51,358 nucleotides of DNA, taken from an uncultured bacterium (GTDB taxonomy: Bacteria > Cyanobacteriota > Vampirovibrionia > Gastranaerophilales > Gastranaerophilaceae). The stretch lies in contig CASFPN010000010.1 in the NCBI GenBank assembly GCA_949296425.1, positions 1 through 51,358 of the forward strand, given 5' to 3'. The position numbers and the translations under genes were made by a program. Positions 1 to 51,358 of this stretch are shown here, piece by piece (the first letter of the stretch is position 1; each line of letters opens with the position of its first letter). The notes under the pieces were generated by a model, which searched no databases, had not been told where the DNA came from, and worked only from the letters and a program-made list of their open reading frames with translations.

Positions 1-16
1 GATAGGATAGGATAGG
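1..16 (+). repeat. GGATA pentanucleotide repeat, cut by window start
   Basis: At least three ATAGG units in tandem, continuing off the left edge of the window. The last unit ends 85 nt before the start codon at 102. The same repeat lies about 80 nt before the genes at 10504 and 30919, where a promoter precedes it; here the promoter would be outside the window. Confidence 0.85.
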
Positions 17-101
17 TGCAGGTATAGTCAATTTTTTACTATGAATTTTGTTTATATATGAGTGATATATAACACGAGGAATAACATGAAAGGAGATTAT
101 T

Positions 102-866
102 ATGGCACTAGACGGAGTAAAATCTTCAGATCCAGTTACATCTTTACATCATGAAGATACTGCTCCTGTTAAAACGGGAGAACAAAAGATAAATTCTGCA
201 TTTGGGGATGAAGTGAAAGAGAAAACAAAAATTGACGGAGAGATATCTTATGACTTGAAAGACCCTGAATGTCCTAAATTACCTAAAGAAAAAAGCGGTT
301 TTAAGAAATTTTTTGACGGTTTGTTACAAGATATGATTTATTCAATTCCCTTGTATGGAGACTATATGAACATAAAAGATATAGTTAATACTATGAAAGG
401 AGTTGGTACCAAAGTTGAAAAGATTACCGAGAAAGACGGAACGAAAGTGAAAACTTATACAGTTACTGACAAAAACGGAAATATAACCGGTCGTCTATCA
501 AAGAGAACATATACTGACGGAAGTGTAGATTTATCATCTACTCAAGTTGTTTATGATCAATCCGGAAAGCAGCTTTCCGAAAAAACTGTATTTAAATATG
601 CTAATGGTATAACCAGTACGCAAGAAGTGTATACTGATGACAATGGAAATCGAGTAACCGAACTTGCTGATTTTTCTAAAGACGGTACCATGACGTATTT
701 ATATACAACTGTTTGTGATAAAGACGGAAACGGGATAGAGATAACCAAAAATTTGAATGATGACGGAACTATGTCTGTAGAAGAAGTCCGTTCTGATGCA
801 GACGGACATTTAATTTCTTCTGTAGAAAAAACAATAGGCAAAGACGGAAAAGTTATAGATAATTAA
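102..866 (+). CDS. unknown protein with degenerate D-x-D/N-G repeats
   Basis: 254 aa, start supported by AAAGGAG 8 nt upstream. I do not recognise a family. Residues 1-75 are polar, followed by a short hydrophobic stretch around 80-92 (DGLLQDMIYSIPLYGDY). From about residue 110 to the end there is a series of roughly 20-residue units, each with a turn such as DKNGN, DQSGK, DDNGN, DKDGN or DADGH followed by an alternating polar/hydrophobic strand. This resembles the stacked beta-hairpins of YD/RHS-like or MORN-like surface proteins, but is too short and degenerate to assign. There is no signal peptide. It lies 18 nt before the gene at 885, probably in one operon, and downstream of a GGATA repeat. 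Confidence 0.75.
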   Translation: MALDGVKSSDPVTSLHHEDTAPVKTGEQKINSAFGDEVKEKTKIDGEISYDLKDPECPKLPKEKSGFKKFFDGLLQDMIYSIPLYGDYMNIKDIVNTMKGVGTKVEKITEKDGTKVKTYTVTDKNGNITGRLSKRTYTDGSVDLSSTQVVYDQSGKQLSEKTVFKYANGITSTQEVYTDDNGNRVTELADFSKDGTMTYLYTTVCDKDGNGIEITKNLNDDGTMSVEEVRSDADGHLISSVEKTIGKDGKVIDN

Positions 867-884
867 TCAATGAGGAGGATTATT

Positions 885-1331
885 ATGTCAGATCAAATCA
901 AAATTGGCAATGTATTATTTTATAATAATGATATAAAATCTACAAGTGTTGTTTACCGTAACGGAGAAAAGATTAACTGTGTATGGTTAAACAATGGAAC
1001 CAGAATGGAATTTAAAGATCAAAAAACAGATTCAAAAGCTTCGGTCACAATAGGTAATGACTTGGGCAACAACGGAAAATACGGCACATCCTTATACGGT
1101 ATTACCGGTTTGTATCTTGAAGGAACAAAAGACAGTGATTATTACCATGTTGCTCATTGCGAAGATTATAATATAGATGTTAAAGACGGTAATACGGATG
1201 AAGTGCGTATTGTTAAGTCTGACAAAGGAACTGTTAATGCAGATATTTCTGATAATGTAAAATTTATTAAATCTGATGACTTTATAAATATGAATGAAGG
1301 ATTTTTTACAAGAACAAAAATAAAAGAGTAG
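885..1331 (+). CDS. unknown beta-rich small protein
   Basis: 148 aa from the ATG at 885. The in-frame ATG at 870 is rejected because the Shine-Dalgarno GAGGAGG (about 873-879) falls inside that reading and is well placed for 885. The sequence is soluble and rich in short alternating hydrophobic/polar segments (GNVLFYNN, DIKSTSVVYR, KINCVWLNNG), suggesting a beta structure. There is no signal peptide, TM segment or motif I know. It follows the 102 gene at 18 nt, and a terminator follows it, so the two probably form a bicistronic unit of unknown role. Confidence 0.75.
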   Translation: MSDQIKIGNVLFYNNDIKSTSVVYRNGEKINCVWLNNGTRMEFKDQKTDSKASVTIGNDLGNNGKYGTSLYGITGLYLEGTKDSDYYHVAHCEDYNIDVKDGNTDEVRIVKSDKGTVNADISDNVKFIKSDDFINMNEGFFTRTKIKE

Positions 1332-1346
1332 ATTTGTTTTAAATTC

Positions 1347-1410
1347 AAAACCCTCACCGGAATTTCCAACTTTCGCCTTAACTCTAGTTCAAATTCGGGT
1401 AAGGGTTTTT
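1347..1410. terminator. bidirectional terminator between convergent genes
   Basis: AAAACCCTcACCgGAATTT (from 1347) pairs with AAATTCGGGTAAGGGTTTT (from 1391) with two mismatches, and T-runs follow on both strands. It separates the unknown gene ending at 1331 from the end of hom at 1412. Confidence 0.7.
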
Positions 1411-1411
1411 A

Positions 1412-2680
1412 TTATACCTGCACTCTTATAAGGTTGTTAACCTTATTGCCATCAGCTTCAATAAGTCTAATAGCATTTTGCATATTCTTTTCTTTAACAA
1501 GTTCGGTTATGACGGTAATATCTGCTGTGTTATCATCGGAAACGCATTTTTGAACAATGCTTGCAAGACTTATATCATTATCCGCGCAAATCGTTCCGAT
1601 TTTACCTATAACACCTTTGTTATTTTTTGCGTGGATTGAAATATAATATTTGTTAGTGGTTTCTGAAATATCAAGCATATTAGCTGCCGAGTTGTGTTTG
1701 CATCTCATCATAGGTAAGATATAATCAGTTTTCCCGATTTCTGCAGCTATTGCTAAGATGTCGCCAACAACAGAACTTGCCGTCGGAAATTCTCCGGCGC
1801 CTGGGCCTGAAAGAGTAATGCTTCCGACAGGATGACCTTTGAGCATAACCGCATTTGTTACATAATCAATATGCGCAAGGGTAGATTTTTTTGAAACAAG
1901 CATCGGATGAACTCTTACATCGGCATTGCCGTTTTCATCAATATCTGCTGAGGCTATTAGCTTGATTTTGTAGCCTAAATCGTTTGCCGCTTCCATATCT
2001 TTGGCGCGAATTTTTGTAATACCTTCTCTGTATACTTTTTGAATATCAATTCTTTTATGAAAAGTTATTGAAGCAAGAGTTGCAATTTTGTATGCAGCAT
2101 CAAAACCTTCCACATCACCTGTAGGGTCGGCTTCTGCGTAACCAAGTTCCTGAGCTTCTTTTAATACATCGGCATACGATGCTTTTTGAACATCCATTTT
2201 GGTCAGTATGTAATTTGTTGTGCCGTTTAAAATTGCTTCAATATGTGTAATTTTATTTCCCGCAAGAATTGTTTTTACAGGCATGATGATAGGTATTCCG
2301 CCCGCAATTGCAGCTTCGTAAAGAATTACTCTGTTGTGTTCTTCTGCTAATTTAAAAATATCTTCGCCGCGTTTTGCAAGAAGCTCTTTATTTGCCGTAA
2401 CTATATGTTTGCCGTTTTTTATAGCGGTTGAAATTAAATCAAAAGCAGGTTCGATACCGCCTATGAGTTCTGCAACAATATCAATTTCCGGATTGTTTAC
2501 TATTTTATATGCATCGTCCGTCATAATTGAGCTGTCAAGACCTTCTATATCGCGTTTTTTGTTGATATTTTTTACCGCTATTTTTACAATTTCAATGTTT
2601 TCAAAATTTTTTAAAGTTTTAAAAACTCCCGAGCCTACTGTTCCAAGGCCTATTAATCCAATTTTAATTTTCTTATCCAT
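1412..2680 (-). CDS. hom: homoserine dehydrogenase
   Basis: 422 aa, the usual length for the ACT-containing monofunctional form. It reduces aspartate semialdehyde to homoserine with NAD(P)H, the branch point to threonine and methionine. The N-terminal Rossmann motif GLIGLGTVGSGVF (residues 8-20) is followed by VTANKELLAKRG, the substrate-domain sequence GGIPIIMPVK, GTTNYILTKM and the signature LGYAEADPTGDVEGFDAAYK. The last ~75 residues form an ACT domain (YYISIHAKNNKGVIGKIG), which in this family usually gives threonine feedback. It is monocistronic. There is no Shine-Dalgarno; the start follows an extended -10 by 6 nt. Confidence 0.96.
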   Translation of the reverse strand: MDKKIKIGLIGLGTVGSGVFKTLKNFENIEIVKIAVKNINKKRDIEGLDSSIMTDDAYKIVNNPEIDIVAELIGGIEPAFDLISTAIKNGKHIVTANKELLAKRGEDIFKLAEEHNRVILYEAAIAGGIPIIMPVKTILAGNKITHIEAILNGTTNYILTKMDVQKASYADVLKEAQELGYAEADPTGDVEGFDAAYKIATLASITFHKRIDIQKVYREGITKIRAKDMEAANDLGYKIKLIASADIDENGNADVRVHPMLVSKKSTLAHIDYVTNAVMLKGHPVGSITLSGPGAGEFPTASSVVGDILAIAAEIGKTDYILPMMRCKHNSAANMLDISETTNKYYISIHAKNNKGVIGKIGTICADNDISLASIVQKCVSDDNTADITVITELVKEKNMQNAIRLIEADGNKVNNLIRVQV

Positions 2681-2686
2681 ATAAAA

Positions 2687-2695
2687 ATAATACCA
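2687..2695 (-). promoter_or_regulatory. extended -10 promoter, leaderless hom
   Basis: On the minus strand, TGgTATTAT ends exactly 6 nt before the hom ATG. Transcription is expected to begin at or next to the A of the start codon, which agrees with the absence of a ribosome binding site. Confidence 0.6.
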
Positions 2696-2717
2696 TAAAA
2701 TCCAATTTATTGGGAGT

Positions 2718-2847
2718 TATATCGCAGTTTATACCAATTATGTGTGAAAACGTCATGCTGAACTAGTTTCAGCATCTCATAACAGTTAGACACTGAAACG
2801 AGTTCAGGGTGACAATTTAGATATTGTTTTGTGTAAACTGCGATATA
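2718..2847. repeat. 130-bp nested palindromic element with 14-bp terminal inverted repeats
   Basis: TATATCGCAGTTTA at 2718-2731 is perfectly inverted at 2834-2847. Inside are two smaller hairpins of a GTCATnCnGAAC family: CTGAACTAGTTTCAG near 2758-2772 and CACTGAAACGAGTTCAGGGTG near 2791-2811. GTCATGCTGAAC and GTTCAGGGTGAC also pair with each other. Related sequence occurs near 6342 and 28253. No transposase and no obvious target duplication are seen. Confidence 0.65.
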
Positions 2848-2854
2848 TGCCCCA

Positions 2855-3760
2855 TTATTGTTTAATATATGAACAATAAAATGCATACCAGTATTTAGGA
2901 TTGAGAAAACAGAAAGGTCGTTTTTTCCAGAAATTAATGCGGCTGGCTTTTTTGTTTTCATCATACCAGTAGGTTTGTTCTTTTTCTGTTAAAGCCCACG
3001 GGGTAAGTTGAAGATATTTAAAATACAAGTCTTTAAAAAATGTGCATGAACCGAATACCCACGGCTTATAGTAACCTATGTAATGAATAATATTAGGATG
3101 TCTTGTGAAAGACGTTCTGCTTGCAAAACCGCTTACCTGAACATTCCATTCATCAGGCAGAATTTTTATTCTGTCTTTGAGTGTAAAATTGATTACATCT
3201 TGATCGCCTGTTTCAATTTTATCTATATTTTGTTTTGTGTATTCAAAGAATTTTGATTCTATATCTTCTTTACGAATTTTATCAAGGTCAAAAACAACCA
3301 TTCCCGAATTAATATATTTAGAATTTTTCCATTTCTTCTTGTGTTTTACTCTGGCATCCAGGACTCCTGCTATAATATTTTCTCCCAAATCTGTTTCAAA
3401 CAAATCTCTTAAAGAAGTGTTAACAACAGTGTCGCAGTCAAGATAGATTATTTTATCCACATCAGGCAGAAGTTCCGATAAGATAAGCCTGTAATATGAC
3501 GGCAGCGTAATATATTCGTGAGTATTAATTTGTTTATAAATTTCAAGCTTTGTTTCGTCAACTTTTATAAAATCAATTTTGCATGGTTTTATGTTTGTGA
3601 GGGCTAAAATTTTTGATTTACTGTCATCAGAAATATTGCCGTCAAGAATGTAAAAATGCACAACATCATCACAGGCATTTGAAAGTATTGACGCAATAAC
3701 AACAGATGCGTATTTTGCATAATTTTCATCGCATGATATACAGACATTAATTTTTGTCAT
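2855..3760 (-). CDS. glycosyltransferase family 8 (LPS galactosyl/glucosyltransferase type)
   Basis: 301 aa. GT8 enzymes are retaining transferases that use UDP-hexoses. The N-terminus (INVCISCDENYAKYASVVIAS) is typical, the metal-binding DxD is LDCDTVV (Asp108-Cys-Asp110), and YINSGMVVFDLDKIR and the C-terminal HYIGYYKPW are family signatures. There is no signal peptide or TM, so a cytosolic or peripheral enzyme acting on a lipid-linked glycan is likely. Its ATG overlaps the stop codon of the upstream GT2 gene by 4 nt, indicating translational coupling in a three-gene operon of glycosyltransferases. The acceptor cannot be told from sequence. Confidence 0.92.
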   Translation of the reverse strand: MTKINVCISCDENYAKYASVVIASILSNACDDVVHFYILDGNISDDSKSKILALTNIKPCKIDFIKVDETKLEIYKQINTHEYITLPSYYRLILSELLPDVDKIIYLDCDTVVNTSLRDLFETDLGENIIAGVLDARVKHKKKWKNSKYINSGMVVFDLDKIRKEDIESKFFEYTKQNIDKIETGDQDVINFTLKDRIKILPDEWNVQVSGFASRTSFTRHPNIIHYIGYYKPWVFGSCTFFKDLYFKYLQLTPWALTEKEQTYWYDENKKASRINFWKKRPFCFLNPKYWYAFYCSYIKQ

Positions 3761-4635
3761 TTTTTCCTCTTTTTATACCTAAAAATATTTATTTTCCCGA
3801 ACAGTAATACATATTCGGTGTTAATACTTTCGCGGATGGAAAACAGTGTTTTGCCAAATATCTTAAATCTTGATTTTTCTGCTCGGTAAAGTCCGTCCGG
3901 AACATTTATATTTTTTTCTTTAATAAAATCAAGCACCTGACGGCGGGCAAGAATATAATGTTCGTCCTGAAGTTTGTTTCCGCCTTTTTTTACAATGGAT
4001 TTAGGGTTAACAAAATAATAGTAATAGGTTCCCGGAACAGTTACGAGTTTGTCCGCAAAATATAGTGAGCGTGCGGTAAAATCTCTGTCTTCATAATACA
4101 TTCCCGGTATAAATTCAAGATTTATTTTTTTTAAGAATTCCGTTTTGTAAATCTTGTTCCAAACGCAGCCTTCTCTGTAGGTTTTGCAGGCAAGATATTT
4201 GTCTTCGGGTGTTGTAAAAACTTTTTCTTCAGTAATATTGAGTCTGATTTTTTGTTTTTGCGGGTGCTGCCTTATAAAATCCGCACATGCAATATCGCAG
4301 TCATATTTTTTTGCGGCATTGTAGAGTTTTTCAAAAAAATCAGTATCAACCCAGTCATCGGAATCAACAAATCCGATGTATTCACCCTGTGCAATTTTCA
4401 TACCTGTATTCCTCGCGCAGGATAATCCCTGATTCTTTGTTGTAACAATCTTTAATTTCGGCGAGGGGGCGGACTTGCTGATTTTTTCAAGAATTTCTAA
4501 AGAATTATCTGTTGAGCCGTCATTGACACAGATAATTTCAATATCTGAAAGTGTTTGATTAAGCAGAGTATCAAGAGATCTTTCAAGATACTTTGCGGTA
4601 TTATAAACCGGAACTATCACACTCACTTTAATCAT
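3757..4635 (-). CDS. glycosyltransferase family 2
   Basis: 292 aa from Met at 4635; a further in-frame start at 4677 would add MFQKNKICAIIHFK, overlap the upstream gene and precede the conserved MIKVSVIVPVYN start, so I reject it. GT-A fold motifs are VNDGSTDN (Asp39), FVDSDDW (nucleotide/metal site, 91-95) and the catalytic-type YED (181-183). It is a close paralogue of the next gene upstream (same GLSCARN / GQSCARN, EYIGFVDSDDW and VWNKIYKT blocks), so the pair probably arose by duplication. It is the second gene of the operon 5527-2855. Function: addition of a sugar to a surface polysaccharide; donor and acceptor unknown. Confidence 0.92.
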   Translation of the reverse strand: MIKVSVIVPVYNTAKYLERSLDTLLNQTLSDIEIICVNDGSTDNSLEILEKISKSAPSPKLKIVTTKNQGLSCARNTGMKIAQGEYIGFVDSDDWVDTDFFEKLYNAAKKYDCDIACADFIRQHPQKQKIRLNITEEKVFTTPEDKYLACKTYREGCVWNKIYKTEFLKKINLEFIPGMYYEDRDFTARSLYFADKLVTVPGTYYYYFVNPKSIVKKGGNKLQDEHYILARRQVLDFIKEKNINVPDGLYRAEKSRFKIFGKTLFSIRESINTEYVLLFGKINIFRYKKRKK

Positions 4636-4660
4636 CTTAAAATGAATGATAGCACAAATT

Positions 4661-5527
4661 TTATTTTTTTGAAACAAATTGTTTAATTTTAAATTTAATA
4701 CAGTTACATAGTAGATATTCTTTTCTGTTTGTATAGGTTTTTATTTTTAATATTGTCAGTCCGAAAAGTTTTATTTTTTTTAGTTCCAAAAAATAATGAT
4801 CAAGGTTGATATTATTGTCTTTCAAATACTTTATCATTTTGTTATAAGTATATACAGAATCTCCATCCTTTTTAGGTGATTTAGTCTTTACTGTAGATTT
4901 ATTATTGGTCCAATAGTTGTAATAAGTATCAGGAACACTCACAAGACCTTTAAGTTTAACAAGAACTTCTGCGGTAAAACATCTGTCCTCATAAAATACA
5001 TGAGGTTCAAAAATTATATTGTATCGTTTAAGTTCCGATGTTTTGTAAATTTTATTCCATACATAACATTTGTCAGGTACATCGCAAAGCCGGAATTTTT
5101 TGTTTGTATCTTCGGTATATTCTTCACATTTTATTTTAAGATGATATTTCCACTTGTACGGTCTTAATCTTTTAATCCCTGCAGCGGCTATATCTGCGTT
5201 ATATTTTTTTGCTGTAGTGTAGAGTTTTTCGTAAAAGTCTATGTCAATCCAATCGTCAGAATCTACAAATCCGATATATTCACCGGTTGCAATTTCAAGT
5301 CCCGCATTTCTCGCACATGATTGGCCTTGATTACTTTGATTAATAACAATAATTCTGTTGTCTTTTTCTGCAAATGAATTGAGTATGTGTAAACTTTTGT
5401 CTTTTGAACCGTCATTTATGCAGATAATTTCAATGTCTTTTAATGTTTGTTCAACAACGCTTGTAAGACATTTTTTCAGAAACTTTTCTACATTATAAAC
5501 AGGAATAATTATACTAATTTTTACCAT
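4661..5527 (-). CDS. glycosyltransferase family 2
   Basis: 288 aa; first gene of the glycosyltransferase operon. It starts MVKISIIIPVYNVEKFLKK and carries INDGSKDKS, GFVDSDDWID and the acidic FYEDRCF site, all typical of GT2 enzymes that build surface glycans. Very similar in layout to the following paralogue. There is no Shine-Dalgarno; the upstream 150 bp are divergent with the XRE gene at 5680 and hold an AT-rich double promoter region, so the regulator could affect this operon, though nothing proves it. Confidence 0.92.
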   Translation of the reverse strand: MVKISIIIPVYNVEKFLKKCLTSVVEQTLKDIEIICINDGSKDKSLHILNSFAEKDNRIIVINQSNQGQSCARNAGLEIATGEYIGFVDSDDWIDIDFYEKLYTTAKKYNADIAAAGIKRLRPYKWKYHLKIKCEEYTEDTNKKFRLCDVPDKCYVWNKIYKTSELKRYNIIFEPHVFYEDRCFTAEVLVKLKGLVSVPDTYYNYWTNNKSTVKTKSPKKDGDSVYTYNKMIKYLKDNNINLDHYFLELKKIKLFGLTILKIKTYTNRKEYLLCNCIKFKIKQFVSKK

Positions 5528-5618
5528 TTTACTAATTTATGTTATGAACTTCTAACAAATAATTCTAAATTGTTATATGAAATTCTATAAATTAATTAGA
5601 AAAATGTCAATATAATTC

Positions 5619-5632
5619 CTAACATCTGTTAG
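5619..5632. promoter_or_regulatory. perfect palindrome CTAACA-TC-TGTTAG, candidate operator
   Basis: A 6+6 bp perfect inverted repeat lies 2 nt after a TATAAT box (5611-5616) and 47 nt before the XRE gene. A half site, TCTAACA, occurs at 5551-5557. Location over the likely transcription start suggests autorepression by the downstream regulator. Confidence 0.5.
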
Positions 5633-5679
5633 TAATAATTTGTATTAATTTAATTTATAAACTGTATTATTGAGGTTAT

Positions 5680-6003
5680 ATGATAAAAGAAAGATTTGCT
5701 AAAAATCTTAAAAAAATAAGAAAATCTCGGAATTTTACTCAGGAAAAACTTGCGGAACTTGTCGGAGTTGATTTTCGTTATATTTCTTTTTTAGAGAATG
5801 CAAAAAGTTTTCCCTCCTGTGATTTGATAGAAAAATTGTCAGAGGCATTAAATACTGACATTTTGGAATTATTTAAATCTGATGTAAATTTTTCAAGAAG
5901 TGAACTTGAAAGCAAAATTGTTGATTCAATAAAATTGCTTGATGATAAAAACGTTAGATTGCTTTACGAAATTACTAAAAGTATGAATTCTTCTATTCTT
6001 TAA
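5680..6003 (+). CDS. XRE/Cro-family helix-turn-helix regulator
   Basis: 107 aa. Residues 8-62 form a canonical HTH_3 domain: NLKKIRKSRNFTQEKLAELV, then VDFRYISFLENAKSFPSCDL with the recognition helix, and LSEALNTDILELF. The C-terminal 40 residues are helical and may dimerise. There is no sensor domain or phage neighbours. It is divergent from the glycosyltransferase operon; a perfect palindrome upstream is a plausible self-operator. The 3' end overlaps the convergent gene at 5993 by 11 bp. Confidence 0.88.
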   Translation: MIKERFAKNLKKIRKSRNFTQEKLAELVGVDFRYISFLENAKSFPSCDLIEKLSEALNTDILELFKSDVNFSRSELESKIVDSIKLLDDKNVRLLYEITKSMNSSIL

Positions 6004-6277
6004 TAAAAATCTTTTTCAACTTCAGGATAATTTCCGCAACAAATTTGGAAAGAGAGAAATTTTCGTCCGGCATTTCAGGTTCTTCTTTTTCAAATCCGAA
6101 AGTATCAACTTCCGGTTTTTGTGCAAAAATGCTTTCGTCTAAATATTTCTTTTCCTGTTTTTCTTCCCTACCGCCTTGAGCCATGTAGCCGAGATTACCG
6201 CCGCCGCCGTCATTTTGCATGGATGCTGCTGCTTTGATAACCGGTTTTGTGCTCAAAACATTTACATCGAATGACAT
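5993..6277 (-). CDS. small unknown protein with Gly-rich linker
   Basis: 94 aa, no recognised family. Starts MSFDVNVLSTKPVIKAAAS, followed by NDGGGGNLGYMAQGG, a charged region (residues 35-70) and a C-terminal amphipathic helix rich in Leu and Lys (FVAEIILKLKKIFIKE). AAGGA lies close to the ATG. Its codon use and charged, low-complexity character match other small proteins in this window, so I think it is real, although it overlaps the XRE gene convergently by 11 bp. Possibly membrane-associated through the C-terminal helix. Confidence 0.6.
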   Translation of the reverse strand: MSFDVNVLSTKPVIKAAASMQNDGGGGNLGYMAQGGREEKQEKKYLDESIFAQKPEVDTFGFEKEEPEMPDENFSLSKFVAEIILKLKKIFIKE

Positions 6278-6341
6278 TTCCTTACCATTGCTTACGACTT
6301 TCTTAATATAGCCATTGCTTGTTTATGCATTTTGGAATTAC

Positions 6342-6372
6342 TGTCATTCCGAACTGGTTTCGGAATCTTTTT
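6342..6372. repeat. GTCATTCCGAAC-family palindrome
   Basis: ATTCCGAAC-TGG-TTTCGGAAT forms an 8-bp stem followed by TTTTT. It belongs to the same family as copies at about 2751-2815 and 28253-28311. It may terminate transcription, but the nearest gene end on the plus strand is at 6003. Confidence 0.6.
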
Positions 6373-6461
6373 GTTTGTTGCATTTGTTTAGCTTTTCAGA
6401 TTGCCGTAATCCTTTCATATTTTTTCCCTTACATATATATAAAGTATTTTTCATGAAGAAA

Positions 6462-6488
6462 TGTTACAATTTTGATTGAATTGTAACA
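6462..6488. terminator. 10-bp perfect inverted repeat downstream of the HD gene
   Basis: TGTTACAATT and AATTGTAACA flank a 7-nt loop, 17 nt past the end of the HD-domain gene. There is no T-tail on the minus strand, so a terminator or a protein-binding site are both possible. Confidence 0.35.
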
Positions 6489-6504
6489 AAAACTTTACAA
6501 TATG

Positions 6505-7092
6505 TTACTCACTGAATATTAAAACACTCTGGCATTTAAATCCGATTTCAAAAAGGTCGCGTTTTCTGATTGCGGTTTTTATGTCGGGTTTGACTGATGC
6601 GCTTTGGGGATAAAGGATAAATTCTACAATATTGTTTTTGGCATCGTAATTAATTTCTATATTTTTAAATTGGTTTGAATGATCTTTGCACAATCCGTCT
6701 GCAAGTTTCAGAATACCGCCTGCGCGTTTGACAATTTTTCTGTCTTTTTTTTCAAGCGAGCCGTAGATTTCATGTTCATTTTTGTCCGGAAGTCCGCCTC
6801 TATGGTATCTTGCGATACAGCCGATAATTTTTGCATCCTTATCGTTGAACCCTAAAAGTCCCTCTTTCATAATTATTTCCATTGAATGTTTGTTGTGGTT
6901 TTTGGCTTCAATAAAATATCCGATATCATGTAAGTAAGCGGCGGCTTTTAGGTATTCTCTTTCAATTTGAGACATTTCATAAACTTTTTTGCTTGTTTCG
7001 TCAAAAATAATCATTGCAAGCCGTTTAACCTCAATTGCATGGGGTTTGTCTTTGGAATATTTCTCAAACATTTCGTCAACTGCGGGTTTCAT
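6505..7092 (-). CDS. HD-domain phosphohydrolase, Ppx/GppA C-terminal-like
   Basis: 195 aa from the ATG at 7092; an in-frame TTG at 7113 would add 7 residues and has no better signal. The metal-binding HD motif is in YLHDIGYFIEAKNHNKHS, with a further histidine in IARYHRGGLP and an Asp in KLADGLCKDH, the pattern of the HD domain fused to exopolyphosphatase/GppA proteins. Here the domain stands alone; the phosphatase half is missing. Likely a metal-dependent phosphohydrolase on a nucleotide or polyphosphate-type substrate; substrate unknown. It is divergent from the diguanylate cyclase at 7171. Confidence 0.8.
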   Translation of the reverse strand: MKPAVDEMFEKYSKDKPHAIEVKRLAMIIFDETSKKVYEMSQIEREYLKAAAYLHDIGYFIEAKNHNKHSMEIIMKEGLLGFNDKDAKIIGCIARYHRGGLPDKNEHEIYGSLEKKDRKIVKRAGGILKLADGLCKDHSNQFKNIEINYDAKNNIVEFILYPQSASVKPDIKTAIRKRDLFEIGFKCQSVLIFSE

Positions 7093-7170
7093 AATTAATG
7101 TTAAATTTAGCAAAAAAATGGATTGTCTGCAATATTTCTGCTATGATAAAAATGGTATGGAAGTAGTGAT

Positions 7171-7830
7171 ATGAGTAATATGAGTGATATGACAAATATA
7201 AATTTTGATTTACCTTCGGATGTATTAGATGAAATTCAGCAGAATATTCAAAATATTATTGAAAGTTTTGATATTCCTGAAGATAACAAGTTTGATGTTA
7301 TCAGGAAAATAAATTTTATGTACACGCAAACCAAACAGTTGTCAATAACGGATGCTTTGACAAATTTATATAACAGACGGTATTTTGAAACGACTTTTAC
7401 ACGCGAATTTGCCAGAGCAAAACGTTACAATACTCCGTTGTCGGTTGCTGTTATTGACATTGACTGGTTTAAGAAAATAAACGATACATACGGTCATCTG
7501 TGCGGCGATTATGTTTTAAAGGAGTTAAGCTGGCTGATGGTTGAAAATTTCCGTCAGACAGATATAATTTTTCGCTACGGTGGGGAAGAATTTGTCATTC
7601 TTTTGACTGAAACTCCGTCTGACAGAGCGGAAATTCCTGTTGAACGGCTGCGTAAAGCAGTTATGGAAAACAGATTTATATTCAAGGGTAATAATTTGAA
7701 TGTTACAATCAGTGCGGGGCTTTCTTCAAATAAAGAAGTTGAGGATTTTGGACAAATGTTTGAAAATGCGGATAAAGCTCTTTATAAAGCAAAAAATGAC
7801 GGACGCAACTGTATTAGGACATTCGGGTAA
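7171..7830 (+). CDS. diguanylate cyclase (GGDEF domain)
   Basis: 219 aa. The first 50 residues are a polar/helical leader without TM or sensor fold; the GGDEF domain begins at LSITDALTNLYNRRYF. The active-site loop is RYGGEEF (GGEEF at 137-141), with DIDWFKKINDTYGH for Mg/GTP binding. An intact inhibitory I-site, RQTD (128-131), lies 5 residues before GGEEF, so product inhibition by c-di-GMP is expected. It makes c-di-GMP from two GTP in the cytosol. No EAL or PilZ gene is seen nearby. Preceded by a weak GGAAG; 37 nt ahead of the parvulin gene. Confidence 0.93.
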   Translation: MSNMSDMTNINFDLPSDVLDEIQQNIQNIIESFDIPEDNKFDVIRKINFMYTQTKQLSITDALTNLYNRRYFETTFTREFARAKRYNTPLSVAVIDIDWFKKINDTYGHLCGDYVLKELSWLMVENFRQTDIIFRYGGEEFVILLTETPSDRAEIPVERLRKAVMENRFIFKGNNLNVTISAGLSSNKEVEDFGQMFENADKALYKAKNDGRNCIRTFG

Positions 7831-7867
7831 TAGTAATTTTGTTTAGAATAATATAGGATAGTTTATT

Positions 7868-8215
7868 ATGATAAAAAATTTATGTAAATTGTTTGTATTT
7901 ATTATGCTGTTGAGCGGGGTAGTATCAGCACAGGAGTTTCAATCTGTTCATGCCGAGCATATTCTTGTAAAGACTGCAGCAGAGGCACAGCAGATTAAAA
8001 AAGCGATAGATGAAGGCGGAAAATTTGAATACTATGCAAGAGTTTATTCTCTTTGTCCGTCAGGGCAGAACGGCGGAGATTTGGGGTATTTTGAGCGGGG
8101 GCAAATGGTGCCTGAATTTGAAAAGGCGGCGTTTGAAACTCCGGTCGGGGAGGTTTCGAAACCTGTGTATACGCAATTTGGCTGGCATTTGATTAAAGTG
8201 CTGGACAAAAAGTAA
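7868..8215 (+). CDS. secreted parvulin-type peptidyl-prolyl isomerase
   Basis: 115 aa. A signal peptide (MIKNLCKLFVFIMLLSGVVSA, likely cut before QEF) is followed by a single rotamase (PpiC) domain: AEHILVKTAAEAQQI, then CPSGQNGGDLGYFERGQMV, PEFEKAAF and TQFGWHLIKVLD. No chaperone domain, so it is a minimal extracytoplasmic prolyl isomerase like those assisting folding of exported proteins. The upstream TATAGGATAG holds AGGA 11 nt before the ATG and resembles a single unit of the GGATA repeat found elsewhere in the window. A long hairpin follows the gene. Confidence 0.93.
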   Translation: MIKNLCKLFVFIMLLSGVVSAQEFQSVHAEHILVKTAAEAQQIKKAIDEGGKFEYYARVYSLCPSGQNGGDLGYFERGQMVPEFEKAAFETPVGEVSKPVYTQFGWHLIKVLDKK

Positions 8216-8240
8216 TAACAGTTTACAAAAAGTTCGCACA

Positions 8241-8299
8241 GCAGAAGGTCAAGCTTGTTTTGTGAGATGTGCTCACATAAAATAAGCCTGCCTTCTTGC
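8241..8299. terminator. long imperfect hairpin between convergent genes, contains repeat core AAGGTCAAGCTTG
   Basis: GCAGAAGG...AAGCTT.TTTT.TGAG pairs with CTCA..TAAAA.AAGC...CCTTCTTGC. It lies between the ends of the parvulin gene and the gene at 8306. The left arm holds AGAAGGTCAAGCTTG, which is almost identical to sequences inside the U32 gene (27394-27433) and alaS (23537-23571). Confidence 0.6.
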
Positions 8300-8305
8300 T
8301 TTATG

Positions 8306-8656
8306 TTATTTCTGTTCTTCTGCCGGAGCTTGGGGTTGAGTAGCAGGAATCGGTGCTTGTTTTGCTTGCTTTGCAAGATCTTTTCTTAACTTTTTATTAA
8401 TTGTTACTTCGCCCATCGGTTTACTGTAATCTTCCATATTTAAAGTGTACATTCTTTCCCAGCAGCCGGGGATGTTAGATTTTGTGTCACAAATACAGTT
8501 TCTCCAGGTTACCCCTGTTTTTTTGTCAAGTAATATTGTCATCATGTTGCTGCCTGTTATAACTTTGTATCTGTTGTTTGCATTTTGCTGTATAAATTGT
8601 ATCCACATTGAAGCAATAATAACAATTGCAAGTGCTATTAAAATATTGTCTTTCAT
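8306..8656 (-). CDS. unknown membrane-anchored protein
   Basis: 116 aa, no family recognised. One N-terminal TM helix (about residues 5-23, ILIALAIVIIASMWIQFI) is followed by an exported domain of about 70 residues with three cysteines (CICDTKSNIPGC) and a Pro/Gln/Ala-rich tail. AAAGGGAC precedes the ATG. The pattern NNRYKVITGSNMMTILLDKKTGVTWR suggests a small beta domain of the kind seen in cell-envelope proteins. Convergent with the parvulin gene. Confidence 0.7.
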   Translation of the reverse strand: MKDNILIALAIVIIASMWIQFIQQNANNRYKVITGSNMMTILLDKKTGVTWRNCICDTKSNIPGCWERMYTLNMEDYSKPMGEVTINKKLRKDLAKQAKQAPIPATQPQAPAEEQK

Positions 8657-8797
8657 ATAAAGTCCCTTTCACTTATTTAATTTACCGGATTATTATACAC
8701 TTAATAATTAGGATTAGCAAGTTTATTATTATACTTAAAGACAATGAAATTTATTTTATAAAATTTTAAACTTATATATGAGAAAGGAAAAAACGGT

Positions 8798-9148
8798 ATG
8801 GTATTACTAATAAGATGGATATTTTTTACGCTTGCGATACTTTTTGTTGCATGGCTTGTGCCGGGTATTTTTGTAGAGAATTTTCAAAGTGCAATGCTTG
8901 TAACAGTTATTATGGCGCTTATTAACATATTTATAAGACCTCTGATTGTATTTATTACACTGCCGATAAATATTTTGACCTTAGGACTGTTCGGGCTTGT
9001 AGTTAACGCGCTTTTATTCATGCTTGCAGGTTATATAGCACCGGGATTTTATGTAGACGGATTTTTGGCGGCATTTTTAGGTTCTGTTGTTCTCTCATTC
9101 CTCGGTTTGATTATAAATATGATTACCTTAAATGATGGTAAAGATTAA
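8798..9148 (+). CDS. four-TM membrane protein, Phage_holin_4_2 / YvlD family
   Basis: 116 aa with four hydrophobic segments, matching PF04020 in length and features: WIFFTLAILFVAWLVPGI, then FQSAMLVTVIMALINIFIRP with the conserved N-x-x-x-R-P, ITLPINILTLGLFGLVVNAL, and FLAAFLGSVVLSFLGLIINM. Despite the Pfam name, family members are usually chromosomal inner-membrane proteins of unknown function, and no phage genes surround this one. AGAAAGGAAA precedes the ATG. A strong terminator follows. Confidence 0.9.
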   Translation: MVLLIRWIFFTLAILFVAWLVPGIFVENFQSAMLVTVIMALINIFIRPLIVFITLPINILTLGLFGLVVNALLFMLAGYIAPGFYVDGFLAAFLGSVVLSFLGLIINMITLNDGKD

Positions 9149-9152
9149 TAAG

Positions 9153-9180
9153 AAAGGCTCCTTTTTAAAGGAGCCTTTTT
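9153..9180 (+). terminator. intrinsic terminator
   Basis: AAAGGCTCC pairs perfectly with GGAGCCTTT, followed by a T-run, 5 nt after the PF04020 gene. Confidence 0.9.
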
Positions 9181-9181
9181 G

Positions 9182-9190
9182 TGTTACACT
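9182..9190 (+). promoter_or_regulatory. extended -10 promoter, leaderless alcohol dehydrogenase
   Basis: TGtTACACT ends 6 nt before the ATG at 9197, with no Shine-Dalgarno between. It abuts the preceding terminator, leaving no room for a leader. Confidence 0.6.
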
Positions 9191-9196
9191 TTATAT

Positions 9197-10228
9197 ATGA
9201 AAGCTCTTGTTTATAAAGATACCGGAAAAATTGAACTTGTTGAAAGGCCAATGCCGGTTCTTCAATCTGATAGAGATGCTATTGTAAAAGTTGAGGTATC
9301 CTCAATTTGTACAAGTGATTTGCATATACTAAGAGGGTTTGTGCCCAGAGCAAATAAAAATACTGTTCTCGGGCATGAATTTGTCGGAGAAATTGTATCT
9401 GTTGCAAATGCTGTTAAAAATTTGAAACCGGGTGACAGAGTGAGTGCAAATTGTGAAACTTTTTGCGGAGAATGCTGGTTTTGTAAACGAGGTTTTGTGA
9501 ATAATTGCGAAAAAGGCGGTTGGGAACTTGGATGCAGAATTGACGGCTGCCATGCTGAATATGTAAGAGTGCCTTATGCAGATACAGGGCTTACAAAATT
9601 GCCTGATAATGTCAGTTATGAAAATGCATTGTTTGTCGGAGATATTTTATCAAGCGGATGGTGGGGTGCTGAACTTTGTGAGATAAAAAATGATGATTTG
9701 ATTGCAATTATCGGAGCAGGCCCTGTCGGGCTTTGCTCAATGCTCTCGGCAAGACTTCTGGGAGCTTCTAAAATTATTGCAATAGATATTGACGAAACAA
9801 GACTTGAAATTGCTAAAAAACAAAATCTCGCTGATTATTTTATTAATCCTGAAAAATCGGATTTATGTGGAGTAATTAAAGATTTGACCGGCGGGCGCGG
9901 TGTTGATTCTGTTATAGAGGCGGCGGGCGGCAAAAACACGTTTGAACTTGCATATAAAATTGCCCGTCCGAATGCTATTGTTGCGGTTGTTGCAATGTAT
10001 GAAGAAAACCAAATTTTGCCGCTGCCTGAGATGTACGGGAAAAATCTGATTTTCAAAACAGGCGGAGTTGATGCCTCAAAATGCTCAGAGCTTGTTAAAC
10101 TTATATCCGAAAATAAAATAAATACGGATTTCTTGATTACCCACCGCTATAAGCTTGATGATATTGTTGAAGCTTACAAATTTTTTGACACTAAATCAGA
10201 CGGGTGTTTGAAAATTGCTGTTGTATAA
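9197..10228 (+). CDS. zinc-dependent medium-chain alcohol dehydrogenase
   Basis: 343 aa. The start at 9197 (MKALVYKDTGKIELVERP) is canonical for the family; a TTG 18 nt upstream lies in the terminator and is rejected. Catalytic zinc ligands are Cys in ICTSDLH and His-Glu in GHEFVGE; the structural zinc lobe is CETFCGECWFCKRGFVNNC. The nucleotide fold GAGPVGL is followed by an acidic residue (AIDIDE), favouring NAD. It oxidises an alcohol or polyol, or reduces the aldehyde; the substrate is not evident. Monocistronic, with terminator before it. Confidence 0.94.
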   Translation: MKALVYKDTGKIELVERPMPVLQSDRDAIVKVEVSSICTSDLHILRGFVPRANKNTVLGHEFVGEIVSVANAVKNLKPGDRVSANCETFCGECWFCKRGFVNNCEKGGWELGCRIDGCHAEYVRVPYADTGLTKLPDNVSYENALFVGDILSSGWWGAELCEIKNDDLIAIIGAGPVGLCSMLSARLLGASKIIAIDIDETRLEIAKKQNLADYFINPEKSDLCGVIKDLTGGRGVDSVIEAAGGKNTFELAYKIARPNAIVAVVAMYEENQILPLPEMYGKNLIFKTGGVDASKCSELVKLISENKINTDFLITHRYKLDDIVEAYKFFDTKSDGCLKIAVV

Positions 10229-10335
10229 GGGGCAGCAGTTTTTGGATGGCAGGAGGGTAAGAAGATATGAAGATAGGTTGTTTACTGGTAAATTATCTCC
10301 AAACTGTTTTGTAATAGCAATGTCTGAGTAAATTC

Positions 10336-10390
10336 CAAATGTAACGAAATGTAAAAATGAATTTAAAAAGGCTGAAACCCTTGATATAAT
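10336..10390 (+). promoter_or_regulatory. conserved promoter block preceding GGATA repeat
   Basis: About 55 bp nearly identical to 30762-30816, with about four differences. It contains TTTAAA, a 17-nt spacer and TATAAT (10385-10390). The two copies precede the related genes at 10504 and 30919. Confidence 0.7.
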
Positions 10391-10394
10391 CCTC

Positions 10395-10421
10395 ATAGGA
10401 TAGGATAGGATAGGATAGGAT
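10395..10421 (+). repeat. GGATA pentanucleotide repeat, 5.4 units
   Basis: Five tandem ATAGG units plus AT, beginning 5 nt after TATAAT. The transcript should start in or just before the repeat, which would lie at the extreme 5' end of the leader. Confidence 0.85.
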
Positions 10422-10503
10422 GTATTGTGCCTGTAGCAACTTTTTGAGCATATTGGACTTTAATAAATATGTGTAGGCAGGCAACTAAAAGAAAGGAATT
10501 ATT

Positions 10504-11232
10504 ATGTCAGTAGAAAGTGTAAACAATTCAGGAAGCAATACAGGTCTTTATACGACAGGTGCTGCAGTTGTTGGTGCAGGTGCAGGCGTTGCAGCAGGTT
10601 ATTTAACGAAACCGTTTTTAAAAGACGGTTTACCGACAGATAGTTTTATTAAAAAGATTGGAGAAAATGTTAAAACAGCAGACCCAGAAATGTTTAAAGA
10701 AGCTGTAGCAGAGTTCAAAGAAATACTGGATCCTTTGAAACTGGATGAAGCTTCTTCTATGGATGATTTTTTTAGCAGACTTTTATCCGTACATGTTGAT
10801 GACTTTGAAACACAAAAAAACATAATGAAGAAAACTATTCAGCTCAGTGACTCTCCTAAAATGGCTGAAATTATTGGAAAAATAGATAAAACTTCGAATA
10901 TTGATGAATTAAAAGCAGCTCTTACTGATTTTTGTGAGAAACAAGTATCTTTTGATGAATTTAAAAGATTTTTCAAAAAAGGACTTGACCCGGAAAGAGT
11001 ATTTACTAGGACTATATTTGTAAATTTTTGGGATAGCAGTAAAAAACAGTTTGTAAACTGCGAAGAAGGCATTGGTGCCGCAGTAAAAAAAGCAGCAAGA
11101 AGTATTCAGGGTAAATATGCATTAATTTACGGAGCAATCGGTGCGGGTGTATTAGGACTGGGCACATTGCTCTGCTGCGGCGGTAAAAAATCTCCTCAGC
11201 CTGTACAAAAAGAAATAAATACACAGGCATAA
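10504..11232 (+). CDS. unknown two-TM protein, GGATA-cassette family
   Basis: 242 aa; AAAGGAA 8 nt before the ATG. An N-terminal Gly/Ala-rich segment (GAAVVGAGAGVAAGYLT, about 19-36) and a C-terminal one (KYALIYGAIGAGVLGLGTL) flank about 165 residues of charged helix. The N-terminal block AGYLTKPFLKDGLPTDSF aligns with AGYATKSILKDGNYTDEF in the protein at 30919, and the C-terminal segments also match, so the two are paralogues. The tail CCGGKKSPQPVQ has a CC pair. There is no classical signal peptide. Function unknown; the hydrophobic ends could span or bury in a membrane with the helical middle exposed. Confidence 0.8.
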   Translation: MSVESVNNSGSNTGLYTTGAAVVGAGAGVAAGYLTKPFLKDGLPTDSFIKKIGENVKTADPEMFKEAVAEFKEILDPLKLDEASSMDDFFSRLLSVHVDDFETQKNIMKKTIQLSDSPKMAEIIGKIDKTSNIDELKAALTDFCEKQVSFDEFKRFFKKGLDPERVFTRTIFVNFWDSSKKQFVNCEEGIGAAVKKAARSIQGKYALIYGAIGAGVLGLGTLLCCGGKKSPQPVQKEINTQA

Positions 11233-11262
11233 TTTAAATTATTTTTATTATATACATTTTGC

Positions 11263-11297
11263 CGTACAGCGGCTGCTTGAAAAGCAGCCGCTGTACG
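11263..11297. terminator. 16-bp perfect hairpin between convergent genes
   Basis: CGTACAGCGGCTGCTT and its exact complement flank a 3-nt loop. There is no long T-run, but its position between gene ends at 11232 and 11306 suggests bidirectional termination or 3'-end protection. Confidence 0.65.
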
Positions 11298-11305
11298 ATT
11301 TCCTC

Positions 11306-12280
11306 TTAATTGTGCAGTACATGTTTCAGAGTTTTGCAAATCAGTTTATAAGCTGATTTTACTCCTTTGCTTTCTCTCAAACCGTTGAGAAGCAGAAAAT
11401 CATGGAATGTATTGTTTATTCTTACACATGCTGTATCCACGTCTGCTTCGATGAGCTTTCTTGCATAAGCTTCCCCCTCATCTCTCAGAACATCGTTTTC
11501 CGCTGTAAGAATAAGGGCTGGTGCAACCCCTTTCAGATACTCAATATCAGCTTTCAAAGGCGAAATATAAATTCCATCTCGCTTATCTTTGTCAGGTAAG
11601 TAGCAGTTCCAAAAATATTCCATTGCTTTTTTACTCAGCCAGGGGCCGTCTTTAAATTCTTTGTATGATTCGGTTTTCATTTCATCGTCAGTAACAGGAT
11701 ATACTAAAACCTGAAAAATTAATTCGGGTCCGTTTTCCAGTTTTGTTCTGATTGCTGTTGCTGCTGCCATATTCCCGCCTGCACTGTCGCCCATTATTGC
11801 TATACGCCGGGGATTGATGTTGTATTCATTACCATTATTATAAAAATGTTCCAATGCAGCATAAATTTGATTCAGTGCTGTAGGATATTGAAATTCAGGT
11901 GATCTGGAATAATTAATAAATGCTACTGTACAATTTGTATGGTTTGCAATAGTTTTGATTGTCATATCGAAATCATCTGCATTTCCCATCACCCAGCCGC
12001 CGCCATGGCAGTAAATTATAAGAGGTAGATTTTCTTCTCCTGTATAATTTTTGGGACGGATTAATCTTACACTTATTTCTCCTGCAATTTCATCAGAAAA
12101 TGATATGTCTTCAACCTGTGCTTCAATATTTCTATACCCTTTTTCCTGAATAAATGTTAAGAATTCTCTTGCATCCTCTGGGTCGATTTCATAAAGCGGT
12201 TTTGCATTTTTGTCAAGATTATTCAGAAAATTTTTAGAAACATTATCTAAATACGGGTGTTTTGATGATGGTTCATTCAT
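11306..12280 (-). CDS. alpha/beta-hydrolase esterase, hormone-sensitive-lipase type
   Basis: 324 aa, cytosolic (no signal peptide). The oxyanion-hole motif YCHGGGWVMG, nucleophile elbow GDSAGGNMAAA, acid region TAENDVLRDEGEAY and catalytic His in NTFHDFLLL are all present and correctly ordered, as in HSL/family IV carboxylesterases. AAGGAGG lies about 6 nt before the ATG. It would hydrolyse short-chain esters; the natural substrate is unknown. Convergent with the two-TM gene at 10504. Confidence 0.93.
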   Translation of the reverse strand: MNEPSSKHPYLDNVSKNFLNNLDKNAKPLYEIDPEDAREFLTFIQEKGYRNIEAQVEDISFSDEIAGEISVRLIRPKNYTGEENLPLIIYCHGGGWVMGNADDFDMTIKTIANHTNCTVAFINYSRSPEFQYPTALNQIYAALEHFYNNGNEYNINPRRIAIMGDSAGGNMAAATAIRTKLENGPELIFQVLVYPVTDDEMKTESYKEFKDGPWLSKKAMEYFWNCYLPDKDKRDGIYISPLKADIEYLKGVAPALILTAENDVLRDEGEAYARKLIEADVDTACVRINNTFHDFLLLNGLRESKGVKSAYKLICKTLKHVLHN

Positions 12281-12417
12281 ATTGCCTCCTTTTTTGTTAT
12301 TTTTGTTTGAAGTTGATTTTTTATAAATTCCCGTAAAGGTCTATAAAAATATCAGTCTTATTTTTAGCCGGTGAGGCAGTAGTTTTTTATATGTATGTAT
12401 AAAAATAATTATTTGTT

Positions 12418-13128
12418 ATGAAAAGACTGATTATTATATTATTAATATTACTTGTTGGAATTTCTGTTGATGCAGAAGAATGCACCGAACAGATTTGCGC
12501 TCAGGAACACATGTTCTGTGAAAAAGGAGCGTTATCAAATACGGTTACGATTACCAATTTAAGAAATATAATATGTAAAGGAAATGCTTTTAAGGTCGCA
12601 TTTTCCTGTAAGTTCTGGTCGGACTGTGCAAAAGCAGGCGACAGAGTAAATTTTGATGTCCCCGATGCCATTTATACGCAGGAAGGAACTCTTTTAATTC
12701 CTGCGGGTTCAAAGGTGGTTGCAACAATTATAAGAATTGACAAGCAGAGAATACCAAATAAAAATGCACGAGTATATTTAAATTTTGAATGTCTGGTTTT
12801 TCCGGACGGGTCGGCATTTGAAATGTCTGCCAAACCTTTGACAAAAGACGGAGCACTAAAAGAAGGCCCCTGGAATACCGTAGGGAAATTAACTGCTTAC
12901 ACTCTGGGGCTCGGTATAGTTGGTGCAGGCGCCGGTACGGGATTTGCATTTATACCTAACCCTGCTAAGCTCGGCGTGGGTTATGCAATAGGAATTCCTG
13001 TAGGCACAACGGTTGGTTTGATAACAGGTTTAATTACTCCCGGACTAAAATACCATGCCAAAGCCGGTGAAGTTGTGACAATTATATTGTGCGAAGATTT
13101 GGATTTGCCTAAAAATTGCGAGGGGTAA
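12418..13128 (+). CDS. unknown exported protein with hydrophobic C-terminal half
   Basis: 236 aa. The signal peptide MKRLIIILLILLVGISVDA is followed by a Cys-rich stretch (CTEQICAQEHMFC). Residues about 60-140 form a predicted beta domain with VPDAIYTQEGTLLIPAGSKV, vaguely like the pore-type domain of VirB10/TrbI (LIPAGS is shared), and two Gly-rich hydrophobic segments follow (TLGLGIVGAGAGTGFAFI and GYAIGIPVGTTVGLITGL). No other secretion genes are nearby, so I leave the function open. No Shine-Dalgarno; TATAAA lies about 15 nt before the ATG. Confidence 0.7.
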   Translation: MKRLIIILLILLVGISVDAEECTEQICAQEHMFCEKGALSNTVTITNLRNIICKGNAFKVAFSCKFWSDCAKAGDRVNFDVPDAIYTQEGTLLIPAGSKVVATIIRIDKQRIPNKNARVYLNFECLVFPDGSAFEMSAKPLTKDGALKEGPWNTVGKLTAYTLGLGIVGAGAGTGFAFIPNPAKLGVGYAIGIPVGTTVGLITGLITPGLKYHAKAGEVVTIILCEDLDLPKNCEG

Positions 13129-13149
13129 CAGTTAATTATTTGACGGTGC

Positions 13150-13178
13150 TTGAACAAATTGTTTTTCAGTGCTAAAAT
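13150..13178 (+). promoter_or_regulatory. sigma70-type promoter of tRNA-Glu
   Basis: TTGAAC, 17-nt spacer, TAAAAT, ending 10 nt before the tRNA. Confidence 0.7.
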
Positions 13179-13188
13179 AAAGTTACTT

Positions 13189-13260
13189 AGCGGCATCGTC
13201 TAGGGGTTAGGATAGCAGATTCTCATTCTGTTGACACGGGTTCAATTCCCGTTGCCGCCG
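13189..13260 (+). tRNA. tRNA-Glu (anticodon CTC)
   Basis: The cloverleaf folds with D-arm GTCTAGGGGTTAGGA, anticodon stem GCAGA/TCTGT with loop TTCTCAT (anticodon CTC, reads GAG), T-arm ACGGG-TTCAATT-CCCGT and acceptor GCGGCA/TGCCGC, discriminator G. The first acceptor pair would be A1-C72, a mismatch, whereas tRNA-Glu usually has G1-C72. CCA is not encoded. A terminator follows and a partial copy of its 3' end lies at 13404. Confidence 0.92.
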
Positions 13261-13261
13261 A

Positions 13262-13291
13262 AAAAAACAGGCAATCAAGCCTGTTTTTTTT
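13262..13291 (+). terminator. terminator of tRNA-Glu
   Basis: ACAGGC / GCCTGT stem with flanking A- and T-runs directly after the tRNA. Confidence 0.85.
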
Positions 13292-13440
13292 ATAGCCGGC
13301 ACGCGAATTGAACCAATAAATTTTTTGTTGAAAAATTTATTGGGTAAGCTATGCATACTTATTCGTATGGCTCGAATACCCCATTCTCGCCAACGACTAA
13401 ACAAATTCCTCTTGCCGCCGAAAAAATGACTCTGTTTTTT
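13292..13440. other. gene-free stretch with hairpin and partial tRNA-Glu 3' duplicate
   Basis: CCAATAAATTTTT (13313-13325) and AAAAATTTATTGG (13331-13343) form a perfect 13-bp hairpin. At 13404-13426 the sequence matches the tRNA 3' end and following A-run (13244-13266) at 21 of 23 positions, and a T-run plus TAGCCG follows in both places. No protein gene is supported. It may be a scar of an excised integrative element or a decayed duplicate tRNA. Confidence 0.55.
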
Positions 13441-13504
13441 TAGCCGCTGGATGAACGTAATTAATAAACATGTGTTTTTTCTTATGATATGATTATTAAA
13501 GTAA

Positions 13505-13650
13505 ACAATTGTAACAATATTAAAAAAGTGTAATTATTACAATTGTAGTATTATTTTTTAACTAAACATATAATTCTTTTTCAAAAAAGAGTAATTTAAG
13601 AAAAACAAAATCCAATTTTTTGCTATTAATATGCTACAATTGTAGCATAT
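13505..13650. promoter_or_regulatory. three ACAATTGT palindromes upstream of the AAA ATPase
   Basis: ACAATTGTA at 13505-13513, TACAATTGTA at 13538-13547 and a 22-bp perfect palindrome at 13629-13650 (core CTACAATTGTAG). This looks like an operator cluster. All lie upstream of the promoter at 13688. Confidence 0.55.
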
Positions 13651-13687
13651 TGCCTAAAATGCTTATTTTATTTATCTTACACGACTA

Positions 13688-13716
13688 TTGACGAATGTTT
13701 GTAAAAATAGTATTCT
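13688..13716 (+). promoter_or_regulatory. promoter of the AAA ATPase gene
   Basis: TTGACG, 17-nt spacer, TATTCT; expected leader about 18 nt with AAGGAGG. Confidence 0.65.
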
Positions 13717-13740
13717 CATAAAACACAAGGAGGTGTGTGT

Positions 13741-15270
13741 ATGAGAATAAGTTCTGTTCAAAATTATTATTGTCCGATTTACACTAGTAACAGTGCCGCA
13801 ACAAAATCAAAATTAGCTGAAAAGTCAAAGACCGTTACAGCTTTTCCAAAAGATCAAGTTTTGCCGGGATATAAATTTTATCCGCAGGTTAATTTTACTG
13901 GAGTTCAATCAACAGCGTTAACTCTTGCAAAAAAAATCCCGCTGGAAGATCGTTTGTCTTCTGTTTTACAGGTTTTACAACAGGGTGATGTTGTTGTTAT
14001 TGATGAAACATTAAGATCAGCCCAGAAAAGTTTAAAAGAAATGGCAAATTCTTTTCATAACATTATAAAACGTTTGTTTTACATTGAGGATGACAATTTT
14101 CATGCATCACTTGTACTGTTTAAAAATCACAACAATGAACTTGAAGCATATAATCCCAATAATTTTGCCATTGATTTACATAGCGGTAAATCAATGTATA
14201 CAATGAATCATGGAGATAGTTTTTATCTTGTACCTGATGATATTTTAAAATTTAGCGAAGGTGAACTCAGGATTAAAAAGAATCCTAAGGTTGATTTGAG
14301 TATGCATAGGAAGATTTTTGTAAGGTCGTTTGATTTCACAAATGAAGTAAATCCTGTTATAAAACGTCAAAATCAAAAATCTGTTTATTCTATTTTACAG
14401 ACTTTATCAGGCAAAGGTAAGAAGCTTTCTTTCGCCGATGTTGGCGGACAGGAAAATGTTATAGAAGCCTTGAAAAAAGGAATTTTGTATCCAATCAGAT
14501 ATCCGGAAGCTTACAAAGATAGTTTTGTAAACCGCGGATATATAATGTATGGCCCGCCAGGAACAGGTAAAACTCTTATTGCACAAGCTCTTGCAAATGA
14601 AACCAATGCTGAATTTATCAAGTTAAACGGTTTGGAAATGGAATCAAAATGGGTCGGTGAATCTGAAGAAAACTGGCGTAAACTGTTTGATACAGCAAGA
14701 GAAAATCAGCCGGCAATTATATTTATTGATGAATTTGATGCGGTTGCCAAAAAACGAGGCGGTATTGACGTTTATGGTGATAAAGTTGTAAATCAACTTT
14801 TGACTTTGATGAGCGATGTCGAAAAAAACGGAGATGATATATTTGTTATTACAGCAACTAACAGACTTGACATGCTTGATAGTGCAATAACACGTTCGGG
14901 ACGTTTTGGCAGACATATTGAAGTAAAAGCTCCTGATACAAAAGACGGTATATTAAAGATTTTTGATATTCACACAAAAAATAAAGCACTGGCAGATGAT
15001 GTGGATAAGGAGAAGCTCGCCGGAGAACTTCTGAAATTGAAAGCAACGGGAGCGGATATTGCTCATATTGTTAACAGTGCTAACGAGAATGCATTTGAAA
15101 GAGCCGGCATATACAAAAAAATGGAGGACGGAACATTTAACGCTGAAGATATTGAAAATTTACGTATTACATATTCAGATTTTCAAAAGGCTATAAATAG
15201 TTTTGCCCGGGAAAACAAAACTTCATTAAGAAGACCTGTAGGATTTGTTAATTTTAATAATAAAGATTAA
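13741..15270 (+). CDS. AAA-family ATPase with unique N-terminal domain
   Basis: 509 aa from the ATG at 13741, 7 nt after AAGGAGG; a GTG 6 nt earlier overlaps the SD spacing and is rejected. Residues 1-225 match nothing I know; they begin MRISSVQNYYCPIYTSN and contain VNFTG near residue 55. The AAA core follows: FADVGGQENVIEAL, Walker A GPPGTGKT (271-278), Walker B IIFIDEFDAV (D330, E331), sensor/second homology region ITATNRLDMLDSAITRSGRFGR with arginine finger, and a C-terminal helical lid. It is of the CDC48/spastin/FtsH class but lacks TM and protease domains. Likely an ATP-driven unfoldase or disassembly machine with a lineage-specific substrate domain. Confidence 0.9.
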   Translation: MRISSVQNYYCPIYTSNSAATKSKLAEKSKTVTAFPKDQVLPGYKFYPQVNFTGVQSTALTLAKKIPLEDRLSSVLQVLQQGDVVVIDETLRSAQKSLKEMANSFHNIIKRLFYIEDDNFHASLVLFKNHNNELEAYNPNNFAIDLHSGKSMYTMNHGDSFYLVPDDILKFSEGELRIKKNPKVDLSMHRKIFVRSFDFTNEVNPVIKRQNQKSVYSILQTLSGKGKKLSFADVGGQENVIEALKKGILYPIRYPEAYKDSFVNRGYIMYGPPGTGKTLIAQALANETNAEFIKLNGLEMESKWVGESEENWRKLFDTARENQPAIIFIDEFDAVAKKRGGIDVYGDKVVNQLLTLMSDVEKNGDDIFVITATNRLDMLDSAITRSGRFGRHIEVKAPDTKDGILKIFDIHTKNKALADDVDKEKLAGELLKLKATGADIAHIVNSANENAFERAGIYKKMEDGTFNAEDIENLRITYSDFQKAINSFARENKTSLRRPVGFVNFNNKD

Positions 15271-15293
15271 AAGGAGCCAAAAGCTCCTTTTAT
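15269..15293. terminator. terminator after the AAA ATPase gene
   Basis: AAAGGAGC-CAAAA-GCTCCTTTT with an A-run before and T-run after; convergent with hcp. Confidence 0.8.
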
Positions 15294-15362
15294 AAATTTT
15301 AATTATAGATTTTTGAACAAATTTTTATTTAATATATTATTCTGCAATTTTTTTATTAAGTC

Positions 15363-16898
15363 TCAGTTTAAAATTTCTTTTAAGTCATCTTCAAATGTTG
15401 TTATTGGTTTTATTTTAAATTTTTCAACCAAAAATTTTAAGATACTCTCAGATACAAATACCGGCATTGAAGGACCTAATTTTATGTTTTCAATCCCCAA
15501 ATATAAAAGTGTCAGCAAGATACATACAGCCTTTTGCTCATACCATGAAAGTATCAGTGATAGGGGAAGTTCATTTATTGTGCAGTTGAAAGTTTTTGCA
15601 AGTTCAGCAGCGACTTTTATTGCACTGTATGCATCGTTGCATTGTCCCATATCAAGCAGACGGGGAATTCCGTTTATTTCTCCCAAATCCAAATCATTAA
15701 ACCTGAATTTACCGCAGGCTAATGTCAGAACTAATGTATTTGCAGGAGTATGTTTTACAAATTCCGTATAATAGTTTCTTCCGGGTTTTGCTCCGTCACA
15801 GCCGCCTACTAAAAATATATGTTTTATTTCGCCAGATTTAATTCCTTCTATAATTTTGTCAGCAAGCGAAAGAATTGTATCGTGAGCAAAACCGACTGTT
15901 AATATATCTCCTCCGTTAATACCTGTCATTTTCATATCTTCTTTATATCCGCCGAGTTCAAGAGATTTTTCTATAACAGGTGTAAAATCTTTGTTTTCAT
16001 CTATATGAAAGCATTGCGGGTAGTCAACAACGGAAGTTGTGAACACTCTGTCTTTGTAACTATCTTTTACCGGCATTATGCAGTTGGTGGTAAAAAGTAC
16101 CGGAGCCGGTATATTATCAAATTCTTTTTGCTGGTTTTGCCATGCGGTACCGAAATTACCTTTCAAATGTGAATATTTTTTTAATTCCGGATATGCATGG
16201 CATGGTAGCATTTCACCGTGAGTGTAAATATTTATTCCCTTATCTTTGGTCTGTTCCAAAAGTAATGCCATATCATGAAGATCATGTCCTGTGACAACAA
16301 TAAAAGGACCTTTTTCTACATTTGTTGTAACTTTAGTCGGGATTGGTTTGCCGTAAGTTTGGGTATTTGCTCTATCTAAAAGTTCCATACATTTTAAATT
16401 AATTTCACCGGTTTTTAAAACAATTAGGAGAAGTTTTTCCTGACTATTTTCATTTGCTATTATCTGTAAAGCTTCATAAAAAAAGTTATCTACATCTTCA
16501 TCCCTATATCCCAGAACTCTTGCATGATGAGCATAAGCTGCCATACCTTTCAGTCCGAAAAGAATTAAAGATTTTAAACTTCTTACATTTTCATCGCAAT
16601 TCCATACGGTTTTAATATCAAAATTGAAGCTGCATTGTGTGGCTGCTTTAATTTTATCAATAAATTTTTTAATTGATTCGTTATCAAAATTAACGTTTGT
16701 TATAGTTACAAAAAGTCCGTCAATTATTAATTTTGTAATTTCTTCATTTTTAATATTGCAATTTGCAAGTTCAATAATACTGCTTGTCAAGTCATCCTGA
16801 AGGTTTGCCGTATCAGATTTTTTGCCGCAAACGCCCTGAGCCATTGTACATCCTTTGCCAAGTGCAGTTTGTTCGCATTGAAAACAAAACATTGCCAT
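15363..16898 (-). CDS. hcp: hybrid cluster protein (hydroxylamine reductase)
   Basis: 511 aa, the shorter form typical of anaerobes. The N-terminal cluster ligands are Cys5, Cys8, Cys17 and Cys24 (MAMFCFQCEQTALGKGC...GVC). Hybrid-cluster ligands are visible in VTGHDLHD, GEMLPCHAYPEL, FTTNCIMP, VGGCDGAKPGR and TLACGKFRF. It reduces hydroxylamine and acts as NO reductase/nitrosylase in nitrosative stress in other bacteria. AGGAG is placed before the ATG. It is divergent from a cupin gene over a region with an ATATCAA-N12-TTGATAT palindrome. No hcr reductase is nearby. Confidence 0.96.
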   Translation of the reverse strand: MAMFCFQCEQTALGKGCTMAQGVCGKKSDTANLQDDLTSSIIELANCNIKNEEITKLIIDGLFVTITNVNFDNESIKKFIDKIKAATQCSFNFDIKTVWNCDENVRSLKSLILFGLKGMAAYAHHARVLGYRDEDVDNFFYEALQIIANENSQEKLLLIVLKTGEINLKCMELLDRANTQTYGKPIPTKVTTNVEKGPFIVVTGHDLHDMALLLEQTKDKGINIYTHGEMLPCHAYPELKKYSHLKGNFGTAWQNQQKEFDNIPAPVLFTTNCIMPVKDSYKDRVFTTSVVDYPQCFHIDENKDFTPVIEKSLELGGYKEDMKMTGINGGDILTVGFAHDTILSLADKIIEGIKSGEIKHIFLVGGCDGAKPGRNYYTEFVKHTPANTLVLTLACGKFRFNDLDLGEINGIPRLLDMGQCNDAYSAIKVAAELAKTFNCTINELPLSLILSWYEQKAVCILLTLLYLGIENIKLGPSMPVFVSESILKFLVEKFKIKPITTFEDDLKEILN

Positions 16899-16957
16899 TT
16901 TTACGTCTCCTGTTTTTCTACACAGAAAAATTATAAGATTCTGAAAGAAATAATTTT

Positions 16958-16983
16958 ATATCAAATTGTATTAGCCTTGATAT
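16958..16983. promoter_or_regulatory. inverted repeat between hcp and cupin genes
   Basis: ATATCAA and TTGATAT, 7-bp arms 12 nt apart, in the 138-bp divergent region. Its place suggests shared control of both genes. The half sites recall TTGAT-N4-ATCAA Fnr/Crp sites, but orientation and spacing differ. Confidence 0.4.
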
Positions 16984-17036
16984 GGGATTATTGTTGTTTT
17001 GTTTTTTATTATTTTAATAAATGAAAGGAGAATGTT

Positions 17037-17342
17037 ATGTATTATAATGTATTGAAAGCAAAGGATATTGTTGATTTAGGCGATGAAAAATTCAGACGTG
17101 AAATATTAATGGAAAATAATGACAATAGTTTATCGGTTATAGCTATAAAGAAAAATGAAATTATAGATACACATACATCAACATGTGATGCAGCAGTTTT
17201 TGTATTAGACGGGGAGCTTGAACTTCATTTTGATGCTGAAAAATTTAAGGTTGATAAAGGCGAAATTTTAATGTTTAAAAAGGATTCCGAGCATAAGGTT
17301 TTGGCCTTGAAAGATAGTAAGTTTCTTCTAATTAAAATATAG
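17037..17342 (+). CDS. small cupin-domain protein
   Basis: 101 aa, a single cupin barrel. IDTHTSTCDAAVFVLDGELELHFDAEKFKVDKGEILMF carries the G-x-L/E and hydrophobic pattern of the fold, with His-Thr-His and Cys in place of a classic H-x-H-x4-E ligand set; a later SEHKV gives another His. AAAGGAG precedes the ATG. Its divergent position next to hcp suggests a role with nitrosative or redox stress, but that is inference from position only. Confidence 0.82.
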   Translation: MYYNVLKAKDIVDLGDEKFRREILMENNDNSLSVIAIKKNEIIDTHTSTCDAAVFVLDGELELHFDAEKFKVDKGEILMFKKDSEHKVLALKDSKFLLIKI

Positions 17343-17712
17343 TAACAGTAAAAGACAGAATGCTTAATTAGACATATAAAAAAACATTTTGTTATTTTGC
17401 ACAATGTGATTTAAAAGATGCAGCATTGTGAGTTATTTAACCCAAAATATTAACAAATAACCCTAATTTCAGTCGAATTTTTACAAACCCACTTATAACG
17501 TGGGTTTTGTTGTTTATAATATAGTTTTGGAATTTTTGTCAAATTTGTTTAATCGAACTTGTGAAAAGCAATAATAAAGAGGGTTTGAACCATATCAACC
17601 CTCTATTTTATGAAAAAATACCCTCTGGCACGCAAGATTAGAACCTAGGCAATTCTGAAGGACGCTGCATGATTTTCAGTTTAGTGTCAATACAATATGA
17701 AATAATATAATT
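17343..17712. other. 370-bp gene-free region with several hairpins
   Basis: CACAATG/CATTGTG arms (17400-17406, 17424-17430), AAACCCAC/GTGGGTTT with T-run (17485-17507, probable terminator) and AGAGGGTT/AACCCTCT (17578-17604). GGCACGC-AAGATTAGAACC at about 17626-17645 resembles the GGCACGCGAATTGAACC beside the tRNA-Glu terminator and looks like a decayed T-arm. No coding sequence is evident. Confidence 0.5.
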
Positions 17713-17946
17713 ATGCAGCACAAGTACCGGATGTTCAAAATTAAAGGTCAAAAGTTCGTTGTTAAAATGGACTTGAACCCTCTCACCAACGAGTTTGAAT
17801 ATCACATGTACATCCGGCATTTAGTTACCCCGCAGCAAGCAATCGCCGCATATTTTTCCAAAACATCCGAAATCTACAACGAAGAACGCTGCCGCTATGA
17901 GCTGTACAGCAGCAGTCTGGATATAACAGTTTACTCACATATATGA
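17713..17946 (+). CDS. small protein, possible toxin partner of the following RHH protein
   Basis: 77 aa, family not recognised. The basic, beta-like N-terminus (HKYRMFKIKGQKFVVKMD) is followed by EFEYHMYIRHLVTPQQAIAAYFSKT and a C-terminal strand. It is 48 nt upstream of a ribbon-helix-helix-like protein, the layout of a type II toxin-antitoxin pair with the toxin first. The size and basic charge fit a small RNase-type toxin, but no catalytic motif is visible. The TATAAT at 17706-17711 abuts the ATG, so translation may start at the Met codon at 17731 if that box is the promoter. Confidence 0.6.
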   Translation: MQHKYRMFKIKGQKFVVKMDLNPLTNEFEYHMYIRHLVTPQQAIAAYFSKTSEIYNEERCRYELYSSSLDITVYSHI

Positions 17947-17994
17947 AAGAACAGGAAATATTGTTGATTACAGCATTTCATCAAGGAGGTCAAG

Positions 17995-18276
17995 ATGGAT
18001 GAAAATAAAATTGAACATATTCCGACTGTCGGAATGGCAGAGGTAAGCGATTACATTCTGTCACCTGCCGAAGAAGAATTAATTCAAGAGTTTGAAGTGC
18101 AGGCGGATTTCGATATCGCCGCTATGATGCAGACGGCAAACGTAAATTTCTGCTGGTCTGAATTTGAGATTAAAAGAGCGAAAAAAATTGCTCAAAAACT
18201 TGGTATGCACTATCAAACATATCTAAAATCCACCCTGAAACAGGCTATGGACAGGGATGAAAAGAAGTTGATGTAA
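17995..18276 (+). CDS. ribbon-helix-helix (CopG-type) antitoxin-like protein
   Basis: 93 aa; AAGGAGG 7 nt before the ATG. The N-terminal 45 residues are acidic (SPAEEELIQEFEVQADFD), as expected for a toxin-neutralising arm. The C-terminal part ANVNFCWSEFEIKRAKKIA followed by KLGMHYQTYLKSTLKQAMD matches the RHH antitoxin pattern (F-x-x-R/K-x-K-x-x-A-x-x-x-G-x-x-Y-Q-T-x-L-K). It is likely co-transcribed with the gene at 17713 and may autoregulate it. Assignment as antitoxin rests on the motif and gene order. Confidence 0.72.
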   Translation: MDENKIEHIPTVGMAEVSDYILSPAEEELIQEFEVQADFDIAAMMQTANVNFCWSEFEIKRAKKIAQKLGMHYQTYLKSTLKQAMDRDEKKLM

Positions 18277-18371
18277 TAAAAAACAGCTACAGTTTCGGTC
18301 GGGTCATATCAGCCGTAAAAGCACAAACATGAGCGCTTGACAGAAATAGAAATCAGATGTTGTAATCGTAG

Positions 18372-18458
18372 TACAAAATTGAATAAAACAAAAAATTAGA
18401 GTAAGGCAAGATATTTTAAATTTAATTAAAATTTAAAATTCTGTCTTACTCTTTTTTT
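18372..18458 (+). ncRNA. candidate small RNA with own promoter and terminator
   Basis: A promoter-like TTGACA (18337-18342), 18-nt spacer and TGTAAT (18361-18366) would start a transcript near 18372 that ends in the long AGAGTAAG...CTTACTCT hairpin with T8. No ORF fits. Alternatively the hairpin simply terminates the gene pair at 17713-18276. Confidence 0.3.
18398..18458 (+). terminator. long intrinsic terminator
   Basis: AGAGTAAGgCAaGATATTTTAAATTT pairs with AAATTTAAAATtCTGtCTTACTCT and is followed by T8. Confidence 0.85.
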
Positions 18459-18605
18459 TATAACAACTTTGAAAGGTGGTGGAATTTGTGAAAATATATA
18501 ATAAAAAATTTTTATTTTCGGAGATATTTTTAAAGTTAAATATTGACGGAATAAAGAAACAAATGGTAAAATAAGCAGGAAGTTTAAATAAGGGATATGT
18601 GGTTG

Positions 18606-19130
18606 ATGAAAAAATTTCTAATCCTTGTAATGGCAATAATTTTATTCGGACAAACGGCGTTAGCCTCCGGCAAGCGCAAGCTGGATTTTTCGGACGGAGA
18701 ATCAGACAAACAGGCAGGCAAAGTTCTTTATGAATATGTATTGAAAGAATTAAATAAGACGCCGGAAGAAGCAAAAGATTTTGCACGAATAGAACTTGAA
18801 ACAGTAAAAGCCTTTGAGGTTGACCTGAATGATGACGGAGAAAATGAGATTGTAGGTATTGTATATTCAACATTTTACCTTGGAACTGCAGGCTATTCCT
18901 TGTTTATTTTACAGTTACAGAATGGCGAGTATAAAAATATAGCTTATATGCTAAACATAGAACCGCAAAAGGAATTAAAGATATTGAATGCCAAAACAAA
19001 CGGCTACAGTGATATAAAGTTGTCAGGTTCAGTAGCATATAATTTTAAACCGTTTATTGTGAAGTATAGAAACGGATATTATCAGAACGATGATCAAACG
19101 AAAAGTTTAGAAAGAAAACTTCAGCAGTAA
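18606..19130 (+). CDS. unknown exported protein
   Basis: 174 aa from the ATG at 18606, which has AGGG 11 nt upstream; the ATG at 18597 lies only 2 nt from that site. A clear signal peptide (MKKFLILVMAIILFGQTALA) precedes a charged segment and a domain with VDLNDDGENEIVGIVYST, a D-x-N-x-D-G-x-x-E-I turn typical of calcium-binding FG-GAP/VCBS-type repeats, then GYSLFILQLQNGEYKNIAYM. Probably a secreted or periplasmic single-repeat protein. No family assigned. The gene stands alone. Confidence 0.75.
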   Translation: MKKFLILVMAIILFGQTALASGKRKLDFSDGESDKQAGKVLYEYVLKELNKTPEEAKDFARIELETVKAFEVDLNDDGENEIVGIVYSTFYLGTAGYSLFILQLQNGEYKNIAYMLNIEPQKELKILNAKTNGYSDIKLSGSVAYNFKPFIVKYRNGYYQNDDQTKSLERKLQQ

Positions 19131-19215
19131 ACTCAGAAATATAGATATTACACTAGCAAACGGGTATCAAAAAAGGTACCTGAACTTTGCAATGAAAACT
19201 TGAAAGGAAACATTT

Positions 19216-20211
19216 ATGGGAAAAACACTAGACGATTTTTACAATGATTTAGGCGCTAGGGAATCAAGCGGAAATTATGAAGTAATAAATTCTTGGGGAT
19301 TTGTTGGTAAATATCAGATGGGAGAAGCTGCCATGGTTGATGCCGGTTATTATAAACCGAAACCGAATGGTAATTATAACAACAAATGGGATGGAGAATT
19401 TACAGGAAAAGATGGTGTTTATAGCTTGCAAGATTTTCTAAAAAATAAGCAAGCTCAGAAAAATGCCCAAAAGGCATTTAAACAAGCCCAATGGAGACAA
19501 TTAACTGCGTATGGGGCAGACAGATTTATTGGTAAAGAAATTAACGGAGTCAAAATAACTCAATCAGGACTTTTAGCTGCTGCACATCTTAAGGGGCCTG
19601 GAAGTGTTATACAATACCTTACAAGCAATGGTAAAGATATTCCCAAAGATAAATTAGGAACAAGTGTAGAAAACTACATGAAGAAATTTGGCGGATATGA
19701 TGTATCTGAAATAACAGGTCTAAAAAGTGACAGCACAGCTGATGTACATCCACAAACCGCAAAACCTGTAACTCATACTCAGCCTTCACAACTATTTAAA
19801 GTTGGTATAGAAATGAATGTAGACCAAAACGGCAACCATATCTTCACCCCTCAGGAAATAGGCGATATGGCACCTAATGAATTTTACAAGAACCTTCCAA
19901 TTATAGAACAACAGTTAAAAGATGGTTTAATAAAACCTCAAAACCAAGAATTAGAATATTCAGGCTACCTGAATCCCGCAACGGGCGACTGTAAAATCTT
20001 TTCACGAGAGGCAATCTGTCAAATGACAAGTGATGAGTATGCCGGAAACGAATCAGCAATAATGGCGCAGTTGAAAAGTATCGGAATACCTTATGAATCA
20101 GACCTTGAAGTTGCAAGTATGCATGGCGGCGGACTGGTTTACGTAAGACCCTACATCAGAAGCGATGGCACCGAAGTCCTAGGCTACTGGCGCTCTGCAC
20201 CTTCGGTATAA
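19216..20211 (+). CDS. lysozyme-like / lytic transglycosylase-type protein
   Basis: 331 aa, no signal peptide. Residues 1-170 resemble phage-type lysozyme-fold peptidoglycan hydrolases: LGARESSGNYEVINSWGFVG has the catalytic-type E-S-S-G-N-Y with Glu15, then GKYQMGEAAMVDAGYY and GLLAAAHLKGPGSVIQYL, the A-x-H-x-x-G block. Residues 190-331 (FTPQEIGDMAPNEFYKNLP, SREAICQMTSDEY) form a second unknown domain with two related motifs (Q-E-I-G-D-M-x-x-N/D-E and E-A-I-C-Q-M-T-S-D-E). AAAGGAAA precedes the ATG. No holin or phage structural genes are adjacent. How it leaves the cell is not evident. Confidence 0.75.
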   Translation: MGKTLDDFYNDLGARESSGNYEVINSWGFVGKYQMGEAAMVDAGYYKPKPNGNYNNKWDGEFTGKDGVYSLQDFLKNKQAQKNAQKAFKQAQWRQLTAYGADRFIGKEINGVKITQSGLLAAAHLKGPGSVIQYLTSNGKDIPKDKLGTSVENYMKKFGGYDVSEITGLKSDSTADVHPQTAKPVTHTQPSQLFKVGIEMNVDQNGNHIFTPQEIGDMAPNEFYKNLPIIEQQLKDGLIKPQNQELEYSGYLNPATGDCKIFSREAICQMTSDEYAGNESAIMAQLKSIGIPYESDLEVASMHGGGLVYVRPYIRSDGTEVLGYWRSAPSV

Positions 20212-20400
20212 AATTAAGCAGGCGGTCGAACAGGCTTGCAATCCGCGTCTTGGATTTCCTCCACGCTCGAATAGTTTCGCCTTTAAGCCTGACGGCTAAG
20301 CCGGCTCAATATTCTCGCTTTCCAGACTAACTCGCTTACGCTCGCGTCGTCCGTACAGAAATCCGCTCGAACGCAAGTTGGCATTCTCTTCTCTATTCAA
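20212..20400. other. GC-richer non-coding segment
   Basis: About 190 bp between the lysozyme-like gene and tRNA-Arg with visibly higher GC and many CG dinucleotides (for example CTCGCTTACGCTCGCGTCGT near 20330), unlike the AT-rich surroundings. No long ORF is convincing. Origin unknown; see findings. Confidence 0.5.
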
Positions 20401-20405
20401 TGCAA

Positions 20406-20439
20406 ATAAAAAGGACGAGATAAACCCGTCCTTTTTATT
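20406..20439 (-). terminator. terminator of tRNA-Arg
   Basis: AAAAAGGACG-n-CGTCCTTTTT hairpin directly downstream of the tRNA on the minus strand. Confidence 0.85.
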
Positions 20440-20513
<74 letters not shown>

Positions 20514-20733
20514 TTGGATCCAGAGGGCTTAGACAAGTGTTTGGTTTCGTGGGGTACCTGTATAATCCCTCATAAAATTTATATTAACACAAAAATTTTT
20601 CTTTGCAAGACTGATTGATTGTTTTGTTTTGTTAAAGATTGTAAATCATGTTTCTATAAAACAATTCACTCGTTAAAGAATTTTTCATATTTTGCCGATA
20701 TAGTTTCAGTGAAAAATGTAAGGAGAATTTATA

Positions 20734-21903
20734 ATGTCTGAAATAAATCCCGTAAATAATAATTCAAAAGGTAATGAAAACTATAAATTACAAAAAAGAG
20801 AAAATTCTAAAATTACTGAAAGTTTGTTTAATAAACTTGATACCAATAAAGATAAACAAATTTCGGAAGACGAACTGATCGCTGCAGGTTACAGCGGAAA
20901 AGAGTTGAGTGCAATGAAAGAGGCAATATTTTTTGCGGAACGAAATGTCAATAAGTGGTTTAGTTTAGATAAAACTCAAGACGGGCAAACAGATATTGCA
21001 GAAATGAAAATGTGGAATATTCATAATTCTGATGGCGGGCACAAAATCGGAGATATGACAGTTGAAGAGTTTATGCGTAAGAATAATTTACAGTATGATC
21101 CTAGATTCCATGGTGAAGATTTTGAAACTTGGTGCAAAGGCTGGATTGAGGACGAAAATCCTATGTGTGGTATTAAAGCCATTGCAAAAGAACGCTGCGG
21201 AAAAGAGCTTACAGATGAAGAAACACAGCTTCTTTATGATGTTATGAAAAATCAGGCAAACAGATGGCTGTTTAAGGAGCCGGCATTATATAACAGGTTA
21301 AATAACGATGCATATACACGTCTTGCAACTAGTGAGCAGACTGTGTCATGTTGCGGCGGAGATATTGCAAAACCGCCAATTGGCCCACAAAATTCAGATG
21401 AATCTTGTAGTTTAATATTCAGGGGATTAGATGCTGCAGGTGCTACTAATAGTTCCGGTGAAGTGAAAAACAGATTGGCCTGGGCTGCTTTTACAACTGT
21501 CCCTGAGGATGAGGTCGCCAAAATGACTCCGGAAGAATACAAACAATATCAGGCTGAATGGCAAAAAGTCCGTGATATGAAAGCCTCCGATTACAGAAAT
21601 TTACTAAAACCGGAAAATGAGGCAGCCCGTAAAAATTTTGAGGCAACATCAAATATGACGGTTCAACAAATTGTGGATTATATTGATATTGTTGAAAGTT
21701 CTACAGGCAAAGATTATGACAGCGATGACTGGTCAATAGATGTTAATATTTTTTATGAAAAAATAATGCCCAAATTAAATGGAACATATGGTGATGATGT
21801 GATTTTGCAGGATAAAACACGCGCTGATATTCCGCCCGAAAAACAAGAATGGCTGAAATATCTGGAAGAACACAACCTTCTTTTAGACCAATTTAAGGAA
21901 TAA
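20734..21903 (+). CDS. EF-hand protein of unknown function
   Basis: 389 aa; AAGGAG 8 nt before the ATG. The N-terminus MSEINPVNNNSKGNENYK is polar and lacks a signal peptide. Two EF-hand loops are visible: DTNKDKQISEDE (36-47) and DKTQDGQTDIAE (79-90), with helix-like flanks, so calcium binding is likely. The remaining 290 residues have no family I recognise; they include paired cysteines (VSCCGGDIAKPPIG), WCKGWIEDENPMCG and a C-terminal helical part. It follows the divergent tRNA-Arg and ends before the alaS terminator. The first residues resemble those of the GGATA-cassette proteins, which may mark a common N-terminal signal. Confidence 0.8.
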   Translation: MSEINPVNNNSKGNENYKLQKRENSKITESLFNKLDTNKDKQISEDELIAAGYSGKELSAMKEAIFFAERNVNKWFSLDKTQDGQTDIAEMKMWNIHNSDGGHKIGDMTVEEFMRKNNLQYDPRFHGEDFETWCKGWIEDENPMCGIKAIAKERCGKELTDEETQLLYDVMKNQANRWLFKEPALYNRLNNDAYTRLATSEQTVSCCGGDIAKPPIGPQNSDESCSLIFRGLDAAGATNSSGEVKNRLAWAAFTTVPEDEVAKMTPEEYKQYQAEWQKVRDMKASDYRNLLKPENEAARKNFEATSNMTVQQIVDYIDIVESSTGKDYDSDDWSIDVNIFYEKIMPKLNGTYGDDVILQDKTRADIPPEKQEWLKYLEEHNLLLDQFKE

Positions 21904-21939
21904 TAAAAAAATAAAAAATTATAAATAAAAAAAGAAGCT

Positions 21940-21971
21940 AAAACTGTAACAGTTATTGTTGCGGTTTTTTT
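21940..21971 (+). terminator. terminator after the EF-hand gene
   Basis: AAAACTGTAACA pairs with TGTTGCGGTTTT (some G-U pairs) around a 5-nt loop, followed by a T-run. Confidence 0.7.
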
Positions 21972-21975
21972 ATTG

Positions 21976-22006
21976 TATAATTCTATTATAAATGGATAGA
22001 ATTATA
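21976..22006. promoter_or_regulatory. 11-bp perfect inverted repeat overlapping the alaS -10 box
   Basis: TATAATTCTAT (21976-21986) and ATAGAATTATA (21996-22006) are exact complements, and the left arm starts with a TATAAT. The dyad ends 13 nt before the alaS ATG. It may be an operator; AlaRS is known to autorepress at a promoter palindrome in E. coli. No T-box features are seen. Confidence 0.45.
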
Positions 22007-22019
22007 AGGGAATTTAATT

Positions 22020-24647
<2,628 letters not shown>

Positions 24648-24692
24648 AATTATAATTTATAATACGATTAAATGAAGAAAGGAGAGTTTATT

Positions 24693-25901
24693 ATGTGGGA
24701 AAAGGATATTAACATTAACGAAGTTAAAGAAATCCGCACAAGAACTACTGTTTATTTCGGTGTCGGCGCTATTAAAAAAATTGCTGATATCGCGAAAGTT
24801 TTGAAAGACAAAGGCATTGATAAAGTTATCGTAATGTCAGGCAGAAATGCATATAAAGCAACAGGGGCATGGGATTATGTTGAAAAAGCCCTGAAAGATA
24901 ACGGAATAGGATACGTAAATTACGCGGAAGTAACACCGAATCCGAATACGCACCATGTTAATGATGCAACAAAACTTGCAAAAGATTTTGGAGCAAAAGC
25001 AGTTATCGCAATTGGCGGCGGTTCACCGACAGATGCAGGAAAATCAGTTGCAATTCTTCTTGAATATCCTGAAAAAACTGCTGAAGAATTGTATGATTTT
25101 GAATTCACTCCTGAAAAGGCAGCTCCGATTGTGTCTATTAATTTGACACATGGAACAGGAACAGAAACAAACAGGTTTGCGGTTGTTACAAATCTTGAAA
25201 AGAACTTCAAACCTGCAATTGCTTACGATTGCATTTATCCTATGTTTGCAATTGATGATCCGCAGCTGATGACAAAATTGTCCCCAAAACAGACAAGATA
25301 TGTTTCTATTGACGCTGTAAACCACGTAATTGAAGCTGCAACATCAAAAGTTGCTTCACCTTATTCAATTTCACTTGCAAAACAGGTAATCGAACTTGTT
25401 GCAAAATATCTGCCGAAAGCGATTGCAAATCCTGAAGATTTAGAAGCACGTTATTATCTTGCTTATGCAGCAATGATGGGCGGTGTAAGTTTTGATAACG
25501 GTTTGCTGCACTACACTCACGCTCTTGAACACCCGTTGAGTGCTGTAAAACCTGAATTGGCTCATGGTCTGGGACTTGCAATTCTGTTGCCTGCCGTTAT
25601 CAAAACGATTTACAAAGACAGACCGCATGTTTTGGCGGAAATTCTGGCACCGATTGCTCCGGGCTTGACAGGTAATCCGTCAGAAGCTGATAAGGCAGCA
25701 AAGCAGGTTCAGGATTGGTTATTCTCTGTTGATGTAAAAGAAAAATTAACAGATGAAGGTTTTACTGATGCTGATGTTGAAAAATTGACCGATCTTGTAT
25801 ATTCAACTCCATCGCTCGGCGGACTTATTGATATTGCTCCTTCAGGAAACGGCAGAGATGTTGTTGAAAATATTTACAGAAATTCTGTTAAACCGCTGTA
25901 A
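24693..25901 (+). CDS. iron-containing alcohol dehydrogenase
   Basis: 402 aa from Met at 24693; the ORF opens 21 nt earlier, but AAAGGAGA lies in that extension and fits 24693. The N-terminus RTRTTVYFGVGAIKKI is typical of group III Fe-ADHs. GGGSPTDAGKSVAIL binds NAD(P) phosphates, and metal ligands are Asp in IDAVNHVIEA and His in HALEHPLSAVKPELAHGLGL. It interconverts alcohols and aldehydes, e.g. for fermentation redox balance; the exact substrate is unknown. It begins 45 nt after alaS and ends in a strong terminator. Confidence 0.95.
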   Translation: MWEKDININEVKEIRTRTTVYFGVGAIKKIADIAKVLKDKGIDKVIVMSGRNAYKATGAWDYVEKALKDNGIGYVNYAEVTPNPNTHHVNDATKLAKDFGAKAVIAIGGGSPTDAGKSVAILLEYPEKTAEELYDFEFTPEKAAPIVSINLTHGTGTETNRFAVVTNLEKNFKPAIAYDCIYPMFAIDDPQLMTKLSPKQTRYVSIDAVNHVIEAATSKVASPYSISLAKQVIELVAKYLPKAIANPEDLEARYYLAYAAMMGGVSFDNGLLHYTHALEHPLSAVKPELAHGLGLAILLPAVIKTIYKDRPHVLAEILAPIAPGLTGNPSEADKAAKQVQDWLFSVDVKEKLTDEGFTDADVEKLTDLVYSTPSLGGLIDIAPSGNGRDVVENIYRNSVKPL

Positions 25902-25921
25902 GATCTTTTGAGAATTAAATT

Positions 25922-25954
25922 AAAGAAGCCTCTGCTAAATACAGAGGCTTCTTT
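25922..25954. terminator. bidirectional terminator
   Basis: AAAGAAGCCTCTG and its exact complement around a 7-nt loop, between convergent gene ends at 25901 and 25959. Confidence 0.9.
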
Positions 25955-25958
25955 GTTA

Positions 25959-26252
25959 TTATTTTTTTGATTGAGTTTTTATATAAGTATAAGTTCCGGC
26001 ACCGGCAGCAATTATTCCGTTTGCTATAATTGATGTTGTCAGCGGTTTTGTTTTGAGAAATTTTCCCGCAAAAGTTACAACTCTATCAAGTATCACACCG
26101 AAGCCAAACCATGCAGCTGTTGTATTCAAACTTGCTTTCACCGGACTGATTTTAGCAACAGGTTTAACTTTCAGACCTTCCATAGAACTAGAATCTTTTT
26201 TTGAATTGTATGTATTCGGGGTATTTGCTTTGAATGTTATGAGGGATATCAT
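25959..26252 (-). CDS. small unknown protein with hydrophobic segments
   Basis: 97 aa. It begins MISLITFKANTPNTYNSKK, the short ITFKA patch being similar to the NFTG patch of the AAA ATPase. Two hydrophobic segments follow: NTTAAWFGFGVILDRVVTFAG and TTSIIANGIIAAGAGTYTYI, then a KTQSKK tail. The C-terminal Gly/Ala helix with basic end resembles the C-terminus of the protein at 30919 (GIGAYVYTKMTNK). GAAAG precedes the ATG. Probably membrane-inserted; function unknown. Confidence 0.65.
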   Translation of the reverse strand: MISLITFKANTPNTYNSKKDSSSMEGLKVKPVAKISPVKASLNTTAAWFGFGVILDRVVTFAGKFLKTKPLTTSIIANGIIAAGAGTYTYIKTQSKK

Positions 26253-26315
26253 TTTTTTTTCTTTCTAAAAAATTTTTCTGCATTTTTTATTATACTACAA
26301 GAAAAAATTTTGTTT

Positions 26316-26321
26316 TATAAT
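26316..26321 (+). promoter_or_regulatory. -10 box of leaderless U32 gene
   Basis: TATAAT ends 7 nt before the ATG at 26329; no ribosome binding site. Confidence 0.5.
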
Positions 26322-26328
26322 AATTTTT

Positions 26329-28230
26329 ATGAAGAAAGTTGAACTTTTAGCGCCTGCAAAGGACAAAAAGACAGCAATTGCAGCTATAAACTCAGGATGT
26401 GATGCTCTATACATAGGAGCATCGAATTTTGGTGCGCGCAAAAAAGTTCCGAATTCTCTTGAAGATATCAAAGAAATTGTTGATTATGCACACAGGTTTT
26501 ATGTAAAAGTCCATGTAACGATTAACACTATTCTGACTGATGATGAACTTGTTGAGGCGCGGGAATTAATTCAAAAACTTTACGATATCGGAGTTGATGC
26601 AATAATTGTTCAGGACGCGGGGATTTTTAAACTTGCGTTAGATGGAAAACTCCCTCCGATTGTTCTTCATGCAAGCACCCAGTGCGACAACAGGACATTG
26701 GAGAAGGTCAAATTTTTTAAAGAACTCGGCGTTTCGCGGGTAATTCTTGCAAGAGAATTGTCTGTTGAACAAATTAAAAATATTTGTAGTCCACTTTCGG
26801 GAGAGGATGTCCGAAGGACAGGAGAGGGTGCGATTGAGATTGAAACATTTGTACACGGTGCACTATGTGTTTCATACAGCGGACAGTGCTATATGAGTTA
26901 TTATATCGGCGGACGTTCGGCAAACAGAGGAGAATGCGCGCAGGCTTGCCGTAAAAAATACACACTTGTTGACGATAAAGGAAACATAATCGCTAAAGAC
27001 AAATATCTTTTGAGTATGAAAGATTTTAATGCGTCAAAATATTTGAAAGAACTGATTAATGCAGGGGTTAAATCTTTCAAGATAGAGGGGCGGCTTAAGG
27101 ATGAGAATTATGTAAAAAATGTCGTAGCCTATTACAGGCGCGAGATTGACAAACATGCTCAAAAAACATCATCCGGCAAGGTATTTTTAGACTTTGAACC
27201 TGATGTAAAAAAGAGTTTTAACAGAGGGTTTACGGACTACTTTTTAGACGGTCGTAAAAATCCCTCCACCGCTGATGCGGTCCCCCTACCTTTTTCAAGG
27301 GAGGTAGAGTGTATATATAATTTTGACACTCCGAAATCTATTGGTGACAAGTTAGGTAAAATTACGCATGCCGGCAGGGACTATTTTGAAATCGGAGGGA
27401 AGGAAGGCAAGAAGGCAGGAGGTCAAGCTTGTATCAGAATAAATCCTCAGGACGGATTGTATTTTAACGGACAGGGTTGTCTTGTAAACAAGGTGGAAGG
27501 AAATAGAATTTACCCGAATAAAATGGATGGTATTGCGGTCGGGGTAGAAGTTTTCAGAAATTTTGACAGCCGATTTGAAAAACAGCTTGAAAATTCCAGA
27601 ACAAAACGCCGTATAGGGGTTAAATTTATTTACTCTGACGGGGTTTTAAAAGCTGTTGATGAGGATAAAAATATTGCAACTATCGAGTTACAAGCAGGCG
27701 AACCTGCTAAAAATCCGGAAAAAATGAAAGAAACTTTTATAAATCAGCTTAAAAAAACAGGGGAAAGCGATTTTTATGCTGAGAATATTGAAATTACGGG
27801 CGGTGTGTCTTTTATGCCTGTTTCAAAGATTAATGAACTTCGGCGGAATATCCTTGATATGTTAATGGCTGAACGTTTAAAAAATTATCAGCGAGAATTG
27901 CAAAAACCGCTTCAATATGCTCAATATCCGGTAAAAAAGCTTGACTACAGAGCTAATATTCATAATAAAGATGCAAAAACTTTTTACGAAAACTGTGGAT
28001 GTGAAGTTTGTGAAATGGCTCTTGAAAGTAATCCCTCCACCGCTTTGCGGTTCCCCTCCCTTTATAAGGGAGGTATAGAGCTAATGCGGACAAAACACTG
28101 TCTGAAATTCGCGTTTAATATGTGCAAATCCCCTAAAAAACTTTATATTATTGATGAAAGAGGACAGAAATATCCCTTAAAATTTGATTGCAAAAATTGC
28201 GAAATGGTAATTTTAAATTCTTGCAGTTAA
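26329..28230 (+). CDS. U32-family peptidase-like protein (RlhA/TrhP-type) carrying four repeat insertions
   Basis: 633 aa. The N-terminal U32 barrel is clear: KVELLAPAKDKKTAIAAINS, DALYIGA, TFVHGALCVSYSGQCYMS and GECAQACRKKY, with the cysteines thought to bind Fe-S in members that hydroxylate tRNA U34 or 23S C2501 with prephenate (TrhP, RlhA). The C-terminus ends with LMRTKHCLKFAFNMC and FDCKNCEM. Four stretches do not fit the family and are encoded by repeat DNA: residues about 155-168, 311-327, 356-368 and 568-584. Each keeps the frame. The conserved cysteines remain. Whether it modifies rRNA or tRNA cannot be told from the sequence. No SD; the start is leaderless. Confidence 0.93.
   Translation: MKKVELLAPAKDKKTAIAAINSGCDALYIGASNFGARKKVPNSLEDIKEIVDYAHRFYVKVHVTINTILTDDELVEARELIQKLYDIGVDAIIVQDAGIFKLALDGKLPPIVLHASTQCDNRTLEKVKFFKELGVSRVILARELSVEQIKNICSPLSGEDVRRTGEGAIEIETFVHGALCVSYSGQCYMSYYIGGRSANRGECAQACRKKYTLVDDKGNIIAKDKYLLSMKDFNASKYLKELINAGVKSFKIEGRLKDENYVKNVVAYYRREIDKHAQKTSSGKVFLDFEPDVKKSFNRGFTDYFLDGRKNPSTADAVPLPFSREVECIYNFDTPKSIGDKLGKITHAGRDYFEIGGKEGKKAGGQACIRINPQDGLYFNGQGCLVNKVEGNRIYPNKMDGIAVGVEVFRNFDSRFEKQLENSRTKRRIGVKFIYSDGVLKAVDEDKNIATIELQAGEPAKNPEKMKETFINQLKKTGESDFYAENIEITGGVSFMPVSKINELRRNILDMLMAERLKNYQRELQKPLQYAQYPVKKLDYRANIHNKDAKTFYENCGCEVCEMALESNPSTALRFPSLYKGGIELMRTKHCLKFAFNMCKSPKKLYIIDERGQKYPLKFDCKNCEMVILNSCS
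26791..26831 (+). repeat. intragenic repeat E1 (GGAGAGG...GGAGAGGGTGC)
   Basis: GGAGAGG repeated directly around the hairpin TGTCC-GAA-GGACA. It encodes PLSGEDVRRTGEGA between ELSVEQIKNIC and the conserved EIETFVHGALC, where U32 proteins are usually continuous. GGAGAGGGTGC recurs at 30746-30756. Confidence 0.65.
27260..27310 (+). repeat. intragenic repeat C1 (TCCACCGC...GCGGTCCCCC)
   Basis: ACCGC-TGAT-GCGGT and CTACCTT-TTTC-AAGGGAG hairpins; encodes NPSTADAVPLPFSREVE. Reverse complement of the 70-bp unit repeated at 51091-51358. Confidence 0.8.
27394..27433 (+). repeat. intragenic repeat D (AGGAGGTCAAGCTTGT family)
   Basis: Purine-rich GGAAGGCAAGAAGGCAGGAG then GTCAAGCTTG; encodes GKEGKKAGGQAC. 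Related to 23537-23571 in alaS and the hairpin at 8241, but read in a different frame from alaS. Confidence 0.65.
28031..28080 (+). repeat. intragenic repeat C2 (TCCACCGC...GCGGTTCCCC)
   Basis: ACCGC-TTT-GCGGT and CTCCCTT-TAT-AAGGGAG hairpins; encodes NPSTALRFPSLYKGGIE, inserted just before the conserved ELMRTKHCL. It is read in the same frame as C1, both starting NPSTA. Confidence 0.85.
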
Positions 28231-28322
28231 CCTCCTGATTTTTGTTTATCAATGTCATCCCGAACTTGTTTTGGGATCTAATAGAGATGCTGAAATAAAT
28301 TCAGCATGACAAAATCAGAAGG
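28231..28322. repeat. nested palindrome between convergent genes (GTCAT-family)
   Basis: Outer arms CCTcCTGATTTT and AAAATCAGaAGG (one mismatch) enclose ATCCCGAACTTGTTTTGGGAT and ATGCTGAAATAAATTCAGCAT hairpins; GTCAT and ATGAC ends also pair. Same organisation as 2718-2847. It exactly fills the gap between gene ends at 28230 and 28323 and may terminate both. Confidence 0.7.
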
Positions 28323-29066
28323 CTAATTGTTTGTAGTAGTTTTTGTTTTAGACAGCCAGTTAATACAGATATTCATAAATTTTTCAGGCTCATCAATGTA
28401 TAAATCTTCTGCATGAATTCCGTCAAAGAGCTCAAATTGTTTTTCACAAACCGCTTCTTGATAAAGTTTTTCCGTATGCCAAGGGTGAACTGTCGGATCT
28501 TTTTTCCCGGCAATAAAGAGTGTCGGTGCTTTTACATATTTTATGATATCAACCGGCTTAATCTTTGAATGTATTATTAAGGAAAATAGCGACGGTCGTA
28601 CTGAAAACCAGCGTTGAAGTTCGCATTTTTGCAATGTCGGAAGCCAGGCTTCTTTTTTCCACATCTGATTTTCGATTTTGTCAAAATCAGCAGGCGCCGA
28701 AACCGTAATAATTTTATCAATATCATTATAAAGTGCGCTGTGAATTAACACAAGCGCCCCGCCGAGTGAAAATCCAGAAAGGTAAATTTTTTCATATTGT
28801 TTTTTTGCATAATCAACAACTGCTTTTAAATCAATTGGTTCTTTGCTTGTGAATGTATAAAATCCCGAGCTTTTGCCATGTCCGCGGCAGTCAAAAGATA
28901 TTACATCGTAATATTTTGAAAAATCTTCCGAAAGGTTTGAAAAAGCCCTGCTGTCTTTTGTCATAAACCAGCCATGAACTATTATTATAACCTCATTATG
29001 CCCTGTTTTGTAATGATTTAGCGCAAGTTTTATCCCGTCAGATGTCTTTAAAAAAATCTTTTCCAT
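28323..29066 (-). CDS. alpha/beta hydrolase
   Basis: 247 aa, cytosolic. VHGWFMTKDSRAF gives the oxyanion region, DCRGHGKSSGFYTF the conserved RGHGxS strand, GFSLGGALVLIHS the nucleophile Ser, AGKKDPTVHPWHT the acid, and GIHAEDLY the catalytic His. It resembles serine aminopeptidase/lysophospholipase-type hydrolases (Hydrolase_4). Substrate unknown. The start lacks an SD and follows TGaTATTAT by 6 nt. Convergent with the U32 gene. Confidence 0.92.
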   Translation of the reverse strand: MEKIFLKTSDGIKLALNHYKTGHNEVIIIVHGWFMTKDSRAFSNLSEDFSKYYDVISFDCRGHGKSSGFYTFTSKEPIDLKAVVDYAKKQYEKIYLSGFSLGGALVLIHSALYNDIDKIITVSAPADFDKIENQMWKKEAWLPTLQKCELQRWFSVRPSLFSLIIHSKIKPVDIIKYVKAPTLFIAGKKDPTVHPWHTEKLYQEAVCEKQFELFDGIHAEDLYIDEPEKFMNICINWLSKTKTTTNN

Positions 29067-29072
29067 ACAAAT

Positions 29073-29081
29073 ATAATATCA
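29073..29081 (-). promoter_or_regulatory. extended -10 promoter, leaderless hydrolase
   Basis: On the minus strand TGaTATTAT ends 6 nt before the ATG. Confidence 0.55.
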
Positions 29082-29193
29082 TGTTTTGACTTTACAGTGA
29101 AAAACCTTAAATAAAATGTGTAGATATCATACGAAAGTATGACGCAGTATAGCGGGTTTTAGTATATAGTTAAAATACCAGAGGGTAGATTTT

Positions 29194-30714
29194 GTGTTAA
29201 ACGGTATATTTCAACGACCTTATGTTAATAAAGACGGGCGCAGCCTTGTTAAAAGAAAACAGGACGAGGAACAAAATGCGTCTTCTGCTCAGCGTGAACA
29301 ACAGTCTGATGAAAATTCAAGAAGCAAGGGGCTTCAATATGTTGAACATAAGAAACCTTCATACACTCCTGCTTATCAACAGGTAAATAATAACGGCGAG
29401 CAGGTTGACTGGCGTCAGATGCGCTCTCAAATTCAAAGTCAGGTCCAGCAAAGAAATGCGCAGCCTGCCGTACAAACCCAGGCTGTAACGCAAAATACGA
29501 TTTCTAACCGCAGTACGGTTATCAATATTGCTCAGATTTTAAAAGATTTTAATAACACTGCAATTGCAATCGGTACTCCTGAGGAGTTGAAAGAAGAAGT
29601 AAACGGTTATCTGTCACTTATTGAAGCTCAGGTAAAAAAAGAGACCCCTAACACGAAACTTATTAAATCAAACCTCAAAAATGCTTCCACTATTCTTGAC
29701 GATTATATCTCAAAAACTCTCAATAAAGATTCCAAAGTTGTTGAAAACTGGGTTGATGCTCTGTTCTTGCAGCAGATTGATTTTAAATATAACGAAAATG
29801 ATATAAACCCTCAGTTTCTGGTAAAATTTCCGGAGGGGAGCACAAACAAACAGGAAAAAGTTGAAAATAAAACAACAGTTCAGGATACCGTAACCGAACC
29901 TGTTCAGCAGGAAATTGAAACGAATGCAAAGGTTGTTTCTCTTATTCCGCAGGATAAAGAATTGAAATCATTGTTTATCCAATCAAAAAAACTCGCTTAC
30001 GCAAACGAACCGGAAAAAGCAATCCAAACCTTCCAAAAAGCTATGGTTCGTGCTGATGAAGTCGGCGACACTGAAACAAAATCAAAAATTTTTTATGAAA
30101 TAGGAAGAATTTATGATGATCATGATTTTTACGCTCAAGCTCTCAAAAGTTACAACAATTCTATCCAAACCACAAAAGACAATAATGTAAAAACAAAAGC
30201 ACACTACTCAATGGCACAGATATACGATGATGTCAATCAGATTAAACCTGCACTTGATCATTATTTTAATTCCGTATCATACGCCGGAGAAGCAGATAAC
30301 CTTGCGGCACAATCAACATCTTTGACTAAAATGGGCAATATTTTTACTGATATGTATGATGATGAGGCAATGGATTACTATTCTATTGCAGATGATTTGA
30401 TTTCTCAGACGGATAATTCAAAGGTAAAAGGTTTTGTGTCATCAAGTTTCGGAAATGCTTATGAAAAATTTGGCGAGCCGCAAAAGGCTTTGAAATCTTA
30501 TTCAAAGGCTGTTCAACATTATGCTGATGCCGAATCGCCTCTTAAAGTAGCTCAAAATTACACAAAAGCAGCCGATATAATGGTTGAATACAGCAATGTA
30601 AAAAAAGCAAAAGGACTCCTTTCAAAAGCACAAAATTATGCCCGTCAGACAGATGATATTAATTTGATGAATGAAATCAGTGAAAAACTCGGAGCGTTGG
30701 AACTTTTGGGATAA
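29194..30714 (+). CDS. TPR-repeat protein
   Basis: 506 aa; GTG start with GAGGG 8-9 nt upstream. Residues 1-110 are Gln/Asn/Arg-rich and probably disordered (QREQQSDENSRS, QQRNAQPAVQTQAVTQN); residues 110-230 are helical. From about 250 to the end there are at least six TPR-like helix pairs: KKLAYANEPEKAIQTFQKAM, KIFYEIGRIYDDHDFYAQAL, AHYSMAQIYDDVNQIKPALD, SSFGNAYEKFGEPQKALKSY and others. There is no signal peptide. A cytosolic scaffold for protein-protein contacts is likely; partners unknown. Gene stands alone, with a gap to the GGATA cassette. Confidence 0.88.
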   Translation: MLNGIFQRPYVNKDGRSLVKRKQDEEQNASSAQREQQSDENSRSKGLQYVEHKKPSYTPAYQQVNNNGEQVDWRQMRSQIQSQVQQRNAQPAVQTQAVTQNTISNRSTVINIAQILKDFNNTAIAIGTPEELKEEVNGYLSLIEAQVKKETPNTKLIKSNLKNASTILDDYISKTLNKDSKVVENWVDALFLQQIDFKYNENDINPQFLVKFPEGSTNKQEKVENKTTVQDTVTEPVQQEIETNAKVVSLIPQDKELKSLFIQSKKLAYANEPEKAIQTFQKAMVRADEVGDTETKSKIFYEIGRIYDDHDFYAQALKSYNNSIQTTKDNNVKTKAHYSMAQIYDDVNQIKPALDHYFNSVSYAGEADNLAAQSTSLTKMGNIFTDMYDDEAMDYYSIADDLISQTDNSKVKGFVSSSFGNAYEKFGEPQKALKSYSKAVQHYADAESPLKVAQNYTKAADIMVEYSNVKKAKGLLSKAQNYARQTDDINLMNEISEKLGALELLG

Positions 30715-30721
30715 TAATTAC

Positions 30722-30756
30722 ATCTCTTCGAAAGAGTAACAAAGGGAGAGGGTGCT
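30722..30756 (+). repeat. repeat E2 (CTCTTCGAAAGAG...GGGAGAGGGTGC)
   Basis: A CTCTT-CGA-AAGAG hairpin followed by AAAGGGAGAGGGTGC; its 3' end matches the repeat inside the U32 gene at 26821-26831. Confidence 0.5.
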
Positions 30757-30761
30757 ATATT

Positions 30762-30816
30762 CAAATGTAATGAAATGTAAAAATGAATTTAAAATGGCCG
30801 AAACCCTTGATATAAT
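30762..30816 (+). promoter_or_regulatory. conserved promoter block preceding GGATA repeat
   Basis: Near-identical to 10336-10390; TATAAT at 30811-30816. Conservation over about 55 bp exceeds a bare promoter and suggests extra regulator sites upstream (CAAATGTAAyGAAATGTAAA). Confidence 0.7.
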
Positions 30817-30820
30817 CTTT

Positions 30821-30840
30821 ATAGGATAGGATAGGATAGG
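30821..30840 (+). repeat. GGATA pentanucleotide repeat, 4 units
   Basis: Four perfect ATAGG units, 4 nt after TATAAT and 78 nt before the ATG at 30919. Confidence 0.85.
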
Positions 30841-30918
30841 GCGGATATGTAGCAATTTTATTTTTGTTTGTTTTTTAATCTAATTGTAGTAAGAAATTAA
30901 ATTTGAAAGCAGGCAAAA

Positions 30919-31524
30919 ATGAGTAGTGTGAATGCAGTATCTCAAAAACAGGATAATTCATCTCGTAACGGTCTAATCGCAGGTTCTGTAGGTATTGTTG
31001 GAGGCGGGGCTGCAGGTTATGCCACAAAATCAATTTTAAAAGATGGAAATTATACAGATGAATTTGTAAGCTCTTTTTATAAAAACAACAAAGATTATAA
31101 ACAATTGTTAGCATTCTTATCTTTAGATAAAAATGCTCCGACATTCGGGGAAGATTTGTCTAAAATACTACCGTCGTTGTTAAAGGACGTAGGTGAAATC
31201 CCCCCTGAGCTGCCGGCCCCCTACTATTATGATCAATTAGTAGACGCGTTAAAAGAGGTATACGGTAATGATTTGACTACAGGTAAAAATACAAACTTTC
31301 ATGAATTGTATAAAAAATTTATATATAAACAGTTTGATGTTGTTTTTGACCGTAGAAAAAAAGCTTTTAAATCAAATATTCCGGAAGAATCACAATATCT
31401 GATTGAATCTGTAAAAACGGTCATGAGCAATCTAAAACTTAAAGCCGGCGCGATTTACGGCGGTGTTGCAGCAGCAGTTCTCGGAATAGGTGCTTACGTT
31501 TATACAAAAATGACAAACAAATAG
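30919..31524 (+). CDS. unknown two-TM protein, GGATA-cassette family
   Basis: 201 aa, paralogue of the protein at 10504. The polar start MSSVNAVSQKQDNSSRNG is followed by a Gly-rich hydrophobic segment (LIAGSVGIVGGGAAGYAT), the shared block KSILKDGNYTDEF, about 130 residues of charged helix, and a C-terminal TM (AGAIYGGVAAAVLGIGAYVY) with KMTNK tail. GAAAGCAGG lies upstream of the ATG. No family known. The shared promoter cassette suggests co-regulation with the genes at 10504 and probably 102. Confidence 0.8.
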   Translation: MSSVNAVSQKQDNSSRNGLIAGSVGIVGGGAAGYATKSILKDGNYTDEFVSSFYKNNKDYKQLLAFLSLDKNAPTFGEDLSKILPSLLKDVGEIPPELPAPYYYDQLVDALKEVYGNDLTTGKNTNFHELYKKFIYKQFDVVFDRRKKAFKSNIPEESQYLIESVKTVMSNLKLKAGAIYGGVAAAVLGIGAYVYTKMTNK

Positions 31525-31537
31525 AAAGAAATTATCC

Positions 31538-31574
31538 AAATAAAAAGACCCGTTTTTTACGGGTCTTTTTTATT
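31538..31574. terminator. bidirectional terminator
   Basis: AAATAAAAAGACCCGT-n-ACGGGTCTTTTTTATTT between convergent ends at 31524 and 31590. Confidence 0.9.
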
Positions 31575-31589
31575 TCCTAAAGCTTGTAA

Positions 31590-32402
31590 TTAAACGTTAG
31601 CTGTTTGTTTGCTCATTAATTTCATTGTTTTTTCAATGATTTCGTTTAAGCTTTCAGCTTTTAATGAAGCGCCGCCAATTAAGGCACCGTCAATGTCTGA
31701 TTTAGACATTTGTTCTTCAATTGTGGAAGGTTTAACAGAGCCTCCGTAAAGTATTCTGATAGAATTGGCAGCAGATGCCCCTGCAACTTCTTTAACAACG
31801 CTTCTAATCATAGCAATTACTCTGTTAGCTTCATCTGCGTCGCAGGTTTTACCTGTTCCGATAGCCCAGATAGGTTCGTATGCAATAACTGATTTTGCAA
31901 CGTCTTCTGCTGAAATTCCGTCCAACGCAGCTTTAATCTGTCCAGCAATCCATGAATCCGTTACGCCTGATTCTCTCTGTTCAAGAGTTTCGCCGCAGCA
32001 GATGATAGGAATAAGTCCGCCTGCCAGAATTGCTTTTGCTTTTTTATTAATCATTTCATCAGTTTCAGAGAAGTACTGTCTTCTTTCTGAGTGACCGATA
32101 ATAACATAATCACAGCCCGCATCTTTTAACATATCAACAGAGATTTCACCTGTGTAAGCCCCTGATTTTTCCCAGTGACAGTTCTGACCTGCAATAGAAA
32201 TTTTGTTTCCGCCGCAGCCGCAGTCGCATCTTACAGCTTCTACTGCTGATATTGATGTGAATACCGGTGCAATTACAACTGTAGGTAATTCAACGGCAGT
32301 GTAGTCTTTAACGAAATTTTTAACTCCTTCAAAAACTTCTTTAGCTTCAGAGCGGAGCAAGTTCATTTTCCAGTTTCCTGCAATAATTGGTTTTCTTGAC
32401 AT
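31590..32402 (-). CDS. tpiA: triosephosphate isomerase
   Basis: 270 aa from Met at 32402 (MSRKPIIAGNWKMN); AAAGGAGAG sits upstream, inside a longer open frame starting at 32426. Interconverts DHAP and glyceraldehyde 3-phosphate. Lys in GNWKMN, His in IIGHSERR, Glu in AYEPIWAIGTG (loop 6) and GGSVKP phosphate loop are all present. It is about 20 residues longer than the usual 250; part of this is a Cys/Gly-rich loop VRCDCGCGGNKISIAGQN before the conserved GAYTGEIS, where most enzymes have only a few residues. No other glycolytic gene is adjacent. Confidence 0.97.
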   Translation of the reverse strand: MSRKPIIAGNWKMNLLRSEAKEVFEGVKNFVKDYTAVELPTVVIAPVFTSISAVEAVRCDCGCGGNKISIAGQNCHWEKSGAYTGEISVDMLKDAGCDYVIIGHSERRQYFSETDEMINKKAKAILAGGLIPIICCGETLEQRESGVTDSWIAGQIKAALDGISAEDVAKSVIAYEPIWAIGTGKTCDADEANRVIAMIRSVVKEVAGASAANSIRILYGGSVKPSTIEEQMSKSDIDGALIGGASLKAESLNEIIEKTMKLMSKQTANV

Positions 32403-32582
32403 AATATCTCTCCTTTTTTTTACCATCTGTATAAATTATACGAAAAAAATATTTTATTTCAATCAGATACACAGTATAATTATAATCCGTAAAAACATAA
32501 AATCTGATAATTGAAAACCTGTTCCTTTTTTTGTTTTTGAATGCTATAATATTTTTAAAGAATAGCTTAAGGTGTAATTTTT

Positions 32583-34811
32583 ATGATGAGCCAAACCAAA
32601 AAGTTGTCTATAGCATTCTACTGGCATATGCATCAGCCTGTCTATCAACTTTCTCCCGAGAGTGATTATCTTATGCCCTGGGTAAGGCTGCATGCTGTTA
32701 AAGATTATCTGGATATGCTTCTTTTGGCTGACAAATTTAAAAATTTAAAACTCAATTTTAACCTGGTGCCTGTTCTTCTTGATGCCTTAATAGATTACGG
32801 CGAAAATGAATACCATGATATTCATTCAAGACTTACGGTTACTGATATTGATGATTTAACAGATGATGATAAAGAATTTATTTTAAGTAATTTTTTTGAT
32901 GCTAATTTTCATTCTATGATACTTCCAAATTCAGAATATAACAGACTTTTGCAGAAATATCAGTCAACTTCGGAAAATGATATTAATATATTTTCAGCCC
33001 AGGAATATTCTGATTTGATGGCGCTTTTTAATCTTGTGTGGATTGATCCGTCTTTTAAAAATATGTATCCCGAATTAAAAAAACTTATAAAAAAAGGAAA
33101 AAATTATTCGCTATCTGACAGGATTAAAATAATTGAAATTCATCGTGAAATTATAAGGCAAATTATTCCTACTTATAAGAAATTTGCAGATCAAGGCAAA
33201 ATAGAGATAACCACAAGTCCCTATTACCATCCGATTGTCCCGATTATGCTTGATATAAAAGATGTAAAAAAGACATCTACAAATGATTTACCCGGTAATT
33301 TAAAGATGGAGCTGGACGCAAAAATGCAGACAGAAATGGCTCTTGACAGAATTGAAGAATTATTTGGTGTAAGACCTAAAGGTATCTGGCCTTCCGAGCA
33401 GTGTGTGAGCGCAAAAGAACTTGATTTGTTTAAGAATTTGGGTTTGAAATGGACAATTTCCGATGAAGGTATACTCGCTAATTCCATTAACTTTGAGTTT
33501 GTCAGAGATTTCAGAGGATATTTGGAAGATCCTTATCATCTGTTGAAATCATACAGGTACAAAAACGGGCTTGATATAATTTTCAGGGATTCTGTTATTC
33601 CCAATTTAATAGGTTTTGAATATCCCAACCATGACCCTGAAAAAGCTGCAAATGATTTATATGACCGAATAAAATCCGCTCAGAACAAACTGCTTTCTTC
33701 TCCGGATGAAAATCATCTCCTTACAATTGCAATGGATGGAGAAAACTGCTGGGAAAATTATACTCATGACGGTGCAATATTCTTGGAAACTATTTACGGT
33801 CTTATAGAGAATGATCCTACGCTTGAAACGGTACTAATCAGCGATTATCTCGAAAAAGACACCCCAAAACCACTTAATAAAATAAGTTCAGGTTCATGGG
33901 TCAACAGAAATTTTAAATTATGGATCGACGAACCTTTGAAAAATCTTGCCTGGACTTATTTAAAACAGGTGAGAGAGGATTTTTCAAATTATGTTAAGAA
34001 AAATCCAATAAATCCGAATATTGAGGCTGCACGAAAAGAATTATTTATATGTGAAGGAAGCGATTGGTTCTGGTGGTATGGTGAACCGAATAATTCCGGA
34101 CGTGATAATATTTTTGATTATATTTTCAGAGAGCATTTAAAAAATATTTATTTGTATCTCGGGCTTGAACCGCCTGAATATCTTGACACTCCTTTGTTGT
34201 CTGCAATTTCTAAACCTTCAAGATATCCGAAAGGCGAGTTTACACCTGTCATTGACGGAAAAGCAAAAGATGATGAAAGTTGGCTTAATGCCGGTTGTAT
34301 AAGTATACCGGATGGCCCGGTGCTTAAGGAAGATAAGTTTTATGACAGGATTTGTTTTGGTTATGACAAAGACAACTTATATCTGAGGTTTTATATAAAT
34401 GAATATACAAGAAACATTCCTTCTGTTTCCAAACGTGTAAATCAGATGTATGTTTATATGAGAAACCAGAGTAAAAAACAGACGCTTTCGCCTATAAGAA
34501 TTATCCAAAAAACAGAGAGTCTTCTCCCTATATCAAAAGAAAAATTCCATAACGAAATGCAGTTATCTATTTATGATGGGGCTATAAATCTTGTAAGGCT
34601 TGTTCAGGCAATTCCAAATAACCTCTGGGCTATTGCAAATTCCAAAAATATAAAAGCATTCTATGATAAAGTTGCAGATATCAGCATTCCGTTTGATGAT
34701 ATCGGAATTGAAAAAGGTGATACGCTGGAATTTGTTTTTATTAATGCAAATTACGGCGTAAAAGATTTTTATATTCCGAATGAAATGCTTTTGACAATTA
34801 AACGATTGTAA
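32583..34811 (+). CDS. glycoside hydrolase family 57 (alpha-amylase / glucanotransferase type)
   Basis: 742 aa; AAGGTG 9 nt before the first of two adjacent ATG codons. GH57 motifs are in order: FYWHMHQPVY (motif 1), the nucleophile Glu in IWPSEQCV (Glu272), SDEGI, and the general acid Asp in AMDGENCWENYTHDG (Asp385). The C-terminal 250 residues include the family's helical segment (WFWWYGEPNNSGRDNIFD) and a beta domain. No signal peptide, so it acts on intracellular alpha-glucan such as glycogen by hydrolysis or chain transfer. No other glycogen genes are close. Preceded by a TATAAT-like box about 30 nt upstream. Confidence 0.94.
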   Translation: MMSQTKKLSIAFYWHMHQPVYQLSPESDYLMPWVRLHAVKDYLDMLLLADKFKNLKLNFNLVPVLLDALIDYGENEYHDIHSRLTVTDIDDLTDDDKEFILSNFFDANFHSMILPNSEYNRLLQKYQSTSENDINIFSAQEYSDLMALFNLVWIDPSFKNMYPELKKLIKKGKNYSLSDRIKIIEIHREIIRQIIPTYKKFADQGKIEITTSPYYHPIVPIMLDIKDVKKTSTNDLPGNLKMELDAKMQTEMALDRIEELFGVRPKGIWPSEQCVSAKELDLFKNLGLKWTISDEGILANSINFEFVRDFRGYLEDPYHLLKSYRYKNGLDIIFRDSVIPNLIGFEYPNHDPEKAANDLYDRIKSAQNKLLSSPDENHLLTIAMDGENCWENYTHDGAIFLETIYGLIENDPTLETVLISDYLEKDTPKPLNKISSGSWVNRNFKLWIDEPLKNLAWTYLKQVREDFSNYVKKNPINPNIEAARKELFICEGSDWFWWYGEPNNSGRDNIFDYIFREHLKNIYLYLGLEPPEYLDTPLLSAISKPSRYPKGEFTPVIDGKAKDDESWLNAGCISIPDGPVLKEDKFYDRICFGYDKDNLYLRFYINEYTRNIPSVSKRVNQMYVYMRNQSKKQTLSPIRIIQKTESLLPISKEKFHNEMQLSIYDGAINLVRLVQAIPNNLWAIANSKNIKAFYDKVADISIPFDDIGIEKGDTLEFVFINANYGVKDFYIPNEMLLTIKRL

Positions 34812-34891
34812 CAAATTCTTTACAATTGTTTAAAATATCCTAAAGTTTTTGTATTCAGTACCGTTAATAAAAACAGCAAAGGAAACATAAA

Positions 34892-35053
34892 ATGGTTGAT
34901 TTCAATAGTGACATACCAAAAGGGAAACCAAAATTAGATCCTAAGTACTGGGAAAATTTAAAAAATAACGAATCCCAGAATTCACCAATATCAGATTTTA
35001 ATACTAACCGTGCTTTAGAAGAAATATCAATTTTTAAAGGCGGTAAGAAATAA
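34892..35053 (+). CDS. 53-aa unknown protein
   Basis: A short frame, MVDFNSDIPKGKPKLDP...EEISIFKGGKK, with AAAGGAAA 7 nt before the ATG and a good terminator downstream. Soluble, Asn/Lys-rich, no recognised motif. The Shine-Dalgarno, the terminator and composition like other genes here support it; without homologues it stays tentative. Confidence 0.6.
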   Translation: MVDFNSDIPKGKPKLDPKYWENLKNNESQNSPISDFNTNRALEEISIFKGGKK

Positions 35054-35088
35054 AGATTAATCTCCTCAAATTTCTTCGTGTAAAGTTT

Positions 35089-35118
35089 AAAAAAGAACCT
35101 CTTTGAAGGTTCTTTTTT
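35089..35118. terminator. bidirectional terminator
   Basis: AAAAAAGAACCT-n-AGGTTCTTTTTT, convergent between 35053 and 35122. Confidence 0.9.
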
Positions 35119-35121
35119 AGT

Positions 35122-35559
35122 TTATTTCCCTGTGGATCCGAAACCGCCTTCACCGCGAGATGTTGAAGTCAATTCAACCGCCACTTTGATTTCAGCCTGC
35201 TCAACTGTGGCAATGACCATCTGCGCAATTCTTTCATCCGGTTGAATTGTATAAGTTTCATTTGAAAGATTAACAACCGGTACACAAACTTCACCTCTGT
35301 AGTCTTCATCAATTGTTCCGACACAGTTTATCAGAGTAATTCCGTGTTTGATTGACAGACCGGAGCGAGGACGTATCTGGGCTTCGTACCCGTGTTCAAG
35401 TTCAATTTTCATACCTGTCGGAATTAATGCTCTTTCTAGCGGTTTCAATGTAACAGGTTCTGAAATCGCTGCGCACAAGTCCATTCCGGCGGCGCCTTCT
35501 GTTTTGTATTCCGGTAAAAATTTGTTATGCGGCAGACGTTCTATTTTTAATACAGTCAT
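35122..35559 (-). CDS. dut: dUTP diphosphatase
   Basis: 145 aa, trimeric dUTPase length. All five motifs are visible: [32 protein letters not shown] (catalytic Asp), ERIAQMV and the C-terminal [12 protein letters not shown] loop. Hydrolyses dUTP to dUMP and PPi, supplying thymidylate synthesis and keeping uracil from DNA. AAAGGGAAAA lies next to the ATG. It follows the ACT gene at 75 nt on the same strand, possibly read through. Confidence 0.97.
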
Positions 35560-35633
35560 TTTTCCCTTTCAATTCTATAAATTGTGACTATTATTAATTT
35601 TATTTTAGGGGCTTGGTAAAGCCGGCCTAAATT

Positions 35634-35912
35634 TTATATATTATGCATGTTATCAAAAATTTCTTTTCTTTGAACCCAGATTTCCATTGAAAGTTCTTCA
35701 CCGGTTTTTGTGAGAGCTTCTTTAATTTCTTTAAAAGAAAATTTTGATTTTTCAATGTTTCCCAGCATAAACATTACAAAATGTCCCTGCATAAGAGTTT
35801 GTTTAATATCTTCAATATTTACTTCATATTCGGCGAGCACTGATGAAACTTTTGCGACAATGCCGACTTTATCTACGCCGGAAACCGTTATGATAATTTG
35901 TTGATCTGACAT
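35634..35912 (-). CDS. single ACT-domain regulatory protein
   Basis: 92 aa, the size of the UPF0237/PF13740 ACT proteins. ITVSGVDKVGIVAKVSSVLAEYEVNI is the typical strand-helix start; the C-terminal half (IKEALTKTGEELSMEIWVQ) completes the fold. Its start overlaps the end of the AgcS transporter gene by 25 bp, so the two are co-translated. ACT domains usually bind amino acids, so a sensor tied to Ala/Gly uptake is a reasonable inference. Confidence 0.9.
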   Translation of the reverse strand: MSDQQIIITVSGVDKVGIVAKVSSVLAEYEVNIEDIKQTLMQGHFVMFMLGNIEKSKFSFKEIKEALTKTGEELSMEIWVQRKEIFDNMHNI

Positions 35913-37468
35913 ATTACCTCATCTTCTTCATCATTTTCAACGGCTAAGGCAGCCGGTTTTAACCAGTCACGGTTAATCCATTTGCCGAGCTGATGTATTC
36001 TGCAGTATTCTTTCAAATCTTTTTTAACTTCAGGTGCCAGAATGTACATTGCAATAATATTTGGCAATGACATTGCAATCATCATTGCATCAGTTATATT
36101 AATTACTGATGTAACGTTTAAAACTGAACCTATAATAATAAATGCACAATATAAAAATTGGAATGTAAGTGTTCTTTTCTTTCCTTCTCCGAACAAAAAG
36201 TTCCATGATTTTTGTCCGTAATAAGCCCAGCTTATGATTGTTGATAAAGCGTATAACAGAACAATACCTGCCAGAAGTGTCGGGAAGAAGGGCATAACAG
36301 ATGAAATAGCTTCAGATGTCATTTCAATGCCTGAAGTTTCACCGGCATGAGTTTTATAAACACCTGTAATGACAATTGCAAAAGCTGTCAGTGTACACAT
36401 AAAACCTGTTAAGAATGGATCCAGCAGTGCAACAAACCCCTGCGATAGAGGCTCATCGGTTTTAACAGTAGCATAAACAATAGGAGCAGAGCCTGTTCCT
36501 GCTTCGTTAGATTGTACAGACCGTCTTAGACCCATAATCATTGCAACAAACATTCCGCCGTAAACAGATTCAGGCCTAAAAGCTTCTTTAACAATTACCC
36601 ATGCCGCATGCGGGATGAGTTTAAAATTACATACAATAACGGCCATTGCTGCAAATAGGTAAATAAAAATCTTTAACGGTACGATTTTTTCTGTAACTTT
36701 AACGATATTTTTAATTCCGCCGATAACAATCAAACCTACAACAATTGCCATTGCAAGGCCTATAACCCAGTGAAAGTTATGCATAAATCCGTTTTCACCG
36801 CCGCAAACATTAACAAACTGGTTGGCAGCCTGATTTATTTGAATCATGTTTCCGCCTGTAATACCGCCGCAGATACAAAGTATTGCAAATATTACAGACA
36901 AAGGCTGGCCGAGCCATCTGAGTTTTTTTCTGGTAAGTCCGTGTGCCATATAATGCATAGGACCGCCCGATATTGACCCGTCAAGATTAAATCTTCTGTA
37001 CTTGACAGCCAGTGCTGCTTCAACAAATTTTAATGACATCCCGAGAAGCGCCCCGACAATAATCCAGAAAGCTGCCCCGGGGCCGCCCATTGATATTGCA
37101 ATTGCAACACCGGCAATACTTCCTAAGCCGATGGTTCCTGATAATGCCGTCATAAGAGCCTGAAATGATGAAACTTCTCCGGAACCGTCTTCTGACTTTT
37201 TCGGTTTAAAAACGAGGTCAATGGCGTGTTTAAATCCCCAGACAGCAATACCTCTTAGATAAAAAGTAAAAAAGATTCCGGCGAACAAAATCCAGAAAAT
37301 AATAATAGGAACATCTGTCCCAAACACATTTATCGGATGAAAAATAATTGCAGCTATCTTATCAGATACAGGAGCAATATTTTTGTCCATAAAAGCATCA
37401 AGGCTAAAAGCTTGAGCCTGTTGAATGTTAAATAAAAGTGTCAAAAGTACGATTAAAATTTTGTTCAT
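35888..37468 (-). CDS. alanine/glycine:cation symporter (AgcS family)
   Basis: 526 aa inner-membrane transporter, about 10-12 TM segments. Family signatures: GTIGLGSIAGVAIAISMGGPGAAFW, GGPMHYMAHGL and NEAGTGSAPIVYA. Takes up Ala and/or Gly with Na+ or H+. The first 21 residues (MNKILIVLLTLLFNIQQAQAF) look like a cleavable signal peptide ahead of the usual start, which is not standard for AgcS though seen in some members. AAAGGAAA precedes the ATG. Overlaps the ACT gene downstream. Confidence 0.94.
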   Translation of the reverse strand: MNKILIVLLTLLFNIQQAQAFSLDAFMDKNIAPVSDKIAAIIFHPINVFGTDVPIIIFWILFAGIFFTFYLRGIAVWGFKHAIDLVFKPKKSEDGSGEVSSFQALMTALSGTIGLGSIAGVAIAISMGGPGAAFWIIVGALLGMSLKFVEAALAVKYRRFNLDGSISGGPMHYMAHGLTRKKLRWLGQPLSVIFAILCICGGITGGNMIQINQAANQFVNVCGGENGFMHNFHWVIGLAMAIVVGLIVIGGIKNIVKVTEKIVPLKIFIYLFAAMAVIVCNFKLIPHAAWVIVKEAFRPESVYGGMFVAMIMGLRRSVQSNEAGTGSAPIVYATVKTDEPLSQGFVALLDPFLTGFMCTLTAFAIVITGVYKTHAGETSGIEMTSEAISSVMPFFPTLLAGIVLLYALSTIISWAYYGQKSWNFLFGEGKKRTLTFQFLYCAFIIIGSVLNVTSVINITDAMMIAMSLPNIIAMYILAPEVKKDLKEYCRIHQLGKWINRDWLKPAALAVENDEEDEVICQINKLS

Positions 37469-37583
37469 TAAATTATTTCCTTTCGGGGTGTTTCAGAAAA
37501 TTTCGGTTTCGGCTAATAAAATCACTTATCACCAACCCTCAGATTTTATACTACCAGAAACATGGTCTTATGATGTCAAATCT

Positions 37584-38684
37584 TTACAAAATCTTAAAAA
37601 TTTGTTGCAAATATTCATCCGCGCAATGTTTTGAAGTATATTTTTTAATTGTCTGAAAACTATTGTAGCGTATGGTTTTTAAACTGTCATCATCCATGTT
37701 TTTTATTTTAAGGAGTGTTTTTCTGATTTCATTTGAAATCGGAAGGGTTAAAAAACCGTTTTCACCGTCTTTGATAATTCCTGCTATCCCGTCATCTTTT
37801 GTACATACAGTAATACAACCTTGTGACATTGCTTCCAGATAAACCATACCAAATGTTTCGCCTATACTCGGAAGGATGAAAACATCACTCTCTCTCATTT
37901 TTGTAAGTACATCAACATGTGAAAGACGTCCTGTAAATTTTACGTTTTTATCAAGCTTTTCAAGCTTTTTTCTTTCTTTACCGTCCCCGATTACTGTTAA
38001 TTCAAAGCTTTCAAGCCCCTTGCAAGCTTCTATGACTTTGTCTATATTTTTTCTTTTTTTTAAATTTGCACAGGTCAAAACCTTTACGGGGGGGAAGTCT
38101 GAAGAAGACTGATTTTCTCTCGTCCATTCGCTAAATGGGACAATTAGATTTTCATCAATTCCTGACGGTACAGTAAATGTTTTGCTTTCAAATTCAGGAT
38201 AAAGCCTGAGCAGTTTATCTCTTATTACAAATGAACGGCAGGCAATTGCCTTTGCGTTTTTAAGAGCATTTTCAAGCCGTTTTTTAAAATGGAATTTATA
38301 GAGTGGTTTTGTTAAAATTTCAAGATCAGAGTTATGAATCCCAGCAATAAAAGGAAGTCCCAGTTTATCCGCGAACAATATACCTGACGGCATGTGAGCG
38401 ATTATGAGGAGGTCAGAAGGGAAAGAGGTCAGGAGGGCAGGCTGTTTTCGCTTAATATTAAACCAGAATGGCGTCCAGTAATTTATGTTTAAAATATTAC
38501 CATATTGTCCTGTTTTATAAAAAGGTTTACCTCGCAAAAATGAATTCAAAATAAAATTCGATTTTATAACATCAACTTTATGCCCTGATTTTTGCCATTC
38601 GTGAACAAAATCATAAAGTGTTCTAGGAGTTGTTTGTTCATTATCTTTAACAGGATATAAATCCGTAATAAAAAGAATATTCAT
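37584..38684 (-). CDS. glycosyltransferase family 4
   Basis: 366 aa from Met at 38684 (MNILFITDLYPVKDNEQTT); a longer frame to 38726 is rejected because it runs through the promoter. The GT-B fold ends with the donor site: IGDGKERKKLEKL, GRLSHVDVL, DVFILPSIGETFGMVYLEAMSQG (E-x7-E) and a C-terminal helix. Transfers a sugar from a nucleotide donor in surface-glycan synthesis. Residues 81-93 (QPALLTSFPSD) come from a purine-rich repeat copy before the conserved IIAHMPSG. A C7 tract codes for FPP near residue 198. Start is leaderless. Confidence 0.92.
   Translation of the reverse strand: MNILFITDLYPVKDNEQTTPRTLYDFVHEWQKSGHKVDVIKSNFILNSFLRGKPFYKTGQYGNILNINYWTPFWFNIKRKQPALLTSFPSDLLIIAHMPSGILFADKLGLPFIAGIHNSDLEILTKPLYKFHFKKRLENALKNAKAIACRSFVIRDKLLRLYPEFESKTFTVPSGIDENLIVPFSEWTRENQSSSDFPPVKVLTCANLKKRKNIDKVIEACKGLESFELTVIGDGKERKKLEKLDKNVKFTGRLSHVDVLTKMRESDVFILPSIGETFGMVYLEAMSQGCITVCTKDDGIAGIIKDGENGFLTLPISNEIRKTLLKIKNMDDDSLKTIRYNSFQTIKKYTSKHCADEYLQQIFKIL
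38407..38442 (-). repeat. repeat copy inside the GT4 gene (D family, inverted)
   Basis: On the plus strand GAGGAGGTCAGAAGGGAAAG then AGGTCAGGAGGGCAGGCT, purine-rich with two AGGTCAGrAGGG units. It shares AGGAGGTCA and GGAGGGCAGG with the other D copies, but similarity is weaker. In frame in the GT4 gene. Confidence 0.5.
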
Positions 38685-38690
38685 GTCCGG

Positions 38691-38699
38691 ATTATACCA
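38691..38699 (-). promoter_or_regulatory. extended -10 promoter, leaderless GT4
   Basis: On the minus strand TGgTATAAT, a perfect extended -10, ends 6 nt before the ATG at 38684. Confidence 0.7.
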
Positions 38700-38789
38700 C
38701 ATAAGTAAATAAATTTTCCATGGCACACTTGTAAATTCTTCAAAAATAGTGTATAATAGTAATTATATTTTATTAAACGGAATAATATC

Positions 38790-39281
38790 ATGGTACAGGA
38801 AAACGGCTATCATTTTTATATAGATAAAGGCATTACCGAAACAAATGAAGGAAAATTTGATGATGCCCTGGAATCACTTGACAGAGCAATAGCACTTGAT
38901 TACAGAAGGCCTCTTGCTTATTTTTCAAAAGGCATTGTTTTTCAGTACTTAAATGATTTGGAATCCGCTTATGACAGCTATTCAAAAGCCATAGATTATG
39001 ACTGCAGGATGACTGATGCCTATTTTAACAGGGCACAGGTGCTTTTATCATATGAAGAAGCTGATAAAGAGAATCTGCTTCTGGCTATAAAAGATTTTGA
39101 CAAAGCAATTGAACTTGATCCGAAATTTGTTGATGCGCTTTACTATAAAGCAGTTGTGCAAAAAAAACTTGAGGATTACAAAGGCGCACTGGAAACTTTG
39201 GATAAGATTTTGGAAATTGAACCTAATGCAGTTCAATCTCGTGCGCTGAAAAAATTGATTTTGCAAAAATATTTAAAGTAA
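38790..39281 (+). CDS. small TPR protein
   Basis: 163 aa, almost entirely tetratricopeptide repeats: DKGITETNEGKFDDALESLD, RPLAYFSKGIVFQYLNDLES, TDAYFNRAQVLLSYEE, VDALYYKAVVQKKLEDYKGA and a capping helix. Four full repeats with the A/G-x-x-x-x/A-x-x-x-Y/P pattern. No signal peptide or TM; an adaptor of unknown partners. A TATAAT lies 35 nt upstream, and the gene is divergent from GT4. Confidence 0.9.
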   Translation: MVQENGYHFYIDKGITETNEGKFDDALESLDRAIALDYRRPLAYFSKGIVFQYLNDLESAYDSYSKAIDYDCRMTDAYFNRAQVLLSYEEADKENLLLAIKDFDKAIELDPKFVDALYYKAVVQKKLEDYKGALETLDKILEIEPNAVQSRALKKLILQKYLK

Positions 39282-39336
39282 TTTGATTTGAGTTAAAAAT
39301 TTTCCGTATATTAAAATGTTAAATATACTTGTTTTT

Positions 39337-40076
39337 TTATTCCATAATATATAAAGGGGAGCATCCCCATCCAGAGCCTGTTTCACAGTCCTCTTTATAA
39401 TTATCACGTGTGATAAGGGTGCAATAATTAGGACAGCTGCATCCGTTTGCACTATTGCCTGTGTCGTTTGTCCAGAAAACAGGTGTAAATTGATTGTCTT
39501 TTATAAAGAAATAAAATATATCTCTGCCAACAGTATTAGGTTTTTTATATCCGTTTACGTCTATAAAAACTTCATGTGTACAATTAAAATTTATCATTGC
39601 ACCGTCCGGCAATAAAAACGTTAAGGCTGAGTATCCCGGGTTTAATCTCATTTTTTCCCCTTTTTTATCGAACCATTCATCGTCATCGTGCCAGTGTATA
39701 TTTGAATTTTTTGGAATTGAATTTGTAGTATAATTCTGATTATTTGATAGTACTTCACATTTTATGCCTGAGCCGATTGATTTTAATTCTTTTCCTATTT
39801 CACAAACACAATATGGCCATTTTTCCCAACCGTCAGCTGCAGGAGTGATATAAGTACCATTTTTAGCATAAACCATTTGAATTGCCTGCGCAATAGTTGA
39901 ATATTGCTTTTTAAACATAGCTTTAAACTGTTTGTCCTGCGCATCATTAATTACTGCCGGCAAAGTTATTGCAGAAACAACCCCTATAATTCCGAGTGTA
40001 ATTAAGACCTCAGCTAGTGTGAAACCACTTTTCGTACGTGAGTTTTGCGGGGGGGGGGCATTTTGAGCTTTTTCAT
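39337..40076 (-). CDS. type IV pilin-like protein, off by one base at a C10 tract (phase-variable candidate)
   Basis: GGAGG (40084-40088) sits 7 nt before an ATG at 40076 that reads MKKLKMPPP, but the C10 tract (G10 at 40049-40058 on the plus strand) puts it out of frame, ending at a TAG at 40014-40016 after 19 codons. With 11 (or 8) C residues it would read on as ...PQNSRTKSG and then GFTLAEVLITLGIIGVVSAI, a prepilin cleavage site (G18/F19, Glu at +5) and TM helix, to the stop at 39337: 246 aa. In the present frame the only start is a TTG at 39963, inside the helix, giving no export signal. The globular part has six or more Cys. It could be a phase-OFF pilin/pseudopilin or a sequencing error. 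Confidence 0.85.
40049..40058. repeat. G10 homopolymer in the pilin gene 5' end
   Basis: Ten consecutive G (C on the coding strand), the longest G/C run in the window and placed in the sixth to tenth codon of the prepilin leader, before the cleavage site. Confidence 0.95.
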
Positions 40077-40197
40077 ATTTTTACCTCCTTTTATTATTAT
40101 GTTCGATTTACAAAATGTTGTCAATACTGTAGATTAAGGGCTGAGATTTCTGCTACTGACAAAAATGAATGTTAGTTTTAAAGCAAGGTCAAATCGT

Positions 40198-41169
40198 CTA
40201 TTTGTCTATGTAAATTTTCTTTATATTTGTTATTTTTTCATAAGAATATTCAATATTTTTTCTTAATTCTGTATCTTTATGAGCTTTTTGGGCAATTGTT
40301 TCGATTATTTCAATTGTTTCGGGGACGGAATTTCTGTAAATAAACATATTCAAGCCTGCGCGGATACCTTTTTCACAGGCCTGTACAGGTTCAACCCCCG
40401 TAGCCCCCTTCATAACCATGTCGTCAGATATTATTATTCCTTCAAAACCTAACTTATTTCTCAGATAAGAGATTGCGTTTTTGCTTAAAGATGTCGGAAT
40501 TATATCTTCCTCAAAACATGTACAGTGAAGATGCGCTACCATGACCATTTCTATTGTTTTGGCACATGCTGCAAAGGGTTTTATGTGGGTGCACTCCATT
40601 TCGTCAAGAGCCAAATTTATTTCAGGAAGTGTAAGATGGCTGTCAGAATTTGCATCACCGTGGCCGGGGAAATGTTTTACACAGGGAATAATGCCGTTTT
40701 GGCGGTAAGTTTCGGAAACTATTTTTTCGCCTTTTATAACATCATCGGGGTCGTTTGAAAAAGCGCGTTCGCCGATAATCGGATTATCAGGGTTTGTATT
40801 TACGTCAATACAAGGCGCAAAGTTAAGATTCAACCCGTAACTTTTTAATTCCCGTGCAATTTGCTGCGTTTGATTATAAAGAAAATCTTCTCCTTTTTCA
40901 AACGCAAATTTCGCTGACAAATATTTTTTTCCGTTATGGATATTTTCTGTACGTTCAACCCTTCCGCCTTCCTGATCTATTGAGAGAAACGGCGGTATAA
41001 GAGATTTTGATTTAATCTCGGAAACGAGTTTGCGAAACTGTTGAGGTGATTGGATGTCTTTTGTAAAAAAAATTATTCCGCCTAAGCCTTTTGGAAGAGC
41101 TTTTTCATATTCTTCCCCTTCTGTTCCCAGGATAAACATCTGATAAAGCTTTGTTTCCAAATCAATCAT
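40198..41169 (-). CDS. nagZ: beta-N-acetylhexosaminidase (GH3)
   Basis: 323 aa. SIDQEGGRVERT, GLNLNFAPCIDVN, KHFPGHGDANSDSH (the GH3 NagZ signature, with the His/Asp dyad) and ISDDMVMKGA (nucleophile Asp) are all present. Removes terminal GlcNAc from muropeptides in cell-wall recycling. No signal peptide, so cytosolic like Gram-negative NagZ. The ATG overlaps the stop of the preceding gene by 1 nt. It is last in a three-gene unit from 42978. Confidence 0.95.
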   Translation of the reverse strand: MIDLETKLYQMFILGTEGEEYEKALPKGLGGIIFFTKDIQSPQQFRKLVSEIKSKSLIPPFLSIDQEGGRVERTENIHNGKKYLSAKFAFEKGEDFLYNQTQQIARELKSYGLNLNFAPCIDVNTNPDNPIIGERAFSNDPDDVIKGEKIVSETYRQNGIIPCVKHFPGHGDANSDSHLTLPEINLALDEMECTHIKPFAACAKTIEMVMVAHLHCTCFEEDIIPTSLSKNAISYLRNKLGFEGIIISDDMVMKGATGVEPVQACEKGIRAGLNMFIYRNSVPETIEIIETIAQKAHKDTELRKNIEYSYEKITNIKKIYIDK

Positions 41170-41756
41170 TATATCACCTTGAAAACAAGCGGTAACAAAT
41201 CTTTTAAGTTGCCGTTATCGCTTACTTCTTCAACTTTTTCAAAAATTTGTTCTAATTCTTTTCCTTCAGGATTTTTAAAAGATTTTGGAATTACAATATC
41301 TTCGGTGTTTTTTGCGTTTACAAATCCTTTGTTTTCTTTAAGAAATATTTCATAAGCATCAAGAATTTTTAAATTTTCGGTGTCAAAATTAAAATCCTGT
41401 CCTGTATAGTATTTTACATCTTTTTTCAATTGTTCAAAATAGTGTTTTATAAAATTGACTTCTGAAAGTGTTTCATTTTCATTATATTCACCCCCGTAGC
41501 AGATGTTATTTAAAAGCGGTTTATTGCCGAGAGTTTTAATATAAATTGCCCACAAAATGCATCCTGCGTAAAAACTCAAATAAGTTTCCAAAAGGTTTGC
41601 AATTTTGGGGTAAAACCTTTTGAACTGTTGTTTTTTCTGGTTAAAATTTTTAAATCTTGAAAGTGTATTATAAACATATTCAATATTCGGTATAATAGCA
41701 CTCATGTGTTTTATAAACCCTGGATCAAACTGTACGCCGTCTTCTGTGTCAATCAT
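41169..41756 (-). CDS. unknown helical protein
   Basis: 195 aa from Met at 41756, preceded by AAAGGAAAT; the frame stays open to 41852 but lacks a signal there and would overlap the upstream gene. Starts MIDTEDGVQFDPGFIKHMS; rich in Phe, Tyr, Asn, Lys. One moderately hydrophobic stretch, LLETYLSFYAGCILWAIYIK (residues about 58-77), may be a buried or membrane helix. No family recognised. Between a secreted hydrolase-like protein and nagZ; translationally coupled to nagZ. Confidence 0.7.
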   Translation of the reverse strand: MIDTEDGVQFDPGFIKHMSAIIPNIEYVYNTLSRFKNFNQKKQQFKRFYPKIANLLETYLSFYAGCILWAIYIKTLGNKPLLNNICYGGEYNENETLSEVNFIKHYFEQLKKDVKYYTGQDFNFDTENLKILDAYEIFLKENKGFVNAKNTEDIVIPKSFKNPEGKELEQIFEKVEEVSDNGNLKDLLPLVFKVI

Positions 41757-41784
41757 ATTTATTTCCTTTCTGTTATTAGACCTG

Positions 41785-42978
41785 TTAAAGCATTTCGAAT
41801 TTAATTTTCTTTTTGTTATTTTCAAGAACTTTTTGTTGAAATTCTTTATCATACTGTAATTTATAACCGTTTGTAAATGCTTTTACAACGGCTTTTGCAA
41901 AAGTTCCTCTCGCACTCCAGTACGATGTATGAGCGAATAAAACCGAACGTTTTGACCAAACGCTTGAATTATCATAAATAAATCCTTTGGGATTTTTAAT
42001 TTCTATGTTGGCAAGTTGTTCCATCTCATCAATTGTAAGATTTCTGCTTGACGGAAATCCAAGCGGGTCTTCCCTGTAGTTTACGGTCAGGAAAAATAAA
42101 CCTTCTTCGATTATATATTTTAGCATAAGTTTATTGTAATAATTAAGTTCATAATCAGGGTTTGCGAGATCCGAGTAAAAGAGTACAAGCGGACTTGCAA
42201 AGTTTACTGCACCTTTTACGGTATCAACCGGAGCACAGTATTTTTGTGTGGCTTCTTTCAGTGCAAGATAATTTTTTTCATTTATGGTACCGGCAGGCCT
42301 GAAAAGCAGATTGCCGTTTTCGGAAATTACACCGATTTTGGCTTTAGACAATGCGGAAATACAGGTATTGTCAATCGGTAATTCTTTGATAAGGGTTTTA
42401 ATGTTTTCGCTGAAATCAAGTGTTGTAAAAAGATTTTCAAGATTTATATACGGAAGTTTGTTAAACATGTATTCATAAGTTACAAAACTTCCTGCAGAAT
42501 AGCCGTAAAGAACTACTTTATTCCCTTTTTCATTTTCGGCTTTAATTGTTTCATTCAAATCATCAAGAATAGGAAGCATATTGTGCTGTTTCTGCACCCA
42601 TATTGCATCATGAAGGTATGCAGCAAGCATTGAACGGACTTTATAAGCCAGAGTCGGACTGAATGCTTTTGACAGATCAAGCTGCTGTTGTACAAATTCC
42701 AGATCATTCTTGCTCTTATCTCCCCAGAAAAATATAACCGGTTCTTCGTTGATTTTATACTGTGGTTTGTTCAGAAAAACTTCTTTAATCTCTTTGTTGT
42801 TTTCAAACTTTTTCTTTAAAACAGGATGAAGTTTTTGAACGCCTTCAATATACCAGTTTGTCATTTTTTCATCGTTGTTATTAGAGCCGTTTATATATAC
42901 AAAGCTCACGCCCGTTTGGGCAAAACAGATACTTTGCAGAAGCATTAAGATAAAAATAACCGTGAAAATCTTTTTCAT
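41785..42978 (-). CDS. exported serine-hydrolase-like protein
   Basis: 397 aa. Signal peptide MKKIFTVIFILMLLQSICFA, then mature VSFVYINGSNNNDEKMTNW. The elbow LYGYSAGSFVTYEYM has the G-x-S-x-G pattern of alpha/beta hydrolases, and HTSYWSARGT near the end could supply the His. The overall family is not one I know, and the acid residue is not obvious. First gene of a unit with the unknown gene and nagZ, 28 nt before the former. Leaderless start, no SD. Confidence 0.75.
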   Translation of the reverse strand: MKKIFTVIFILMLLQSICFAQTGVSFVYINGSNNNDEKMTNWYIEGVQKLHPVLKKKFENNKEIKEVFLNKPQYKINEEPVIFFWGDKSKNDLEFVQQQLDLSKAFSPTLAYKVRSMLAAYLHDAIWVQKQHNMLPILDDLNETIKAENEKGNKVVLYGYSAGSFVTYEYMFNKLPYINLENLFTTLDFSENIKTLIKELPIDNTCISALSKAKIGVISENGNLLFRPAGTINEKNYLALKEATQKYCAPVDTVKGAVNFASPLVLFYSDLANPDYELNYYNKLMLKYIIEEGLFFLTVNYREDPLGFPSSRNLTIDEMEQLANIEIKNPKGFIYDNSSVWSKRSVLFAHTSYWSARGTFAKAVVKAFTNGYKLQYDKEFQQKVLENNKKKIKFEML

Positions 42979-42984
42979 AGGTAC

Positions 42985-42993
42985 ATTTTACCA
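42985..42993 (-). promoter_or_regulatory. extended -10 promoter, leaderless exported protein
   Basis: On the minus strand TGgTAAAAT ends 6 nt before the ATG at 42978. Confidence 0.6.
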
Positions 42994-43061
42994 TAAATTC
43001 AGATTTTTGGCGATATAAATCCCATTTTTTATTATACCTTATTTTTAGTTTTCAGAAGGAT

Positions 43062-43706
43062 TTAAAGTGTTTGCTCATTGGAGGTTATTTTATATACTCC
43101 GGCAGCTGCTGCACCCGCAACAAAGTTTGTTAAAACTGTTGCAAGTATAAGTTTAGTCTGTGTAATTCCCATAAAAGAAATTCCGAGTGCAACTGCTGGG
43201 TTAAATGCACCGTAACAGGTTCCTGCTGTCGCAATCAGGCCGACAAGGACGGTTGAACCGATTGCAAGTCCGTAATATGAATTACCCTTTGTATCCTCAG
43301 ATGTTGCAGTATTCAATACAACATAGCATAATGCAAATGTAAATAAAAATTCGCAAATAATCATAGGCATCATAGAGTATGTGGTCTCATTTGCATACGG
43401 CGGTATTGCAACAAGATATCCGGCAGCTAAGGCAGCAATTGCACCGCCGATAAACTGTGAGATAATATAAGGTACAAAATCTTTCCAGTTTAATGCACCT
43501 CTTATGGCCGCTGCAAGTGATACTGCAGGGTTATAATGACCTCCGGATATATGACCGCCTGAATAAATCATTACCATTAAAATAAAGCCGATTGCTATAG
43601 CCGGAAAACTTTTCTCGCCGTTAGGGAACAAAGAACATCCAATGGTTAACACAAGAAAAAATGTTCCTATAAATTCTACAAGGCATTTTTTTAATAATTC
43701 TTTCAT
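43062..43706 (-). CDS. aquaporin / MIP-family channel
   Basis: 214 aa, six TM plus two half helices. NPA motifs are SGGHYNPAVSLAAAI (first) and YGAFNPAVALGISF (second; second-motif Arg that normally follows is replaced, NPAVALG instead of NPAR), which may widen or alter the selectivity filter. Starts LVEFIGTFFLVLTIGC, typical. Passes water or small solutes across the inner membrane. AAAGGAGAG precedes the ATG. It is divergent from pgeF. Confidence 0.92.
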   Translation of the reverse strand: MKELLKKCLVEFIGTFFLVLTIGCSLFPNGEKSFPAIAIGFILMVMIYSGGHISGGHYNPAVSLAAAIRGALNWKDFVPYIISQFIGGAIAALAAGYLVAIPPYANETTYSMMPMIICEFLFTFALCYVVLNTATSEDTKGNSYYGLAIGSTVLVGLIATAGTCYGAFNPAVALGISFMGITQTKLILATVLTNFVAGAAAAGVYKITSNEQTL

Positions 43707-43772
43707 ATAAACTCTCCTTTATTTCGGTTGGAATTTTATCATATTTGAAAAATTTGTGCAATTAGCCTTTTA

Positions 43773-43781
43773 TGTTATACT
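43773..43781 (+). promoter_or_regulatory. extended -10 promoter, leaderless pgeF
   Basis: TGtTATACT ends 6 nt before the ATG at 43788; no Shine-Dalgarno. Confidence 0.65.
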
Positions 43782-43787
43782 TTTTAT

Positions 43788-44525
43788 ATGTTTTATTTTG
43801 ATGAAATTAACGGTAAAAAAATTTTAAAAAGTAGTGTTTTATCAGGTTTAAACCATTTTTTTACAACAAGAGAGTCTTTTATTTTTACGAAAGATCCGGA
43901 ATTTGAAGGAGTTGCTGCAGAAAATAAAAAAGATATTTGCAGACATTTAAATATTAATGCTTCAGATTTAATACATCCGTCCCAAACGCACTCATCAAAT
44001 ATTGATATCGCAAAAGCCGGAGTTTCCTGTTATCCTGATACTGACGGATTAATTTTAACAAATTTTGAACAGGCTGTATTTTTGAATTTTGCGGATTGTA
44101 CGCCTGTCATTATCTATGATCCTGTAAATAAAGCTGCTGCAGTTTCTCATGCAGGCTGGCGCGGAACGGCTGCTCAGATTGCTTATAAAACAGTGCAAAA
44201 AATGTCGTCATTCGGTTCTGTCCCCGAAAATATGAAAGCTGCAATCGGGCCTGCAATTTCCTATTGCTGCTACAATGTAGGAGAAGATGTTTACAGACAG
44301 CTTATGGTATCTGTAAGAAACTCTGAAAAATTATCTGAAATCCGTCAGGGTTCTATATTTGTGGATTTGAAGGGGATAAATAAAAGACAGCTTATTGAAG
44401 CCGGTTTAAAGGTTGAGAATATAGATGTATGTCCTTTCTGTACGGTGTGTAACAATGAACTTTTCTTTTCATACAGGAAAGAAAACGGAACAACGAACAG
44501 GCACAGCGCTCTTATAAAGTTATGA
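43788..44525 (+). CDS. pgeF: laccase-domain protein, peptidoglycan editing factor family (YfiH/YlmD)
   Basis: 245 aa, usual size. FFTTRESF at the start, THSSNID, LNFADCTPVI, VSHAGWRGTAAQI, IGPAISYCCYNVGEDV and TNRHSALI at the end cover all conserved blocks, including the His-Cys-His zinc site. E. coli PgeF removes Ser misincorporated in muropeptides; other members are purine nucleoside phosphorylases. The last 180 bp are overlapped antisense by the HTH gene at 44345. Confidence 0.94.
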   Translation: MFYFDEINGKKILKSSVLSGLNHFFTTRESFIFTKDPEFEGVAAENKKDICRHLNINASDLIHPSQTHSSNIDIAKAGVSCYPDTDGLILTNFEQAVFLNFADCTPVIIYDPVNKAAAVSHAGWRGTAAQIAYKTVQKMSSFGSVPENMKAAIGPAISYCCYNVGEDVYRQLMVSVRNSEKLSEIRQGSIFVDLKGINKRQLIEAGLKVENIDVCPFCTVCNNELFFSYRKENGTTNRHSALIKL

Positions 44526-44749
44526 AAAAAATCAGGTTTTATAATATCTAAAACTATAAAAATTATTATATATTCTCCAAAAGAAACAGTTCTGGTTCCT
44601 TGTTCAGCTTTTTCAATAACAGTAACCGGTAAATTTGCTATTAATGCAGTTTCTTTAATTGAATAGCCTAATTTTTTTCTTTTTTCTTTAATTACAGACG
44701 CAATAAAATTCATTCTGTCTTTAGGATTATAAAATTTACTTATTCGCAT
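44345..44749 (-). CDS. small HTH protein with C-terminus antisense to pgeF
   Basis: 134 aa. Residues 12-65 look like an HTH: FIASVIKEKRKKLGYSIKETALIANLPVTVIEKAEQGTRTVSF with the Q/E-x-G-T/R-x turn of XRE domains. From about residue 75 on, the frame runs antisense to pgeF and its composition (FRALCLFVVPFSFLYEKK) looks unnatural. Either the true protein is a shorter HTH that has lost its stop, or a frameshift removed it. It is divergent from a second HTH gene at 44847, with two dyads between. Confidence 0.6.
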   Translation of the reverse strand: MRISKFYNPKDRMNFIASVIKEKRKKLGYSIKETALIANLPVTVIEKAEQGTRTVSFGEYIIIFIVLDIIKPDFFHNFIRALCLFVVPFSFLYEKKSSLLHTVQKGHTSIFSTFKPASISCLLFIPFKSTNIEP

Positions 44750-44772
44750 TTCTTAACAATATTCCCGTTGAT

Positions 44773-44819
44773 ACTAAATTTGTATTATATACGAGACAAA
44801 TTTTAGTTCATTGGAACTA
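44773..44819. promoter_or_regulatory. two dyads between divergent HTH genes
   Basis: ACTAAATTTGT (44773-44783) against ACAAATTTTAGT (44796-44807), one base insertion, and TAGTTC-ATTG-GAACTA (44804-44819), perfect 6-bp arms. Candidate operators controlling both HTH genes. Confidence 0.5.
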
Positions 44820-44846
44820 TTTTGTCAATAAAAATATAATTTTATT

Positions 44847-45062
44847 ATGAATAATGATAATAAAAGTTATATTCGCTCATTGCTAACTCTTCATAATTTA
44901 TCTGTTATTAAACTGGCTGAGTTAATGAGTAAAGAATTGGGCAAGCCTTATACAAGGCAGAGCTTATATGGTAAGTTAGATAGAGATTCATTATCCTTAA
45001 AAGAATGTCAGGCTATTGCAAAAATTTTAGGCTATCATATTGCCTTCATAAAAAATAAATAG
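44847..45062 (+). CDS. small HTH protein
   Basis: 71 aa, one DNA-binding-like domain: IRSLLTLHNLSVIKLAELMS, then YTRQSLYGKLDRDSLSLKECQAIAKILGYHIAFI. This is the length and layout of stand-alone Cro/C1-type HTH proteins. No Shine-Dalgarno; TATAAT-like AT-rich sequence lies just upstream. Ends 4 nt before the convergent gene at 45067. Confidence 0.75.
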   Translation: MNNDNKSYIRSLLTLHNLSVIKLAELMSKELGKPYTRQSLYGKLDRDSLSLKECQAIAKILGYHIAFIKNK

Positions 45063-45066
45063 TTTT

Positions 45067-45423
45067 TTAGTACCCCATAAACATATTCTGCATTCCGCCC
45101 TGTATACCCTGCATCATCATCATACTGTTAGAGCTGTCCATGTACTGCGGAAACTGGCTGTAAGTCATCGGAGTTTGTTTATTTGCGGAAGGGGTAATAT
45201 TTCCCATTTGTTTTACGGACTTAGGTTTCATTATTTCATCGACACCTTCTTCTTCTATAATGTCAGTGGCGGAAAGAGGTTTGTTAAGATGCGGATATGC
45301 AGGATGGGCAGATTTGTTATATACACCTGAAAAAGTTTCATGAGGTGTCATGTTTATTTCTTCGGCTGAAACCGGCATTATAAACCCTGCCAGAATTAAT
45401 ACAAAAACTAATTTTTTCAACAT
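45067..45423 (-). CDS. unknown exported Met/Gln-rich protein
   Basis: 118 aa. Signal peptide MLKKLVFVLILAGFIMPVSA, mature part low-complexity: HPAYPHLNKPLSATDIIEEE, then SSNSMMMMQGIQGGMQNMFMGY at the C-terminus with many Met and Gln. CGGAGG precedes the ATG. No family recognised. Possibly an envelope protein; Met-rich tails can bind copper, but that is speculative. Confidence 0.7.
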   Translation of the reverse strand: MLKKLVFVLILAGFIMPVSAEEINMTPHETFSGVYNKSAHPAYPHLNKPLSATDIIEEEGVDEIMKPKSVKQMGNITPSANKQTPMTYSQFPQYMDSSNSMMMMQGIQGGMQNMFMGY

Positions 45424-45524
45424 ACACCTCCGTAAATTTTTTAATATTATTATATAACAAAATTTTCAATAAACAACTTTTCAAGCTTGCTGATTTTTGC
45501 TATACTATTCACAGGAAAAGAATT

Positions 45525-47135
45525 ATGGATTTTACGGTAGAGATTAAAGAATCAAAAATTTATTTATCCTGGAGTGATATAAAAGCTGACAGTTATAAGC
45601 TATTTATGAAAAAAGGCGATTTGTTCTATGAATGTACCGTAATTAACGGACAAAATTCAATCAGATTGTCGCTCCTACCTTACGGTGAGCATGAATGTTT
45701 TATTCAGGCGTATAAAAACGGAAGGCTTGTGGCAGAATCGGACAGGCATAAGTTTTTGTTTGATGAAGTTGATGTTGAAGTCGTTCATGAAAAGGATGCG
45801 GAAGTTAAATTTATTTACAGTAAATATGAACAGGCAGAAGGTTACAGGCTGTATAAAAATGTATCCGGACAGGGCTTTAGCGGCTGCAAAAATTCAGATG
45901 CGGATTATATAAAATATAAAGTTGGTGATGAGAAGGAATTTAAAATAAAACCGTTTGTTATGCGGGATGGAAAACGTGAGTTTATAGCATCTTCACCTGT
46001 TGTTAATGTTGATTCAAACCGTTTTATATCTCTTAGTGTATACAAATCATTCAATTACAACCTTTTTCTTTCCTGGAATTTTGAAGGTTTTGCAGACGGT
46101 TTTTTGGTTTATACCGAAAATTCTCAAACTCCGATATTTGAAACTACAGATCCGCTGTGTCATTACTTGTCCCTGTTTGACTATAAAGGCAGTACGCATT
46201 TTATTGTAAAAGCCTTTGTCAATACAATTAACGGAAGAGTGATAACTGCTGTTTCTGATACTGTTTCTCTCGGAATAAGACGATTTAAAAAACCTGAAGT
46301 ATCTCTTATAATCCCTGCATATAATGCACAGGATTATATTGTCAGAAGTATAGACAGCGCGCTTGCTTCCGACTTTTCAGATTTGGAAATTATAATAGTG
46401 AATGACGGCAGTACTGACGGAACTCAAAAGATTATTGACTGGTATGATAAAAATTATACAAATGTTGTTTCTGTCGAAAAAGAAAACGGCGGTGTAGCTG
46501 ATGCCAGAAACGCAGGAATTCAAGCTGCAAAAGGTAAGTATATCGCATTTATGGATAATGATGATTTAATTCGTCCTAATATGATAAGCAAACTTTATTA
46601 TTCTGCAGAAAAAAATCATTGCGATATTGCAATTGCTCCCCTTTACAGAATAACTGATAAAGGATATTCTGTACACTGCGATTTACCGTTTGCCGAAGAT
46701 GTACCTGTTGATACGGACAGGTATCTTGATATTATGTACACTCCAGGCTATTACAACTGTGCTATATGGAACAAATTATATAAAGCATCCATTGTAAAAG
46801 AGCATCCGCTCGGGAAATTAAAATACGAAGATGTATCTTGGACTCCATGTATTATTTCTTATGCTGAAAATATTTGTTTTTTGAAAAGTCCATTATATGA
46901 ATGGGACAGAAAAACTCGCCCCGAAACTTTCGGGGATGTGCTTGCCCGGCAAAGTGACGATGATTTGTTTGAACACAGAAAGCAGGCAATGCTTTTCTTT
47001 GTGAGAAACGGAAACCCGGAAAAGAAAGACATTTTAAGAACTATTGCAATTCGCCGTTTGAAACGTTATGCAAAAAATTCATCTAACAAAAATTATGAAG
47101 ATCTGATTGAAAAAATTGAGGACGGCAAGTATTAA
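45525..47135 (+). CDS. family 2 glycosyltransferase with N-terminal beta-domains
   Basis: 536 aa. Residues 1-255 hold two or three fibronectin-like beta domains (KIYLSWSDIKADSYKLFMKK, KFIYSKYEQAEGYRLYKN, NLFLSWNFEGFADGFLVYTE show the same strand pattern, so they are internal repeats). The GT2 domain begins VSLIIPAYNAQDYIVRSIDS, with NDGSTDGT, MDNDDLIRP (N-D-D in place of D-S-D-D) and the acidic YEDVSW. AGGAAAAG precedes the ATG. First gene of a five-gene-like head-to-tail run. Intracellular glycosyltransferases seldom have such modules; they may hold the acceptor. Confidence 0.9.
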   Translation: MDFTVEIKESKIYLSWSDIKADSYKLFMKKGDLFYECTVINGQNSIRLSLLPYGEHECFIQAYKNGRLVAESDRHKFLFDEVDVEVVHEKDAEVKFIYSKYEQAEGYRLYKNVSGQGFSGCKNSDADYIKYKVGDEKEFKIKPFVMRDGKREFIASSPVVNVDSNRFISLSVYKSFNYNLFLSWNFEGFADGFLVYTENSQTPIFETTDPLCHYLSLFDYKGSTHFIVKAFVNTINGRVITAVSDTVSLGIRRFKKPEVSLIIPAYNAQDYIVRSIDSALASDFSDLEIIIVNDGSTDGTQKIIDWYDKNYTNVVSVEKENGGVADARNAGIQAAKGKYIAFMDNDDLIRPNMISKLYYSAEKNHCDIAIAPLYRITDKGYSVHCDLPFAEDVPVDTDRYLDIMYTPGYYNCAIWNKLYKASIVKEHPLGKLKYEDVSWTPCIISYAENICFLKSPLYEWDRKTRPETFGDVLARQSDDDLFEHRKQAMLFFVRNGNPEKKDILRTIAIRRLKRYAKNSSNKNYEDLIEKIEDGKY

Positions 47136-47720
47136 ATGGATTTTCAAAACTATATTATTTATATAAGTTATTTAACTAAAAAACTTAATGGTTTTTTTGA
47201 AAGGCAGTATCCTTATATTTGTTGTAAAAAAGGGTGTGCAAAATGTTGTCAAAACGGAGAATATCCGTTTTCGCAGGCTGAATTTGATTTTTTAATGATA
47301 GGTTTTTCACGGCTGCCTTCCGGACTTCAGGAGAAAATTTTAGCTAAGATAAAGAATTTGAAAATTGAAAAACAAAAACAAAATAAAGAAACATTTATAT
47401 ATGAATGTCCGTTTTTGATTGATAATGAATGTTGCGTGTACGAATTTCGCGGAATTATATGCAGAAGTTTCGGTTTGATTGCAATAAATGATCATGGAAA
47501 TTCAAAGATTCCATTCTGTGCTTTTGAAGGGTTAAATTACGCAAATGTCCTCGATGTTGACACAAAGATTATATCATCGGAAAAATATAAAAAGCTCGGT
47601 GATGCGCCTCAACCGCTTGCTTTTAATGTAAGTTATGATTTTTTAACGAGTAAAACTATTGAAAATAATTTTAAAATTGATTTCGGTGAAAAAAAGCCTC
47701 TTATTGATTGGTTTAAATAG
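47136..47720 (+). CDS. YkgJ-type cysteine-cluster protein
   Basis: 194 aa; starts directly at the base after the GT2 stop. Two Cys clusters: CCKKGCAKCCQNGEYPFS (C-x3-C-x2-CC) and ECPFLIDNECCVYEFRGIICRSFG, the YkgJ/PF03692 signature (C-P-x-L-x-C-x-Y-x-x-R-x-x-x-C-R). Likely binds zinc or an Fe-S cluster. Function in the family is unknown. In an operon with GT2 and the DUF2229 protein. Confidence 0.88.
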   Translation: MDFQNYIIYISYLTKKLNGFFERQYPYICCKKGCAKCCQNGEYPFSQAEFDFLMIGFSRLPSGLQEKILAKIKNLKIEKQKQNKETFIYECPFLIDNECCVYEFRGIICRSFGLIAINDHGNSKIPFCAFEGLNYANVLDVDTKIISSEKYKKLGDAPQPLAFNVSYDFLTSKTIENNFKIDFGEKKPLIDWFK

Positions 47721-47846
47721 TTTATATATTACCCGAAAAGTTAAAATACGATTTATTACTGAATTTTTATTTGCTTCTTTCCTATGCTTGTAGTATGCTC
47801 CAAAGTATAAGTAAAACTTAAAAATAAAGGCTGTATATAAAAATTG

Positions 47847-48926
47847 ATGAACAACTCTTTTAAGCATAAAATCGGGATACCGAGAGCAATTTCATATTAC
47901 AATAATTACCCTTTTTATTTCGGATTTTTTAATTCTCTCGGGGTAGAAGTTGTATTGTCTGATAAAACCACAACAGCAATAATAAATGAAGGTTCAAAGT
48001 ATGTTGTATCTGATACCTGTCTGCCTATAAAAGTTTACGTTGGACATGTTGTTAATCTTCTTGACAAGGGGTGTGAATATATTTTTGTACCGTCTATACA
48101 ATCTACTGATTACAAGATAAATAATTGCAGTAAAATAAGAGGGCTGCCTGAGATTATCAGAAATGTTGTTGACCGTGATTTTACAATGGTTGAGCCAACC
48201 CTTGATAAAACCGAAAATATCGGTTTGTATGATTTTTGCACTCATAGTGCCGAGATTTTCGGTATAACAGATAAAAAAGAAATTAAACAGGCTATGGAGA
48301 AAGGTTTTGAAATTTATAACAATTTCTTTAAAATGACACAATCCGGTATGCATTATGAAGAAGCTTTAAATAATGCATTAAACGGTCGTTTGATTTTAAA
48401 GCCGGTTGATATTGTAAAACCTCTTTCCGTGGTTATTATGGGACATGGATATAACCTTTTTGATGAGCGAATTTCTTTGAATTTAATCAAAAAACTTGAA
48501 AAAATGGACGTAAAAGTTTATACATCATTGAATGTTTCCCGCGAAGCTTCCCTGCAGGCTATTGAGGACTTAGATGAAATTCAATACTGGGCAAATGAGT
48601 TGGAGTTGACCGGAACTGCTGCACACTATCTTCTTAAAGGAAAAGTAGACGGAATAATTGCGCTTTCTGCTTTCGGATGCGGACCTGATTCTTTGATGGT
48701 TGATGAAATTTCTTATCATTGCCGTGAGTATAATATGCCGCTGATTCATTTGACCATTGATGAGCATACGGGTGAAGCCGGTTTTGTAACACGTTTGGAA
48801 GCGTTTATTGATATGCTGATTAGAAAGAAACGTGCATTGATTTCTAAAAAATCCGGACGGATTGAAAAATCCTATGAAGTTTCGCCGTTGCAAAAAGAAA
48901 AAGTTCTAACGAGTGCCATAAAATAG
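47847..48926 (+). CDS. acyl-CoA dehydratase activase-related protein (DUF2229)
   Basis: 359 aa from the ATG at 47847; a TTG directly before it is a weaker start. KIGIPRAISYYNNYPFYFGF is the typical DUF2229 opening, followed by SDTCLPIKVYVGHVVNL and YIFVPSIQST with conserved Cys, and FGCGPDSLMVDEI and IDEHTGEAGFVTRLEAF near the end. These match the activase/BcrA-like Fe-S proteins tied to 2-hydroxyacyl-CoA dehydratases, but the ATPase (ASKHA) half and the dehydratase subunits are not here, so the actual job is unclear. It is immediately followed by a PHP gene. Confidence 0.88.
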   Translation: MNNSFKHKIGIPRAISYYNNYPFYFGFFNSLGVEVVLSDKTTTAIINEGSKYVVSDTCLPIKVYVGHVVNLLDKGCEYIFVPSIQSTDYKINNCSKIRGLPEIIRNVVDRDFTMVEPTLDKTENIGLYDFCTHSAEIFGITDKKEIKQAMEKGFEIYNNFFKMTQSGMHYEEALNNALNGRLILKPVDIVKPLSVVIMGHGYNLFDERISLNLIKKLEKMDVKVYTSLNVSREASLQAIEDLDEIQYWANELELTGTAAHYLLKGKVDGIIALSAFGCGPDSLMVDEISYHCREYNMPLIHLTIDEHTGEAGFVTRLEAFIDMLIRKKRALISKKSGRIEKSYEVSPLQKEKVLTSAIK

Positions 48927-49907
48927 ATGAAAGAAAAAGTTTTTTATTATAAAGGCGCCGTACATATTCATACAAAATTTTCTGACGGTACCGGAGATAT
49001 AAATGAAATTTCAAAAGCTGCAAAACTTGCAGGGCTTGATTGGATTATTATAACCGATCATAATTGTATGGCTGTAGAAGAAGGTTTTTATAACGGTGTA
49101 TGTGTAATAAAGGGAGAGGAGATTTCTCCTGAAAAATCGGATCATTATCTTGCACTCGGTATTAAAACGACAATTTCACCTGATAAAACTCCGCAGCAGT
49201 ATGTAAATGAAGTAAGAGAACAGGGCGGTTTTGGTTTTGCGGCGCATCCGGATGAAACCGATTCAAGAAAAAACACGGCAAAACCTATCAGATGGACGGA
49301 TAAATCAATAATACCTGACGGCATTGAAATCTGGAACTGGTTTTCAAGCTGGGCAGACAATTATGACGAAACTAATATTTTTACAATTTTATATTCTTAT
49401 ATTTTCAGGCATAACCTTGTAAAAGCACCGCATGAACAAACTCTCAAATGGTGGGATGATTTAAACAACAATTCGTCAAAGTCAGTTCCTGCAATTTCAG
49501 GTGTCGATGCGCATGCACTTAAAATTTCAAAATATGTTCTGCCTGTGACTGTTTTTCCTTATAAATCAAGTTTTAAAACTTTAACTAATATTATTACTTT
49601 GAAAAATAAAATGCCTGAAAATTTTCAAGAACAAAAGGAGATAATACTGGATGCATTAAGAAATGCTAATAACATTATCATTAACAGGCATGTGAGAGAT
49701 GAAAGCCCTTATATTTCATGTATTGACGGTGTATTTAAAATTAAAGTTAACGTAAAAGCGGAAATAAAAATTATTTTTAACGGTTCAGTGATTTACAGAA
49801 CATGCGCTATAGAATCCGAATTTAAATGTTCAAAGTCTGGAAAATACAGAGCTGAAATATACTTGAGAAATAAGCCTTGGATTTATACAAATTATTTTGT
49901 AATGTAG
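48927..49907 (+). CDS. PHP-domain phosphoesterase
   Basis: 326 aa, adjacent to the DUF2229 stop. Metal-binding motifs GAVHIHTKFSDGTG, IITDHN, GFAAHPDE and SGVDAHALK match the PHP (polymerase and histidinol phosphatase) superfamily. The last ~75 residues (GVFKIKVNVKAEIKIIFNG) form an extra beta domain, as in PHP proteins with a C-terminal Ig-like part. Presumably a metal-dependent phosphoesterase; substrate unknown. The shared operon suggests a common pathway with the DUF2229 and GT2 proteins, which I cannot name. Confidence 0.9.
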   Translation: MKEKVFYYKGAVHIHTKFSDGTGDINEISKAAKLAGLDWIIITDHNCMAVEEGFYNGVCVIKGEEISPEKSDHYLALGIKTTISPDKTPQQYVNEVREQGGFGFAAHPDETDSRKNTAKPIRWTDKSIIPDGIEIWNWFSSWADNYDETNIFTILYSYIFRHNLVKAPHEQTLKWWDDLNNNSSKSVPAISGVDAHALKISKYVLPVTVFPYKSSFKTLTNIITLKNKMPENFQEQKEIILDALRNANNIIINRHVRDESPYISCIDGVFKIKVNVKAEIKIIFNGSVIYRTCAIESEFKCSKSGKYRAEIYLRNKPWIYTNYFVM

Positions 49908-49965
49908 TTTTACAGGTTATAAAAAAATTGCCCCCTGTTAAATTTAGTTATATACTAAATGTACA

Positions 49966-51090
49966 ATGAAAAATGTAAGACAAACCAATATAAATATTCA
50001 CAGGGACAGCTGGGTTGAGATTAACCTTGAAAATATTGCATATAATATGCAAGCAATCAGAAAAAACACACCGAAAGACAAAAAGCTTTTAGCAGTTGTA
50101 AAGGCTGATGCATACGGGCACGGGTCTGTAATGATTGCGCCTACTCTTCTGGCTTCGGGGGCTGATATGTTGGGTGTTGCATCAATTGATGAAGGTGTTG
50201 ATTTAAGACAGGCAAAAATAAATTGTGACATTCTCGTTCTTGGTGCAGTTCCTGTATGGGCTGTTGAAAGTGCTGTAAATGCTGATTTAATTATAGCAAT
50301 TTTTTCAAAAGAGCACTTAGCTGCGTGCAAGCAGGCTTTTGAAAGAACAGGAAAAAGACCTAAAGTTCATGTAAAACTTGATACAGGCATGAACCGAATC
50401 GGTGTTGCAGCAGATGTTGCAGCAGATTTTATAAATGAAGTGAGAAAAGCTGATTATCTTGACTTTGGCGGAGTGTTTACCCATCTTGCCAATGCCGAAA
50501 ACAGGACAAAAACTCAAATTCAAATTGACAGGTGGAACAGTGTGATATCTAAAATTGATACAACGGGTTTGCTCTTGCATATATTGAATACGGCAGGTGC
50601 TATGTGTTATGATGTGCCGAATTCAAACATGTACAGAGCCGGTATCGGAATTTACGGGCTTTATCCTGATTTGCCGGAGGACGGTGAGATAAGAAAACCT
50701 GAATTAAAGCCTGTTATGTCGTTGAAAGCACGTATTGTTAATATTCATGAAGCTCATGACGGTGAAGGTATAAGCTACGGACATACATTCACTGCTCATG
50801 GGAATAGAAAAATTGCAACAGTTCCGCTAGGGTATGCTGATGGGGTTCCGCGCGGGCTTTCAAATAAGATTTGTGGAGGTTTGAACGGCAAAAATGTTTC
50901 GCAGGTCGGCAATATCACTATGGATCAGATGATGTTTGATATAACCGGTGTGGATGCAAATCTTGGTGATATTATAACATTGCTTGATGAAAAGCATTCA
51001 ATTGACAACTGGGCAAAGATTTTAGGTACGATAAATTACGAGTTAACGTGCCGCTTAAAAGTCAGACTGCCCAGAGTTTATACAAGATAA
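49966..51090 (+). CDS. alr: alanine racemase
   Basis: 374 aa. PLP lysine Lys46 in LAVVKADAYGHG, catalytic Tyr271 in ISYGHTFTA, and GMNRIGV, NMYRAGIGIYG and TVPLGYADGVPR motifs are all present. Converts L- to D-alanine for peptidoglycan. TATACT ends 9 nt before the ATG and there is no SD, so the mRNA is probably leaderless or nearly so. The tandem repeat array begins straight after the stop. Confidence 0.97.
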   Translation: MKNVRQTNINIHRDSWVEINLENIAYNMQAIRKNTPKDKKLLAVVKADAYGHGSVMIAPTLLASGADMLGVASIDEGVDLRQAKINCDILVLGAVPVWAVESAVNADLIIAIFSKEHLAACKQAFERTGKRPKVHVKLDTGMNRIGVAADVAADFINEVRKADYLDFGGVFTHLANAENRTKTQIQIDRWNSVISKIDTTGLLLHILNTAGAMCYDVPNSNMYRAGIGIYGLYPDLPEDGEIRKPELKPVMSLKARIVNIHEAHDGEGISYGHTFTAHGNRKIATVPLGYADGVPRGLSNKICGGLNGKNVSQVGNITMDQMMFDITGVDANLGDIITLLDEKHSIDNWAKILGTINYELTCRLKVRLPRVYTR

Positions 51091-51358
51091 ATTATACCTT
51101 CCCTTGAAAAGGCGGAAGGTTGTGCAAGCGGTGGAGATAATTCCAAACTAAAAATAATAAACATAACCTCCCTTGTAAAGGGAGGGGGACCGCGCAAGCG
51201 GTGGAGATAATTCCAAACTAAAAATAATAAACATAACCTCCCTTGCAAAGGGAGGGGGACCGCGCAAGCGGTGGAGGTAATTTCAAGCTAAAAATAATAA
51301 ACATAACCTCCCTTGCAAAGGGAGGGGGACCGCGCAAGCGGTGGAGGTAATTTCAAGC
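51091..51358. repeat. 70-bp tandem array, at least 3.8 units, cut by window end
   Basis: Units repeat with a period of 70 bp (ACATAACCTC recurs at 51161, 51231 and 51301). Each holds CTCCCTT-n-AAGGGAG and ACCGC-GCAA-GCGGT hairpins and an AT-rich spacer (AAACTAAAAATAATAA). The first unit, from about 51091, is diverged. The last two full units differ by a few bases only. In reverse complement the hairpin part matches the intragenic repeats at 27260 and 28031. Confidence 0.9.

Follow-up and report, generated by a model that had tools for sequence, protein, structure and literature searches.

A C10 tract one base short of the open length in a type IV prepilin-like gene of an uncultured Gastranaerophilales bacterium: a probable member of a large phase-variable family that is OFF by default

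A type IV prepilin-like gene on the minus strand of the window (the whole stretch analyzed here, 51,358 nucleotides, contig CASFPN010000010.1 of assembly GCA_949296425.1) is held out of frame by a tract of ten C that follows its sixth codon, and about 50 pilin genes of the source genome are put out of frame by a tract in the same way. The gene probably belongs to a large phase-variable prepilin family that is OFF by default and is switched by replication slippage, with few pilins ON in any one cell, a reading reached by sequence comparison. The source genome is a Candidatus Gastranaerophilales MAG of 2.0 Mb in 46 contigs, one of which, entire, is the window.

RESULTS

The Focal Pilin Locus

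The features of the locus, in the order in which the minus strand is read, are as follows.

40124 to 40096, minus strand: sigma-70-like promoter 5' of the pilin gene, TTGACA and CATAAT spaced by 17 bases, assigned by consensus match (11 of 12 bases)
40090 to 40084, minus strand: Shine-Dalgarno sequence AAGGAGG
40076 to 40059, minus strand: start codon (ATG, 40076-40074) and six-codon leader, ATG AAA AAG CTC AAA ATG
40058 to 40049, minus strand: C10 tract, the candidate switch (G10 on the plus strand), with G after the tract
40032 to 40021, minus strand: prepilin peptidase motif KSG/F, with cleavage before F (codon 40023-40021)
40016 to 40014, minus strand: TAG closing the frame at n = 10, with an OFF product of 20 amino acids
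40023 to 39337, minus strand: mature type IV pilin-like protein, frame intact and including the stop codon, under purifying selection relative to orthologs and paralogs

Direct reading of the sequence bears out the elements on which the original prediction was built, namely GGAGG, an ATG at 40076, ten C after codon 6, and a stop at 40014-40016 after 20 codons. Its further claim, that 11 or 8 C would open a protein of 246 amino acids with a prepilin leader, also holds: at either length the frame reads MKKLKMPPPPQNSRTKSG/FTLAEVLITLGIIGVVSAITLP... up to a TAA at 39339-39337, the product opening with MKKLKMPPPPQNSRTKSG/FTLAEVLITLGIIGVV, and the N terminus scores above the cut-offs of PF07963 (25.5 bits, cut-off 21.2) and TIGR02532 (25.2 bits, cut-off 16.3). 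The N-terminal cleavage/methylation motif G/FTxxE and the hydrophobic helix of a type IV prepilin are both present; the product is a type IV prepilin-like protein, for which peptidase processing and assembly into a pilus are predicted. A scan of the sequence between the tract and the prepilin motif found no in-frame ATG, GTG, or TTG, and the prepilin leader can therefore be reached solely through the tract. The tract thus lies within the coding region and its length sets the frame, as in a contingency locus, with mutability in living cells presumed. The plus strand of the contig is G-rich (GC skew +0.074) and is probably the leading strand.

Two tract-bearing orthologs of the focal gene in other species (L252 and L254, 75% and 58% identical) both carry C10 and are one base short; they come from separately assembled contigs that bear metaSPAdes- and MEGAHIT-style names. 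The tract is missing from two other relatives (73% and 53% identical), and tract-free orthologs start plainly, for example L255 with AGGAGGTATTTATGAAAAGAGCT/FTLAEV. The dN/dS ratio of the focal gene against orthologs and paralogs is 0.16-0.29, and pairwise values among these focal-type pilins and two paralogs are 0.09-0.33. Since pilins that are out of frame as assembled are under purifying selection, the proteins must be made at times.

C/G Runs and Pilin Genes across the Genome

The source genome has 93 C/G runs of at least 8 bases, 73 of them exactly 10. Genome regions were retrieved locus by locus, and in the retrieved loci C/G runs of 6, 7, 8, 9, 10, 11, and 12 bases number 8, 0, 4, 5, 72, 7, and 4, respectively. 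Runs of A/T fall smoothly with length, whereas C/G runs are few at 6-9 and spike at 10. With 0.006 C/G runs of at least 10 expected by chance per window of such composition, and with no smooth tail of C/G lengths, chance homopolymers were rejected as an explanation. A C/G run lies within 900 bp upstream of 63 of the 97 N-terminal pilin matches in the source genome, where about 4 would be expected, and most related genomes hold from tens to 165 such runs each. The common layout is a Shine-Dalgarno sequence, ATG, 6-15 codons, C10 or G10, a linker of about 10-355 nucleotides (longer in a few), and then KCAFTLAEVLITLGIIGVVAA.

A conserved 25-bp motif, AGCTNAGRAKTG-C10-GAA, is strong in both coding classes of the source genome and mostly missing in congeners, and it was rejected as a functional unit. 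The general flank in the genus is at most TG-C10-G, and the sister genus does not keep it. The TG-C10-G motif occurs in 40 of 192 genomes and 10 of 45 genera of the order, patchily and confined to one family; six congeneric genomes (G031, G041, G013, G030, G032, and G002) have almost no C10 tracts. Viral contigs contained neither relatives nor the motif. MutS1 is present and complete in the bacterium, and loss of mismatch repair was accordingly rejected as a cause of mutability.

Near-identical gene copies differ in predicted state. Three pilin-like genes near contig ends, L070 (C8:1165), L074 (C14:1547), and L081 (C16:1379), are distinguished by a TG deletion and by C10/C11 differences, such that one copy is predicted to be ON and two OFF. 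At L123, two adjacent pilins (1463 and 4437) both have C10 and are flanked by CTGG and CTG, respectively, a one-base difference that leaves one copy predicted ON and the other OFF. In a congener (G011), a gene near position 1502 of L200 contains a G10 that is one base short; on visual inspection this gene resembles MotB/OmpA and not a pilin, so that the tract switch may extend beyond pilins.

The Open Length Is One Base above the Usual Tract Length

The ON length of each gene was taken as the tract length, 9, 10, or 11 bases, that yields a long frame when put into the tract. It is 11 in 56 of 64 readable tract genes of the source genome (p about 4e-19 against one third), all 56 having their own Shine-Dalgarno sequence, ATG, and long open frame at that length. 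It is also 11 in 59 of 65 sampled congener loci, at all actual lengths (8/8 for tracts of 9, 33/36 for 10, and 18/21 for 11), and in 24 of 25 loci of one genome of the sister genus, which are all pilins and have different flanks. It should be noted that the congener sample consists of one or two loci per genome, chosen non-randomly as to length; the unbiased figure is the count over 33 congeneric genomes, in which G-C9-G, G-C10-G, and G-C11-G number 79, 1458, and 95, so that 89% are exactly 10. As assembled, 7 of the 64 tract genes of the source genome are in frame, which is below one third (p 3e-5). Most tract pilins are therefore kept OFF by the lack of a single base.

The tracts differ in codon phase (IAPPPE, VPPPPQ, and CPPPR; GGGGTPEL, SGGGAF, and RGGG), and the one-base-short setting is common to three codon phases and both strands. 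Because of this variation in phase, the setting is not the inherited wording of a single leader. OFF frames meet an early stop, at a median of 14 nucleotides past the tract at n = 10, and the OFF state should therefore be tight.

Replication Polarity of the Tracts

All 63 G-C10/11-G tracts of the source genome agree in direction within their contig (18 contigs with more than one copy). Between neighboring tracts, direction flips in 2 of 50 cases in congener G007, 2 of 28 in G037, and 2 of 63 in sister-genus G060. The flips in G007 coincide with changes in the sign of GC skew, at about 630 kb in contig 2 and about 316 kb in contig 1, the latter within a few kilobases of dnaN, and at 57 of 69 loci in the source genome GC skew is negative on the strand that bears the C run. 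The poly-G of the tracts is on the leading strand. C/G runs of 4-7 bases near the tracts are unpolarized, and a general strand bias of such runs was rejected on this ground. The pilin genes run in both directions, with C10 in the mRNA of 20 of 64 and G10 in that of 44; because poly-G stays on the leading strand, gene direction determines which of the two is found in the message. The polarity thus tracks replication and ignores transcription, a pattern that favors a fork-associated process and disfavors slippage of the ribosome or during transcription as the principal purpose of the tracts.

Module Junctions and Linkers

In the C-coded genes, identity over the Shine-Dalgarno sequence, ATG, and leader is 0.97-0.99 up to the tract and falls to about 0.5 and then 0.4 beyond it. 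The G-coded genes share about 100 nucleotides 3' of the tract (0.92 in the first bin) and have unrelated 5' sides (about 0.43). L075 combines the 5' side of L109 with the 3' side of L110, the mosaic breaking at the tract. This mosaic and the sharp ends of homology indicate that exchange at or near the tract has occurred.

Some linkers (L145, L088, L147, and L109 in the source genome; L304 in G060) contain tandem decayed prepilin leaders such as RKSVFTLVKGATHVDLPISQ ahead of the genuine cleavage motif. The predicted leaders thereby reach about 200 residues at most, which is unusual for prepilins. The linkers of L095, L107, L112, L124, L149, and L187 share a conserved TATGNCATAATAGTGATATGNAACATCAC, which comprises a -10-like box, a palindromic GTGAT/ATCAC, and an in-frame ATG (MKHH...FTLAE). 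It is a candidate second promoter or leaderless start past the tract and might allow expression independent of tract length.

DISCUSSION

The architecture of the genes, the distribution of tract lengths, the common ON length, the replication polarity, and the purifying selection come directly from the data, and they fit a mechanism in which a length of 11 (or 8) bases would put the gene ON while the tract is kept at 10, leaving most pilins OFF in the consensus genome. DNA polymerase slippage during replication would add one base in a minority of cells and turn that pilin ON, a reverse step would turn it OFF again, and each cell would presumably display a small random subset of its pilins. The mechanism calls for a high rate of tract-length change in living cells, which we infer rather than observe, and the polarity of the tracts would on this account reflect strand-dependent slippage; for G.C6 frameshifts in Escherichia coli, a leading/lagging difference of 1.5- to 5-fold is cited in PMC3306285. 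That the coding-strand base, C10 or G10, follows replication and not the gene suggests a process tied to the fork. A more specific proposal can be advanced tentatively: such a process may fix the C/G tracts at exactly 10, with G always on the leading strand and at least 50 pilin genes per genome one base short, so that each cell would express a random sample of pilins; the tracts may double as points of module exchange and may involve a dedicated factor.

Several observations count against a switch. All tract-bearing orthologs of the focal gene have C10, the spread of tract lengths is narrower than in Campylobacter (PMC6321876), MutS1 is present, and some linkers contain an internal in-frame ATG behind a -10-like box. 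The narrow spread suggests that the mutability of the tracts may be low or that their length is otherwise held. Phase variation remains the best explanation of the locus, as originally predicted, but the mixture of lengths 8, 10, and 11 predicted with it did not appear: the tract-bearing orthologs are both 10, no tract of 8 was found in the motif, and the genus-wide count is dominated by exactly 10.

A pilin frameshifted by chance, an ordinary pseudogene, would account for the broken assembled frame, but it is scarcely credible when the arrangement recurs in orthologs and in about 50 paralogs, dN/dS is low, and the remaining frame is intact; the earlier view of the gene as OFF rather than decayed is favored by the C10 orthologs, the purifying selection, and the like paralogs. 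The same agreement of orthologs and paralogs led to rejection of an assembly error at the single locus, the form in which a homopolymer miscount had been named as the main alternative. A uniform miscall, in which every tract is truly 11 and ON and assemblies lose one base, fits an ON length of 11 at called lengths of 9, 10, and 11, and the Bifidobacterium breve study cautions that annotated G-tract lengths may be wrong (PMC9187656). It is nevertheless very unlikely, since the length of 10 recurs with different assemblers (metaSPAdes- and MEGAHIT-style names) and in genomes ranging from 5 contigs to over 200, tracts still read 10 where flank indels shift the open length to 10 or 9 (L074, L101, and L123; L080, L086, and L138), and Illumina is reported to read poly-G of such size accurately (PMC6321876). 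Moreover, it would then need explaining why a pure 11-mer should be fixed in every one of the three codon phases.

Programmed slippage, in which the DNA is unchanged and RNA polymerase or the ribosome slips one base on C10 or G10 so that all pilins are made at a low level, would suit a length of 10 that is nearly fixed over many species and a downstream frame that is kept open, and transcriptional slippage at tracts of this kind is discussed for B. breve (PMC9187656). However, it leaves the replication polarity unexplained, and C10 and G10 messages share both length and frame offset. Slippage would not be expected to give such agreement, because it should depend on whether the codons are proline CCC or glycine GGG, or the transcript C or G. 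Tracts of 11 bases that are in frame and uncompensated (18/21) also argue against it, and it is considered rather unlikely. The tract could instead be chiefly a recombination junction at which promoter-leader and linker-pilin modules are swapped, the frame being a by-product. Homology does stop sharply at the tract, L075 is a mosaic of L109 and L110, and a G-rich element at Neisseria pilE is used in gene conversion, but a one-base-short setting in three codon phases, on both strands, and in two genera with different flanks is not explained in this way. As the chief role of the tract, recombination is therefore quite improbable; as an additional role it may coexist with phase variation.

In the antigenic variation of Neisseria gonorrhoeae pilE/pilS, which involves a G4 element, gene conversion from silent cassettes feeds one expressed locus. 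Pilin diversity is tied to a G-run near the gene in both cases, but the genes described here are each equipped with a start, a promoter-like region, and a tract, and in place of silent partial cassettes lacking promoter and start and a single expression locus, 56 of 64 readable tract genes have their own Shine-Dalgarno sequence and ATG. The closest parallel is the sortase-dependent pilus of B. breve UCC2003 (bbr_0113 and bbr_1889), whose first pilus gene contains an intragenic G10/G11 tract and whose switching is attributed to replication slippage (PMC9187656). Like the present bacteria, that organism is a gut commensal whose pilus gene is OFF at the annotated length and has its frames joined by a change of one base, but B. 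breve has two loci per genome and sortase pili, as compared with about 50 genes for type IV prepilins here and as many as 165 tracts in a single genome, and ON requires one base fewer rather than one more; a replication-polarity rule is not reported in the passages considered (PMC9187656). In the Campylobacter phasome, too, surface-related genes contain poly-G/C tracts of 9-10 bases, numbering in the tens, and are ON or OFF according to frame (PMC6321876). That phasome differs in tract length (9 in 53% and 10 in 26%, against 89% exactly 10 here), in an ON fraction that is near neutral (about 11% here), in containing genes of many types (almost only pilins here), and also in the coding-strand base (PMC6321876). 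Orsi et al. (2010) described homopolymers at the 5' ends of genes, with early termination and reversible inactivation near the start codon (PMC2831843); the emphasis of their survey is on poly(A)/poly(T) runs no longer than 7 bases, in contrast to the pure C/G of 10, polarized by replication, described here. No report of phase variation in the Gastranaerophilales-type group was found in searches of an open-access library. Single elements of phase variation are thus already known, and the replication polarity, near-uniform length, and uniform one-base-short setting appear to be new.

In this Gastranaerophilales group, automated gene prediction will cut short dozens of pilins in each genome or assign them wrong starts, and a comparison of gene content between tract-poor and tract-rich members of the genus could reveal a tract-linked factor. 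Because the replication polarity is strict, natural tracts offer a direct test of the long-standing question whether slippage differs between the leading and the lagging strand. If the interpretation as phase variation is correct, these uncultured gut bacteria would hold one of the largest known phase-variable gene sets of a single type, mostly OFF in the modal genome, and would offer a testable design for surface diversity within a clone.
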